DNA from: Modestobacter marinus | GTDB lineage: Bacteria; Actinomycetota; Actinomycetes; Mycobacteriales; Geodermatophilaceae | Length of the DNA stretch: 64,000 nucleotides | NCBI RefSeq assembly: GCF_011758655.1 | Contig: NZ_JAAMPA010000001.1 | Coordinates: 2,046,001 to 2,110,000 of the forward strand | Direction of reading: 5' to 3' | In this document: one piece after another, positions 1 through 64,000 of the stretch | Layout of the letters: each line of letters opens with the position of its first letter | Numbering within the stretch: position 1 is the stretch's first letter | The notes under the pieces: model-generated | Database searches by the model: none | Told to the model about the DNA's origin: nothing | What the model saw: only the letters and a program-made list of their open reading frames with translations | Position numbers and translations under genes: made by a program

Positions 1-378
1 CCGGTGATGGTCGAGGACAAGAAGATCGCCTGGCCGGCGCAGCTGTCCTTGGGCGCCGACGGGATGGGCAACTCCCTGGACCACGTCCGGCACATCATGG
101 GCCAGTCGATGGAGGCCCTGATCCACCACTTCAAGCTGGTCACCGAAGGCTTCCGGGTGCCGGCCGGCCAGGTCTACGCGGCCATCGAGTCCCCGCGCGG
201 CGAGCTCGGCTACCACGTGGTCAGCGACGGCGGGACCCGGCCGTTCCGGGTGCACGTCCGCGACCCCAGCTTCGTCAACCTGCAGGCCACCGCGGCGATG
301 AGCGAGGGCGGCATGATCGCCGACGTCATCGCCGCGATCGCCTCCATCGACCCCGTGATGGGGGGAGTCGACAGATGA
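1..378 (+). CDS. nuoD: NADH-quinone oxidoreductase subunit D, C-terminal part
   Basis: Only the last 125 or so codons lie in the window; the reading frame is open from base 1. The conserved C-terminal signature of the 49-kDa/NuoD family is clear: an ESPRGELG motif, then an RDPSF motif and the terminal [13 protein letters not shown]. NuoD sits in the peripheral arm of complex I and helps form the quinone site. The TGA stop overlaps an ATG (ATGA at 375-378), but the next recognisable gene, nuoE, starts 77 bases further on, and a 27-codon micro-ORF fills the gap. Confidence 0.97.
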
Positions 379-458
379 GCGAGCTCGCGAGCTCATCCGG
401 AGAGCAGAGCAGTGCCGCGCGAGCGGCGTCGACGAGCGCCAGCGAGGTGACGACGTGA
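375..458 (+). other. 27-aa micro-ORF bridging nuoD and nuoE
   Basis: The ATG overlaps the nuoD stop as ATGA. The frame runs 27 codons (starting [13 protein letters not shown]) and its TGA overlaps the nuoE GTG start as GTGA, so it tiles the gap exactly. Composition is Ser/Ala-rich with no recognisable domain. Its first bases include an imperfect palindrome with GATGAGC/GCTCATC arms. It could be a translated coupling element, or a remnant of an older nuoE start lost by frameshift. Translation is not demonstrated. Confidence 0.35.
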
Positions 459-1459
459 GTGCGCTTCCCGGGTCGTACGAGGGAACGGCGGTCACCGGGC
501 TGGACTCCAGCCCGGTCGAGCCGGCCGCCCCGGACCTGCCGCCGCTGACCGAGCAGACCGAGGCCGAGGCGCGCGAGGTGATGGCCCGCTACCCGCAGCC
601 GCGCTCGGCGCTGCTGCCGATGCTGCACCTGGTCCAGTCGGTGCAGGGCTACGTCTCCCCGGAGGGCGTCGGCTTCTGCGCCCGGCTGCTCGGGCTGACC
701 AAGGCCGAGGTCGGCGCGGTCGCGACCTTCTACACGATGTACAAGCGGCACCCCACCGGCCGGCACCTGGTCAGCGTCTGCACCAACACGCTGTGCGCCG
801 TCCTCGGCGGGCAGCAGATCTACGACGCCGTCTCCGCCGACCTCGGCGTGGGCCACGACCAGACCGCCGCCGACGGCTCGGTCACCCTGGAGCACGCCGA
901 GTGCCTGGCCGCCTGCGACTACGCGCCGGTGGTCACCGTCGACTACGAGTTCTACGACCAGCAGGACGTCGAGTCCGCCCGGGCCCTGGTGGCCGCGCTG
1001 CGGGCGGGGGAGAAGCCGCCGCCCACCCGCGGGGCGCCGCTGACCGACTTCCGCGGCATCTCCCGCCAGCTGGCCGGCTTCTCCCAGCACGCCGACCCGG
1101 CGGCCGAGCGGGCGGCGGTCGACGCCCCGTCGGCCGGGGTGCCGACGCTGGTGGGGGTGCGGCTGGCCGCCGAGCGGGGCGAGTCCGCGCCGCCGATGCA
1201 GTCCCCGGAGCCGGAGTCCGCACCGGAGCCGGACGTCGAGCCCGCGGGCGGTGCCGGCGAGACGCCGTCCGAGCAGGCCGCCGACACCGCCGTCGCCTCC
1301 GCCGACACCCCGGCCGAGCGGGCCGGTGCCGCCCAGCACCACCCCGACTCCCCGGAGCCCGCCGGCCGCCAGCCGGCCGAGCGCGGCCGCGAGGGCACCG
1401 ACACCCCGCCCACCAGCTCCGGCGCCGGGCAGAACAGCTCGATCGAGCGGGAGGCCTGA
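455..1459 (+). CDS. nuoE: NADH-quinone oxidoreductase subunit E with long C-terminal tail
   Basis: This is the 24-kDa [2Fe-2S] subunit (cluster N1a) of the complex I NADH module. Residues about 35-185 hold the thioredoxin-like fold, with cluster ligands C109 and C114 (CTNTLC) and C150 and C154 (CLAAC). The core ends near residue 190. The other 140 or so residues are a low-complexity Pro/Glu/Ala-rich tail, so the 334-aa protein is about twice the length of compact homologues. The GTG start gives the conserved core, and its GTGA overlaps the stop of the upstream micro-ORF. nuoF follows after one base. Confidence 0.95.
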   Translation: MSALPGSYEGTAVTGLDSSPVEPAAPDLPPLTEQTEAEAREVMARYPQPRSALLPMLHLVQSVQGYVSPEGVGFCARLLGLTKAEVGAVATFYTMYKRHPTGRHLVSVCTNTLCAVLGGQQIYDAVSADLGVGHDQTAADGSVTLEHAECLAACDYAPVVTVDYEFYDQQDVESARALVAALRAGEKPPPTRGAPLTDFRGISRQLAGFSQHADPAAERAAVDAPSAGVPTLVGVRLAAERGESAPPMQSPEPESAPEPDVEPAGGAGETPSEQAADTAVASADTPAERAGAAQHHPDSPEPAGRQPAERGREGTDTPPTSSGAGQNSSIEREA

Positions 1460-1460
1460 G

Positions 1461-2786
1461 ATGCCCCTGACCCCTGTCCTCACCTCCCGGTTCGACGCGC
1501 CGCTCTCCTGGACCCTGGACACCTACGAGCGGCTGGACGGTTACCGCGCGCTCCGCTCGGCCCTGGAGATGGCGCCGGACGACGTCGTCGCGCTGGTCAA
1601 GGACTCCGGCCTGCGCGGCCGCGGCGGTGCCGGCTTCCCGACCGGGATGAAGTGGAGCTTCATCCCGCAGCCCAAGCCGGGGGAGACCCCGACCGGCCCG
1701 GCGGCGGCCCCGAAGTACCTGGTGGTCAACGCCGACGAGGGTGAGCCCGGCACCTGCAAGGACCTGCCGCTGATGATGGCCGACCCGCACTCCCTGCTGG
1801 AGGGGGTGATCATCACCGCCTACGCGATCCGCTCGAGCTTCGCCGTCATCTACGTCCGCGGTGAGGCGGTGCACGCCCACCGCCGGCTGGTGGCCGCCGT
1901 GCAGGAGGCCTACGCCGCCGGGTACCTCGGCAGCGACGTGCTCGGCTCCGGCTACGACCTCGAGCTGGTGGTGCACGCCGGCGCCGGGGCCTACATCTGC
2001 GGCGAGGAGACCGCGCTGCTGGACTCCCTGGAGGGCTACCGCGGGCAGCCCCGGCTCAAGCCGCCGTTCCCCGCCGTCGCCGGCCTCTACGGCTCGCCCA
2101 CGGTGATCAACAACGTGGAGACGCTGGCCAGCGTGCCCTACGTCGTCCGCGGCGGCGCGGACTGGTTCAAGACGATGGGCCCGGAGAAGTCGCCCGGCCC
2201 GAAGATCTACTCGCTGTCGGGCCGGGTGGTGCACCCCGGCCAGTACGAGGCCCCGATGGGGACGACGATGCGCGAGCTGCTGGCCATGGCCGGCGGTGTG
2301 CGGCCCGGCCACGAGCTGAAGTTCTGGACGCCGGGCGGCTCCTCGACGCCGTACTTCACCGCCGAGCACCTCGACGTCCCGCTGGACTTCGACTCGGTGG
2401 CCGCGGCCGGCTCGATGCTCGGCACCACCGCGCTGATGGTCTTCGACGAGACCGACTCGATCGTCGAGGCCACCCTGCGGTTCACCGAGTTCTACGCGCA
2501 CGAGAGCTGCGGCAAGTGCACCCCGTGCCGGGAGGGCACCTACTGGCTGGTCCAGATCCTGGAGCGGCTGGTGCACGGGCAGGGCCGGGCCGCCGACCTG
2601 GACCTGCTCACCGACACCTGCGACAACATCCTCGGCCGCTCGTTCTGCGCCCTCGGCGACGGCGCGACCAGCTGCATCGCCAGCTCGCTGAAGTACTTCA
2701 AGGACGACTACGTGGCCCTGCTGCCGGCCGAGGAGCAGGCCCGCCTCGGCCGGTCGCTGCGGCTCGAGCCCGTGGGAGCAGCCTGA
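1461..2786 (+). CDS. nuoF: NADH-quinone oxidoreductase subunit F
   Basis: This is the 51-kDa subunit that binds NADH and FMN and carries [4Fe-4S] cluster N3. The nucleotide-binding motif [10 protein letters not shown] is at residues 53-62 and the FMN-region motif [12 protein letters not shown] at 90-101. N3 ligands are C350, C353 and C356 (CGKCTPC) plus C396. At 441 aa it is full length. The ATG lies one base after the nuoE stop, and the TGA overlaps the nuoG ATG (TGATG), consistent with coupled synthesis of the E-F-G module. Confidence 0.97.
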
Positions 2787-5308
2787 TGACCCTCACCCCG
2801 GCCACCCCCGAGCCCGCGGCGGCGCTGCCGCCCGGCGCACCCGGCCCGCACACCCCGCCCGACGCCGTGCACTGCACGATCGACGGCTTTCCGGTCGCGG
2901 TGCCCAAGGGCACGCTGATCATCCGCGCGGCCGAGCAGATCGGCGTGCAGATCCCGCGGTTCTGCGACCACCCGCTGCTGGACCCGATCGGCGCCTGCCG
3001 GCAGTGCCTGGTGGAGGTGGAGGGGCAGCGCAAGCCGGTCGCCTCCTGCACCACCCCGGTGGCCCCGGACATGGTCGTGCAGACCCAGCTGAGCAGCCCG
3101 GTCGCGGACAAGGCCCAGCAGGGGACGATGGAGCTGCTGCTGGTCAACCACCCGCTGGACTGCCCGGTCTGCGACAAGGGCGGGGAGTGCCCGCTGCAGA
3201 ACCAGGCGATGAGCAACGGGCGTACCGAGTCCCGGTTCACCGACGCGAAGCGCACCTACCCCAAGCCGCTGCCGATCAGCTCGCAGGTGCTGCTGGACCG
3301 CGAGCGCTGCGTGCTCTGCGCCCGGTGCACCCGGTTCAGCCAGCAGGTCGCCGGTGACCCGTTCATCGAGCTGTTCGAGCGCGGGGCGCTGGAGCAGGTG
3401 GCGATCTACGAGGACGAGCCGTTCGAGTCCTACTTCTCCGGCAACACCACCCAGATCTGCCCGGTCGGCGCGCTGACCAGCGCCACGTACCGGTTCCGCG
3501 CCCGCCCGTTCGACCTGCGCAGCGAGCCCAGCGTCTGCGAGCACTGCGCCAGCGGCTGCGCCCAGCGCACCGACTACCGGCGCGGCACGGTCACCCGCCG
3601 GCTGGCCGGCGAGGACCCGGCGGTCAACCAGGAGTGGAACTGCGACAAGGGCCGCTACGCCTTCCGCTACGCCGCCAGCAACGAGCGGCTGATGACGCCG
3701 CTGGTGCGGGGGGCGGACGGCGAGCTCCAGCCCGCGTCCTGGCCGGAGGCGTGGGCCGCCGCGGCCGAGGGGCTGCGTGCCGCGCACGCGGCCGGCGGGG
3801 TCGGGGTGCTCCCCGGTGGCCGGCTGACCGTCGAGGACGCCTACGCCTACGCCGCCTTCGCCCGCGTCGCGCTGGGCACCAACGACGTCGACGCCCGGGC
3901 CCGCGCGCACTCCGCCGAGGAGCTGGACTTCCTGGCCACGCACGTCGCCGGCACCGCGCCCGGGGCCGGCGGGCTCAGCTACGACGACCTGACCGCCGCC
4001 CCGGCGGTGCTGCTGGTCGGCTTCGAGCCCGAGGAGGAGTCGCCGATCGTCTTCCTGCGGCTGCGCCGGGCGGTCCGGACGGCGGGCCAGCAGGTCTTCG
4101 ACGTCGCCCCGTTCACCACCCGGGCCGCGGAGAAGCTGCAGGCCACCGTGCTGACCACCGTCCCGGGGCAGGAGGCCCGGCTGCTGCACGACCTGGCCGC
4201 CAACCCGGTGGACGGCGTGCTGGCCGAGGCCGCCGTGGCGCTGTTCCGCCCGGGCGCGGTCATCCTGGCCGGCGAGCGGCTGGCCGAGGTGCCGGGCGGC
4301 TTCACCGCGGTCAGCGCCCTCGCCGCCGAGACCGGCGCCCGGATCGGCTGGGTGCCGCGCCGGGCGGGGGAGCGGGGTGCGGTCGAGGCCGGCGCTCTGC
4401 CGACGCTGCTCCCCGGCGGCCGCACCGTCGCCAGCGCGGCCGACCGGGCCGCCGTCGCCCAGCGGTGGGGGGCCGACGTCCCGTCGACCCCGGGCCGCGA
4501 CCTCACCGGCATCCTCACCGCCGCGCGGGACGGCGCCTTGGCCGGCCTGCTCGTCGGCGGCGTGGACCCCGCGGACCTGCCCGACCCGCTGCTGGCCGAG
4601 CGGGCGCTGCAGGCGGCCCGGTTCGTGGTCAGCCTGGAGCTGTTCCCGACCGCGGTCACCGCGCACGCCGACGTCGTCCTGCCGGTCGCCGCCGCCCCGG
4701 AGAAGGCCGGCAGCTACCTGGACTGGGAGGGGCGGGTCCGCCCGTTCGACGCCACCCTGCACGGCAGCGGCCAGCTGACCGACGGCCGGGCGCTCCAGGG
4801 CCTGGCCGAGCACCTGGGCGTCGACCTGCGGGTCGGGTCGGTGAGCGAGGTCCGCGCCCAGCTGATCGCCCTCGGCGGCGCGGCCCAGGCACCCGACGCG
4901 ACCGGCGGCGGCGTCGCGCCGGCGCCGCTGCCGGAGCTGGCCGAAGACGAGGCGGTGCTCGCCTCCTGGCGGCAGCTGGTCGACGTCGGCACGCTGCAGC
5001 GGGAGGAGCCGGCGCTGGCCGGCACCGCCCGGCCGCCGGTCGCCCGGCTGGGCAAGGACGCCGCCCGCCGGCTCGGCCTGGCCGACGGCGACCCGCTCAC
5101 CGTCACCGGCCCGGCCGGGGCGGTCACCCTGCCGGTGCGGCTGGTCGAGATGCCCGACGGCGTGGTCTGGCTGCCGATGCGCTCCCCGGGCAGCGAGGTC
5201 CGCGCCCAGCTCGGCACCGGCCCCGGCTCCGTCGTCCGGCTCGCCGGGCCGCCGCCCACCCCGGCCGGCGCGACCTCCCTCTCCAGCCTGCGGGAGGCCC
5301 AGGAGTGA
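2786..5308 (+). CDS. nuoG: NADH-quinone oxidoreductase subunit G
   Basis: This large Fe-S subunit wires electrons from NuoF towards NuoI. The N-terminal ferredoxin domain has C60, C71, C74 and C88 for the 2Fe-2S cluster. A HxxxCxxCxxxxxC motif ([14 protein letters not shown]) and CVLCARC plus CPVGAL follow. A further CEHCASGC motif with a fourth Cys exactly 27 residues on (C-x2-C-x3-C-x27-C) matches the extra N7-type cluster found in only some bacterial NuoG. The C-terminal half is a molybdopterin-oxidoreductase-like fold. Length is 840 aa. The GTG start of nuoH overlaps the stop (GTGA). Confidence 0.96.
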
Positions 5309-6744
5309 CCGTCTTCGCCGCCGCCGACCAGCCGACGCTGGAGGACTTCGGGAACGACGTCTGGTGGATCGTGCTCATCAAGATCGTCGGCATCTTCGGG
5401 GTGCTGGTGCTGATGACGCTGTTCGCCATCGTCTTCGAGCGCAAGGTCGTCGCCCGGATGCAGCAGCGGATCGGCCCCAACCGGGTCGGGCCGCGGGGCT
5501 ACCTGCAGAGCCTCGCCGACGGCCTGAAGCTGGCGTTCAAGGAGGACATCATGCCGGCGCTGGCCGACAAGCCGGTGTACTTCCTGGCGCCGGTCATCGC
5601 CACCATCCCGGCCTTCCTGGCCTTCTCGGTCATCCCGCTGGGGCCGACGGTCAGCATCTTCGGCGAGCGCACGCCGCTGCAGCTCATCGACTCCCCGATC
5701 GGGGTGCTCATCGTGCTGGCCTGCTCGGCGATGGGCGTCTACGGCATCGTGCTCGGTGGCTGGGCCTCCGGGTCGACGTACCCGCTGCTCGGCTCGCTGC
5801 GCAGTGCGGCGCAGATGATCAGCTACGAGATCGCGATGGGCCTGTCGATCGTCGCGGTGTTCCTCTACGCCGGCTCGATGTCGACCTCGGAGATCGTGGC
5901 CGCCCAGGCCGACGGCACCGAGCTCTCCTTCTTCGGCCTGGAGTTCACCGGCCCCAGCTGGTTCGCCGTCCTGCTGCCGGTCTCCTTCGTCATCTACGTC
6001 ATCGCCGTGGTGGGCGAGACCAACCGGGCGCCCTTCGACCTCCCCGAGGCCGAGAGCGAGCTGGTCGGCGGGTTCCACACCGAGTACTCGTCGCTGAAGT
6101 TCGCCCTGTTCTTCCTGGCCGAGTACATCAACATCGTCACCGTCTCCGCGCTGGCCGCGACGCTGTTCCTCGGCGGCTGGCGGGCGCCCTGGCCGATCTC
6201 GATCTGGGACGGCGCCAACACCGGCTGGTGGCCGCTGCTGTGGTTCTTCGCCAAGGTCGTCGTCGCGCTGTTCGTCTTCGTCTGGCTCCGCGGCACCCTG
6301 CCCCGGCTCCGCTACGACCAGTTCATGAGGTTCGGCTGGAAGGTGCTGGTCCCGGTCGGGCTGGTCTGGATCCTCGTCGTCGCGACGCTGCGCGCCGTCG
6401 CCCGCGAGTCGGACCTGGACGCCGGTCAGGTCGCCGTCTTCGTCGGGGTGCCGATCGCACTGGTGCTGCTGGGCGGCCTGCTCCTGGCCTCCCGGATGCG
6501 CAACCGGGACACCCGGGTCGCCGCCCGTGAGGCCGCTGCCGGCGGTCCGGCGCCGGCCGAGCCGCAGGTGCTGGACCCCCGGGGCCGGGACCGGGCGCCC
6601 GGCGGGTTCCCGGTGCCCCCGATGGACCTGGTCGTCCCGCCCTCGCCGCGGCTGCGCCGTCGCGAGTCCGTCGGCGCCGGGACCGTGGTCGGCACCGGCC
6701 GGCGCACCAGCTCGACCACGCCCGAGGAGGACGACGATGTCTGA
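5305..6744 (+). CDS. nuoH: NADH-quinone oxidoreductase subunit H
   Basis: This membrane subunit joins the two arms of complex I and forms much of the quinone tunnel. It has about eight membrane helices. Characteristic loops are [20 protein letters not shown] near residue 50 and [18 protein letters not shown] in the middle. After the last helix there is a cytoplasmic Arg/Pro-rich tail of about 80 residues, so the 479-aa protein is longer than the usual 320-420 aa. The GTG start overlaps the nuoG stop and the 3' end overlaps nuoI by 8 bases. Confidence 0.95.
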
Positions 6745-7408
6745 GCCCACCCCGCCGCCCGTCACGTCAGGTGCCTCCGCCGGGGCCGGCCCGGCCCGGC
6801 GGGAGAGCAGTGCGGTCGCCCGGCAGTCCTCGACGGCGCCGGCCACCACGGCCCCCGGCAAGCGGTCCAGCTGGCTGCCCGGGCCCGCCCAGGGGTTCGG
6901 GGTCACCTTCGCCACGATGTTCAAGAAGGTGACGACGGAGGAGTACCCCGAGGTCCCCAAGCAGACCAAGCCCCGCTACCACGGTCGGCACGTGCTCAAC
7001 CGGCACCCCGACGGCCTGGAGAAGTGCGTCGGCTGCGAGCTCTGCGCCTGGGCCTGCCCGGCCGACGCCATCTACGTCGAGGGCGGGGACAACACCGAGG
7101 ACGCCCGCTTCTCCCCGGGTGAGCGCTACGGCGCCGTCTACCAGATCAACTACCTGCGCTGCATCTTCTGCGGGTTGTGCATCGAGGCCTGCCCGACCCG
7201 GTCGCTGACGATGAGCAACGACTTCGAGCTCGCCGACGACGACCGCCAGGCGCTGATCTACACCAAGGAGCAGCTGATGGCCCCGCTGCTGCCCGGGATG
7301 GAGCAGCCGCCGCACCCGATGCGGCTGGGCGAGAACGAGCAGGACTACTACGTGCGGGCCCCGCAGCCCGGGTCCGCCGCCGAGCCGGTGGTCGGGGAGC
7401 GGGCATGA
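6737..7408 (+). CDS. nuoI: NADH-quinone oxidoreductase subunit I
   Basis: This is the 23-kDa subunit with clusters N6a and N6b, the last relay before N2. Two 8Fe-type ferredoxin motifs are present: C97-C100-C103-C107 ([12 protein letters not shown]) and C142-C145-C148-C152 ([12 protein letters not shown]). About 50 N-terminal residues rich in Ala, Thr, Pro and Ser precede the conserved part and look disordered. The ATG at 6737 lies inside the 3' end of nuoH, and the stop overlaps the nuoJ ATG. Confidence 0.95.
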
Positions 7409-8337
7409 CCGTGCTCGCCCCGACCGTCCTGGCGGCAGCGGCCGACACCGGGGTGGTCATCGGCACCGGGGAGACCATCGTCTTCTGGGTGCTCGCCCCG
7501 GTGGCCCTGGCCGGCGCGCTGGGGATGGTGCTGTCCCGCAACGCCGTTCACTCCGCGCTCTGGCTGGTCGCCACCATGCTGAGCCTGGGCGTCTTCTACG
7601 TCGTCCAGGAGGCGCCGTTCCTGGGCGCGGCGCAGATCATCGTCTACACCGGCGCGATCATGATCCTGTTCCTCTTCGTGCTCATGCTGGTCGGCCGGGA
7701 GACGTCGGACTCGGTCGTCGAGACGCTGCGCGGGCAGCGGGTGGCGGCGATCGTGCTGGGGATCGGCTTCGCCGGGCTGGTCGGCGCCGGCATCGCGCGG
7801 GCCACCGAGGACCTGCCGGTCGCCGGGCTCACCGCGGTGCAGGGCACCGCGGGCGGGCCGGCCGCCGGCAACGTCGAGGCGATCGCCGCCGTGCTCTACG
7901 GCCGCTTCGTGCTGGCCTTCGAGGTCACCGGCGCCCTGCTCATCGTGGCCGCCGTCGGCGCGCTGCTGCTCACCCACACCGAACGGGAGCCCGGCACCCA
8001 GCGCAGCCAGAAGGAGCGCTCCCAGGCCAGGTTCCTCACCGACCGGCCGCAGACGCTGCCCGGCCCCGGCGTCTACGCGCGGGCCAACTCCATCGCCGCG
8101 CCCGGCCGGCTGCCCGACGGCGGCCTGGCGCCGAGCAGCTTCGCCACCGGCGTCGAGCCCGTCCGGGTCGACGAGCTGCCGCGCACCGGCAGCGTCGGCG
8201 CCGAGCGGGAGGGGCTGCCGCACGCCGGGGGCACCGACGCCGCCCTCGGCACGATCGGCGGCGGCACCACCGGCCCGGTCCCCGGCAGCGGCACCACCGG
8301 CCCGGTCCCCGGCAGCGGCCAGGAGGCGCCCCGATGA
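7405..8337 (+). CDS. nuoJ: NADH-quinone oxidoreductase subunit J with extended tail
   Basis: This small membrane subunit of complex I has five predicted helices in about the first 195 residues, including the conserved segment with [19 protein letters not shown]. The family core is about 170-200 aa. Here a hydrophilic tail of some 110 residues follows, ending in a duplicated GTTGPVPGS unit (residues 287-304). ATGA overlaps couple it to nuoI upstream and nuoK downstream. Confidence 0.94.
8263..8316 (+). repeat. Perfect 27-bp tandem duplication in nuoJ
   Basis: Two identical 27-base units (8263-8289 and 8290-8316), each beginning GGCACCACCGGCCCG, encode GTTGPVPGS twice in the NuoJ tail. Perfect identity at third positions suggests a recent duplication. 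Confidence 0.9.
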
Positions 8338-8633
8338 CGATCACCAACTACCTGGTGCTGGCGGCGATCCTGTTCACCATCGGCGCCGTGGGCGTCCTGG
8401 TGCGGCGCAACGCCATCGTGGTGTTCATGTGCATCGAGCTGATGCTCAACTCGGTGAACCTGACCCTGATCACCTTCGCCCGGAGCACCGGGACGGTCGA
8501 GGGCCAGGTCATCGCCTTGTTCGTGATGGTCGTCGCCGCCGCGGAGGTGGTCGTCGGCCTGGCCATCATCATGTCGATCTACCGCACCCGCCGCTCGGCC
8601 TCGGTCGACGACGTCAACCTGCTGAAGTACTGA
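8334..8633 (+). CDS. nuoK: NADH-quinone oxidoreductase subunit K
   Basis: At 99 aa this is the normal size for NuoK (ND4L), with three membrane helices. The membrane glutamates implicated in proton transfer lie in the [11 protein letters not shown] segment of the second helix and in [11 protein letters not shown] of the third. The start overlaps the nuoJ stop (ATGA) and nuoL begins 19 bases downstream. Confidence 0.96.
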
Positions 8634-8652
8634 GCGGAACGGGAGCCCAGGG

Positions 8653-10569
8653 GTGAACGAGGTCGTGCCTGCGTCGGTCCCGGTCGACGGGCTGTTGTCC
8701 GTCACGTGGCTGGTGATCGTGCTGCCGCTGGCCGGTGCGGCGCTGTTGCTGCTCGGCGGGCGGCGCACCGACCGCTGGGGGCACCTGCTGGCCACCGGCA
8801 CCGTGGTCGCGTCCTTCGCCCTCGCCGTGGGCTGCACCCTCGCGCTGGTCGACCGGGCCGGCCGCACGGTGAGCCTGGACCTGTTCACCTTCATCGACAC
8901 CGGCAGCCTCGACGTCACCGCCGGGCTGCTGTTCGACCCGCTGTCGGCGGTCTTCGTCCTGCTGATCACCGGGGTCGGTGCGCTGATCCACGTCTACTCG
9001 ATCGGCTACATGGCGCACGACCCCGGCCGCCGCCGGTTCTTCGCCTACCTCAACCTCTTCGTCGCGGCGATGCTGCTGCTGGTCCTGGGCAACAGCTACG
9101 TGGCCCTCTACGTCGGCTGGGAGGGCGTCGGCCTGGCGTCCTACCTGCTGATCGCGTTCTGGTACACCCGCCCGGCGGCCGCCACGGCGGCCAAGAAGGC
9201 CTTCCTGATGAACCGGGTCGGGGACGTCGGCCTCGCGCTGGCGATCTTCGTGATGTTCGCCCAGCTCGGGACGACGTCCTACGCCGGCGTCTTCGGCTCG
9301 GTGGGGCTGCTCGCCGGCGGAACCGTCACCGCGATCGGGCTGCTCCTGCTGCTCGGTGCCTGCGGCAAGTCCGGCCAGTTCCCGCTGCAGGCCTGGCTGC
9401 CCGACGCGATGGAGGGCCCGACACCGGTCTCGGCGCTGATCCACGCGGCCACGATGGTGACCGCCGGGGTCTACCTGATCGCCCGGAGCGCCCCGGTCTA
9501 CGACGCCACGCCCACCGCCCGCACCGTCGTCCTGGCCGTCGGCGCGGTCACCCTGCTGATCGGCGCCATCGCCGGCTGCGCCCACGACGACATCAAGAAG
9601 GTGCTGGCCTACTCCACGGTCAGCCAGATCGGCTACATGTTCCTGGCCGTGGGGCTCGGCCCGGTCGGCTACGCGGCCGCCATCGCCCACCTGCTGGCCC
9701 ACGGCTTCTTCAAGGCCGGGCTCTTCCTCGGCGCCGGCTCGGTCATGCACGCGATGGACGACTCCGTCGACATGCGCCGCTTCGGCGGCCTGGCCCGGAA
9801 GCTGCCCGTCACCTTCGTCACCTTCGGGCTGGGGTACCTGGCGCTGATCGGCTTCCCGTTCCTGTCCGGCTGGTGGACCAAGGACGCGATCATCGAGGCG
9901 GCGCTGGACCGCGGCGGCGTCTCCGGATGGGTGCTCGGCGGGGTCGCCGTCCTCGGCGCCGGGCTCACCGCCTTCTACATGACCCGGCTGATGCTGATGA
10001 CCTTCTTCGGCCGGCCGCGCTGGGAGGACGGCGTGCACCCGCACGAGGCCCCGGCGGTGATGACGGCGCCGATGGTGCTGCTCGCCGTCGGGTCGGTCGC
10101 CGCGGGCGCCCTGCTGGTGGCGGTCTTCCCGCTCAGCGGCTGGCTGGAGCCGGTCTTCGGGGAGCCGGAGGAGGCCGCGCACCTGGTGTCGCCGCTGGTG
10201 GTCAGCATCGTCGTCACCGTGGTCGTCGCCCTCGGGGCGCTCACCGCCTGGCTGTACGTCGGCCGCCGCGAGGTGCCGACGACGGCGCCGGCCCGCGTCT
10301 CGCCGGTGGTCGCCGCCGCCCGCCGCGGGCTCTACGCAGACACCGTCAACGAGTCGCTGGTCATGCGCCCCGGGATCTACCTGACCCGCGCCCTGGTCTG
10401 GCTGGACGCCCGCGGGGTGGACGGCGCGGTCAACGGCACGGCCGCGGCCCTGGGCGGGAGCTCGGCGCGGCTGGGCCGGGTGCAGACCGGGTTCGTCCGC
10501 AGCTACGCCCTCGGCATGCTCGGCGGCGCGGTGCTGATCGCCGGCGCGCTGTTCGCGGTGACGGCATGA
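8653..10569 (+). CDS. nuoL: NADH-quinone oxidoreductase subunit L
   Basis: This is the distal antiporter-like proton channel (ND5 type), 638 aa. The conserved [17 protein letters not shown] and [15 protein letters not shown] segments and the lysines and histidines of the half-channels (for example [20 protein letters not shown]) are present. The C-terminal region is consistent with the lateral helix that anchors the distal subunits. The GTG start is preceded by GGGAGCCCAGG. An ATG overlaps the stop as ATGA, opening a 15-codon micro-ORF before nuoM. Confidence 0.96.
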
Positions 10570-10613
10570 CCACCCCTGACAGCCCCACCCGCGGAGAGGC
10601 GGCCCGGCCGTGA
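10566..10613 (+). other. 15-aa micro-ORF bridging nuoL and nuoM
   Basis: The ATG overlaps the nuoL stop (ATGA) and the TGA overlaps the nuoM GTG start (GTGA), so the 15-codon frame ([15 protein letters not shown]) fills the gap exactly. A purine-rich GGAGAGG within it could serve as the nuoM ribosome-binding site. The architecture is the same as at the nuoD-nuoE junction. Whether it is translated cannot be decided from sequence alone. Confidence 0.35.
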
Positions 10614-12289
10614 GCGACGTCCCCTGGCTGGTCCTGATGATCGTCGTCCCGGCGGTCGGCGCCGCCGTGGTCGCGGCGCTGCCGGCCGCCCGGGAGGCCC
10701 TGGCCCGCCGGCTCGCGCTGGCGGTGAGCCTGCTGGTGCTGCTGCTCGCCGTGCTGACCACCGTCGCCTTCGACCCCGACGGCGAGCGGTTCCAGCTGAC
10801 CACCTCGGTCGCCTGGATCCCCGACTTCGGGGTCGACTTCGCCCTCGGCGTCGACGGCATCGCGCTGTCGATGCTGCTGCTGATCGGCGTGCTGGTGCCG
10901 ATCGTGGTCGGCGCCTCCTGGCGGGACGCCCCGGTGCCCCGGCCGGGCCGCCCGGCGCGGTCGATGACCGCCTTCTGGGCGTGGCTGCTGCTGCTCGAGT
11001 CGCTGATGGTCGGGGTCTTCGCCGCCACCGACGTCTTCCTGTTCTACGTCTTCTTCGAGGCCATGCTCGTGCCGATGTACTTCCTGATCGGCAGCTTCGG
11101 CGGGGAGAACCGGCAGTACGCCGCGGTCAAGTTCTTCCTGTACAGCCTGCTCGGCGGCCTGGTCATGCTCGCCTCGGTGATCGGGCTGTACGTGGTCAGC
11201 AACTCCCAGCTGGGCGAGGGCACCTTCGCCTTCGACGCGCTGCGCCAGCTGGAGATCGACCCGAACGTGCAGAAGCTGCTCTTCGCCGGGTTCTTCCTCG
11301 CCTTCGCGATCAAGGCGCCGCTGGTGCCCTTCCACACCTGGCTGCCCGACTCCGGCGCCGAGGCCCCCATCGGCGGCGCCGTGCTCCTGGTCGGGGTGCT
11401 GGACAAGGTCGGCACCTTCGGCTTCCTGCGCTACTGCCTCCCGCTGTTCCCCGACGCCTCCCGCGACCTGGCCCCCTGGGTGCTGGTGCTCGCGGTCGCC
11501 GGGATCATCTACGCGGCACTGCTCGCCGTCGGGCAGAGCGACATGAAGCGGCTGGTGTCCTACACCTCGATCGCCCACTTCGGCTTCATCGCGCTGGGCA
11601 TCTTCGCCTTCACCACCGAGGCGGCCACCGGCGCGGTGCTCTACATGGTCAACCACGGCATCGCCACCGGCCTGCTGTTCATCGTCGTCGGCATGGTGAT
11701 CGCCCGCGGCGGCTCCCGGCAGATCCGCGACTACGGCGGGCTGGCCGCCAGGACGCCGGTGCTGGCCGGGGTCTTCCTGCTCGCCGGGCTGGCCTCCCTC
11801 GCGCTGCCGGGCACCAACAGCTTCGTCAGCGAGTTCCTGGTGCTCATCGGGGCGTTCCCGACCCGGCCGGTGTTCACGATCATCGCCACCGCCGGGATCG
11901 TGCTGGCCGCCCTCTACGTGCTGCTGATGTACCAGCGGGTCATGCACGGCCCGCCGCGCGGCGTGCTCCTGGCCGACACCGACGCCGACCCCGACGACCG
12001 CCCTGAGGACGGCGACCTGTCCGCCGGACCCGTCGGTGGGCCGCACGGCGCGACCGCCGTGCTCGACGCGCCGGTGCGGGCGCGGCTGCGGGCCGTCCGG
12101 GACCTGTCCGGGCGGGAGATCGCCGTCGTCACGCCGCTGGTCGCCCTGATCCTGGTGCTCGGGGTGTACCCGCAGCCGCTGATCGACCTGGTCAGCCCGG
12201 CGGTCGAGGCGACCATGACCGACATCGGCGTCGACCCCGGGGGCAGCACGCCGGCTGCACCGGGCACCGGGACCGGGGGGACCGACTGA
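10610..12289 (+). CDS. nuoM: NADH-quinone oxidoreductase subunit M
   Basis: This antiporter-like proton-pumping subunit (ND4 type) is 559 aa with about 14 membrane helices. Family markers include FFEAMLVPMYFLIG, KAPLVPFHTWLPDSGAEAP and QSDMKRLVSYTSIAHFGF, which contain the channel Glu and Lys residues. The GTG start is preceded by GGAGAGG. The stop shares bases with the nuoN ATG (TGATG). Confidence 0.96.
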   Translation: MSDVPWLVLMIVVPAVGAAVVAALPAAREALARRLALAVSLLVLLLAVLTTVAFDPDGERFQLTTSVAWIPDFGVDFALGVDGIALSMLLLIGVLVPIVVGASWRDAPVPRPGRPARSMTAFWAWLLLLESLMVGVFAATDVFLFYVFFEAMLVPMYFLIGSFGGENRQYAAVKFFLYSLLGGLVMLASVIGLYVVSNSQLGEGTFAFDALRQLEIDPNVQKLLFAGFFLAFAIKAPLVPFHTWLPDSGAEAPIGGAVLLVGVLDKVGTFGFLRYCLPLFPDASRDLAPWVLVLAVAGIIYAALLAVGQSDMKRLVSYTSIAHFGFIALGIFAFTTEAATGAVLYMVNHGIATGLLFIVVGMVIARGGSRQIRDYGGLAARTPVLAGVFLLAGLASLALPGTNSFVSEFLVLIGAFPTRPVFTIIATAGIVLAALYVLLMYQRVMHGPPRGVLLADTDADPDDRPEDGDLSAGPVGGPHGATAVLDAPVRARLRAVRDLSGREIAVVTPLVALILVLGVYPQPLIDLVSPAVEATMTDIGVDPGGSTPAAPGTGTGGTD

Positions 12290-13833
12290 TGGGCGCCATC
12301 GAGGCACCGGACCTGTCCTACGCAGCGCTCGCACCGCTGCTGTTCGTCTTCGGTGCCGCCTGCGTCGGCGTCCTGGTCGAGGCGTTCGCGCCGCGGTCCG
12401 TGCGCCACCCCGTGCAGGTGGCGATCGCCCTGGTCGGCACGGTCGGGGCCCTGGTCGCCACGCTGCTGCTGGCCGGCACCGAGGACGTCACCGCCGGCGG
12501 GGCGCTGGCCGTCGACGGGCCGGCGCTGTTCCTGCAGGGGACGATCGCCGTCCTGGGCGCGCTGTCGGTCCTGCTGTTCAGCGAGCGCGCCCTGGACCCG
12601 GCCCGCTCGGCGTTCGTCGCCGCCGCCGCGGTGCCGGCCGGCAGCGTCCGGGACCGCGAACTGGCCACCTCCGAGCGGGTGCAGACCGAGGTATACCCGC
12701 TGGCCACCTTCGCCATCGGCGGCATGATGCTGTTCACCGCCGCCAACGACCTGCTGATCATGTTCGTGGCGCTGGAGGTGCTCAGCCTGCCGCTGTACCT
12801 GATGTGCGGGCTCGCCCGCCGCCGGCGGCTGCTGTCCCAGGAGGCGGCGGTCAAGTACTTCCTGCTCGGCGCCTTCGCCTCGGCGTTCTTCCTGTACGGG
12901 CTCGCCCTCGTCTACGGGGCGACCGGCAGCGTGCGGCTGTCCGACGTGCGGGTGGCCGTGGTGACCGAGGGCGGCGGCGCCCTGATGGTGCTCGGGCTGG
13001 GCCTGCTCGTGGTCGGGCTGATGTTCAAGGCCAGCGTCGCGCCGTTCCACAGCTGGACCCCCGACGTCTACCAGGGCGCCCCCACCGCGGTGACCGCCTT
13101 CATGGCCGCGGCCACCAAGGTCGCCGCCTTCGGGGCGGTGCTGCGGCTGCTCTACGTCGCCTTCGGCACCGCCGACTGGACCTGGCGGCCGCTGGTCTAC
13201 GCCCTGGCGATCGCCTCCATGGTGGTCGGCGCGGTGCTCGGGCTCACCCAGACCGACGTCAAGCGGATGCTGGCCTACTCCTCGATCGCCCACGCCGGCT
13301 TCCTGCTCACCGGGGTCATCGGCCTCGGCCCGGACGGCACCGGCTACGGGCTGGCCGCGACCATGTTCTACCTGGTCACCTACGGCCTGACGACGCTCGG
13401 CGCGTTCGGGCTGGTCACCCTCGTCCGGGACGGCGACGGCGAGGCCACCCACCTCGCCCAGTGGGCCGGCCTGGCCCAGCGCTCCCCGCTCGTCGCCGCA
13501 CTGATGACCTTCTTCCTGCTCGCGCTCGCCGGCATCCCGCTCACCAGCGGGTTCACCGGCAAGTTCGCCGTCTTCCGGGCCGCGATCGAGGCCGGGGCCT
13601 GGCCGCTGGCCCTCGTCGCGCTGGTCGCCAGTGCGATCGCGGCGTTCTTCTACCTGCGGGTGGTCGTGCTCATGTACTTCTCCGACCCCGCGCCCGACGG
13701 CCCCACCGTCGGCGTCCCCGGCATGCCGACCACGATCGTGCTCGCGGTCACCGCGGCGGCCACGCTGGTGCTCGGCGTCCTGCCCGGGGCGGTGCTCGAG
13801 CTGGCCGAGTCGGCCGCCGTGTTCGTCGGCTGA
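12289..13833 (+). CDS. nuoN: NADH-quinone oxidoreductase subunit N
   Basis: This ND2-type antiporter-like subunit (514 aa) is the last gene of the nuo operon. Conserved segments are FVALEVLSLPLYLM, FKASVAPFHSWTPDVYQGAP and QTDVKRMLAYSSIAHAGF. A hydrophilic insertion at about residues 105-130 links early helices. The following gene is not coupled: 74 bases separate it from the isoprenoid gene. Confidence 0.96.
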   Translation: MGAIEAPDLSYAALAPLLFVFGAACVGVLVEAFAPRSVRHPVQVAIALVGTVGALVATLLLAGTEDVTAGGALAVDGPALFLQGTIAVLGALSVLLFSERALDPARSAFVAAAAVPAGSVRDRELATSERVQTEVYPLATFAIGGMMLFTAANDLLIMFVALEVLSLPLYLMCGLARRRRLLSQEAAVKYFLLGAFASAFFLYGLALVYGATGSVRLSDVRVAVVTEGGGALMVLGLGLLVVGLMFKASVAPFHSWTPDVYQGAPTAVTAFMAAATKVAAFGAVLRLLYVAFGTADWTWRPLVYALAIASMVVGAVLGLTQTDVKRMLAYSSIAHAGFLLTGVIGLGPDGTGYGLAATMFYLVTYGLTTLGAFGLVTLVRDGDGEATHLAQWAGLAQRSPLVAALMTFFLLALAGIPLTSGFTGKFAVFRAAIEAGAWPLALVALVASAIAAFFYLRVVVLMYFSDPAPDGPTVGVPGMPTTIVLAVTAAATLVLGVLPGAVLELAESAAVFVG

Positions 13834-13846
13834 CCGGCTCCGCGCG

Positions 13847-13877
13847 CCCCGGCCGGCGGCAGGCCGGTGCGCCGGGG
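13847..13877 (+). terminator. Possible nuo operon terminator hairpin
   Basis: CCCCGGC (13847-13853) can pair with GCCGGGG (13871-13877), with further GC pairing inside the loop. There is no U-tract. It lies 14 bases after the nuoN stop and before the next promoter-like element. Confidence 0.4.
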
Positions 13878-13892
13878 GTCGTGCACGGCGGC

Positions 13893-13898
13893 TATCTT
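13893..13898 (+). promoter_or_regulatory. Candidate -10 element, possibly giving a leaderless mRNA
   Basis: TATCTT fits the actinobacterial TANNNT -10. The expected transcription start, 6-8 bases downstream, falls almost on the ATG at 13908, and there is no Shine-Dalgarno sequence between them. A leaderless transcript for the polyprenyl synthase is therefore plausible. No good -35 is visible. Confidence 0.4.
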
Positions 13899-13907
13899 CG
13901 TCGGTTG

Positions 13908-14984
13908 ATGACCGGAGCCGGCACCACCAGCCCCCAGGGCGGCGGACGCGACCCCCAGCGTGAGGGCCAGTCGTGGCACCGGCCCGCGAGCCCGGCCTCG
14001 ACGATCGGCCCCTGGCTCCCCGACGGCGAGCTCGGCGAGGCGCTGTCCGACGGGCTGGCGCGGGTGGAAGCCCGGCTGGCCGCCTCGGTCGCCAGCGAGC
14101 ACGCGTTCGTGAACGAGGCCGCCGGCCACCTGATGGCCGCCGGGGGCAAGCGGTTCCGGCCGCTGCTGGCGCTGCTCGCCGCCCAGCTCGGCGACGCGGA
14201 CGCCCCCGAGGTGGTCGACGCGGCCGTCGTCTGCGAGCTGACCCACCTGGCCACGCTCTACCACGACGACGTGATGGACGAGGCCTCCGTCCGCCGGGGC
14301 GCCCCCAGCGCCAACAGCCGCTGGACCAACAGCGTCGCCATCCTGACCGGCGACTTCCTCTTCGCCCGGGCGTCGGACCTGCTGGCCGACCTCGGCCCGG
14401 AGGCCGTCCGGGTGCAGGCCCGGACGTTCGAGCGGCTGGTCACCGGCCAGCTGCGCGAGACGGTGGGCGCCCAGCCGGGCGAGGACGCCGTCGACCACCA
14501 CCTCGGGGTGCTGGCCGACAAGACCGGGTCACTGGTGGCCACCTCCGCCCGCTTCGGCGCCTCGTTCGCCGGTGCCGCGCCGGAGCTCGTCACGGCGCTC
14601 ACCGCGTTCGGCGAGGAGGTCGGGGTGGCCTTCCAGCTCTCCGACGACCTGATCGACATCGTCAGCGAGGGCGGGGTGTCCGGGAAGCGGCCCGGCACCG
14701 ACCTGCGCGAGGGGATCGCCACCCTGCCGGTGCTGTTCGCCCTCGCCGGCGACGACCCGGCCGAGGCCCGGCTCCGCGAGCTGGTGGCGGGCCCGGTCGT
14801 CGACGACGCCGAGCACGCCGAGGCGCTCGCCCTGCTGCGCAGCTCCACCTCGCTGGCCCGGGCGACCGCGGTGCTCGGCGAGTACGCCGACCGCGCCCGG
14901 AACCGGTTGACGGCGGTGCCCGACGGCCCGGTGCGCGAGGCGCTGTCCGGGCTGTGCACGTACGTGGTGACCCGCACCAGCTGA
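13908..14984 (+). CDS. Polyprenyl diphosphate synthase (trans-isoprenyl chain elongation)
   Basis: This all-helical trans-prenyltransferase elongates allylic diphosphates with isopentenyl diphosphate. The first aspartate-rich motif is DDVMD (residues 120-124), preceded by the GGKRFRP substrate-binding motif near 79-85. The second is DDLID (246-250). The GTDLREGIATLPVL segment is typical of long-chain synthases. Position directly after the nuo genes suggests the product feeds the menaquinone side chain, but chain length cannot be read from sequence. The first 30 or so residues are non-conserved and the ATG may be leaderless. Length is 358 aa. Confidence 0.9.
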   Translation: MTGAGTTSPQGGGRDPQREGQSWHRPASPASTIGPWLPDGELGEALSDGLARVEARLAASVASEHAFVNEAAGHLMAAGGKRFRPLLALLAAQLGDADAPEVVDAAVVCELTHLATLYHDDVMDEASVRRGAPSANSRWTNSVAILTGDFLFARASDLLADLGPEAVRVQARTFERLVTGQLRETVGAQPGEDAVDHHLGVLADKTGSLVATSARFGASFAGAAPELVTALTAFGEEVGVAFQLSDDLIDIVSEGGVSGKRPGTDLREGIATLPVLFALAGDDPAEARLRELVAGPVVDDAEHAEALALLRSSTSLARATAVLGEYADRARNRLTAVPDGPVREALSGLCTYVVTRTS

Positions 14985-15018
14985 GCCGTTCGGCCTGATC
15001 GGGGGCATCCTGAGGAGG

Positions 15019-16191
15019 ATGACCCGACGCTCCTGGGTGGCGCTGCCCCCGCTCCTGCTGCTCGCCGCCTGCGGTTCCGCCGACCCCGGTGCGGACGACG
15101 CCGGCGCGGCCCCGGCGCCGGTGTCCGCACCCGCCGGTGCTCCTGAGCTGGAGGTCGAGGTCGTGCTCGACGGGCTGGACCACCCCTGGGACGTCGCCCA
15201 GGCACCCGACGGCACCCTGCTGGTCGACGAGCGCGCCGGCGGCCTGACCGCGGTGCTGCCCGACGGCGAGGCGCGCACGCTGGACGCGGACTTCGACGAC
15301 CTCTTCGCCGAGGGGGAGACCGGTCTGATGGGTCTCGCCCTGGACCCCGCCTTCGCCGACAACCGGCGCTTCTACACCTGCCAGGGCGTGGAGTCCGCCG
15401 ACGGCGCCGAGATCCAGGTGATCGCCTGGACCGTGGACGAGGGGTGGACCACCGCCACCCGGGTCGCCGACCCGCTGCTGGGCGGCATCCCGGTGAACGC
15501 CGAGAGCGGCCGGCACGGCGGGTGCCGGGTCGAGTTCGGCCCCGACGGTGCGCTGTTCATCGGCACCGGGGACAACGCCGTCGGCACGAACCCGCAGGAC
15601 CTCGGCTCACTCGCCGGCAAGGTCCTCCGGATCGACCCGCAGACGGGAGAGGCCCTGCCGGACAACCCGTTCACCGACGAGGACGCCGCCGACCGGGTCT
15701 TCACCTACGGGCACCGCAACGTGCAGGGCCTCGCCGTGCGCCCCGGCACCGGACAGGTGTACTCCGTCGAGCACGGACCGGACCGGGACGACGAGGTGAA
15801 CCTGCTGCAGCCGGGGGCCGACCTCGGCTGGGACCCGGTCGGGGCGGGCAGCTACGACGAGAGCGTGCCGATGACCGCCCCCGGGGCCGTGCCCGCCGTC
15901 TGGTCCTCCGGCGACCCGACCATCGCCCCCTCCGGCGCGACGTTCCTGGACGGGGACGCCTGGGGGGACTACGACGGGCTGCTGGTGATCGGCGTGCAGA
16001 AGGACACCGGCGTCCTCGCGCTCCGGCTGACCGAGGACGGCGAGCTCGTCGAGTCCTTCCGGCTGCCCGAGCTCGAGGACGCCCACGGCCGCATCCGCAC
16101 CCCCGTCCAGGGCGAGGACGGCGCGCTCTACGTCACCACCGACAACGGCGACGGCGAGGACCAGCTGCTCCGGGTCACCCCGGCCGGCTGA
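15019..16191 (+). CDS. PQQ-dependent-type sugar dehydrogenase (glucose/sorbosone dehydrogenase family), lipoprotein
   Basis: A signal peptide with twin arginines (MTRRSWVAL) and a lipobox LLAAC (Cys18) predicts an exported, membrane-anchored lipoprotein. The mature part is a six-bladed beta-propeller of the soluble aldose dehydrogenase (YliI-like) family. Markers are GLDHPWDVAQAPDGTLLV, GLMGLALDP, a GHRNVQGLA motif and SVEHGPDRDDEVN. The family oxidises sugars at a PQQ cofactor. No PQQ biosynthesis gene is in the window, so the cofactor source is unknown. AGGAGG directly abuts the ATG with no spacer, so initiation may be unusual. It overlaps the convergent PNPOx-family gene by 17 bases. Confidence 0.85.
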   Translation: MTRRSWVALPPLLLLAACGSADPGADDAGAAPAPVSAPAGAPELEVEVVLDGLDHPWDVAQAPDGTLLVDERAGGLTAVLPDGEARTLDADFDDLFAEGETGLMGLALDPAFADNRRFYTCQGVESADGAEIQVIAWTVDEGWTTATRVADPLLGGIPVNAESGRHGGCRVEFGPDGALFIGTGDNAVGTNPQDLGSLAGKVLRIDPQTGEALPDNPFTDEDAADRVFTYGHRNVQGLAVRPGTGQVYSVEHGPDRDDEVNLLQPGADLGWDPVGAGSYDESVPMTAPGAVPAVWSSGDPTIAPSGATFLDGDAWGDYDGLLVIGVQKDTGVLALRLTEDGELVESFRLPELEDAHGRIRTPVQGEDGALYVTTDNGDGEDQLLRVTPAG

Positions 16192-16861
16192 GCGAGCGGT
16201 CCCGGACGCGGGGCGGCACCGGAACCCCCGCCGGGAGCAGCGGATCGGGCTCCGGCTCGCCCAGCACGGTGCGCAGCGGCAGCACCCCCGCCCACACCGG
16301 CGACGGCCCGGCATCGGCCGCCAGGTCGCGCTCGTCGTCCCCGGGCGGGCCGGTGCGCACCTTCAGGCTCGCCTCGGCGAGGTCCAGCGCCAGGACGGCG
16401 GTGGCGGCCAGCTCCCGGCGGTCCGGCTGGCGGGTCGCCGTCCAGGAGCCCGGCGCCAGCTGCTCGGTCAGCGCGGCCAGCGCCCGCAGCCGCTCCTCGG
16501 GGTCGGTGACCAGCTGCGCGGTGCCGTGCACGACCGCACACCGGTAGTTCATCGAGTGGTGGAAGGACGAGCGCGCGTAGACGACGCCGTCGACGTGCGT
16601 GACGGTGAAGGCCACCGGGCTCCCGGTGGCGGCGGCGCGCAGCGTGGCGGCGCCGGTGGAGCCGTGCAGGTAGAGGGTGTCGCCGACCCGGCCGTACCCG
16701 GTGGGCAGCACCACCGGCGCGCCGTCGAGCACGACGCCCAGGTGACCGACGAGCCCGGCGTCCAGCACCGCGTACAGCTCGGCGCGGTCGGTGCGGGCCC
16801 GCCGGGCGCCACGGCGGATGGTGCTGCGAGCGGTGGGGGAGAGCGGGGTCGCGACGTCCAT
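16175..16861 (-). CDS. Pyridoxamine 5'-phosphate oxidase-family flavin-binding protein
   Basis: This 228-aa protein has the split-barrel FMN-binding fold of the Pyridox_ox_2 type. Its markers are LPTGYGRVGDTLYLHGSTG and ARSSFHHSMNYRCAVVHGTA. These proteins bind FMN or related flavins; substrates are mostly unknown, and it is not a canonical PdxH. It is divergent from a MocR-type regulator, a common actinobacterial pairing that suggests PLP- or vitamin-B6-linked control. The start used is the ATG beginning MDVATPL; another in-frame ATG lies at 16903. The 3' end overlaps the sugar dehydrogenase gene tail to tail. Confidence 0.88.
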   Translation of the reverse strand: MDVATPLSPTARSTIRRGARRARTDRAELYAVLDAGLVGHLGVVLDGAPVVLPTGYGRVGDTLYLHGSTGAATLRAAATGSPVAFTVTHVDGVVYARSSFHHSMNYRCAVVHGTAQLVTDPEERLRALAALTEQLAPGSWTATRQPDRRELAATAVLALDLAEASLKVRTGPPGDDERDLAADAGPSPVWAGVLPLRTVLGEPEPDPLLPAGVPVPPRVRDRSLSRPG

Positions 16862-16897
16862 GACCCCAACCTGCTGCACGCCGTGGCATCCTCCAAG

Positions 16898-16934
16898 GGC
16901 CATTCCGCCGCTTTTCCACCAGGCCACTCGCCGC
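16898..16934. promoter_or_regulatory. Candidate MocR operator (direct repeat)
   Basis: Two similar blocks, GGCCATTCCGCCGC at 16898 and GGCCACTCGCCGCC at 16922, are arranged as a direct repeat 24 bases apart in the divergent promoter region. MocR/PdxR-family regulators are known to bind direct repeats spaced about two helical turns. Assignment is by position and symmetry only. Confidence 0.3.
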
Positions 16935-16996
16935 CGGTCTCCCGCCGGGGCCGCTCGCCGGGGGAGCGCCTTCGACCGGTCCACCGGAGGTGTCTG

Positions 16997-18367
16997 CTGA
17001 TCGACGTCCCACCCGTCGTCCTCGACCGGGCGGCCGCGCGGCCGCTGTCGGTGCAGCTGGCCGACGGGCTCCGCCAGGCCGCCGTGTCCGGGGCGTTGCG
17101 CCCCGGCGACCGGCTGCCGTCCACCCGGGAGCTGGCCGTGGCCCTGCGGGTCAGCCGGACGGTCACCGCCGCCGCCTACGACCAGTTGCTGGCCGAGGGG
17201 TGGGCCGCCGGGCGTCGCGGGGTGGGCACGTTCGTGACCGGGTCGGTGACGACCCCGCCGACGACCACCCGCCCCGCCCTGGTCGCGTCGCCGGCGGGGC
17301 CCCCGCTCGTCGACCTCCGGGCCGGGACGCCCTGCCTCGAGGTGCTCGACCAGACGGCCTGGCGGCGTGCCTGGCGCGCCGCCGGCGACAACGCGCCCGA
17401 TGCCACCGCCGAGTCGGCCGGGGACCCGGCCTTCCGCGCCGCCGTCGCCGAGCACCTGCTGCGCCACCGAGGCCTGTCGGTCACCGCAGCCGACGTGCTG
17501 GCCACGTCCGGCACCTCCGCCGCCGTCGCCGAGGTCGCCCGCGTCCTGCCCCCGGGCAGCCGGGTCGGGGTGGAGGACCCGGGGTACCAGCGGGTCGTCG
17601 GTGCCCTGGTGGACGCCGGGGTGGAGCCGGTGCCCGTCCCGGTCGACCGCGACGGGCTGGTGGTCGACGCGCTGCCGGCCGGGTTGGCCGCCGTCTACTG
17701 CACCCCGGCCCACCAGTACCCGCTCGGTCTGCGGATGTCGGCGGCCCGCCGGCTGGCCCTCGTCGCCCGCGCCCGCACCGAGGGCTGGTGGGTGCTCGAG
17801 GACGACTACGACGGCGAGCTGCGCTACGACGTCGCGCCGCTGCCGCTGCTCGGCGCCCTCGGGCCGGACGTCGTGGTGCACCTCGGCACCACCAGCAAGA
17901 TCGTGAGCCCCACCCTGGGCGTCGGCTGGCTGGTGGCGCCACCGGGCCTGCGCGCCGACCTGCTCACCCGGCGGACCACCACGGGCACCCGTCCGGCCCG
18001 GGCCGGTCAACGGGTCCTCGCCGCGCTGGCGGCCTCCGGCGACCTCGCCCGGCACCTGCGGCGGTTGCGGCGGGAGCTCGCCGGCCGGCGGGCGGAGGTG
18101 CTCGCGGCGGTGACGGCGGCCGGCTGCGTGGCGGAGGGGGACCCCGCCGGAGCGCACGTCGTGGTGTCGCTGCCGGATCCCACGGTGGAGGAGGCGCTCA
18201 CGGCCGCAGCTGCGGGCCGAGGGGTGGCCCTGGACGGGCTGGGGCGCCACCACCTGAACGGCGCCGCCGGGTACCGCGCCGGGCTGGTGCTCGGGTTCGC
18301 GCACCCCAGCCGGGCCGAGCTGTCCGGGGCCCTGAGGGTGCTCACCGAGCTGCTCCGGGAGGCCTGA
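16997..18367 (+). CDS. MocR/PdxR-type GntR regulator with aminotransferase-like domain
   Basis: The N-terminal GntR winged helix (residues about 10-75: PLSVQLADGLRQAAVSG, then GDRLPSTRELAVALRVSRTV) is followed by a class-I aminotransferase fold. The PLP lysine is in TTSKIVSPTLGVGW (about K301). MocR proteins sense PLP or a derivative and usually control the adjacent gene, here the divergent PNPOx-family gene. No ATG, GTG or TTG in frame gives the expected N terminus: the nearest upstream is GTG 16883, only 22 bases from the divergent ATG, and the next is GTG 17050 inside the DNA-binding domain. A CTG at 16997 lies 6 bases after GGAGG and gives a normal 456 aa, so I favour CTG; the start is uncertain. 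Confidence 0.85.
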   Translation: MIDVPPVVLDRAAARPLSVQLADGLRQAAVSGALRPGDRLPSTRELAVALRVSRTVTAAAYDQLLAEGWAAGRRGVGTFVTGSVTTPPTTTRPALVASPAGPPLVDLRAGTPCLEVLDQTAWRRAWRAAGDNAPDATAESAGDPAFRAAVAEHLLRHRGLSVTAADVLATSGTSAAVAEVARVLPPGSRVGVEDPGYQRVVGALVDAGVEPVPVPVDRDGLVVDALPAGLAAVYCTPAHQYPLGLRMSAARRLALVARARTEGWWVLEDDYDGELRYDVAPLPLLGALGPDVVVHLGTTSKIVSPTLGVGWLVAPPGLRADLLTRRTTTGTRPARAGQRVLAALAASGDLARHLRRLRRELAGRRAEVLAAVTAAGCVAEGDPAGAHVVVSLPDPTVEEALTAAAAGRGVALDGLGRHHLNGAAGYRAGLVLGFAHPSRAELSGALRVLTELLREA

Positions 18368-18370
18368 AGA

Positions 18371-18413
18371 CGCCGGTGGCCGGCGGACCTGACAGGTCCG
18401 CCGGCCACCGGCG
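18371..18413. terminator. Bidirectional terminator between mocR and korB
   Basis: A perfect 20-bp inverted repeat (18371-18390 and 18394-18413) with a 3-base GAC loop lies between the convergent stops. There is no U-tract, as is usual in high-GC actinobacteria. Confidence 0.8.
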
Positions 18414-18431
18414 TTCAGCGTTCGAGCGGGA

Positions 18432-21580
<3,149 letters not shown>

Positions 21581-21737
21581 GTGTGAGGTACCTCCGACCC
21601 GCCAGGCTACGTGCGCGCCGCGCCGGGGGACCCGCTCGGCGGCCGACGTGAGCGAAGCCACACAGGGTCGGCTCACCTCACAGGCGGGCCCCAGCCGCCG
21701 GGGGAACGGGGATCGGGCCGAAGGCGTTCTACCGCTC

Positions 21738-22601
21738 GTGCAACGCTGGAACAACGGTCTGAAGACCGCCGTGCTGCTCGGCCTGATGGCCGGCGCCATC
21801 TTGCTGGTCGGCAGCTTCTTCGGCCGCGGTGGGCTCTTCATCGCCCTGGTGGTCGCCCTCGGGGTCAACGGCTGGGCGTACTTCAACTCCGACAAGCTGG
21901 CGTTGCGGGCGATGCGAGCCTTCCCGGTCACCGAGACCCAGGCGCCGCAGCTGTACGCGATCGTGCGCGAGCTGGCCACCGAGGCCCGGCAGCCGATGCC
22001 CCGGCTCTACGTCAGCCCGACCAACCAGCCGAACGCCTTCGCCACCGGCCGCAACCCGCGCAACGCCGCGGTCTGCTGCACCCAGGGCATCCTCGAGCTG
22101 CTGGATCGCCGGGAGCTGCGCGGGGTGCTCGCCCACGAGCTCTCGCACGTCTACAACCGCGACATCCTGATCAGCTCGGTGGCCGGCGCCATGGCCACGG
22201 TGATCACCTACCTGGCGCACATGGCGATGTTCGCCTCGCTGTTCGGCGGCCGCTCCGAGGACCGGCAGGGCGGCGGGCTCGGCGGCCTGCTGCTGGTCTT
22301 CCTCGGCCCGGTCGCCGCCGGCCTGGTCCAGATGGCGGTCAGCCGCAGCCGGGAGTACCAGGCCGACGCCTCCGGCGCGCAGCTCAGCTCCGACCCGCTG
22401 GCGCTGGCCAGCGCGCTGTCCAAGCTCGAGCGCGGTGTGGCCGCCCGGCCGCTGCCGCAGGACGACCGGCTGGTGACCCAGAGCCACCTGATGATCGCCA
22501 ACCCGTTCCGCGGCCAGGGCATGGCGTCGATGTTCGCCACCCACCCGCCGATGGCCGAGCGCATCGCCCGGCTGCAGCAGATGGCCCGCGAGCTGGGCTG
22601 A
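21738..22601 (+). CDS. htpX: HtpX-like membrane zinc metalloprotease
   Basis: This is a 287-aa M48-family membrane protease involved in quality control of membrane proteins. Two N-terminal helices lie at about residues 10-50. The zinc-binding HELSH is at 133-137 and the third zinc ligand is in [11 protein letters not shown]. Two further helices lie between about 148 and 200. The conserved [15 protein letters not shown] segment is present. The start is GTG at 21738, giving the standard N terminus ([10 protein letters not shown]). Confidence 0.93.
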
Positions 22602-22630
22602 CGGCCCCCACGCCGGGGCGCGGGGGCCGT
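22601..22630. terminator. Terminator hairpin between htpX and yajQ
   Basis: ACGGCCCCC (22601-22609) pairs with GGGGGCCGT (22622-22630). It lies between the convergent htpX and yajQ stops and could serve both. Confidence 0.7.
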
Positions 22631-22638
22631 GCCTCAGC

Positions 22639-23130
22639 TCAGCGGTAGTTGTCGAACTGCAGGGCGATCTCGAAGTCCTTGCTCTTCAGCAGCTGCTGCA
22701 CCGCCTGCAGGTCGTCGCGCTTCTTGCCGCTGACCCGCAGCTGGTCGCCCTGGATCTGCGCCTGCACGCCCTTGGGGCCCTCGTCGCGGATGGCCTTGGC
22801 GATCTCCTTGGCCTTGTCCGAGGCGATGCCCTGCTGGATCCGGGCGGAGATCTTGTAGACCTTCCCCGAGGACTGCGGCTCGTCGGCGTCCAGCGCCTTC
22901 ATCGAGATGCCCCGCTTGACCAGCTTCTCCTTGAACACCTCGAGCGCCGCGGCCACCCGCTCCTCGGTGTCGGCCTGCAGGGCCACCGCCTCCTCGCCGG
23001 CCCAGGCGATGGTGGCGTTCACGCCACGGAAGTCGAACCGCTGCGACAGCTCCTTGCCCGCCTGGTTCAGGGCGTTGTCGACCTCCTGCCGGTCGACCTT
23101 GCTCACCACGTCGAAGGACGCATCGGCCAT
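22639..23130 (-). CDS. YajQ family nucleotide-binding protein
   Basis: This 163-aa protein has the whole-length YajQ (DUF520) signature: [20 protein letters not shown] at the N terminus, QRFDFRG, and LQFDNYR at the C terminus. Some members bind c-di-GMP or nucleic acid; the actinobacterial role is not settled. The ATG at 23130 is preceded by a strong GAGGAGG-type ribosome-binding site. Confidence 0.92.
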
Positions 23131-23198
23131 GTCGGGTTCCTCCTCAGTGGGGACGACGCGCCGCCGGGGACCCGGCGAGGACGTCGTCCCCCGTCTTG

Positions 23199-23204
23199 TA
23201 CGCT
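23199..23204 (+). promoter_or_regulatory. Candidate -10 of tRNA-Tyr
   Basis: TACGCT fits the TANNNT -10 consensus and is 16 bases from the tRNA 5' end, so the transcript would start only about 10 bases before the mature tRNA. The -35 is weak. Confidence 0.4.
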
Positions 23205-23220
23205 CTCCCGGTACCACCAC

Positions 23221-23302
23221 GGCGGGTTGCCCGAGTGGCCAATGGGAGCGGACTGTAAATCCGTCGGCTTAGCCTACGAAGGTTCGAATCCTTCACCCGC
23301 CA
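23221..23302 (+). tRNA. tRNA-Tyr (GUA)
   Basis: A 7-bp acceptor stem (GGCGGGT/ACCCGCC), anticodon GTA at 23255-23257 and T-arm GGTTCGAATCC are visible. A long variable arm marks it as class II, as expected for bacterial tRNA-Tyr. The discriminator is A and the 3' CCA is not encoded. Confidence 0.96.
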
Positions 23303-23313
23303 CGCCTGGTACG

Positions 23314-23343
23314 ACGGCCCCCGACCACATGGTCGGGGGCCGT
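23314..23343 (+). terminator. Terminator after tRNA-Tyr
   Basis: A 13-bp GC-rich stem starting ACGGCCCCCGACC with an ACAT loop lies 11 bases after the tRNA. It also faces the 3' end of the convergent TadG-like gene and may serve both. Confidence 0.8.
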
Positions 23344-23349
23344 CCTCGT

Positions 23350-23787
23350 TCACGCGGTCGGCGCCCGGGCGCTGGCGACGGCGGTGCGCTCCAGGGGCTC
23401 GCCGGCCAGGAAGAGCCAGCCGAAGGCGATCGGGACCGACCGGCTGCACCGCACGGTCACCTCGGCCCCGTCGGTCACCGCCGACCACGAGTCCAGGACG
23501 ACGCCGGCGTCACCGAGCTGGTCGGCCACGGCTGCCTCGGCCGCCGCACGGGTCAGCGGCAGCTCGGTGCCCACCCCGCGGGTGTAGACGGCGGCCTCGT
23601 CGACCTGGTTCGCCGCCGCCAGCGCCGCACCGTCGCAGAGCGACTGGACCTCCTGCTGCTCCAGGAAGGCGTCGGAGGCGGCGATCGCGCCGAACACCAT
23701 CAGCGCCCCCACCAGCCAGCAGACCAGCACGAACGGCAGGGTCGACCCGGCCTCGGGGTCGCCGACGTCGGGCTGTCCGGTTCGCAC
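23350..23787 (-). CDS. TadE/TadG-like Flp-pilus-associated membrane protein
   Basis: This 145-aa protein has one N-terminal hydrophobic helix (LPFVLVCWLVGALMVFGAIAA) followed by an extracytoplasmic region with QSLCDGAALAAANQV. That matches the pattern near the helix of pilus-assembly TadG-like and Rv3654c-type proteins. Other tad genes are not in this window, so it is either a solitary pseudopilin-like protein or the end of a cluster elsewhere. GTG start; transcribed away from the EspC-like gene. Confidence 0.6.
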   Translation of the reverse strand: MRTGQPDVGDPEAGSTLPFVLVCWLVGALMVFGAIAASDAFLEQQEVQSLCDGAALAAANQVDEAAVYTRGVGTELPLTRAAAEAAVADQLGDAGVVLDSWSAVTDGAEVTVRCSRSVPIAFGWLFLAGEPLERTAVASARAPTA

Positions 23788-23838
23788 GCGCGCAGCCTAG
23801 AGGCCGCCGCAACGGCTGCTCCGCCGTCGTCCACCACC

Positions 23839-23912
23839 TGTGGACACCGCCTGTGGACGGTGTGGACGACGGGGCCCGGCGCAGCCTGTACCGGCCCGGT
23901 CCCTGTGGATGA
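23839..23912. promoter_or_regulatory. Cluster of four DnaA-box-like 9-mers
   Basis: TGTGGA occurs at 23839, 23852, 23861 and 23904. As 9-mers (TGTGGACAC, TGTGGACGG, TGTGGACGA, TGTGGATGA) they differ by one or two bases from TGTGGACAA or TGTGGATAA, the reverse complement of the DnaA box. All have the same orientation and lie in the gap between divergent genes. There is no AT-rich unwinding region, so it is not an origin; a DnaA-binding regulatory site is possible. Confidence 0.35.
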
Positions 23913-23952
23913 CGGCCCGGGACGACGCCGCCGGGCCGACAGACTCCCCGGC

Positions 23953-24234
23953 ATGGTGATCGAGGTGGTCCCGGACCGGCTGTACGCGCTGGCCGGGGTG
24001 CTGGACGCTGCGTCGGCCCGGGCGGCGCAGGTCGGTGCGCCGGCCGGCGGGGCGGGGGTGGGCGGGCCGCTCGGCCCGGTCGTGGCCGGGTTCGGCGAGA
24101 CGGTGGCGGCCGCGGGTGTCTGTCTGGCCGGCGAGCTGGCCTGGCTGCGCAGCGCCGTGGCGACGGCTGCCGACTCGTGGCAGCAGCTGGACGGTGGGCT
24201 GCTGCCGGGGCGGGGCACGGCGGTCCGTCGATGA
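23953..24234 (+). CDS. EspC/WXG100-like small helical protein
   Basis: This 93-aa, almost all-helical, Ala/Gly-rich protein starts MVIEVVPDRLYALAGVLD. That resembles the N terminus of EspC-type (DUF2580) proteins that accompany type VII secretion substrates. Trp residues occur in ELAWLRSAV and DSWQQL. The stop overlaps the ATG of the following 683-aa protein (ATGA), so the two are co-expressed in the way EspC-like proteins are often paired with a larger partner. No ESX machinery genes are in the window, so the assignment rests on length, fold and pairing only. Confidence 0.5.
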   Translation: MVIEVVPDRLYALAGVLDAASARAAQVGAPAGGAGVGGPLGPVVAGFGETVAAAGVCLAGELAWLRSAVATAADSWQQLDGGLLPGRGTAVRR

Positions 24235-26282
24235 GCACGTTGCTCCCCACTCCGGTCGCGCTGCCCGACCCGCCGGGCTCACCGGCCGCCCTGGGCGACG
24301 TGCTCGCACAGCTGGCGTCGGCCGGCTTCGCGGCGGGGACGACGGTGCACCTGCTGAGCGCGACGGCCGTCGACACCGGCTGGCAGGGCGCCGACGCGGT
24401 GGCGGTGACCACCGAGGTCGCCACGGCGACGGCCGTGGCGGGGGAGCTGCACCGCGCGCTGACCACGGCGGCGGCCCGCCTCGCCGAGCACCGTGAGCTC
24501 TGGCTGGTCGTCCTGTCCCGGGTCGCCGCCCTCCGCGCCGACCAGCGTGACCAGTTCGCCCGCGTCGGGGCGCGGGTCGCCGTGCTGGAGGGGCCGGCGT
24601 GGGGCGGCGGTCTCCCCGGCTCCGGTCGCGACGAGGCCGCCACGTTGAGCGCCGCGGTCGCTGCCGACGACGTCGACCGGGCCGCCGAGCACCGGGCGCT
24701 GCTGGACGACCTGGCCGCCGACGCCGCGGCCGTCGCGGCGGTGCTCGCTGCGGTCACCGCGCCGCTGGGTGGCCGCACCCGCCCCGGAGGCGCTGCGCAG
24801 GTCACCGCCTGGCTCGCCGGGCGGCTGCCGGGGTGGGGCGACGGTGCGTTCGCCGCGCTGGGCCGGGAGGCGGCGGAGATCCTCCTCCGGCCGGGAACGG
24901 CCCAGCAGCTCGAGGCCGCAGCCGCCGGCTGGTCCGGTCACGCTGCCGGCCCCGCCTTCGCGGCCGCCGTGGTCGAGCGGCTCGGCGTCGACGGCCTCCG
25001 CTGGCTGCTCACCGTGCTGGGCGAGCGAGGTGCCGCCGTCCCGGCGCTGGCCGGCCTGCTGGCCGGAACGCTCAGCGCGGTGGCTGCCGGGAGCCCGGCC
25101 GACCGGACCCTGAGCGACCTGCGGCTGGCGCCGGCGGACCCCGACGGCGCGGTCGACGTGCTGGCGCTCGGGATGGGCGCGGTGCTGCGTGCCCTTCCCG
25201 GCCGGGCTGGGGTCGGTGGCTCCGCCCTGGCCGCGTCCTGGGGGCGCCAGTTCCTGGCCCGGGAGGCGGCGCGAGGGGCCGGCGCGGCGACCGTGGTCGG
25301 CCCCACGGCTCCCGACCCCGTGGCGGCGGCGTTGAGCGTGGTGCGCCGCGCCGGTGACCGGGTCGCTGCGGGGGAGCTGCTCGCGGACGCGGCTGCCTGG
25401 ACGACGTTGCTGAGCCGGCCGTGGCCGGGCGGCACTGAGGACCTGGCTGCGGTCGTCACCCTCGCCGCGGCCGGCCCCGCTGCGGCGACGGCGGCCGGTG
25501 CGGCGCTGCGGTCGCTGGGCCGGGGGCTGGCCCCGGACTCCCCGAACCGGGTGTTGGTCGACCAGGGGACGTTCGCCCGGATCGGCGCGGAGGTGAGCGG
25601 ACTGGTGGCCGGACAGACCGGCGTCCTGGTGTCGGTCCTCGAGGCGGCCGTGCGGGACGGCGGGACGGGCGGCGCCCTCGACGCATCGACCGACACCCAG
25701 CTGCGCGGACTGGCGCACCTGTTCGCCGAGGAGGCCCGGAGCGCGCCGGTGGTCATCGCGCTCCACGCCGCCGCACGGGCAGCCGGGGTGCCGGCTCCGA
25801 GGGGCGCGGAGCTCGTCGGTGCCACCGTGGCGGTGCAGGAGCACGGCCAGCGGCTCCGCTATGCGCTCGCCTACAGCCAGGAGCAGGAGGCGGTGGTCGA
25901 CCGGCAGCTGCTCTGGACCATCGGCGTGGGGACACCCACCTCACTGGTCCACGGCCCTGCGGAGGACCTGGTCGAGGGGATCGTGGACAGTGCCGCGACC
26001 CTGGTCGGTGCCGACGGCGAGGTGCGGATGGGGCCCGACGACGGTCCGGTCCGCACGGCAGCGGACGCCGAGCGGGCCGCGGTCGAGCTGCTGACCCCCG
26101 CCGCGCCGGACACCGCCGCGGTCGAGGCCGCCGCGCGGGACGGGTTCGAGCAGGTCGCTGCCACGCTCGGCCGGCTGGACCCGCCGTCCCCGTCGCTGCT
26201 CGACCGGCTCGACGACCTGCCGCTCCCGGAACACGAGGACAGGCGCCGCCACCGGTGGGAACGGCTCAAAATCACTCGATAG
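24231..26282 (+). CDS. 683-aa protein of unknown function paired with EspC-like gene
   Basis: I do not recognise this family with confidence. It is Ala/Val/Leu-rich, predicted mostly helical and soluble, with no signal peptide or membrane segment. Residues about 10-130 look WXG-like in their heptad spacing and include TAVDTGWQGADAV. The middle contains Ala/Gly-rich helices. The C-terminal part (about 560-660) includes a hydrophilic GADGEVRMGPDDGPVRTAADAE segment, and the protein ends in basic residues. The arrangement, a small EspC-like protein coupled to a long helical partner, resembles actinobacterial secretion-associated or polymorphic-toxin scaffolds, but no toxin motif is visible. Confidence 0.55.
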   Translation: MSTLLPTPVALPDPPGSPAALGDVLAQLASAGFAAGTTVHLLSATAVDTGWQGADAVAVTTEVATATAVAGELHRALTTAAARLAEHRELWLVVLSRVAALRADQRDQFARVGARVAVLEGPAWGGGLPGSGRDEAATLSAAVAADDVDRAAEHRALLDDLAADAAAVAAVLAAVTAPLGGRTRPGGAAQVTAWLAGRLPGWGDGAFAALGREAAEILLRPGTAQQLEAAAAGWSGHAAGPAFAAAVVERLGVDGLRWLLTVLGERGAAVPALAGLLAGTLSAVAAGSPADRTLSDLRLAPADPDGAVDVLALGMGAVLRALPGRAGVGGSALAASWGRQFLAREAARGAGAATVVGPTAPDPVAAALSVVRRAGDRVAAGELLADAAAWTTLLSRPWPGGTEDLAAVVTLAAAGPAAATAAGAALRSLGRGLAPDSPNRVLVDQGTFARIGAEVSGLVAGQTGVLVSVLEAAVRDGGTGGALDASTDTQLRGLAHLFAEEARSAPVVIALHAAARAAGVPAPRGAELVGATVAVQEHGQRLRYALAYSQEQEAVVDRQLLWTIGVGTPTSLVHGPAEDLVEGIVDSAATLVGADGEVRMGPDDGPVRTAADAERAAVELLTPAAPDTAAVEAAARDGFEQVAATLGRLDPPSPSLLDRLDDLPLPEHEDRRRHRWERLKITR

Positions 26283-26474
26283 GTGACTTTCAGTAGATCG
26301 ACCAATGCAAGGAGTGACGACACAACGAAGATCATTAACCCAGTCGTGTTGCAGATTGCGCGTGTGGGTGACCCCATGCAGTCTCTTAGTTGCGGTCTGT
26401 GCCGGACGACGCTCTGCCCCCGCGTGGGCGGCTGCCGCGACATTCGAGCCCTTTCACGCCCTCAGGGAGACGTC
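26283..26474 (+). promoter_or_regulatory. Lower-GC intergenic region and structured leader upstream of the 30-aa peptide
   Basis: Roughly the first 100 bases after the 683-aa gene are clearly less GC-rich than the rest of the window (for example GATCATTAACCCAGTCG). After that, GTTGCGG (26389-26395) can pair with CCGCGAC (26435-26441), allowing one G-U pair, to close a loop containing further GC pairs. This could hold the promoter and a folded 5' leader of the peptide gene. I found no match to a c-di-GMP or other riboswitch consensus. Confidence 0.35.
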
Positions 26475-26567
26475 ATGTCCGCACGCACCGCTGTGACCGC
26501 CGACCGTTCCGCCATCGCCTCCGGCCGTAACTGGAAGTGGGGCCGTAACTGGAAGTGGGGCCGCTGA
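26475..26567 (+). CDS. 30-aa peptide with tandem GRNWKW repeat
   Basis: The ATG is preceded by GGGAGA at normal spacing. The N-terminal half (16 residues, beginning MSARTAVTADRS) is ordinary and leader-like. The C-terminal half is GRNWKW-GRNWKW-GR, giving four Trp and a net positive charge. The two 18-base units are identical. I know no family for it. Possibilities are a ribosomally made, modified or Trp-rich antimicrobial-type peptide, a signalling peptide, or a Trp-codon leader peptide controlling downstream expression. No modification enzyme or transporter is adjacent; the next gene is the GGDEF/EAL protein. Confidence 0.6.
   Translation: MSARTAVTADRSAIASGRNWKWGRNWKWGR
26523..26558 (+). 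repeat. Perfect 18-bp tandem repeat encoding GRNWKW
   Basis: Two identical units (26523-26540 and 26541-26558), each GGCCGTAACTGGAAGTGG, lie in frame inside the small peptide gene. A third partial unit, GGCCG, follows before the stop. Confidence 0.95.
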
Positions 26568-26576
26568 CCCCAGGCT

Positions 26577-26594
26577 CGCGCCGACGGGGGCGCG
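26577..26594 (+). terminator. Weak hairpin after the small peptide gene
   Basis: CGCGCC (26577-26582) can pair with GGCGCG (26589-26594) around a GACGGG loop, nine bases after the stop. There is no U-tract. It could be a terminator or attenuator before the GGDEF/EAL gene. Confidence 0.3.
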
Positions 26595-26689
26595 GGGAAC
26601 CCTGATCGCCCGCAGGAGTGAGTTCACGACACGGGACTGCCGTGCGCTGTTACCTTCGGCCTTCGCCGACCTCGACAGACAGGCTGCCC

Positions 26690-29230
26690 GTGGCCCAGTC
26701 CGCGGCCCCCGAGACCACGGGGGCCCCCCTGATCCGGCGGCCGTGGACGATCGCCCTCATGGCGAGCGCGGTCGCCGTCGCTGCTGCGCTGCCCGTGTTG
26801 CCGGCCGGCTGGCAGGACGCCCCGGTCGGGTTGGTGCTGGTCCTGCTGGCTGCCTTCCTGCTCACGGAGTCCGTGCAGTTCGACGTCGAGTTCCGGAAGC
26901 AGACGATCTCGCTGTCGCCGACGGAGATAGCTGTCGTCGTCGGGTTGCTCGAAGTAGGTGGTCTGTGGACGGCCGTCACTCGGGTGGCTGCCGTTGTGAT
27001 CGTCGAGTCCTGGCAGCGGTACCCCGCCCCCAAGGTGCTGTTCAATGCGGCGCTGGCCGTGGCCGAGTTGAGCGCGGCGTTGGCCGTGCTGACCCTGTTG
27101 CCACCGTTGGACGTGACTGACCCGATCGCCTGGCTGTCCCTGATGATCGCCGTCCTGGTCACCGGGATCGTCAGCATGGTCGGCGTCGGCGCTGCTGTGT
27201 CGCTGACCGAGGGCTTCCCCGGCTGGTCCTTCTTCACGGCAGCCGTGCCCAACCTGGTGCTCGGGCCGGTCAGTGTGGTCATCGGGGTGATCGCCCTTCT
27301 GCTCACCCGCGAGACGTCCTGGACCTGGGCACTGACCATCCCCTTGCTCGTCGTCGTCGTCGTGGTCTTCCGCCAGTCCGCCCGCGCGGTGCGTGAACGG
27401 CGCACCGTCCAACGGGTCTACGACTTCGCCCGGCGGGTGGAGTTGGTGTCCGCCGACGAGTCCGGCACCCGGGAGATCGTCCAGGCCGTCCGTGAGCTGC
27501 TCAACGCCGATCGCGTCGCGCTGTGGTTGCCTCCGTACCTCGACGAGGGACCGCAACTGCTCGTCGACGCGGCCGACCGGGACGTGGCCTGGTACGACGG
27601 GCCCGGCGATCCGGACGACCTGGTCCGTGCTCGCGCCGTCGTGCCGGGCGCCGAGGGCCCGGTCTTCGTCTCCTACGGCCGGGCAGACGACGCCGAGCGG
27701 GCGGCGCTCCTCCGTCGTGGCGCACGCGAGGTGCTCGGCGCGCCCGTGACCACCGCGGCCGGTGAGCCGGGGTACCTCGAGGTCTGCGACCGGCAGGGCG
27801 ACATCGTCTCCTTCGCAGACGGGGACCGCAGCGCACTCGAGTCGATGCTGACCCACGTCAACGCCGCCATCCGGCAGCAGCAGCTGCTCAGCCAGATCCG
27901 GCACGACGGCGATCACGACCGGCTGACCGGGTTGCCGAACCGGCAGCGGCTGGGCGGGGAGATCGACGCCCTGCTGATGGCCGAGCCGGCCACCGCCCGG
28001 GTCGGGCTCGTGCTGGCCGCCCTGGACGGGTACACCGACGTCACGGACACGCTCGGGCACGCGGCCAGCGACGAGCTCCTCCTCGTCACCGCCGGGCTGC
28101 TCCGCGAGCACGCGCCGCCCCAGGCCGTCGTCGCCCGGATGGAGGGCGGTCAGTTCGCCGTCCTGCTGCCCGGTCTGTCCCTGGCGGCCACCGAGCGGGC
28201 TGCCCGCCGGCTGCGGGAGGCCGCCTCCACCCGGGCCCGGGTCGCCGGGCTGGACCTGGAGGTCGCGCTGACCATCGGGGTGGCAGCGGCGCCGGTGCAC
28301 GGCTCGGACTCCGGCACCCTGATCCAGCGGGCGGACGTGGCGCTGCTCGCGGCACAGGGCTCCGGGGGAGTGGCGACCTACCACCCCGTCCTGGACCAGC
28401 AGAGCCTGCGCCGCCTGCAGCTGGGCACGGAGCTCGAGGCCGCGATGGCCGACGGGCAGATCTCGGTGGTCTTCCAGCCGATCGTGGACACGCGCACCGC
28501 GGACATCGTCTCGGTCGAGACGCTCGTCCGCTGGGCGCACCCGCGCTACGGGGACATCTCACCGGACGACTTCATCAGCCTGGCCGAGCAGATCGGCCGG
28601 ATCGGGCTGCTGACCGACCACGTGCTGGACCGTGCGCTGGACCGCTGCCGGCGGTGGCTGGACCAGGACATCGCGCTGTCGGTGGCGGTCAACCTCTCGG
28701 CGCACTGCCTCGCCGAGCCGGACATCGTCGAGCGCGTCCGCCGGGCGCTGCGCCGCCACGGCGTCCCGGGTGAGCTGCTGACCCTGGAGCTCACCGAGGG
28801 CAGCGTCGTCGACGACACGGTGCGCAACAGCACCGTGCTGGCCGACCTGCACGCCCTGGGCCTGCGGCTGTCCATGGACGACTTCGGCACCGGCTACTCC
28901 TCGCTGTCCCAGCTGAGGCTGCTGCCGATCGACGAGCTGAAGATCGACAAGTCCTTCGTGCTGGGCATGTCGACGAGCTCGAACGAGTCCTTCATCGCCC
29001 GGTCGATCGTCGAGCTGGCGCACAACCTCGGCCTGCGCGTGGTCGCCGAGGGGGTCGAGGACGAGATGACCCGGGACCTGCTGACCCAGATGGGCTGCGA
29101 CAAGCTGCAGGGCTTCCTGGTCAGCCGCCCGCTGCCTGAGGATCGGCTCGAGGGTTGGCTGCTGGCGCGCACCGGGGTCCGCGCCGCCGCGCCGGGGGCC
29201 ACGCACCGGCGGCTGTTCGTCCGCACCTGA
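26690..29230 (+). CDS. Membrane GAF-GGDEF-EAL c-di-GMP signalling protein
   Basis: About seven membrane helices occupy residues 15-230 and a GAF-like region about 240-400. The GGDEF domain starts at HDRLTGLPN near 409 and the EAL domain runs from about 565. The GGDEF signature is EGGQF (485-489), so cyclase activity is probably lost. The EAL domain is complete apart from ETL for EAL (E610): NLSAHCL, ELTEG, DDFGTGYSSL, KIDKSFV, VAEGVED and QGF are all present. It is therefore likely a c-di-GMP phosphodiesterase with a regulatory GGDEF domain and membrane sensor. Start uncertain: GTG 26690 (846 aa) has a reasonable upstream AGG, while GTG 26618 would add 24 residues but its AGGA abuts the start. 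Confidence 0.9.
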   Translation: MAQSAAPETTGAPLIRRPWTIALMASAVAVAAALPVLPAGWQDAPVGLVLVLLAAFLLTESVQFDVEFRKQTISLSPTEIAVVVGLLEVGGLWTAVTRVAAVVIVESWQRYPAPKVLFNAALAVAELSAALAVLTLLPPLDVTDPIAWLSLMIAVLVTGIVSMVGVGAAVSLTEGFPGWSFFTAAVPNLVLGPVSVVIGVIALLLTRETSWTWALTIPLLVVVVVVFRQSARAVRERRTVQRVYDFARRVELVSADESGTREIVQAVRELLNADRVALWLPPYLDEGPQLLVDAADRDVAWYDGPGDPDDLVRARAVVPGAEGPVFVSYGRADDAERAALLRRGAREVLGAPVTTAAGEPGYLEVCDRQGDIVSFADGDRSALESMLTHVNAAIRQQQLLSQIRHDGDHDRLTGLPNRQRLGGEIDALLMAEPATARVGLVLAALDGYTDVTDTLGHAASDELLLVTAGLLREHAPPQAVVARMEGGQFAVLLPGLSLAATERAARRLREAASTRARVAGLDLEVALTIGVAAAPVHGSDSGTLIQRADVALLAAQGSGGVATYHPVLDQQSLRRLQLGTELEAAMADGQISVVFQPIVDTRTADIVSVETLVRWAHPRYGDISPDDFISLAEQIGRIGLLTDHVLDRALDRCRRWLDQDIALSVAVNLSAHCLAEPDIVERVRRALRRHGVPGELLTLELTEGSVVDDTVRNSTVLADLHALGLRLSMDDFGTGYSSLSQLRLLPIDELKIDKSFVLGMSTSSNESFIARSIVELAHNLGLRVVAEGVEDEMTRDLLTQMGCDKLQGFLVSRPLPEDRLEGWLLARTGVRAAAPGATHRRLFVRT

Positions 29231-29240
29231 GAGAGGGCCA

Positions 29241-29266
29241 CCCGCCGCTCACCGGCTCGCGGCGGG
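29241..29266 (+). terminator. Terminator after the GGDEF/EAL gene
   Basis: CCCGCCGC (29241-29248) pairs with GCGGCGGG (29259-29266), ten bases past the stop and before the tRNA-Thr promoter region. Confidence 0.7.
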
Positions 29267-29280
29267 CCCCTGCGAGGAGG

Positions 29281-29318
29281 CCGAAGAGCATCAGGTACAG
29301 TTCTCCACGGCTCTTCGG
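29281..29318 (+). promoter_or_regulatory. tRNA-Thr promoter region with flanking inverted repeat
   Basis: TACAGT (29296-29301) is a good -10 for the tRNA-Thr/tRNA-Met transcript. It lies inside a perfect 9-bp inverted repeat, CCGAAGAGC (29281-29289) and GCTCTTCGG (29310-29318), which could be an operator or a DNA/RNA hairpin. No clear -35 is seen. Confidence 0.45.
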
Positions 29319-29323
29319 AGCAG

Positions 29324-29396
29324 GCCCCTTTAGCTCAGTCGGCAGAGCGTCTCCATGGTAAGGAGAAGGTCTACGGTTCGATTCCGTAAAGGGGCT
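29324..29396 (+). tRNA. tRNA-Thr (GGU)
   Basis: The acceptor stem GCCCCTT/AAGGGGC, D-arm GCTCAGTCGGCAGAGC, anticodon loop ATGGTAA with anticodon GGT, and T-arm GGTTCGATTCC are all present. CCA is not encoded. It lies upstream of tRNA-Met and rpmG, as in mycobacteria. Confidence 0.95.
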
Positions 29397-29453
29397 CGTA
29401 CGATCGAATGCCGACCACCGGTCCGGTCGGGAGACCGGGCCGTGCGGTCACCT

Positions 29454-29527
29454 GGCGGTGTAGCTCAGCCTGGTAGAGCAAGCGGCTCATAATCGCTGTG
29501 TCACCGGTTCAAGTCCGGTCACCGCTA
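29454..29527 (+). tRNA. tRNA-Met (CAU), elongator type
   Basis: The acceptor stem is GGCGGTG/CACCGCT with a terminal G-U pair. The anticodon loop is CTCATAA with anticodon CAT, and the T-arm contains GGTTCAAGTCC. The anticodon stem lacks the three G-C pairs of initiator tRNA, so it is the elongator form. A tRNA-Ile2 precursor with CAT anticodon is a less likely alternative. Confidence 0.92.
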
Positions 29528-29532
29528 CCCCA

Positions 29533-29558
29533 GACGGACCCCGGGAACGGGGTCCGTC
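29533..29558 (+). terminator. Terminator after tRNA-Met
   Basis: A 10-bp stem GACGGACCCC/GGGGTCCGTC (29533-29542 and 29549-29558) with loop GGGAAC lies directly after the tRNA. Confidence 0.75.
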
Positions 29559-29642
29559 GTCGTGTTCGGCATCCGCCGGGCACGGGCACCACCTGAGAAG
29601 CGTCGAGGAACACTCGACCACCGACAAGGCGAGGATGCGCTC

Positions 29643-29807
29643 ATGGCAGCCACCGACGTTCGTCCGAAGATCACCCTGGCCTGCCAGGAGTGCAAGAACC
29701 GCAACTACATCACCCGCAAGAACCGGCGGAACGACCCCGACCGGATCGAGCTGAAGAAGTACTGCCCCACCGACCGGAAGCACACGGTCCACCGCGAGAC
29801 GCGCTGA
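29643..29807 (+). CDS. rpmG: 50S ribosomal protein L33 with incomplete zinc-ribbon
   Basis: The 54-aa L33 has the typical [21 protein letters not shown] and HRETR ends. The first CxxC (C14, C17) is present. Where related actinobacterial L33 proteins carry a second CPxC, this one reads YCPTDRKH, so only three of the usual four zinc ligands remain. It starts the rpmG-hadA-hadB block that in mycobacteria lies just before secE-nusG. Confidence 0.93.
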
Positions 29808-29842
29808 CCGCAGCGGTCGCGAGGCGAGAGAGGGCGGGGAGC

Positions 29843-30289
29843 ATGGCGCTGGACGCGGGACTGGTCGGGCGCAGCTACCCGCCCTCTGCCGTCTACGAGG
29901 TCGGGCGCGAGAAGATCGCGGAGTTCGCCACGGCGCTGGCCGACCCCGACCCGGTCTACCGCGACCCCGCCGCGGCCCGCGCCGCCGGCCACCCCGACGT
30001 CATCGCCCCGCCGACGTTCGCCATCGTGCTGTCCCTGGGCGCGGGCAACGTCGTCGTCGAGGACCCGGAGGTCGGGCTCGACTACAGCCGGGTCGTCCAC
30101 GGCGAGCAGCGGTTCACCCACCACCGCCCCATCCGGGCCGGTGACCGGCTGGTCGCCACCGCCACCATCGACGCGGTGAAGACGGTGGCCGGCAACGACA
30201 TGCTCACCACCCGAGTCGACCTGGCCACCGAGGACGGCGAGCCGGTCTGCACGACCCGCTCGATGCTGGTCGCACGGGGCACGGCGTGA
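29843..30289 (+). CDS. hadA: MaoC-like N-terminal hot-dog dehydratase subunit (HadA-like)
   Basis: This 148-aa protein has the FAS1-type/HadA hot-dog fold: N-terminal GRSYPPSAVYEVGREKIAEFA, then DPVYRDPAAARAAGHPDVIAPPTFA. It is the non-catalytic, substrate-binding half of a (3R)-hydroxyacyl-ACP dehydratase that works with HadB. The GTGA at its 3' end couples it to hadB. The mycobacterial equivalents act in fatty-acid/mycolate elongation; the substrate here is unknown. Confidence 0.87.
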   Translation: MALDAGLVGRSYPPSAVYEVGREKIAEFATALADPDPVYRDPAAARAAGHPDVIAPPTFAIVLSLGAGNVVVEDPEVGLDYSRVVHGEQRFTHHRPIRAGDRLVATATIDAVKTVAGNDMLTTRVDLATEDGEPVCTTRSMLVARGTA

Positions 30290-30708
30290 GCCCGCGACCG
30301 ACCGACGTCGAGGTCGGCACCGAGCTGCCCGAACAGACCTCCCGGGTCACCCGTGCGGACCTGGTCCGCTACGCCGGCGCCTCGGGTGACCTGAACGTCA
30401 TCCACTGGAACGAGCGGGTCGCCCGCGAGGTCGGCCTCCCCGGCGTGATCGCGCACGGGATGCTCACCGCGGGCCTCGCCGTCCGGGCGGTCACCGCCTG
30501 GGCCGGTGACCCGGGCGCCGTCGTCGACTACTCGGTGCGCTTCAGCCGGCCGGTGGTGGTCCCCGACGACGACCTCGGTGCCGAGCTGACCGTCCGGGGC
30601 CGGGTCGCCGCGCTCCTGGAGGACGGCCGCGTGCGCGTCGACCTCACCGTGACCAGTGGTGGCGAGAAGGTCCTGTCCCTGGCCCGCGCCGTCGTCGCGC
30701 TGGGCTGA
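30286..30708 (+). CDS. hadB: MaoC-family (3R)-hydroxyacyl-ACP dehydratase subunit (HadB-like)
   Basis: This is a 140-aa hot-dog protein with the catalytic hydratase-2 motif: YAGASGDLNVIHWNE (catalytic Asp and His) and GVIAHGMLT. The GTG start overlaps the hadA stop. Together the pair makes a heterodimeric dehydratase. The third gene of the mycobacterial cluster, hadC, is absent. Confidence 0.9.
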   Translation: MSPRPTDVEVGTELPEQTSRVTRADLVRYAGASGDLNVIHWNERVAREVGLPGVIAHGMLTAGLAVRAVTAWAGDPGAVVDYSVRFSRPVVVPDDDLGAELTVRGRVAALLEDGRVRVDLTVTSGGEKVLSLARAVVALG

Positions 30709-30742
30709 ACGGTCGCGCCGGGCTGAACGGCGTCCCGGTGCC

Positions 30743-31996
30743 TCAGCCGGCCGAGCCCAGCAGCTGCTGCATCCGGCGGACGCCCTCCACCAGTTCGTCG
30801 TCGCCGAGGGCGTAGGACAGCCGGAGGTACCCCGGGGTGCCGAAGGCCTCGCCCGGGACGACGGCGACCTGGGCCCGTTCCAGCAGCAGCTCGGCCAGCT
30901 CGGCACTGGTGGCGACCGTGCGGCCCGCGATCGGGCGTCCGAGCAGGGCGCCGACCGACGGGTAGACGTAGAAGGCGCCCTGCGGCTCGGGGCAGGCGAT
31001 CCCGGGGATCTCCCGCAGCATCCGGACGACGGTGCGGCGGCGCCGGTCGAGGGTCGCCCGCAGCTCCGCGACGCCGGACTGGTCACCGCTCAGCGCGGCC
31101 ACCGCGGCGGCCTGGGCGACGTTCGAGACGTGCCCGGTGGTGTGCGACTGCAGGGCCATCGCCCCGGCCACCACGTCGGCCGGCCCGAGCAGCCAGCCCA
31201 CCCGCCAGCCGGTCATCGCGTACGCCTTGGCGACCCCGTTGACCACCACGCACCGCGGCTGGAGCTCGGGCACCAGGGCGGGCAGGGACGGCGCCGTCGC
31301 CCCGTCGTAGGTCAGTTGCTCGTAGATCTCGTCGGTGACCACCCAGAGGCCGGCCGCCAGCGCCCAGCGGCCGATCTCGGCCACCTCCTCGGGCGGGTGG
31401 ACGGCGCCCGTCGGGTTGGCGGGGGAGCAGAACAGCAGCAGCCTCGTGCGCGGCGTGCGCGCCGCCTCCAACTGTCCGACGGAGACCAGGTAGCCGCTGG
31501 CCTCGTCGGCGACCACCGGGACGGGGACGCCGCCGGCCAGCCGGATCGCCTCCGGGTAGGTCGTCCAGTGCGGCGTCGGGAGCAGGACCTCGTCGCCGGG
31601 GTCGAGCAGCGCGGCGAGCGCCTGGGAGACCGCCTGCTTGCCCCCGGCGGTGACCAGGACGTCGGTCGGCTGGGCGCTCAGGCCCGAGTCGCGCAGCGTC
31701 TTCGCGACGATCGCCTCCCGCAGCTCGGGGAGGCCCCCGACCGGGGTGTAGCGGTGCATCGCCGGGTCCCGGGCCGCCCGCACGGCCGCCTCGACGACGT
31801 GGTCGGCGGTCGGGGAGTCCGGCTCGCCGGCGGCGAGGTTGACCACCGGCCGCCCAGCGGACTGCAGCGCCTTGGCGCGGGCGTCGGCGGCCATCGTCGA
31901 GGAGGGCGTGACGACGCCGACCCGCCGGGACACCCGCCGCGCCGCCGACGGAGCCGGACCGCCGGGGGCTGACCCGGTTGGGGGATCCGTCGGCAT
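30743..31996 (-). CDS. Class I pyridoxal-phosphate aminotransferase (aspartate aminotransferase-like)
   Basis: This is a 417-aa fold-type I aminotransferase. Markers are [48 protein letters not shown] (Asn binding the cofactor), [13 protein letters not shown], and [16 protein letters not shown] with the PLP lysine. The closest known role is aspartate or related amino-acid transamination. The ATG at 31996 starts a 20-residue non-conserved leader. It is on the opposite strand, interrupting the otherwise conserved hadAB/tRNA-Trp/secE order. Confidence 0.88.
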
Positions 31997-32070
31997 GACC
32001 CGATCGTGGCAGACGGACCGGGTCTCCCGACCGGCTCCGCGCACCCCAGGAGAGTGGTCCGACTCCCGTG

Positions 32071-32101
32071 TTGGCTGCTGGCCGGGCCGGTCCCGTACAC
32101 T
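32071..32101 (+). promoter_or_regulatory. Candidate promoter of tRNA-Trp/secE/nusG
   Basis: TTGGCT (32071-32076) and TACACT (32096-32101) make a sigma-A-like pair with a long 19-base spacer. Transcription would start about 100 bases upstream of the tRNA and may continue into secE-nusG, which has no obvious promoter of its own. Confidence 0.45.
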
Positions 32102-32209
32102 CGACGACCTGGGGCCTGTGGGACCCCGCCACCGGCGTGCCCCGGAGGCCCTCTTCGGGGGGTCACGTCGAGACTCGGGCCGCGCCGCGACGCGGACCCG
32201 GCGTCCCCT

Positions 32210-32285
<76 letters not shown>

Positions 32286-32348
32286 CGACCTGACGACCGA
32301 CCGAGAAGAGCCGACCGAAGTGAGCCGGACCGACGTGAGCGAGGCGCT

Positions 32349-32807
32349 GTGAGCGAGAAGGACGGCGAGCCGAACGGCGAGCAGGTCGACGCCGAGCGGC
32401 TCGACGCGGAGACGCCGGGCGTGGACGACGCCGGTGCGCTCGAGGCCGCCGAGGCCGGTGTCGCCGACGAGGCCGAGACCGACGAGGACAAGGTCGTCGC
32501 GACCCCCACGCAGCGCCGGTCCCGCTCGTCGAGCCGTCCCGCCGGACGGACGCCGGACGCCGGTTCCAGCCCGACCCGCAGCCGCGCCGCCGCCGAGCGG
32601 GAACGCGCCGCCGAGCAGCGCAAGAAGCGGGACGTGGGGCGGTTCCTCCGCGAGGTCGTCGCCGAGCTGCGCAAGGTGATCTGGCCCGGTCGCAAGGAGC
32701 TCATCACCTACACGACGGTGGTGATCATCTTCGTGGCGGTCATGGTCGCGATCGTCGCCGGCCTGGACCTCCTCTTCGCCCAGGGCGTGCTCGCCGTCTT
32801 CGGCTGA
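32349..32807 (+). CDS. secE: Preprotein translocase subunit SecE
   Basis: The conserved SecE domain is the last 60 or so residues: [21 protein letters not shown] followed by a single membrane helix ([19 protein letters not shown]). The first 85 residues are an acidic, then Ser/Arg-rich, low-complexity extension; total 152 aa. The GTG start overlaps the stop of a 10-codon frame beginning at 32320. Its partner SecY is encoded at 62479. Confidence 0.93.
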
Positions 32808-32850
32808 CCGCCCTCCGCGACTGCACCACACCCGACAAGGAAGAGACCCT

Positions 32851-33747
32851 GTGACTGACCCCCGCGAGCCCTTCGAGACCGACAGCGCCGTCGAGGGCAC
32901 CGACCTCGACGACGCGCGTGCGGACGTGCGCGGCAGCGCAGACCTCGAGACGGGCGCCGGCGAGACCGGGTCCGCCGAGGGGTCGAGCGACACCGCAGAC
33001 CAGGACACCGACACCGGTTCCGCCGACGCCGTCCCCGAGGTGGAGACCGCCGGCCGCGACACCCTGGCGTCCGACCCGATGGCCGAGCCCGCCCCCGACC
33101 ACGACCCCGTGGTCGTCGAGGCCCTCGAGACCGCGGCCGCGGAGGACGAGGACCCGGCGGAGGCCCTGCGCTCCACGCTGCGTGGTCAGTTCGGCGACTG
33201 GTACGTGATCCACTCCTACGCGGGCTACGAGAACAAGGTGAAGACCAACCTCGAGTCCCGGATCACGTCGCTGGACATGGAGGACTACATCTTCCAGATC
33301 GAGGTGCCCACCGAGGAGGTCACCGAGATCAAGAACGGCAAGCGGACCCAGGTCAACCGCAAGAAGCTGCCGGGTTACCTGCTCGTCCGGATGGACCTCA
33401 ACGACGAGTCCTGGGGCGCGGTCCGCAACACCCCGGGCGTCACCGGCTTCGTCGGGGCGACCTCGAAGCCCTCGCCGCTGAGCATCGACGAGGTCGTCAA
33501 CCTGCTGGTCCCGGCGACCACCGCCAAGCCGGTCTCCACGGCCGAGGCGGCCCCCGCTGCCGGGCCCGCGCCGGAGGTCGAATTCGAGGTCGGCGAGTCC
33601 GTCACGGTCATGGACGGTCCGTTCGCGACCCTGCCGGCGACCATCAACGAGATCAACCCGGAGCAGCAGAAGCTCCAGGTGCTCGTCTCCATCTTCGGCC
33701 GCGAGACGCCGGTCGAGCTGTCGTTCACCCAGGTCACCAAGATCTGA
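32851..33747 (+). CDS. nusG: Transcription termination/antitermination protein NusG
   Basis: The NGN domain starts near residue 110 ([37 protein letters not shown]). A KOW domain closes the protein ([32 protein letters not shown]). About 105 acidic N-terminal residues precede the conserved part, as is common in actinobacteria; total 298 aa. GTG start with AAGGAAGAG upstream. Confidence 0.95.
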
Positions 33748-33756
33748 TCGAAGGAG

Positions 33757-33805
33757 CCCCTCGCCCCCCACGCTTCGCGAGCCCAGCGTGGGACCCTGCG
33801 AGGGG
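33757..33805 (+). terminator. Long hairpin between nusG and rplK
   Basis: CCCCTCGC (33757-33764) pairs with GCGAGGGG (33798-33805), enclosing a second stem CCCACGCT/AGCGTGGG. It sits in the 100-base nusG-rplK gap and could terminate nusG transcription or attenuate readthrough into the ribosomal genes. Confidence 0.65.
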
Positions 33806-33847
33806 GCCGTTCCATCACGTCACCATCGTCAGTAGAAGGAAGTAGTC

Positions 33848-34276
33848 ATGCCCCCCAGGAAGCGGTTGACCGCGGTCATCAAGCTCCAGATCAACGCCGG
33901 TGCGGCCACCCCCGCGCCGCCCGTGGGCCCCGCCCTCGGCCAGCACGGCGTGAACATCATGGAGTTCTGCAAGGCCTACAACGCGGCGACGGAGTCGCAG
34001 CGCGGCAGCGTCATCCCCGTCGAGATCTCGGTCTTCGAGGACCGGTCCTTCACCTTCATCACCAAGACGCCCCCGGCAGCGCGCATGCTGCTCAAGGCCG
34101 CCGGTGTGGAGAAGGGCTCGGGCGAGCCGCACAAGACCAAGGTCGCGACGGTCACCCGCGACCAGGTCCGCGAGATCGCGCAGACCAAGATGGCCGACCT
34201 GAACGCCAACGACCTCGAGCAGGCCGAGAAGATCATCGCCGGCACCGCCCGGTCGATGGGCATCACCGTCAAGTGA
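33848..34276 (+). CDS. rplK: 50S ribosomal protein L11
   Basis: The 142-aa L11 is full length: N-terminal [28 protein letters not shown] and C-terminal RNA-binding domain ending [10 protein letters not shown]11 with its rRNA site forms the GTPase-associated centre and the thiopeptide target. AAGGA lies upstream of the ATG. Confidence 0.97.
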
Positions 34277-34313
34277 CGCCGGGCGTCGCCGGCTGACGGC
34301 GGCGCTGCACCAC

Positions 34314-34364
34314 CGGGTCCGTACCGGACCCGAACAGCAACTGTGGGAGGGCCTCGCCAGGCCC
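34314..34364 (+). promoter_or_regulatory. Two hairpins in the rplK-rplA spacer
   Basis: CGGGTCCG/CGGACCCG (34314-34332) and GGGCCT/AGGCCC (34349-34364) fold in tandem within the 131-base gap. They may modulate rplA expression or carry an L1-responsive element; the function is inferred from position only. Confidence 0.4.
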
Positions 34365-34407
34365 GCGCACCACGCGACCCCCGGTCCCGGGGGAGAGGAG
34401 AACCACC

Positions 34408-35127
34408 ATGGCGAAGCACGGCAAGAACTACCGCAAGGTCGCCGAGCTGGTCGACGCGGACACGCTCTACAGCCCGCTGCAGGCCGCCGGTCTGGCCAAG
34501 CAGACCTCGACCACCAAGTACGACGCCACCGTCGAGGTCGCGATCCGGCTGGGCGTCGACCCGCGCAAGGCCGACCAGATGGTCCGCGGCACGGTGAACC
34601 TGCCGCACGGCACCGGCAAGACCGCTCGCGTCATCGTCTTCGCCACCGGCGACAAGGCAGCCGAGGCCGAGGCCGCCGGCGCCGACGTCGTGGGCTCCGA
34701 CGACCTGATCGAGCAGATCCAGGGCGGCTTCCTGGACTTCGACGCCGCGATCGCCACCCCCGACCAGATGGCCAAGGTCGGTCGCATCGCCCGCATCCTC
34801 GGCCCCCGTGGCCTGATGCCGAACCCGAAGACGGGCACCGTGACCCCCGACGTCACCAAGGCCGTCAACGACATCAAGGGCGGGAAGATCAACTTCCGCG
34901 TCGACAAGCAGGCCAACCTGCACCTGGTGATCGGCAAGACCTCCTTCGACCAGGCCAAGCTGGTGGAGAACTACGCCGCCGCCCTCGACGAGGTGCTGCG
35001 GGCCAAGCCGTCGGCGGCCAAGGGCCGGTACCTGCGGAAGGTCACCGTCTCCACCACCATGGGCCCGGGCATCCCGGTCGACCCGAACCGCACCCGCAAC
35101 CTCACCGTGGACGAGGCCTCCGCCTGA
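34408..35127 (+). CDS. rplA: 50S ribosomal protein L1
   Basis: The 239-aa L1 contains the family signature [17 protein letters not shown] and [21 protein letters not shown]1 binds the L1 stalk of 23S rRNA and in many bacteria represses its own operon. The ATG follows a strong GAGAGGAG ribosome-binding site. Confidence 0.97.
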
Positions 35128-35147
35128 TCGAGGCGACCCGTTCCCCC

Positions 35148-35182
35148 GAGGGCCCCGCAGCGTACGTCGCTGCGGGGCCCTC
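35148..35182 (+). terminator. Terminator after rplA
   Basis: A perfect 15-bp stem (35148-35162 with 35168-35182) starting GAGGGCCCCGCAGCG, with loop TACGT, lies 20 bases after the rplA stop and ends the rplK-rplA unit. Confidence 0.85.
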
Positions 35183-35207
35183 GTGCGTCCGGGCCCACAG
35201 CGGCGTG

Positions 35208-35456
35208 TACTCTTGCCGCTGTTCCCCCCATGACCGCTTGGTCGTCGCACGTCCGCGTGCGATCGAAGGTCCGGACATCCCGGACGGCCCGCGCAGGTGG
35301 ACGGTTCGATCGAGACGTCGGAGCACGGGTCGCTGACCCGGAGCCACCGGCCTCCCTCGCCCCGTGCGCCCTGCGCCGGGGCGTTCCTCGTCTCCGGGCC
35401 CCGATCGTGTGCGAGCGCGCACCGGCCGGTGGTCGCCCGACAGCGAGAGGAGGCCC
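35208..35456 (+). promoter_or_regulatory. rplJL promoter and long leader
   Basis: TACTCT (35208-35213) is a good -10; the -35 is poor. The 240 or so bases from there to the rplJ start contain no convincing gene and many GC-rich pairing possibilities. This fits the known L10-L7/L12 autoregulatory leader that binds the L10 complex, though I cannot assign the exact fold by eye. Confidence 0.5.
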
Positions 35457-36059
35457 ATGCCCACGCAGGCCAAGGACGCCGCGATCCAGGAGATCACCGA
35501 GCGGTTTCAGGCATCGAGCGCGGCCGTGCTCACCGAGTACCGCGGGCTGACCGTGGCGCAGCTGACCGAGCTGCGTCGTTCCCTCGGTGCGGGCAGCAGC
35601 TATGCCGTCGTCAAGAACACCCTGACGAAGCGTGCGGCGGACTCGGTCGGTTTCTCCGACCTGGGCCCGCTGCTCAACGGCCCCACCGCGATCGCCTTCA
35701 TCGACGGCGACCCGGTCGAGGCCGCGAAGGCCATCCGCGACTTCGCGCGGGCCAACCCGTCGCTCATCGTCAAGGGTGGCGTGGTCGACGGCCGCACGGT
35801 CGACGCCTCCGAGGTCACCCGCCTCGCCGACGTCGAGCCGCGCGAGGTCCTGCTGGCCAAGCTGGCCGGCGCGATGAAGGGCAACCTCACCAAGGCCGCC
35901 GGGCTGTTCCAGGCCCCGCTGTCGCAGGTCGCCCGCCTGGCCGAGGCGCTCAAGGAGAAGAAGCCCGCCGAGGGTGCTCCTGCCGCCGACGCAGCTGCTG
36001 CTGACACCACCCCCGAGACCACCGACGCTGCCGCGGACACCGCGGCCAGCGACGCCTGA
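35457..36059 (+). CDS. rplJ: 50S ribosomal protein L10
   Basis: The 200-aa L10 begins [17 protein letters not shown] after GAGAGGAGG. It shows [19 protein letters not shown] and [13 protein letters not shown], the rRNA-binding part. The C-terminal helix carries L7/L12 dimers and is followed by an Ala/Asp/Thr-rich tail. An in-frame upstream GTG at 35364 is rejected because it would add non-conserved leader sequence. Confidence 0.96.
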
Positions 36060-36076
36060 CCCACCAAGGAGACACC

Positions 36077-36466
36077 ATGGCCAAGCTTTCCACCGACGAG
36101 CTGCTCGACGCCTTCAAGGAGATGACCCTCCTGGAGCTGTCGGACTTCGTGAAGCAGTTCGAGGAGACCTTCGAGGTCACCGCCGCTGCCCCCGTCGCCG
36201 TCGCGGCCGCCGGCCCCGCCGGTGGTGGCGCTGCCCCCGAGGCCGCCGCCGAGCAGGACGAGTTCGACGTCGTCCTCGAGTCCGCCGGTGACAAGAAGAT
36301 CCAGGTCATCAAGGAGGTGCGCGGCCTGACCTCGCTCGGCCTCAAGGAGGCCAAGGACCTGGTCGACAACGCGCCGAAGCCGGTCCTGGAGAAGGTCGCC
36401 AAGGACGCTGCGGAGAAGGCCAAGGCCGCCCTCGAGGGCGCCGGCGCCACCGTCACCGTCAAGTGA
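36077..36466 (+). CDS. rplL: 50S ribosomal protein L7/L12
   Basis: The 129-aa stalk protein has an N-terminal dimerisation domain ([22 protein letters not shown]), an Ala/Gly-rich hinge, and the C-terminal factor-binding domain ([23 protein letters not shown]). It is 17 bases after rplJ with AAGGAGA upstream. Confidence 0.97.
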
Positions 36467-36519
36467 CCCCCCGCCCGGCCGTCGCCTCGGCGGCGGCCGG
36501 GTAGCACCACCCTGCACCG

Positions 36520-36561
36520 ACGACAGGGGCCGATCCACTCCGGTGGGTCGGCCCCTGTCGT
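36520..36561 (+). terminator. Terminator after rplL
   Basis: A 19-bp stem (36520-36538 with 36543-36561, one G-U pair) starting ACGACAGGGGCCGA with loop TCCG ends the rplJ-rplL unit before the separate rpoB promoter. Confidence 0.85.
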
Positions 36562-36790
36562 GCGTCCTGGCCACTCCCGGGAGCGGTGCCCGTAGGGCCT
36601 CCGTTCACCCACAGGTCGCGGCGTGGCAGCCCCGCGGGGGCGGTGTCACTGGCATCATCAGCGGGGCACTCGTCCCGCTCACCCCCGATCCCGGGGCACC
36701 GGGCTCCTGCTGGAGCCCCCTGCTCCCCGGGCCGGGTGGGCGCCGGCCACCCCTCGCGGGTGGGTCCCCGACCGCTCCGGCGGTCCGACG

Positions 36791-37015
36791 TGGACACCGG
36801 CGCTGAGCAGGGGTAGGGTCTCCTGTTGCGCTGCCCTCTGACTGCCAGCCCGCCGAGACGGGTCACGAGGGGTGCCCGGGAACGGCTCCGGGTCGCTCCG
36901 TGTTGACCCTACCGACGGGGCAGGCATCCGCGGTCAGCCTCGCCGACAACGACGACGACCCAGGACGAACTGCACCCACCGCCCGCACGTCGTGAGGTCC
37001 TCGAAAGGACGCATC
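36791..37015 (+). promoter_or_regulatory. rpoBC promoter and leader
   Basis: A -35 TGGACA (36791-36796), exact 17-base spacer and -10 TAGGGT (36814-36819) form a good sigma-A promoter. About 190 bases of untranslated leader follow. A second -35-like TTGACC at 36903 lacks a convincing -10. The 230 bases between the rplL terminator and this promoter contain nothing I can assign. Confidence 0.65.
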
Positions 37016-40000
37016 TTGGCAGGCTCTCGCCCCACCAGCATCACCCCCGGCACCACCGAGTCAGGCACCACCCAGACCACCGCGGTCGACGTCCAGCCCG
37101 GTCCCCGCACCGGCGGGACCGACCAGCAGAAGATCCCCGGCGCGCCGCTCCGCGTCTCGTTCGCCAAGATCCGTGAGCCCCTCGAGGTCCCGGACCTGCT
37201 CGCCCTGCAGACCGCCTCGTTCGACTGGCTGGTCGGCGCCCCGGAGTGGAAGGCCACCCTCGCCCCCGAGGACCAGGCCACCGCCATCGGCGGCCTCGCC
37301 GAGATCCTCGAGGAGATCTCGCCGATCGAGGACTTCAGCGGCTCGATGTCGCTGTCCTTCTCCAACCCGCGCTTCGAGGACGTCAAGGCGTCCCTCGAGG
37401 AGTGCAAGGACAAGGACATGACCTACGCGGCGCCGCTGTTCGTCACCGCCGAGTTCATGAACAACACCACTGGCGAGATCAAGAGCCAGACGGTGTTCAT
37501 GGGCGACTTCCCGGTCATGACGAGCAAGGGCACCTTCGTCATCAACGGGACCGAGCGGGTCGTCGTCTCCCAGCTGGTCCGCAGCCCCGGCGTCTACTTC
37601 GACAAGAGCCTGGACAAGACGTCGGACAAGGACGTCTACAGCGCCAAGGTGATCCCCAGCCGTGGTGCGTGGCTGGAGTTCGACGTCGACAAGCGCGACA
37701 CCGTCGGCGTCCGGATCGACCGCAAGCGCCGCCAGCCGGTCAGCGTCCTGCTCAAGGCCCTCGGCTGGACCGAGGACCGGATCCGCGAGCACTTCCAGTG
37801 GTCGCCCACCATGCTGGCCACCCTGGAGAAGGACCACCTCGCCGGCCAGGACGAGGCGCTGCTGGACATCTACCGCAAGCTGCGTCCGGGCGAGCCGCCG
37901 ACGCGTGAGTCCGCGCAGGCGCTGCTGGAGAACCTCTTCTTCAACCCGAAGCGCTACGACCTGGCGAAGGTCGGCCGCTACAAGGTGAACAAGAAGCTCG
38001 GCGTCGACGTGCCCAAGAGCACCTCGACGCTGACCGAGGACGACATCGTCGCGACCATCGAGTACGTCGTGCGGCTGCACGCCGGCGAGCCCGACCACGG
38101 CGTCGACGACATCGACCACTTCGGCAACCGCCGCCTGCGCACCGTCGGCGAGCTGATCCAGAACCAGATCCGGGTCGGCCTCTCCCGCATGGAGCGCGTG
38201 GTCCGCGAGCGGATGACCACCCAGGACGTCGAGGCCATCACGCCGCAGACGCTGATCAACATCCGGCCGGTCGTCGCCTCCATCAAGGAATTCTTCGGCA
38301 CCAGCCAGCTCTCGCAGTTCATGGACCAGACCAACCCGCTCGCGGGCCTGACCCACAAGCGCCGCCTGTCGGCGCTGGGTCCGGGTGGTCTGTCCCGTGA
38401 GCGCGCGGGCATGGAGGTCCGCGACGTGCACCCCAGCCACTACGGCCGGATGTGCCCGATCGAGACCCCTGAGGGCCCGAACATCGGCCTGATCGGCTCG
38501 CTGTCCTCCTTCGGCCGGGTCAACCCGTTCGGCTTCATCGAGACGCCGTACCGCAAGGTCGAGAACGGCATCGTCACCGACCAGATCGACTACCTCACCG
38601 CGGACGAGGAGGACCGGTTCGTCGTCGCCCAGGCCAACTCGCCGCTGGACGCCAACAACCGGTTCGCCGACGACCTGGTCCTGGTCCGCACCAAGGGCGG
38701 GGAGACCACCGACCTCGCCCCGGAGAACGTCGACTACATGGACGTCTCGCCGCGGCAGATGACCTCGGTCGCGACGGCGATGATCCCGTTCCTCGAGCAC
38801 GACGACGCGAACCGCGCCCTGATGGGCGCGAACATGCAGCGTCAGGCCGTCCCGCTGCTGCGCAGCGAGGCGCCGCTGGTCGGCACCGGCATGGAGCTGC
38901 GTGCCGCCGTCGACGCCGGCGACGTCGTGGTGGCCGAGAAGGCCGGTGTGGTCGAGGACTCCACCGCCGACTACGTCACCGTGATGGCCGACGACGGGAC
39001 CCGGCAGACCTACCGGCTGCTGAAGTTCCAGCGCTCGAACCAGGGCACCTCGATCAACCAGAGCCCGGTGGTCGAGGAGGGCCAGCGGGTCGAGGCCGGT
39101 CAGGTCGTCGCCGACGGTCCGTGCACCGACGAGGGCGAGATGGCGCTGGGCAAGAACCTGCTCGTCGCCTTCATGCCCTGGGAGGGCCACAACTACGAGG
39201 ACGCGATCATCCTGTCGCAGCGCCTCGTGCAGGACGACGTCCTGTCCTCGATCCACATCGAGGAGTTCGAGGTCGACGCGCGGGACACCAAGCTCGGCGC
39301 CGAGGAGATCACCCGGGACATCCCGAACGTCTCCGAGGAGGTCCTCGCCGACCTCGACGAGCGCGGGATCATCCGGATCGGTGCCGAGGTCGTCCCCGGC
39401 GACATCCTCGTCGGCAAGGTCACGCCCAAGGGCGAGACCGAGCTGACCCCCGAGGAGCGGCTGCTGCGGGCGATCTTCGGTGAGAAGGCCCGCGAGGTCC
39501 GCGACACCAGCCTCAAGGTCAAGCACGGTGAGTCCGGCAAGGTCATCGGCGTCCGGGTCTTCTCCCGCGAGGACGGCGACGAGCTGCCCGCCGGCGTCAA
39601 CGAGCTCATCCGGGTCTACGTGGCCCAGATGCGCAAGATCAGCGACGGCGACAAGCTGGCCGGCCGCCACGGCAACAAGGGCGTCATCTCCAAGATCCTC
39701 CCGCAGGAGGACATGCCGTTCCTCGAGGACGGCACGCCGGTCGACATCGTGCTCAACCCGCTGGGCGTGCCCGGCCGGATGAACGTCGGCCAGGTCCTGG
39801 AGACCCACCTCGGGTGGATCGCCAAGACCGGCTGGGAGGTCGAGGGCACGCCGGAGTGGGCGGCCAAGCTGCCGGGCGCTGCGCGCCAGGCCGCTCCGGG
39901 CACCCGGACCGCGACCCCGGTCTTCGACGGGGCCAAGGAGGAGGAGATCATCGGCCTGCTGGGCTCGACGATCCCGAACCGCGACGGCAACCGGATGGTC

Positions 40001-40525
40001 AAGGAGACCGGCAAGGCGCGGCTGTTCGACGGCCGCTCCGGGGAGCCCTTCCCCGAGCCGATCTCGGTGGGCTATGTCTACATCCTGAAGCTGCTGCACC
40101 TGGTCGACGACAAGATCCACGCCCGTTCGACCGGGCCGTACTCCATGATCACGCAGCAGCCGCTGGGTGGTAAGGCGCAGTTCGGTGGTCAGCGCTTCGG
40201 TGAGATGGAGTGCTGGGCGATGCAGGCCTACGGCGCCGCCTACGCGCTGCAGGAGCTCCTCACCATCAAGTCCGACGACATCCTCGGCCGCGTCAAGGTG
40301 TACGAGGCGATCGTCAAGGGCGAGAACATCCCGGAGCCGGGCATCCCGGAGTCCTTCAAGGTGTTGCTCAAGGAGCTCCAGTCGCTCTGCCTGAACGTGG
40401 AGGTCCTCTCCAGCGACGGCAACGCGATCGAGCTGCGTGACACCGACGACGAGGTCTTCCGGGCCGCGGAGGAGCTGGGCATCGACCTCAGCCGCCGCGA
40501 GCCGTCGTCCGTCGAAGACGTCTGA
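37016..40525 (+). CDS. rpoB: RNA polymerase beta subunit
   Basis: The 1169-aa protein starts at TTG ([12 protein letters not shown]), with GAAAGGA upstream; mycobacterial rpoB also uses TTG. It is preceded in frame by unconserved sequence. Conserved blocks include [16 protein letters not shown] and the rifampicin pocket ([28 protein letters not shown]), with Asp, His and Ser at the three main resistance positions in the sensitive form. [22 protein letters not shown] and [18 protein letters not shown] follow. It forms the catalytic core with rpoC, 94 bases downstream. Confidence 0.98.
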
Positions 40526-40619
40526 TCGGCCGCCGGCCGGCCCTGACCGAGTCGGGGCCGGCCGGCACCACACCTTTCGAAAAGAAGCGAAGAACTAGCC
40601 CCGGAAAGGGGTACATCGA

Positions 40620-44519
<3,900 letters not shown>

Positions 44520-44535
44520 TGCGCTGAGTGAGTGA

Positions 44536-44575
44536 CAGAAGGGCCCCGGGAGCGTGAGCTCCCGGGGCCCTTCTG
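44536..44575 (+). terminator. Terminator after rpoC
   Basis: A perfect 18-bp stem (44536-44553 with 44558-44575) beginning CAGAAGGGCCCCGGG, with loop GTGA, lies 16 bases after the rpoC stop. It also faces the convergent oxidoreductase gene. Confidence 0.9.
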
Positions 44576-44632
44576 CGTTCCCTCAGCCGTCACGTGACGG
44601 AAGGCGCCGGCTGAGGGCCGGCACCCGCGGAC

Positions 44633-45673
44633 TCAGCCCGCCAGGCGGCGCATGGTCTCGACGGTGCGGAGCCGGCCTTCCCGGCTGTCGTCCAGGGGCT
44701 GCAGGTTGAGCGTGGTCACCCCGGCCGCGGCGAACGCCGCGATCCGCTCCGCCACGTAGGACTCCGGCCCGATCAGGGACGTCGCACGCACAAGGTCCTC
44801 CGGGACGGCGGCGGCCGCCTCGTCCTTGCGGCCGGCCAGGTACAGCTCCTGGATCGCCTCGGCCTCGGCCTCGTAGCCGTAGCGGCGGGCCAGGTCGTTG
44901 TAGAAGTTCTTGCCCTTGGCGCCCATGCCGCCGACGTACAGCGCGATACCCGGCCGGACCGCCTCCACCAGGTGGTCGACGTCCTCGCCGATCGCCACCG
45001 GGACCCCGACGACGACGTCGAGGTCACCCAGCGACGGGTCCCGCTTGGCCCGGCCCGCCTCCAGCGAGGCGCCCCACACGTCGGCCGCCCGCTCGGGGTG
45101 GAAGAAGATCGGCTCCCACTTCTCCGCGATCTCGGCGGCCAGCTCGACGTTCTTCGGCCCGAGGGCGGCCAGCAGCACCGGGATCTGCGGGCGGACGGGG
45201 GTGTTGATCAGCTTGAGCGGCTTGCCGAGGCCCGTGCCCTGGTCGGCCGGCAGCGGGACCTGGTACTTCTTCCCGTCGTGTTCCAGTCGCTCGCGGCGCC
45301 ACACCTGGCGGCAGATCTCCACGATCTCCCGGGTCCGCTGCAGCGGGGCGTCGTAGGGGAGTCCGTGCCACCCCTCGATGACCTGCGGACCCGATGCGCC
45401 GAGCCCGAGGGTGAACCGGCCACCGGAGACGAAGTCCAGGCCGGCCGCGGTCATCGCGATCAGCGCCGGGGTGCGGCTGTAGATGGGCAGGATGCCGCTC
45501 ATCAACTCGACCCGGTCGGTCACGGCCGCCAGGTAGCCCAGCTGGCTGACCGCGTCGAAGGTGTACACCTCCGCGCACATGGCGACGTCGAGCCCGGCGG
45601 ACTCCAGGTCACGGATCTCGTCCGCGGTCTGCTTGAAGTCACCGGCGTAGCTGGCCTGGATCCCGATGCGCAC
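44633..45673 (-). CDS. LLM-class (probably F420-dependent) oxidoreductase
   Basis: This is a 346-aa TIM-barrel of the bacterial luciferase-like family. GRFTLGLGASGPQVIEGWHG, LINTPVRPQIPVLLAALGPKNVELAAEIAEKW and a central IALYVGGMGAKGKNFYNDL match the F420-dependent (MSMEG_2256-like) subgroup. Actinobacteria make F420, but FMN use cannot be excluded and the substrate is unknown. The GTG start is preceded by GGAGGGC. It stands alone between rpoC and the str operon. Confidence 0.85.
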   Translation of the reverse strand: MRIGIQASYAGDFKQTADEIRDLESAGLDVAMCAEVYTFDAVSQLGYLAAVTDRVELMSGILPIYSRTPALIAMTAAGLDFVSGGRFTLGLGASGPQVIEGWHGLPYDAPLQRTREIVEICRQVWRRERLEHDGKKYQVPLPADQGTGLGKPLKLINTPVRPQIPVLLAALGPKNVELAAEIAEKWEPIFFHPERAADVWGASLEAGRAKRDPSLGDLDVVVGVPVAIGEDVDHLVEAVRPGIALYVGGMGAKGKNFYNDLARRYGYEAEAEAIQELYLAGRKDEAAAAVPEDLVRATSLIGPESYVAERIAAFAAAGVTTLNLQPLDDSREGRLRTVETMRRLAG

Positions 45674-45759
45674 GCGCCCTCCTCGGCGTCCGTGGCACCC
45701 TCGTCGGTGCCACTGCCGCGACGGTAACGGCCAGCCGGGGTGGTGGGCCCCCGGGGCCG

Positions 45760-45975
45760 CTAGAGAGCGTGGACGGTGCCGACCACGTGCGTGACGACCC
45801 GTACGCCGTCGACGTCGGCCGGCACGCGGGCGCCGGCGTCGGCCTCCGTCAGGTCGACGCGGACGACGTAGTCGGTGGCCTGCCGAGCCAGCCCGACCGC
45901 GGCGACGCCGGGGTCGGCGGCGAAGCGGGAGGCCAGCGTGTTCTTGGCAGCCCGGGCAGCGGCGCGGTCGGTCAT
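45760..45975 (-). CDS. 71-aa protein resembling the N-terminal module of the adjacent peptidase
   Basis: The short protein has two features: a helical N terminus (TDRAAARAAKNTLASRF) and a beta-rich half (YVVRVDLTEADAGARVPADV, then GVRVVTHVVGTVHAL). The second half follows the pattern of residues about 50-90 of the neighbouring trypsin-like protein ([13 protein letters not shown], then [12 protein letters not shown]). It may bind or regulate the peptidase, or be a duplicated module; no known family is assigned. The ribosome-binding site is weak. Confidence 0.6.
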   Translation of the reverse strand: MTDRAAARAAKNTLASRFAADPGVAAVGLARQATDYVVRVDLTEADAGARVPADVDGVRVVTHVVGTVHAL

Positions 45976-46045
45976 GGACCCATGGTGCCCCCCGCCGCGT
46001 GATCAGGACAGGGCAACGGCCGCCGATGCCCTCCCTGCGGGCTGC

Positions 46046-47026
46046 TCAGCCCGCGAACCACTCCACGTCCAGCTCGCGCAGCACGGTGGCCAGCGGGTTG
46101 GCGAAGGTGACCCCGCCCCCGGCGCTGCCGCCCGTGGCCGACCCGGCGAAGAGCAGCCCGAGCGGTGCCCGGTCGCGGCTGCGCCAGATCACCGACCCGC
46201 TGTCGCCACCGGCGCTGAACGCACCGCGCAGGCCCTCGATCTCCACCTGGTCGTCGAAGGTGTGCACGGCGTCGTCGTACTGCACGCCGACCCCGTCGAC
46301 CTCGACGGCGGTGATCCGTCCGTGCGTGTGGCCCGTCGTCCGCCCCACCTTCTCCACCAGCTCCTCGGGGTCGGCGTCGTCCGCGGCGGCGACCACGGGG
46401 GAGAGCGGACCGCCGGGGTAGCCGGCGGGATCGGCGGTCACACCCGGGTCCAGCGCGGCGACCGCGGCGTCGACGAGGTTGCCCGGGTCGAGGCGGAACC
46501 GGACGAAGGCGGCCAGCTGGCCGATCCGGTCGGTCTCGAGACCACCGTCGGCGACACCGGGCTGGAGCACCGGGTCGCCCGTCACCGCCGCGTCGCTGTT
46601 GGCCAGCACGTGGTTGTTGCTCAGCACCAGCAGCCCCTCGGTGCCGCGGCGGCGGACGAACCCGCCGAGGGTGCCGGCGGTGACGTCGCGGTGGCTGACG
46701 GACGCACCGGGACGGAGCGGACGGGCCCGCCGCTGCAGCTCCTCCGGGGTCGGGGAGGTCAGTGGCCGGACCGGCCCGATCACCCGGACGTCGACCTCCT
46801 CCCGGGCGGCGGCGTCCAGGCCGGACAGCACCACGTCGGCGTCGGCCTGCTCGATCAGCCGGATCGCCAGGTGCACCTGCCCCTCGGCCACCGGGGTCAG
46901 GCCCAGGGCCACGCCGCTCCACCGGGCAGGACCGTCGACCGAGCTCGCCACGACGCTGGAGGGCGGCACCTCGCTCAGCCGCTTGGAGAGCCGGGCCTTC
47001 AGTTCGCGGGCGTTGTCGGGGAGCAC
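46046..47026 (-). CDS. Trypsin-like serine peptidase without signal peptide (NAL1-like)
   Basis: This 326-aa protein has a complete chymotrypsin-fold triad: H139 in [10 protein letters not shown]186 in [13 protein letters not shown] and S276 in [10 protein letters not shown]. The SNNHVLA form is typical of NAL1-type and related intracellular trypsin-like proteins rather than secreted trypsins. No signal peptide or membrane helix is visible, so it is probably cytoplasmic or secreted by another route. Residues 1-90 form a separate N-terminal module similar to the 71-aa protein downstream. The GTG at 47026 follows GGAGG at 7 bases. Substrate unknown. Confidence 0.75.
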
Positions 47027-47298
47027 GGCGTACCTCCGAGGGGCGGCCGCACCACCAACGAGGTGCGGGACGTGAGCGGGTCGGCACTGACCGTAGGGCC
47101 GGGGTCCGACAGAAGCGACGCGACGCCGGAGGTGGCCGACGCTGGGAGACCTGCCGGTGGCGGCCCGGGTCCGGTACGTTCCCCCGCACGACCCCTCGGG
47201 CGGCCACGTGCAGGCCCCCGGGAATGTGCCCGGGGCACCGGCAGTTGGTGCCGGACAGAGCGGCTGACCCGGTGCACAGCCCACATGTCGACCCGGCT

Positions 47299-47327
47299 TT
47301 GACCGGTCCGGCAGGGCCGGGTACTGT
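47299..47327 (+). promoter_or_regulatory. str operon promoter
   Basis: TTGACC (47299-47304), a 17-base spacer and TACTGT (47322-47327) form the best sigma-A promoter in the window, giving a leader of about 320 bases before rpsL. The sequence between the peptidase start and here (47027-47298) holds small GC hairpins (for example CCCCGGG/CCCGGGG at 47216-47235) and a possible minus-strand -10 (TACGGT at 47095-47090) for the peptidase gene. Confidence 0.75.
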
Positions 47328-47652
47328 GGTCAGCTGTGCCCAGGATGACTGGGCCTGCTCCCGTTCGCGGTGCACCTGGGTGTCCATCGGTCTCCGGACC
47401 GACCGGATGCCGGGGGCCACTCCCGTCACCGACGGGGCCCACTGCAAGGTGGTGTGGCCGGTACCGAGTCGCGAGGGGCGACGAGTCCGATCCGATCAAC
47501 TGGCCGGTTCTCGCAAAGGGCGACACGCCCGAGCGCGGGGGCCGGAGGGTGGGTCGCGGGCAGACTCGACAGGGCCGGGCCACCGGGCACACCACGAGCA
47601 GTGCACCACATCCACAGCACGACCCAGCGCAGGCAGGAGATCCAGGCCACCC
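47328..47652 (+). promoter_or_regulatory. rpsL leader region
   Basis: This 325-base untranslated stretch holds no gene that I can support. A small GCCCAG/CTGGGC hairpin (47338-47354) lies near the predicted transcript start; other features are not recognisable by eye. Confidence 0.35.
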
Positions 47653-48027
47653 ATGCCCACGATCCAGCAGCTGGTCCGCAAGGGCCGCGAGGACAAGGTC
47701 GAGAAGACCAAGACCCCGGCGTTGAAGGGATCCCCTCAGCGCCGCGGCGTGTGCACGCGCGTCTACACGACGACGCCGAAGAAGCCGAACTCGGCGCTGC
47801 GCAAGGTCGCTCGCGTGCGCCTCACCAGCGGTGTCGAGGTGACCGCCTACATCCCGGGCGTCGGCCACAACCTGCAGGAGCACTCCATGGTGCTCGTGCG
47901 TGGCGGCCGGGTGAAGGACCTCCCCGGCGTCCGCTACAAGATCATCCGTGGCTCGCTGGACACCCAGGGCGTCCGCGGTCGCAAGCAGGCTCGCAGCCGG
48001 TACGGCGCGAAGAAGGAGAAGAGCTAA
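47653..48027 (+). CDS. rpsL: 30S ribosomal protein S12
   Basis: The 124-aa S12 contains [18 protein letters not shown] and [16 protein letters not shown]. Lysines are present at the positions (43 and 88) whose change gives streptomycin resistance, so the streptomycin-sensitive form is predicted. The ATG at 47653 gives the canonical [12 protein letters not shown] start. The stop overlaps the rpsG start (TAATG). Confidence 0.97.
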
Positions 48028-48497
48028 TGCCTCGCAAGGGCCCCGCCCCGAAGCGTCCGCTCGTCGCCGACCCGGTGTACCAGTCGCCGCTGGTGACCCA
48101 GCTGGTGAACAAGGTGCTGGTCGACGGCAAGCGCTCCGTCGCCGAGGCGATCGTCTACGGCGCCCTCGAGGGCGTCCGGGCGAAGAACGACACCGACCCG
48201 GTCGTCACCCTCAAGCGTGCGCTGGACAACGTGAAGCCGGCCCTCGAGGTGCGCAGCCGCCGCGTCGGTGGCGCCACCTACCAGGTGCCGATCGAGGTCC
48301 GTCCGTCCCGCAGCACGACCCTCGGCCTGCGCTGGCTCATCCAGTACAGCCGGGCGCGTCGCGAGAAGACGATGACCGAGCGCCTCATGAACGAGCTGCT
48401 GGACGCCAGCAACGGTCTCGGTGCCGCGGTCAAGCGCCGCGAGGACACGCACAAGATGGCCGAGTCGAACAAGGCCTTCGCGCACTACCGCTGGTGA
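48027..48497 (+). CDS. rpsG: 30S ribosomal protein S7
   Basis: The 156-aa S7 ([51 protein letters not shown]) organises the 3' domain of 16S rRNA and is the usual autoregulator of the str operon. Its stop overlaps a GTG that opens a 28-codon micro-ORF running to just before fusA. Confidence 0.97.
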
Positions 48498-48580
48498 CGA
48501 CAGTCCCTCAGCAGCCGCTGCCCGCGGTGGACCCGGGCGACCCCCGGGCGCCGCGCACGGACGAGACAGAAGAGGAGTGA
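48494..48580 (+). other. 28-aa micro-ORF between rpsG and fusA
   Basis: The GTG overlaps the rpsG stop (GTGA). The frame (starting [15 protein letters not shown], ending acidic) stops 4 bases before the fusA ATG. Its last codons contain the GAAGAGGAG ribosome-binding site of fusA. It resembles the other gap-filling frames in this window and is an unproven coding element. Confidence 0.3.
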
Positions 48581-48584
48581 CGTA

Positions 48585-50684
<2,100 letters not shown>

Positions 50685-50690
50685 CGGGAC

Positions 50691-50717
50691 GGCGGGCCCG
50701 GGTACCCCGGGCCCGCC
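50691..50717 (+). terminator. Hairpin between fusA and tuf
   Basis: A 12-bp stem GGCGGGCCCGGG/CCCGGGCCCGCC (50691-50702 with 50706-50717) and a 3-base loop lies in the 94-base gap. It may act as an attenuator or mRNA-processing/stability element inside the operon. Confidence 0.55.
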
Positions 50718-50778
50718 CCCCGAGCACGGACCACCCCAGACACGAGCACGACTGCGAAGACACGGAGAGAGGATCCCA

Positions 50779-51972
50779 GTGGCCAAGGCCAAGTTCGAGC
50801 GGACCAAGCCGCACGTCAACATCGGCACCATCGGGCACATCGACCACGGCAAGACGACGCTGACCGCGGCGATCACCAAGGTGCTGCACGACAAGTTCCC
50901 GAACCTCAACGAGGCGTCCGCGTTCGACATGATCGACAAGGCGCCCGAGGAGAAGGCTCGCGGCATCACGATCTCGATCGCCCACGTCGAGTACCAGACC
51001 GAGAACCGGCACTACGCGCACGTCGACTGCCCCGGGCACGCCGACTACATCAAGAACATGATCACCGGTGCGGCGCAGATGGACGGCGCCATCCTGGTGG
51101 TCGCCGCCACCGACGGCCCGATGCCGCAGACCAAGGAGCACGTGCTCCTGGCCCGCCAGGTCGGTGTCCCCTACATCGTGGTGGCGCTGAACAAGGCCGA
51201 CATGGTCGACGACGAGGAGATCCTCGAGCTCGTCGAGCTGGAGGTCCGTGAGCTGCTCAGCGAGTACGAGTTCCCGGGCGACGACGTCCCCGTGGTCCGC
51301 GTCTCGGCGCTGAAGGCCCTTGAGGGCGACGCCGAGTGGGGCGACAAGCTCATGGAGCTCATGAACGCCGTCGACACGGCGATCCCCGAGCCCGAGCGTG
51401 AGATCGACAAGCCGTTCCTCATGCCCGTCGAGGACGTCTTCACGATCACCGGTCGCGGCACGGTCGTCACCGGTCGCGTCGAGCGCGGCATCGTCAAGGT
51501 CTCCGAGGAGATCGAGATCGTCGGCATCCGCCCGAACTCGACCAAGACGACCGTCACCGGCGTCGAGATGTTCCGCAAGCTGCTCGACCAGGGCCAGGCC
51601 GGTGACAACGTCGGTCTGCTGCTGCGCGGCATCAAGCGCGAGGACGTCGAGCGCGGCCAGGTCGTCGTGAAGCCGGGTTCGATCACCCCGCACACGAACT
51701 TCGAGGGCTCGGTCTACATCCTCTCGAAGGACGAGGGTGGCCGGCACACGCCGTTCTTCAACAACTACCGTCCGCAGTTCTACTTCCGGACCACGGACGT
51801 CACCGGCGTCGTCACGCTGCCTGCGGGCACCGAGATGGTCATGCCCGGCGACAACACCGAGATGACGGTGGAGCTCATCCAGCCCATCGCCATGGAGGAC
51901 GGCCTGCGGTTCGCCATCCGTGAGGGTGGCCGCACCGTCGGCGCCGGCCGGGTCACCAAGATCCTCAAGTGA
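50779..51972 (+). CDS. tuf: Elongation factor Tu
   Basis: The 397-aa EF-Tu has [14 protein letters not shown] (G1), [21 protein letters not shown] (G3) and NKADMVDD (G4). Barrel domains 2 and 3 contain [23 protein letters not shown] start after GGAGAGAGG. It is followed by a terminator and a new promoter for the S10 operon. Confidence 0.98.
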
Positions 51973-51976
51973 CACC

Positions 51977-52013
51977 CTGACGGGCGGCGGCCGTTGCGGC
52001 CGCCGCCCGTCAG
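51977..52013 (+). terminator. Terminator after tuf
   Basis: A perfect 16-bp stem (51977-51992 with 51998-52013), beginning CTGACGGGCGGCGG, with loop GTTGC, lies 4 bases after the stop. Confidence 0.9.
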
Positions 52014-52054
52014 CAGGGCCGGGGAACCCGGCCCAGGGTCAGCAGACCCACTTG

Positions 52055-52060
52055 TACTTT
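52055..52060 (+). promoter_or_regulatory. Candidate S10 operon -10
   Basis: TACTTT, preceded by CTTG, fits the actinobacterial -10 consensus and is 31 bases before the rpsJ ATG. A small GGGTC/GACCC hairpin lies just upstream. The -35 is weak. Confidence 0.5.
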
Positions 52061-52091
52061 CACAACCGATCGGCAGGAGCGAAGACAACCG

Positions 52092-52397
52092 ATGGCGGGA
52101 CAGAAGATCCGCATCCGGCTGAAGGCCTACGACCACGAGGCCATCGATGCCTCGGCTCGGCGCATCGTGGACACGGTGACGAAGACCGGAGCGCGCGTCG
52201 TCGGCCCGGTGCCGCTGCCGACGGAGAAGAACGTGTACTGCGTCATCCGCTCGCCGCACAAGTACAAGGACTCGCGCGAGCACTTCGAGATGCGTACGCA
52301 CAAGCGGCTCATCGACATCCTCGACCCGACGCCGAAGACGGTCGACGCGCTGATGCGCATCGACCTGCCGGCCTCGGTCGACGTCAACATCCAGTAA
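52092..52397 (+). CDS. rpsJ: 30S ribosomal protein S10
   Basis: The 101-aa S10 ([39 protein letters not shown]) heads the S10 operon. In many bacteria it also works with NusB in antitermination, which requires NusG encoded upstream in this window. Confidence 0.97.
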
Positions 52398-52411
52398 GGG
52401 CTGTCCCAGAC

Positions 52412-53077
52412 ATGGCGAGCACATTCCGTGGTCTCCTCGGCGAGAAGCTGGGGATGACCCAGGTCTTCGACGAGAACAACCGCATCGTGCCGGTGACCGT
52501 CATCAAGGCGGGCCCGTGCGTGGTCACCCAGGTGCGCACCCCCGAGAAGGACGGCTACTCCGCCGTCCAGCTCGGGTTCGGTGCGATCGACCCCCGCAAG
52601 GTGAACAAGCCCGAAGGTGGGCACTTCGCCAAGGCGGGTGTCACCCCGCGCCGGCACCTGGTCGAGCTGCGCACCGAGGACGCCTCCGACTACACGGTCG
52701 GCCAGGAGCTGACCGCCGAGGTCCTCTCCGACGTGGCCAAGGTCGACGTCATCGGCACCAGCAAGGGCAAGGGCACCGCCGGTGTCATGAAGCGTCACGG
52801 CTTCAAGGGCCTCGGCGCCGGCCACGGCACCCACCGCAAGCACCGCGCACCCGGCTCGATCGGTGGGGCCTCCACCCCCGGTCGCGTCTTCAAGGGCGTG
52901 CGCATGGCCGGGCGCATGGGCGCGGTCACCACCACCACGCTCTCGCTCAAGGTCCACCAGGTGGACACCGAGAAGGGCCTGGTCCTGATCAAGGGCGCCG
53001 TCCCCGGCCCCCGCGGCGGGCTCCTGCTCGTCCGGTCCGCGGTCAAGGGCGGCCCCGTGGGGAGTGACGCGAAGTGA
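52412..53077 (+). CDS. rplC: 50S ribosomal protein L3
   Basis: The 221-aa L3 begins [21 protein letters not shown]. It has the peptidyl-transferase-proximal loop region [34 protein letters not shown]. The ATG at 52412 is chosen by homology, and the stop overlaps the rplD start (GTGA). Confidence 0.97.
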
Positions 53078-53847
53078 CCGAGTCGACCGCAACCCGGACC
53101 GACCGTCAGGTCGACGTCCGGACGCCGGCGGGGGAGACCTCGGGCAGCGTCACGCTGCCCGGCGAGCTCTTCGACGCCCCGGCGAACGTCTCGCTGCTCC
53201 ACCAGGTCGTCGTGGCCCAGCTGGCCGCGGCCCGCCAGGGCACGCACGCGACCAAGACCCGCGCCCAGGTCAGCGGCACCGGCGCCAAGCCGTACCGCCA
53301 GAAGGGCACCGGTCGCGCCCGTCAGGGTTCGCTGCGGTCCCCGCAGTTCACCGGCGGTGGCATCTCGCACGGCCCGCAGCCGCGCAACTACGAGCAGAAG
53401 ACCCCCAAGAAGATGAAGGCCGCCGCCCTGCGCGGTGCCCTCTCCGACCGGGCCCGGGACGGCCGCGTGCACGTGGTGTCCGCGTTCGTCGACGGTGACG
53501 CGCCCTCGACCAAGGCGGCGCTCAAGGTCCTCGACGCGGTCAGCACCGCCAAGCGCGTGCTGGTCGTCCTCGACCGGGACGACGTCCTCAACTGGGTCAG
53601 CCTGCGCAACGTGCCGCGGGTGCACCTGATCGAGGCCGGTCAGCTCAACACCTACGACGTGCTGGTGTCCGACGAGGTCGTCTTCACCGAGACCGCGCTG
53701 ACCGAGTACGTCACCGGCCCGGCCCGGGGCGGCAAGGGTGCGGCCTCCTCGGCCGAGCTCCCCGACCTGGAGACGCACGAGATCGACGGCGACGTGCCCT
53801 CGATCGCGCCGGCCACCACGACCGAGACGACCGAGGAGAAGGCATGA
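53074..53847 (+). CDS. rplD: 50S ribosomal protein L4
   Basis: The 257-aa L4 has the exit-tunnel loop [25 protein letters not shown] and [20 protein letters not shown]. The last 40 or so residues are an acidic, Thr/Ala-rich extension beyond the usual C terminus. Translationally coupled to rplC and rplW. Confidence 0.96.
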
Positions 53848-54146
53848 GCGTCCGCGACCCCCGGGACGTGCTGCTGTCCCCGGTCATCTCGGAGAAGAGC
53901 TACGGGCTGCTGGACGAGAACAAGTACACGTTCATCGTCCGTCCCGACGCCAACAAGACCCAGATCAAGATCGCTGTGCAGCAGGTCTTCAACGTGAAGG
54001 TCCTCGCCGTCAACACGATCAACCGCCAGGGGAAGAGGAAGCGCTCCAAGGGCGCTGTGATGGGGAAGCGCAAGGACACCAAGCGCGCCATCGTCTCCGT
54101 TGCCCCCGGTGACCGCATCGAGCTCTTCGGTGGACCCGGCGCCTGA
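53844..54146 (+). CDS. rplW: 50S ribosomal protein L23
   Basis: The 100-aa L23 ([29 protein letters not shown]-like segment, [20 protein letters not shown]) sits at the tunnel exit and binds trigger factor and SRP. The ATG overlaps the rplD stop. Confidence 0.96.
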
Positions 54147-54200
54147 GCGCCGTTGACCATCGATCGGACCAGAGAGAACAGACAGGGACTCTGAGGAACC

Positions 54201-55034
54201 ATGGCCATCCGTAAGTACAAGCCGACGACGCCGGGCCGCCGCGGCTCGTCCGTCGCCGACTTCGCCGAGGTCACCCGCGACCATCCCGAGAAGTCGCTGG
54301 TCCGACCGCTGCACGGTCGTGGCGGGCGCAACGTCCACGGGCGTGTGACGGCTCGTCACCAGGGCGGCGGGCACAAGCGTGCCTACCGGCTCATCGACTT
54401 CCGCCGGGCCGACAAGGACGGCGTGCCGGCCAAGGTCGCGCACATCGAGTACGACCCCAACCGCACCTCGCGGATCGCGCTGCTGCACTTCGCCGACGGG
54501 GAGAAGCGCTACATCATCGCCCCGGCGAAGCTGAAGCAGGGCGACACGGTGGAGTGTGGCCCGGCGGCCGACATCAAGCCGGGCAACAACCTGCCGCTGC
54601 GCAACATCCCGGTCGGCACGGTCGTGCACGCGATCGAGCTGCGGCCCGGTGGCGGGGCGAAGATCGCCCGGTCGGCCGGCACGAGCGTCCAGCTGGTCGC
54701 CCGTGAGGGGCGCTTCGCCCAGCTGCGGATGCCCTCGGGCGAGATCCGTAACGTCGACGTCCGGTGCCGCGCCACGATCGGTGAGGTCGGCAACGCCGAG
54801 CAGTCGAACATCAACTGGGGCAAGGCCGGCCGGATGCGGTGGAAGGGCAAGCGCCCGACCGTCCGCGGTGTCGCCATGAACCCGGTCGACCACCCGCACG
54901 GTGGTGGTGAGGGCAAGACCTCCGGTGGCCGGCACCCGGTCAACCCGAAGGGCAAGCCGGAGGGCCGGACGCGCAAGCGCAAGGCCAGTGATGCCCTGAT
55001 CGTGCGCCGCCGGCGCACCAACAAGAAGCGCTGA
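54201..55034 (+). CDS. rplB: 50S ribosomal protein L2
   Basis: The 277-aa L2 contains [36 protein letters not shown] and the C-terminal peptidyl-transferase-centre segment [20 protein letters not shown], with the conserved His. It is separated from rplW by 54 bases without hairpins of note. Confidence 0.97.
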
Positions 55035-55057
55035 GCGGGTAGAGGAGTCCGACAGAC

Positions 55058-55339
55058 ATGCCACGCAGCCTGAAGAAGGGCCCGTTCGTCGACGACCACC
55101 TGCTCGCCAAGGTGGACGCTCAGAACGACAAGGGCACCAAGAACGTCATCCGCACCTGGTCGCGGCGTTCGACGATCATCCCCGACATGCTCGGGCACAC
55201 GATCGCCGTGCACGACGGCCGCAAGCACGTCCCGGTGTTCGTCACCGAGGCGATGGTCGGGCACAAGCTCGGCGAGTTCGCGCCCACGCGCACCTTCCGT
55301 GGGCACGTCAAGGACGACCGCCGCTCGCGGCGCGGCTGA
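55058..55339 (+). CDS. rpsS: 30S ribosomal protein S19
   Basis: The 93-aa S19 ([55 protein letters not shown]) forms a heterodimer with S13 in the head of the 30S subunit. RBS AGAGGAG. Confidence 0.97.
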
Positions 55340-55361
55340 CCAGGCAGAGAGAAGACATCAG

Positions 55362-55829
55362 ATGACTTCCCAGTTGGGACAGGAGACGCCGGTCGCCCGG
55401 GCCACGGCCCGGTTCGTCAGCGTCACCCCCATGAAGGCCCGACGGGTGGTGGACATGATCCGCTACCTGCCCACGGACGAGGCCCTGGCACTCCTGCGCT
55501 TCACTCCGCAGACCGCCAGCGAGCCGGTGGCCAAGGTCGTCGCCAGCGCCGTCGCCAACGCCGAGCACAACCTGCAGCTCGACCCGGCTGCGCTCGTCGT
55601 CAGCGCCGCGTTCGTCGACGAGGGCCCCACGCTCAAGCGGATCCGTCCGCGTGCACAGGGGCGGGCGTTCCGCATCAACAAGCGGACCAGCCACATCACC
55701 GTCGAGGTGTCCGAGGTCAGCTCCAGCGCTGAGCTGGCCCTGCGGTCTCGCAAGGCACGTCGGGAGACCGGGCAGTCCGGCCCGGCCACCCAGCAGCAGA
55801 AGAGCAACACGAGGGGAGGGACCCGCTAG
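55362..55829 (+). CDS. rplV: 50S ribosomal protein L22
   Basis: The 155-aa L22 has the core [33 protein letters not shown] and the tunnel beta-hairpin [20 protein letters not shown]. The last 30 residues are a polar extension. The stop (TAG) shares its last base with the rpsC GTG. Confidence 0.96.
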
Positions 55830-56758
55830 TGGGTCAGAAGGTCAACCCGCACGGGTTCCGGCTCGGCATCACCACCGACTACAAGTCCCGGTGGTACGCG
55901 GACAAGCTGTACAAGGACTACGTCAAGGAAGACGTGGCCATCCGGAAGCTCATGGGCAAGGGCATGGAGCGCGCCGGCATCTCGAAGGTGGAGATCGAGC
56001 GCACCCGTGACCGGGTCCGAGTGGACATCCACACCGCCCGGCCGGGCATCGTCATCGGTCGTCGTGGCGCGGAGGCCGACCGCATCCGCGGTGAGCTGGA
56101 GAAGCTCACCGGCAAGCAGGTGCAGCTGAACATCCTCGAGGTGAAGAACCCCGAGTCCGACGCGCAGCTGGTGGCCCAGGGGGTCGCCGAGCAGCTGTCC
56201 AGCCGGGTCAGCTTCCGTCGGGCCATGCGCAAGGCGATGCAGTCCGCGCAGCGGAGCCCGCAGGTCAAGGGGATCCGGGTGCAGTGCTCGGGTCGCCTCG
56301 GCGGCACGGAGATGAGCCGTTCGGAGTTCTACCGCGAGGGTCGCGTGCCGCTGCACACCCTGCGGGCGAACATCGACTACGGCATCTACGAGGCCCGCAC
56401 GACCTTCGGCCGCATCGGCGTGAAGGTCTGGATCTACAAGGGCGACGCCAGCGGCTCGCGCGCCGAGCGGGAGGCCCTCGAGGCCCTCGCCCAGCGTCAG
56501 CAGCGCCGTGAGCGCGCCCAGCGTCCCCAGCGGCGGTCCGGCTCGTCCGGCACCACTGCCGGGGGCACCGAGGCCGGCCGCGCTGCGGCCGACGCCCCGG
56601 TCTCCACCGAGCAGCCGGCCGAGGTCCCCGCCGACGCCACCAGCGCCGTCGCCGTCGCCTCGGGCGAGGCTGCTCCCGCGCAGAGCATCGGCGAGGCCGC
56701 CGGTGCTGAGGGCACCGCGGCCGCGCAGGCCGCCGGTGCCGAGAACACGGAGGGCTGA
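55829..56758 (+). CDS. rpsC: 30S ribosomal protein S3 with long C-terminal tail
   Basis: The S3 core spans residues 1 to about 215: [22 protein letters not shown] domain with [30 protein letters not shown]. About 90 further residues are Ala/Glu/Thr-rich and likely disordered, giving 309 aa against 210-280 in most relatives. GTG start. Confidence 0.96.
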
Positions 56759-56761
56759 CCA

Positions 56762-57178
56762 GTGCTCATCCCACGTCGGGTCAAGCACCGCAAGCAGCAC
56801 CACCCGGACCGCACCGGGCGGGCCAAGGGCGGCACGGCGATCAACTTCGGTGACTTCGCGATCCAGGCCCTCGAGCCTGCGTACGTGACCAACCGGCAGA
56901 TCGAGTCCGCGCGTATCGCCATGACGCGTCACATCAAGCGTGGCGGCAAGGTGTGGATCTCGATCTACCCCGACCGCCCGCTGACGAAGAAGCCGGCCGA
57001 GACCCGCATGGGTTCCGGCAAGGGCTCGCCCGAGTGGTGGGTGGCGAACGTCAAGCCCGGCCGGATCATGTTCGAGCTGTCGGGTGTCGCCGAGCCGGTG
57101 GCCCGCGAGGCCATGCGCCGCGCGATCCACAAGCTCCCCATGAAGTGCCGCTTCATCACTCGCGAAGGAGAGGTGTGA
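56762..57178 (+). CDS. rplP: 50S ribosomal protein L16
   Basis: The 138-aa L16 ([46 protein letters not shown] split over the loop, [13 protein letters not shown]) sits near the A-site tRNA. GTG start three bases after rpsC; the stop shares bases with the rpmC ATG. Confidence 0.97.
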
Positions 57179-57411
57179 TGGCCGCCGGCCTCACTGCGCC
57201 TGAGCTGCGCGAGCTGTCCGCCGACGAGCTGGCCACCCGGCTGCGCGAGTCGCGCGAAGAGCTGTTCAACCTGCGGTTCCAGGTGGCCACCGGCCAGCTG
57301 GACAACAACCGGCGACTGCAGACCGTCCGCCGCGACATCGCCCGGATCTACACGATCATGCGCGAGCGCGAGCTGGGTCTCTCGGTCGCCCCGAACGAGG
57401 GTGTCGCATGA
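57178..57411 (+). CDS. rpmC: 50S ribosomal protein L29
   Basis: The 77-aa L29 ([40 protein letters not shown]) lies beside L23 at the tunnel exit. The ATG overlaps the rplP stop (TGATG), and the stop overlaps the rpsQ ATG. Confidence 0.96.
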
Positions 57412-57710
57412 GCGAGGTCACCAACACCACCGAGACCTCGACCGGGCCCGGCCTGGCCGGGCGTGGCTACCGCAAGGTCCGTGAGGGCCTGGTCGTCAGC
57501 GACAAGATGGACAAGACCATCGTCGTCGAGGTCGAGGACCGCGTGAAGCACGGGCTGTACGGCAAGGTTCTGCGTCGCACCAGCAAGCTGAAGGCGCACG
57601 ACGAGCAGAACAGCGCCGGCATCGGCGACCGGGTGCAGATCATGGAGACGCGCCCGACCTCTGCCACCAAGCGGTGGCGCCTGGTCACGGTCGTCGAGAA
57701 GGCCAAGTAA
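57408..57710 (+). CDS. rpsQ: 30S ribosomal protein S17
   Basis: The 100-aa S17 has the OB-fold core [40 protein letters not shown] 20-residue Thr/Ser-rich N-terminal extension precedes it. Last gene of the S10 operon; a 197-base gap with its own promoter-like element separates it from rplN. Confidence 0.96.
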
Positions 57711-57747
57711 GAAGTCGACCGGCCTCTCGGGGTCGGTGAGCAGGGAG

Positions 57748-57753
57748 TACCCT
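57748..57753 (+). promoter_or_regulatory. Candidate -10 for the spc operon (rplN)
   Basis: TACCCT fits TANNNT and begins a 155-base leader before rplN. The -35 is poor, so a second promoter or readthrough from the S10 operon are both possible. Confidence 0.4.
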
Positions 57754-57802
57754 GGACGACTGGCGCGCTCTTCGGTGCGCGCCGCATCCCGGTACCCGTG
57801 CA

Positions 57803-57883
57803 CGGACGCACCGGCGGCCCACGCTGCCGGTGCGTCCGCACGTGGGTGCCGGACAGCCGGTTCACCGATCCGGTCCGGCTGTC
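57803..57883 (+). promoter_or_regulatory. Two stable hairpins in the rplN leader
   Basis: A 13-bp stem (57803-57815 with 57826-57838, starting CGGACGCACCGGC) and a 9-bp stem GACAGCCGG/CCGGCTGTC (57852-57860 with 57875-57883) lie in tandem just upstream of rplN. They could be a terminator for the S10 unit or an autoregulatory ribosomal-protein target; by eye I cannot match the known S8 site. Confidence 0.5.
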
Positions 57884-57907
57884 GCCACTCAGATTCAGGA
57901 GCAGGAA

Positions 57908-58276
57908 GTGATCCAGCAGGAGTCGCGGCTCAGGGTCGCCGACAACACCGGGGCCAAGGAGATCTTGTGCATCCGGGTGCTCGGCGGGTCGGGGCGCCGC
58001 TACGCGGGCATCGGTGACGTCATCGTCGCCACCGTCAAGGACGCGCTGCCCGGCGCCGGCGTCAAGAAGGGCGATGTGGTCAAGGCCGTCATCGTCCGCA
58101 CGGTCAAGGAGCGTCGCCGTCCGGACGGCTCCTACATCCGCTTCGACGAGAACGCCGCGGTCATCATCCGCGACAGCGGCGACCCGCGCGGCACGCGCAT
58201 CTTCGGCCCGGTGGGCCGGGAGCTGCGCGACAAGCGCTTCATGCGGATCATCTCGCTCGCTCCGGAGGTGTTGTGA
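57908..58276 (+). CDS. rplN: 50S ribosomal protein L14
   Basis: The 122-aa L14 ([37 protein letters not shown]-type segment, [23 protein letters not shown]) begins the spc operon. GTG start after CAGGAA; the stop overlaps the rplX GTG. Confidence 0.97.
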
Positions 58277-58626
58277 TCATGGCTCAGCCGACGAGCGGGA
58301 AGACCCCGTCGATGAAGGTCAAGAAGGGCGACTCGGTCGTCGTCCTGGCCGGCAAGGACAAGGGTGCCAAGGGCCGCGTCATCGCGGCGTTCCCCCGGAC
58401 CCAGAAGGTCCTGGTGGAGGGCATCGGCCGGGTGAAGAAGCACACCCGGATCAGCACCAGCCAGCGCGGTGCCCAGCAGGGCGGGATCGTCACGCAGGAG
58501 GCCGCCATCCACGTGAGCAACGTGATGGTGATCGACTCCGAGGACAAGCCGACCCGGGTCGGTTACCGCAAGGACGAGGAAGGCCGCAACATCCGGGTCT
58601 CGCGGCGCACCGGTAAGGACCTCTGA
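58273..58626 (+). CDS. rplX: 50S ribosomal protein L24
   Basis: The 117-aa L24 carries the KOW motif ([20 protein letters not shown]) and [20 protein letters not shown] at 58273 overlaps the rplN stop. An ATG two codons later (58279) is an equally possible start; GGAGG at 58264-58268 fits either. Confidence 0.95.
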
Positions 58627-58631
58627 TCACC

Positions 58632-59216
58632 ATGAGCGCACCCACCCGTGAGCTGCCCCGCATGCTGGCCCGGTACCGCGAGGAGATCGCGCCGGCCCTG
58701 CAGTCCGAGTTCGGCTACCCGAACGTCATGCAGATCCCCGGTCTGGTCAAGATCGTGGTCAACATGGGCGTCGGCGAGGCCACCCGCGACGCCAAGCTGA
58801 TGGACGGCGCGGTCCGCGACCTCACCGCCATCACCGGCCAGAAGCCCGCCGTCGTGCGGGCCCGCAAGTCGATCGCGCAGTTCAAGCTGCGCGAGGGCAT
58901 GCCGATCGGCGCGAAGGTCACCCTCCGCGGCGACCGCATGTGGGAGTTCCTGGACCGGCTGCTGTCGCTGGCCCTGCCCCGCATCCGCGACTTCCGTGGC
59001 CTGAACCCCAAGCAGTTCGACGGCCACGGCAACTACACGTTCGGTCTGACCGAGCAGTCGATGTTCCGCGAGATCGACGTCGACAAGATCGACCGGCCCC
59101 GCGGCATGGACATCACCCTGGTGACCACCGCCACGACCGACGAGGAGGGCCGGGAGCTGCTGACGCTCCTCGGGTTCCCCTTCGCCGGCCAGACCGTCGT
59201 GAACGCCACCCGCTGA
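58632..59216 (+). CDS. rplE: 50S ribosomal protein L5
   Basis: The 194-aa L5 ([63 protein letters not shown]) binds 5S rRNA in the central protuberance. It begins 5 bases after rplX. Confidence 0.97.
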
Positions 59217-59248
59217 CGCGGTCTGCGTAGAAGGTAGGAGACCAAGAG

Positions 59249-59434
59249 ATGGCCAAGAAGGCCCTTGTCAACAAGGCGGCTCGCACGCCGAAGTTCGCCG
59301 TCCGCGGCTACACCCGCTGCCAGCGTTGCGGCCGGCCGCACGCGGTCTTCCGCAAGTTCGGCCTGTGCCGGATCTGCCTGCGGGAGATGGCGCACGCGGG
59401 CGAGCTGCCCGGCGTGACCAAGTCGAGCTGGTAA
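59249..59434 (+). CDS. rpsZ: 30S ribosomal protein S14 type Z
   Basis: The 61-aa zinc-binding form of S14 has both CxxC pairs intact ([22 protein letters not shown]). It replaces the longer zinc-free rpsN type. GGTAGGAG precedes the ATG. Confidence 0.97.
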
Positions 59435-59446
59435 CAGACGCAGTAC

Positions 59447-59494
59447 GGCCCGCCCCGCACGGGGCGGGCCACCCGCTCCCGGGTTCGACCCGGG
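59447..59494 (+). promoter_or_regulatory. Tandem hairpins in the rpsZ-rpsH gap
   Basis: GGCCCGCCCC/GGGGCGGGCC (59447-59470, loop GCAC) and CCCGGGT/ACCCGGG (59478-59494) lie in the 133-base gap. They could attenuate transcription inside the spc operon or protect the mRNA end. Confidence 0.45.
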
Positions 59495-59567
59495 GCACCA
59501 CCCACGTCGCCGAGAGGCCCGCGCACGACAGCGTGCGGAACCGCGGCGAGAGAGGCACGACGCACCC

Positions 59568-59978
59568 ATGACGATGACCGACCCGATCGCGGACATGCTC
59601 ACGCGGATCCGCAACGCCAACCAGGCGTACCACGACGCCGCGGCCATGCCGTCGTCGAAGCTCAAGACGAAGGTCGCCGAGATCCTCCAGCAGGAGGGCT
59701 ACATCGGCGGCTGGACCGTGAACGACGTCGAGGTCGACGGCCACGTCCGCAAGGAGCTCGTGGTCTCCCTCAAGTACGGTCCGAACCGCGAGCGCAGCAT
59801 CGCCGGTGTCCGTCGGGTGTCCAAGCCCGGCCTGCGTGTCTACGCGAAGTCGACTGCCCTGCCCAAGGTCCTGGGCGGCCTCGGGGTGGCGATCATCTCC
59901 ACCTCCACCGGGCTGCTGACCGACAAGCAGGCGAACAAGAAGGGCGTGGGTGGGGAAGTCCTCGCCTACGTCTGGTAA
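59568..59978 (+). CDS. rpsH: 30S ribosomal protein S8
   Basis: The 136-aa S8 ([75 protein letters not shown]) binds the central domain of 16S rRNA and in E. coli represses the spc operon. ATG at 59568 or two codons later at 59574. Confidence 0.97.
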
Positions 59979-59993
59979 GAGGAGCGAGCAGAC

Positions 59994-60533
59994 ATGTCAC
60001 GGATCGGACGACTCCCGATTCCGGTGCCGAGCGGGGTTGACGTCGCCATCGACGGGCGAACGGTCAACGTCTCAGGCCCGAAGGGGAAGCTCAGCCACAC
60101 GGTGGCAGCTCCCATCACCGTCGAGCGCGGTGAGGACGGGGTGCTGCTGGTGCAGCGTCCCAACGACGAGCGCGAGAGCCGTGCCCTGCACGGCCTGTCC
60201 CGCTCCCTCATCGCCAACATGATCACCGGCGTCACCCAGGGGTTCGAGAAGACCCTGGAGATCGTCGGCGTCGGCTACCGCGTGCAGGCCCGGGGGAGCG
60301 ACCTCGAGTTCGCCCTCGGCTTCAGCCACCCGGTGCTCGTGAAGGCCCCCGAGGGGATCGCCTTCACCGTCGAGGCCCCCACCCGCCTGCGGGTGAGCGG
60401 CATCGACAAGCAGCAGGTCGGCGAGGTCTCCGCCAAGATCCGCAAGATCCGCAAGCCCGACCCGTACAAGGGCAAGGGCGTGCGGTACCAGGGCGAGGTC
60501 GTCAAGCGCAAGGTCGGGAAGACGGGCAAGTGA
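59994..60533 (+). CDS. rplF: 50S ribosomal protein L6
   Basis: The 179-aa L6 ([51 protein letters not shown]) is full length. AAGAGGAG precedes the ATG, and its stop overlaps the rplR start. Confidence 0.97.
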
Positions 60534-60949
60534 TGGCACAGGCAGCCAAGACCGAGAAGGGTGTCCGGGTGCACAAGCCCGTCGGCACCGACGTCAGCAC
60601 CGCGCGCCGCGTCTCGCGGCTGCGCCGGCACAACCGGCTGCGCAAGCGCGTCGGCGGTACGCCGGAGCGCCCCCGTCTGGTGGTCAAGCGCAGCTCCAGG
60701 CACATCCACGTCCAGGTCATCGACGACACGGTGGGCCGTACCCTGGCCAGTGCGTCGACCATGGACGCCAGCCTGAAGGGCGCCGAGGGCGACAAGTCCG
60801 CCCTCGCCCGGCAGGTCGGGGCCCTGGTCGCTGAGCGCGCCAAGGCCGCCGGCATCGCCGCCGTCGTCTTCGACCGGGGCGGCAACCGGTACGCCGGGCG
60901 CATCGCCGCCCTGGCGGACGGCGCCCGCGAAGGCGGGCTGGACTTCTGA
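60530..60949 (+). CDS. rplR: 50S ribosomal protein L18
   Basis: The 139-aa L18 ([25 protein letters not shown] split around the loop, [36 protein letters not shown]) binds 5S rRNA with L5. GTG at 60530 overlaps the rplF stop; an ATG directly follows as codon 2 (60533) and may be the true start. The stop overlaps the ATG of a 12-codon micro-ORF. Confidence 0.96.
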
Positions 60950-60987
60950 TGAGCACCATCACTGAGCAGATCGAGAGGGACGTCTGA
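60949..60987 (+). other. 12-aa micro-ORF between rplR and rpsE
   Basis: The ATG overlaps the rplR stop (TGATG) and the TGA overlaps the rpsE ATG (TGATG), so the 12-codon frame [12 protein letters not shown] fills the gap exactly. It carries GAGAGGGA, a likely rpsE ribosome-binding site. It is the same arrangement as the micro-ORFs in the nuo operon. Confidence 0.35.
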
Positions 60988-61628
60988 TGCCAGGACCACA
61001 GCGACGCGGCGGTGGCGCCGGCGGGACGGGTGGCCCCGGCGGTGCCGGCGGCGGCAACGACCGCCGTGACCGCCGCGACGGCGGCCGCGGCCCCGGTGGC
61101 GGTACCGCCGAGAAGAGCCAGTTCATCGAGCGCGTGGTGGCCATCAACCGCGTGTCCAAGGTCGTCAAGGGCGGTCGGCGCTTCAGCTTCACCGCGCTGG
61201 TGATCGTGGGCGACGGCAACGGCACCGTGGGTGTCGGCTACGGCAAGGCCAAGGAGGTGCCCGCGGCGATCGCCAAGGGCGTCGAGGAGGCCAAGAAGCA
61301 CTTCTACAAGGTGCCCCGCATCGCCAACACCATCCCGCACCCGGTGCAGGGTGAGGCGGCTGCCGGTGTCGTGCTGCTCAAGCCGGCCAGCCCCGGTACC
61401 GGTGTGATCGCCGGTGGCCCGGTGCGTGCCGTGCTCGAGTGCGCCGGGATCCACGACATCCTGTCCAAGAGCCTCGGGTCCTCGAACCCGATCAACATCG
61501 TCCACGCGACCATGCAGGCGCTGAAGGACCTCGTCCGCCCCGAGGAGATCGCGGCCCGCCGCGGCCTGCCTCTCGAGGACGTCGCCCCCGCCGCCATGCT
61601 GCGTGCGCGGGCCGGTCAGGGGGTCTGA
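60987..61628 (+). CDS. rpsE: 30S ribosomal protein S5
   Basis: The S5 domains are [23 protein letters not shown] and [32 protein letters not shown] Gly/Arg-rich N-terminal extension of about 40 residues precedes them, giving 213 aa. The ATG overlaps the stop of the preceding micro-ORF. Confidence 0.97.
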
Positions 61629-61629
61629 G

Positions 61630-61812
61630 ATGGCTCAGCTGAAGGTCACCCAGGTCAAGTCGGCCATCGGCACCAAGCCGAACCAGCGCCAGACGCTGCG
61701 TTCGCTCGGGCTGAAGCGGATCAACGACTCGGTCGTCCAGGAGGACCGTCCCGAGATCCGCGGGATGGTCGCGACGGTGCCGCACCTGGTCGCCGTCGAA
61801 GAGATCGTCTGA
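61630..61812 (+). CDS. rpmD: 50S ribosomal protein L30
   Basis: The 60-aa L30 ([40 protein letters not shown]) is complete and begins one base after the rpsE stop. Confidence 0.96.
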
Positions 61813-61837
61813 GCGTCGGGCGAGAAGGAATACTGAC

Positions 61838-62281
61838 ATGACTCTCAAGGTCCACCACCTGCGTCCGGCTCCGGGCGCCCACACCAAGAAGACCCGCGTG
61901 GGTCGTGGTGAGGGCTCCAAGGGCAAGACGGCCGGTCGCGGCACCAAGGGCTCCGGCGCGCGCGTGCAGGTCTCTGCCCGCTTCGAGGGTGGTCAGACCC
62001 CCCTCTTCATGCGGCTGCCGAAGCTCTCCGGCTTCAAGAACAACAACAAGGTCGTCTTCCAGGTCGTGAACCTGGACCGGATCGCCTCCCTGTTCCCGCA
62101 GGGCGGCACGATCAGCCCGGACACGCTGGCCGACGCCGGCGCCGTCCGTCGCGGTCAGCCGGTCAAGGTCCTCGGCACGGGCGAGCTCGGCGGCGTGAAG
62201 GTCGACGTGCAGGCGCACGCGTTCTCCAAGTCCGCGGAGGAGAAGATCGGCGCTGCCGGGGGCAGCACCACCCAGATCTGA
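61838..62281 (+). CDS. rplO: 50S ribosomal protein L15
   Basis: The 147-aa L15 ([59 protein letters not shown]) ends the spc ribosomal gene run. It is followed by a classical terminator. Confidence 0.97.
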
Positions 62282-62288
62282 CGAAGGA

Positions 62289-62347
62289 CCCCCCTGTCCC
62301 CCCGTCGCGAACTCACTTCGCGGCGGGGGAGCCCAGGGGGGCTTTTC
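62289..62347 (+). terminator. Rho-independent terminator after rplO
   Basis: CCCCCCTG (62289-62296) pairs with CAGGGGGG (62334-62341), with a second C/G-rich stem inside, followed by CTTTTCT. It is the only terminator in the window with a real T-tract, and it separates the spc genes from secY. Confidence 0.92.
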
Positions 62348-62447
62348 TCTGTCCGGCCGCCGGCCGGAGCGCCACCTGACCGTCGTCCGCACGGTCTGCA
62401 CCACCCCTCCGGGTGGGCGGGCCGACCGGGCGGCGGCCTGACGTTGA

Positions 62448-64000
<1,553 letters not shown>

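Follow-up and report, generated by a model that had tools for sequence, protein, structure and literature searches.

A conserved micropeptide gene of tandem tryptophan hexads in Modestobacter that probably encodes the ligand of an adjoining c-di-GMP membrane sensor

What might a bacterium do with a peptide of 30 residues whose C-terminal half consists of tandem tryptophan hexads? A small open reading frame (ORF) of Modestobacter marinus raises this question. It lies in the window, by which we mean the whole stretch of 64,000 nucleotides of DNA that was analysed, begins with an ATG at 26475, ends with a TGA at 26567 and encodes MSARTAVTADRSAIASGRNWKWGRNWKWGR (Table 1). An original prediction, made from the DNA letters, had seen here an unrecognised small gene with a ribosome-binding site, an ATG start and a cationic, Trp-repeat C-terminal half encoded by two identical 18-base units. 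Each of these features was confirmed. TRF reports a repeat at 26523-26563 with a unit of 18 bp, 2.3 copies, 100% matches and a score of 82, and just one of its 97 rows over the window scores higher (8256-8319, score 121). That top-scoring repeat of the window has a 27-bp tandem unit, 2.4 copies and 97% matches. Scans of Pfam, NCBIfam, PHROGs and PADLOC returned no family for the 30-residue peptide, which contains no Peptidase_S8 domain (Pfam), and a peptide-profile search of PDB sequences gave no useful match.

Table 1. Features of the hexad locus and its partner gene, with positions in the window
Feature	Position	Strand	Basis or remark
Hexad micropeptide gene	26475..26567	+	30 codons plus stop; homologues at the same locus in 22/23 genomes of the genus
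Shine-Dalgarno-like GGGAGA	26465..26470	+	Read directly; a few bases 5' of the ATG
Tandem 18-bp units, encoding GRNWKW x2 plus GR	26523..26563	+	TRF
Conserved leader element	26365..26477	+	R2 model match, alignments
Leader core GCGGTCTGTGCCGGACGACGCTCTGCCCCCGCG...	about 26392-26438	+	Nearly invariant across the genus
Extended -10-like TGTTACCTT	26648..26656	+	TGnTAnnnT; candidate separate promoter for the sensor gene
Partner gene: N-terminal membrane domain, GAF, GGDEF, EAL	26690..29230	+	Pfam GAF, GGDEF, EAL; GTG start assumed, 26618 possible
N-terminal membrane sensor domain	26690..27415	+	No Pfam family at cut-off; homologues phylum-wide

As judged from sequence comparison, the ORF is almost certainly a genuine conserved coding gene. 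Chance does not account for it, because 90 parsed homologues at the same locus share the ORF, its ribosome-binding site, its start and the layout of the repeats; a Shine-Dalgarno-like core is present in 90/90, and the start is ATG in 87 and GTG in three. A protein search of the 23 Modestobacter genomes found 21 loci whose translations share this layout, and one more genome (G006) was added through the leader model, giving a homologue in 22. The sole genome of the genus without one (G010) has a completeness of 70%. Protein matches away from the locus were loose and weak, and were left out of these counts. In the family, leader model R1 matches 101 of 112 genomes, and the hexad ORF begins at the end of the leader element in 100 of these 101; in the other (G104) the contig ends inside the element. 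Among the 100 genomes where the ORF is seen, 99 have at least two hexad units and G088 has just one, and the homologous ORFs span 18-42 codons and end in 1-5 tandem hexads. Model R2, run over 397 genomes of the order, matched 75 family genomes and, weakly, six others; no hexad ORF followed any of the six weak matches outside the family (0/6). The homologous peptides are short and cationic, with a net charge of 3 to 9 and no hydrophobic segment. Their maximum 12-residue hydropathy is 0.43 in the window peptide and 1.07 in the highest of the 90 homologues, and none has a signal sequence or hydrophobic leader. The N-terminal half had been called ordinary; in the homologues it proves to be variable.

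The hexad has the consensus R-[GTSN]-x-[KR]-W-[GSTN] (first units of 90 loci; bracketed residues are the majority), and position x holds 14 different residues across these first units, statistics in which one locus with a degenerate first unit (L015) was misread by the script. The original prediction had tied its case to conservation of the frame and of an NWKW core. The frame is indeed conserved. Read from the homologues, however, what is conserved is the wider motif; exact NWKW is confined to close relatives and does not form the core. In three of 101 loci M or S replaces K/R before every Trp, and thus the basic residue is not essential.

Within one gene, x is mismatched between adjacent units in only 2 of 167 pairs. 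For these 167 pairs pS was 0.388 and pN was 0.0125, a ratio of 0.032; at least one synonymous codon difference was present in 137 pairs, and the DNA was identical in 25. Because codons differ while the protein repeats stay identical, fresh duplication alone is not sufficient to explain the identity of the units. This is an unusual evolutionary pattern, in which identity between repeats is conserved and the repeated residue is nearly free, and it points to a matching of the repeat to a partner, not to a fixed chemistry.

The next gene on the same strand is a GAF-GGDEF-EAL gene in 89 of the 90 loci, and the remaining locus lies at a contig edge. On the 5' side of the hexad locus, gene content differs among loci. 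The window has there a 701-codon Ala-rich ORF (24177-26282) with no Pfam family; it has homologues at some family loci, and YajQ is nearer in others. The sensor gene of the window shows 94% identity to one in a named Modestobacter strain. The suggestion that the small ORF is a signal peptide of this GGDEF/EAL protein is unsupported, as the ORF has its own stop and no hydrophobic stretch, and the protein match (tblastn) begins about 185-467 bp downstream. The first 260 residues of the sensor protein match no Pfam family at cut-off and no MASE model at E <= 1. AlphaFold2, run from five sequences, predicted a helical membrane domain (pLDDT 62, pTM 0.58). The best Foldseek matches of the predicted domain were ECF transporter S components (RibU, FolT and ThiT), with E 0.3 at best from a model of pLDDT 62; the probability was 0.93-0.99 for RibU, and target TM-scores were 0.56-0.66 among the best S-component matches. 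A sensor-profile search of PDB sequences did not support the likeness, and we treat it as a lead from structure prediction.

The hexad unit varies together with this membrane domain. At 59 loci, the rho of unit distance was 0.36 against the membrane domain, 0.17 against GAF and 0.10 against GGDEF-EAL. For co-variation runs made after the parsing, the unit of L015 was entered by hand, and so were those of certain loci whose first hexad is incomplete. When rate-matched soluble columns were used at the 59 loci, the partial value was 0.35 for the membrane domain and 0.01 the other way. Across 99 genomes, controlling for GAF and for the fast GAF columns, the partial rho was 0.27 for all pairs and 0.42 within genera (0/1000 within-genus permutations each), and, with the membrane domain controlled for, the fast GAF columns yielded 0.02 and 0.06. 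The values for membrane domain and GAF in single genera were 0.48/0.34 (g1), 0.59/0.56 (g2), 0.65/0.22 (g3), 0.35/0.12 (g4) and 0.65/0.04 (g9), with the weakest contrast in g2. The signal is distributed along the membrane domain and drops at the domain end. Cytoplasmic-side residues add signal beyond the outer ones (0.28, 0/1000) and the reverse gives 0.04 (790/1000), both residue sets having been drawn up manually on the basis of charges and the model. Part of the co-variation could come from linkage or from a better phylogenetic signal of the fast domain.

Trp repeats stand before the same domain elsewhere as well. Among 35 chosen genomes, early-branching family members and other families showed, before the domain, ORFs with repeats such as RAGRWG x3, RNGRWG x3, DGNTWTFV x5, and SSTWA and SARWS pentads. 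Across the class, the profile of the sensor domain matched 52 of 296 genomes. We examined 89 of the 126 matches listed, which include the window's own gene, and dropped seven with less than 300 bp upstream. Strict Trp repeats end an ORF just upstream in 46 of the resulting 82 loci; 37 of these ORFs have at least 400 codons, eight have 60-249 and one is shorter. By the same strict measure, the antisense control gave 2/82, and EAL genes without the domain gave 0/20 (Fisher P 1.2e-6), these 20 being hand-picked in four genomes with known sensor genes omitted and with starts estimated from frame lengths. A loose repeat metric gave 54/82 loci, 15/82 in antisense and 6/20 in the EAL control; we quote the strict metric because the first and the loose metrics raised control matches too. 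A second search, across the phylum, placed the domain in 50 of 296 genomes, and 27 of the 75 matches listed (four of the 75 already seen) were examined and two with less than 300 bp upstream dropped. In this second sample, 14 of 25 new loci had strict Trp repeats upstream (antisense 4/25). A strict Trp repeat was absent upstream of the sensor domain in 36/82 and 11/25 loci.

The one complete long upstream ORF that was scanned (Pfam) is a subtilase (E 3.9e-41), and the others are alike by eye only. Several small partners elsewhere carry a hydrophobic N-terminal segment, and many partners elsewhere look exported. The window genome has a second sensor-domain gene outside the window (G000:C1:494080-494862, L272), and the ORF upstream of it ends in a Trp-rich WSRMRWRADEWSRMRWR-type tail. 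At two loci (L208 and L209) and in genomes G097 and G089, a sensor-like N-terminal domain precedes kinase-like sequence, not GGDEF/EAL, and a Trp-rich tail is found upstream; the G097 protein, the one of the two that was scanned, has HisKA and HATPase_c (Pfam). Because kinase-type proteins with the domain also have the Trp-rich upstream tail, the Trp repeats track the membrane domain rather than any particular output domain. At another locus (L243), a short ORF, MNGPSFNGPSFNGPSFN, stands before a sensor-domain gene and has Phe in place of Trp. The hexads here and the pentads elsewhere may be linked by analogy, through where they lie, their Trp periodicity and the domain that both have downstream.

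Based on the sequence evidence, the reading that the hexad peptide and the adjoining membrane sensor are a matched pair is well supported. We believe that the peptide is probably the ligand of the sensor, with GRNWKWGRNWKWGR as the putative ligand sequence, and we propose a model of how the pair may work. The N-terminal half of the peptide would be a variable spacer, and the C-terminal half would offer two to five identical Trp hexads for binding, in a multivalent form whose sequence is specific to the species. By docking on the membrane domain of the sensor, perhaps from inside, the peptide would alter c-di-GMP output, either synthesis or breakdown, and so set the balance of GGDEF and EAL. 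Having several identical units may provide avidity. The units would have to match each other and the sensor, and the exact residue may drift in step with the sensor. Elsewhere among actinobacteria, domains of this kind would have as partners Trp repeats that end long peptidase-like ORFs or sit on small proteins whose N-terminal segment is hydrophobic; in this family the partner may have been reduced to the bare repeats, without a recognisable export signal.

We place more confidence in the pairing by itself than in the full mechanism, in which the membrane sensor domain has a signal-less Trp-repeat peptide as its cognate partner, and docking of that peptide changes c-di-GMP output. Direct binding, the side of the membrane and the sign of regulation are parts that we infer. 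We put the chances of the full mechanism at about even because of the sensor loci without repeats, the reliance on an analogy between hexads and pentads, the possible contribution of linkage or phylogenetic signal, and a possible cis-acting leader. More tentatively, the locus may belong to an undescribed, Actinomycetota-wide class of peptides and receptors, in which Trp-repeat species codes are read by a common membrane domain, perhaps S-component-like, that feeds c-di-GMP enzymes or histidine kinases; here the code would be nothing more than a cytosolic micropeptide, to be recognised from the inner side of the membrane. This matters because only a minority of c-di-GMP enzymes have a known input signal. 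If sensors of this type do respond to the Trp-repeat product, roughly half of a sensor class found across the phylum would gain a candidate ligand open to synthesis. The micropeptide family itself is absent from the four libraries scanned.

The peptide might instead leave the cell by an unknown route and reach the sensor from outside, as a signal of density or kinship that is particular to the species. Such an exported pheromone would fit a sequence that is hypervariable between species and co-varies with the membrane domain at 0/1000 within-genus permutations. The hydrophobic N-terminal segments of several small partners elsewhere also speak for it, as does the best weak fold match, since ECF transporter S components bind their ligand from outside. 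We nevertheless consider export unlikely: none of the 90 homologues has a signal sequence, the ten neighbouring ORFs scanned include no processing or export gene, and the residues assigned to the cytoplasm co-vary more than those assigned to the outside (topology by hand).

The leader element bears on a different possibility, that of control in cis. Two readings of the leader itself were rejected. As a riboswitch, it matched no Rfam family at gathering score, and a loose threshold returned one weak, irrelevant match. As a translated upstream ORF, its frame is broken by one- and two-base indels between homologues. Folding of the leader was no better than that of shuffles (z 0.39), and changes on both sides were seen in one of five predicted pairs, in one sequence, and in 0 of 18 in the genus alignment. 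A second copy of the leader lies about 0.5-2 kb 5' of the hexad gene at three loci (L112, L119 and L139, in G085, G062 and G067), and in two of the three it precedes an ORF of 70-77 codons with a hydrophobic segment and no hexads. At 26312-26353 and at the same place in relatives, an inverted repeat GACAC(A/G)AC...GTCGTGT is found about 120-160 bp 5' of the small ORF, and is possibly part of an operator or promoter.

In a cis-acting mechanism, translation or stalling at the Trp/Arg hexads would control a downstream hairpin and hence expression of the GGDEF/EAL gene. The ORF does always lie 5' of the sensor gene, a highly conserved leader precedes it, and perfect stems of at least 8 bp occur within 150 nt 3' of the stop in 34 of 90 loci. 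We give this reading even less credence than export, however. It is the protein repeat that is under selection while its codons drift, and the co-variation is with the membrane domain of the protein. The window Trp codons alternate with Lys or stand six apart, with no run of adjacent Trp codons and with a flanking residue that is almost free. Elsewhere, Trp repeats before the same domain terminate ORFs of 400 codons or more; with Trp at every sixth codon, this weakens the Trp-codon leader that had been suggested earlier. A TGnTAnnnT motif stands 3' of the small ORF in 88 of 90 loci, a figure without a computed chance level, and would give the sensor gene a separate -10-like signal at most loci. 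A strict consensus scan of the window for promoters and terminators returned nothing, including at 26648-26656, and the fold of the leader argues against this mechanism as well.

A RiPP precursor or a cationic Trp-rich antimicrobial with its core repeated in tandem had also been suggested, and we regard it as improbable. Repeated cores are known in RiPPs, and the layout of a spacer followed by a repeated cationic Trp core is suggestive. However, the earlier remark that no maturase or transporter is nearby held up, in that none of the ten neighbouring ORFs (Pfam scan) is a maturase or an exporter. Moreover, the partnership with a c-di-GMP sensor gene is fixed (89/90 loci), the peptide co-varies with a membrane domain, and K/R before Trp is missing in the three loci noted above. 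Taken together, the RiPP, antimicrobial, signal-peptide and Trp-attenuator readings are all weakened. Least probable of all, with a very small chance in our estimate, is a regulatory RNA in which the leader is the functional part and the ORF is incidental, for although the leader core is nearly invariant in the genus and its model matches across the family, the ORF is under strong protein-level constraint and the leader has almost no covariation, no Rfam match at gathering score and no better fold than shuffles.

A matched pair of peptide and sensor thus remains our preferred reading. We found no description of such a Trp-repeat/sensor pair in the one open-access library searched. Trp attenuator leader peptides of the TrpL type are short ORFs rich in Trp codons, and the hexad gene resembles them in being such an ORF 5' of another gene; unlike them, it has no adjacent Trp codons, the downstream gene is GGDEF/EAL and not trp, and repeat identity is kept at the protein level. 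ECF S components (RibU, FolT and ThiT) are like the sensor domain in being its best Foldseek matches, but the matches have E >= 0.3 from a model of pLDDT 62 and no sequence match, and the domain here is fused to signalling domains. MASE1 of E. coli DgcE (PMC6510439) is a MASE-type integral membrane sensor domain of a GGDEF/EAL protein. The likeness to MASE-type domains is that of a multi-helix membrane domain feeding c-di-GMP enzymes; the difference is that the domain here matches no MASE model and has a linked Trp-repeat gene. The subtilase (Peptidase_S8) ORFs with C-terminal Trp pentads likewise carry tandem Trp repeats and immediately precede a gene that has this domain, but the hexad gene has no protease part, carries hexads instead of pentads and lacks an export signal; the S8 assignment comes from one full-length example scanned (Pfam).

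AgrD/AgrC and ComX/ComP are bacterial pairs of peptide ligand and receptor. The hexad locus is similar to them in that a small, fast-diverging peptide is encoded beside a membrane signalling protein and co-varies with its membrane domain. Unlike the Agr and Com peptides, the hexad peptide has no signal or export sequence and no adjacent processing gene, it consists in part of tandem identical units, and the output of its partner is GGDEF-EAL. We file the locus as a new kind because, by the mechanism that we infer, it may work like a peptide-receptor pair, yet it departs from the exported kinds in the features that were tested.
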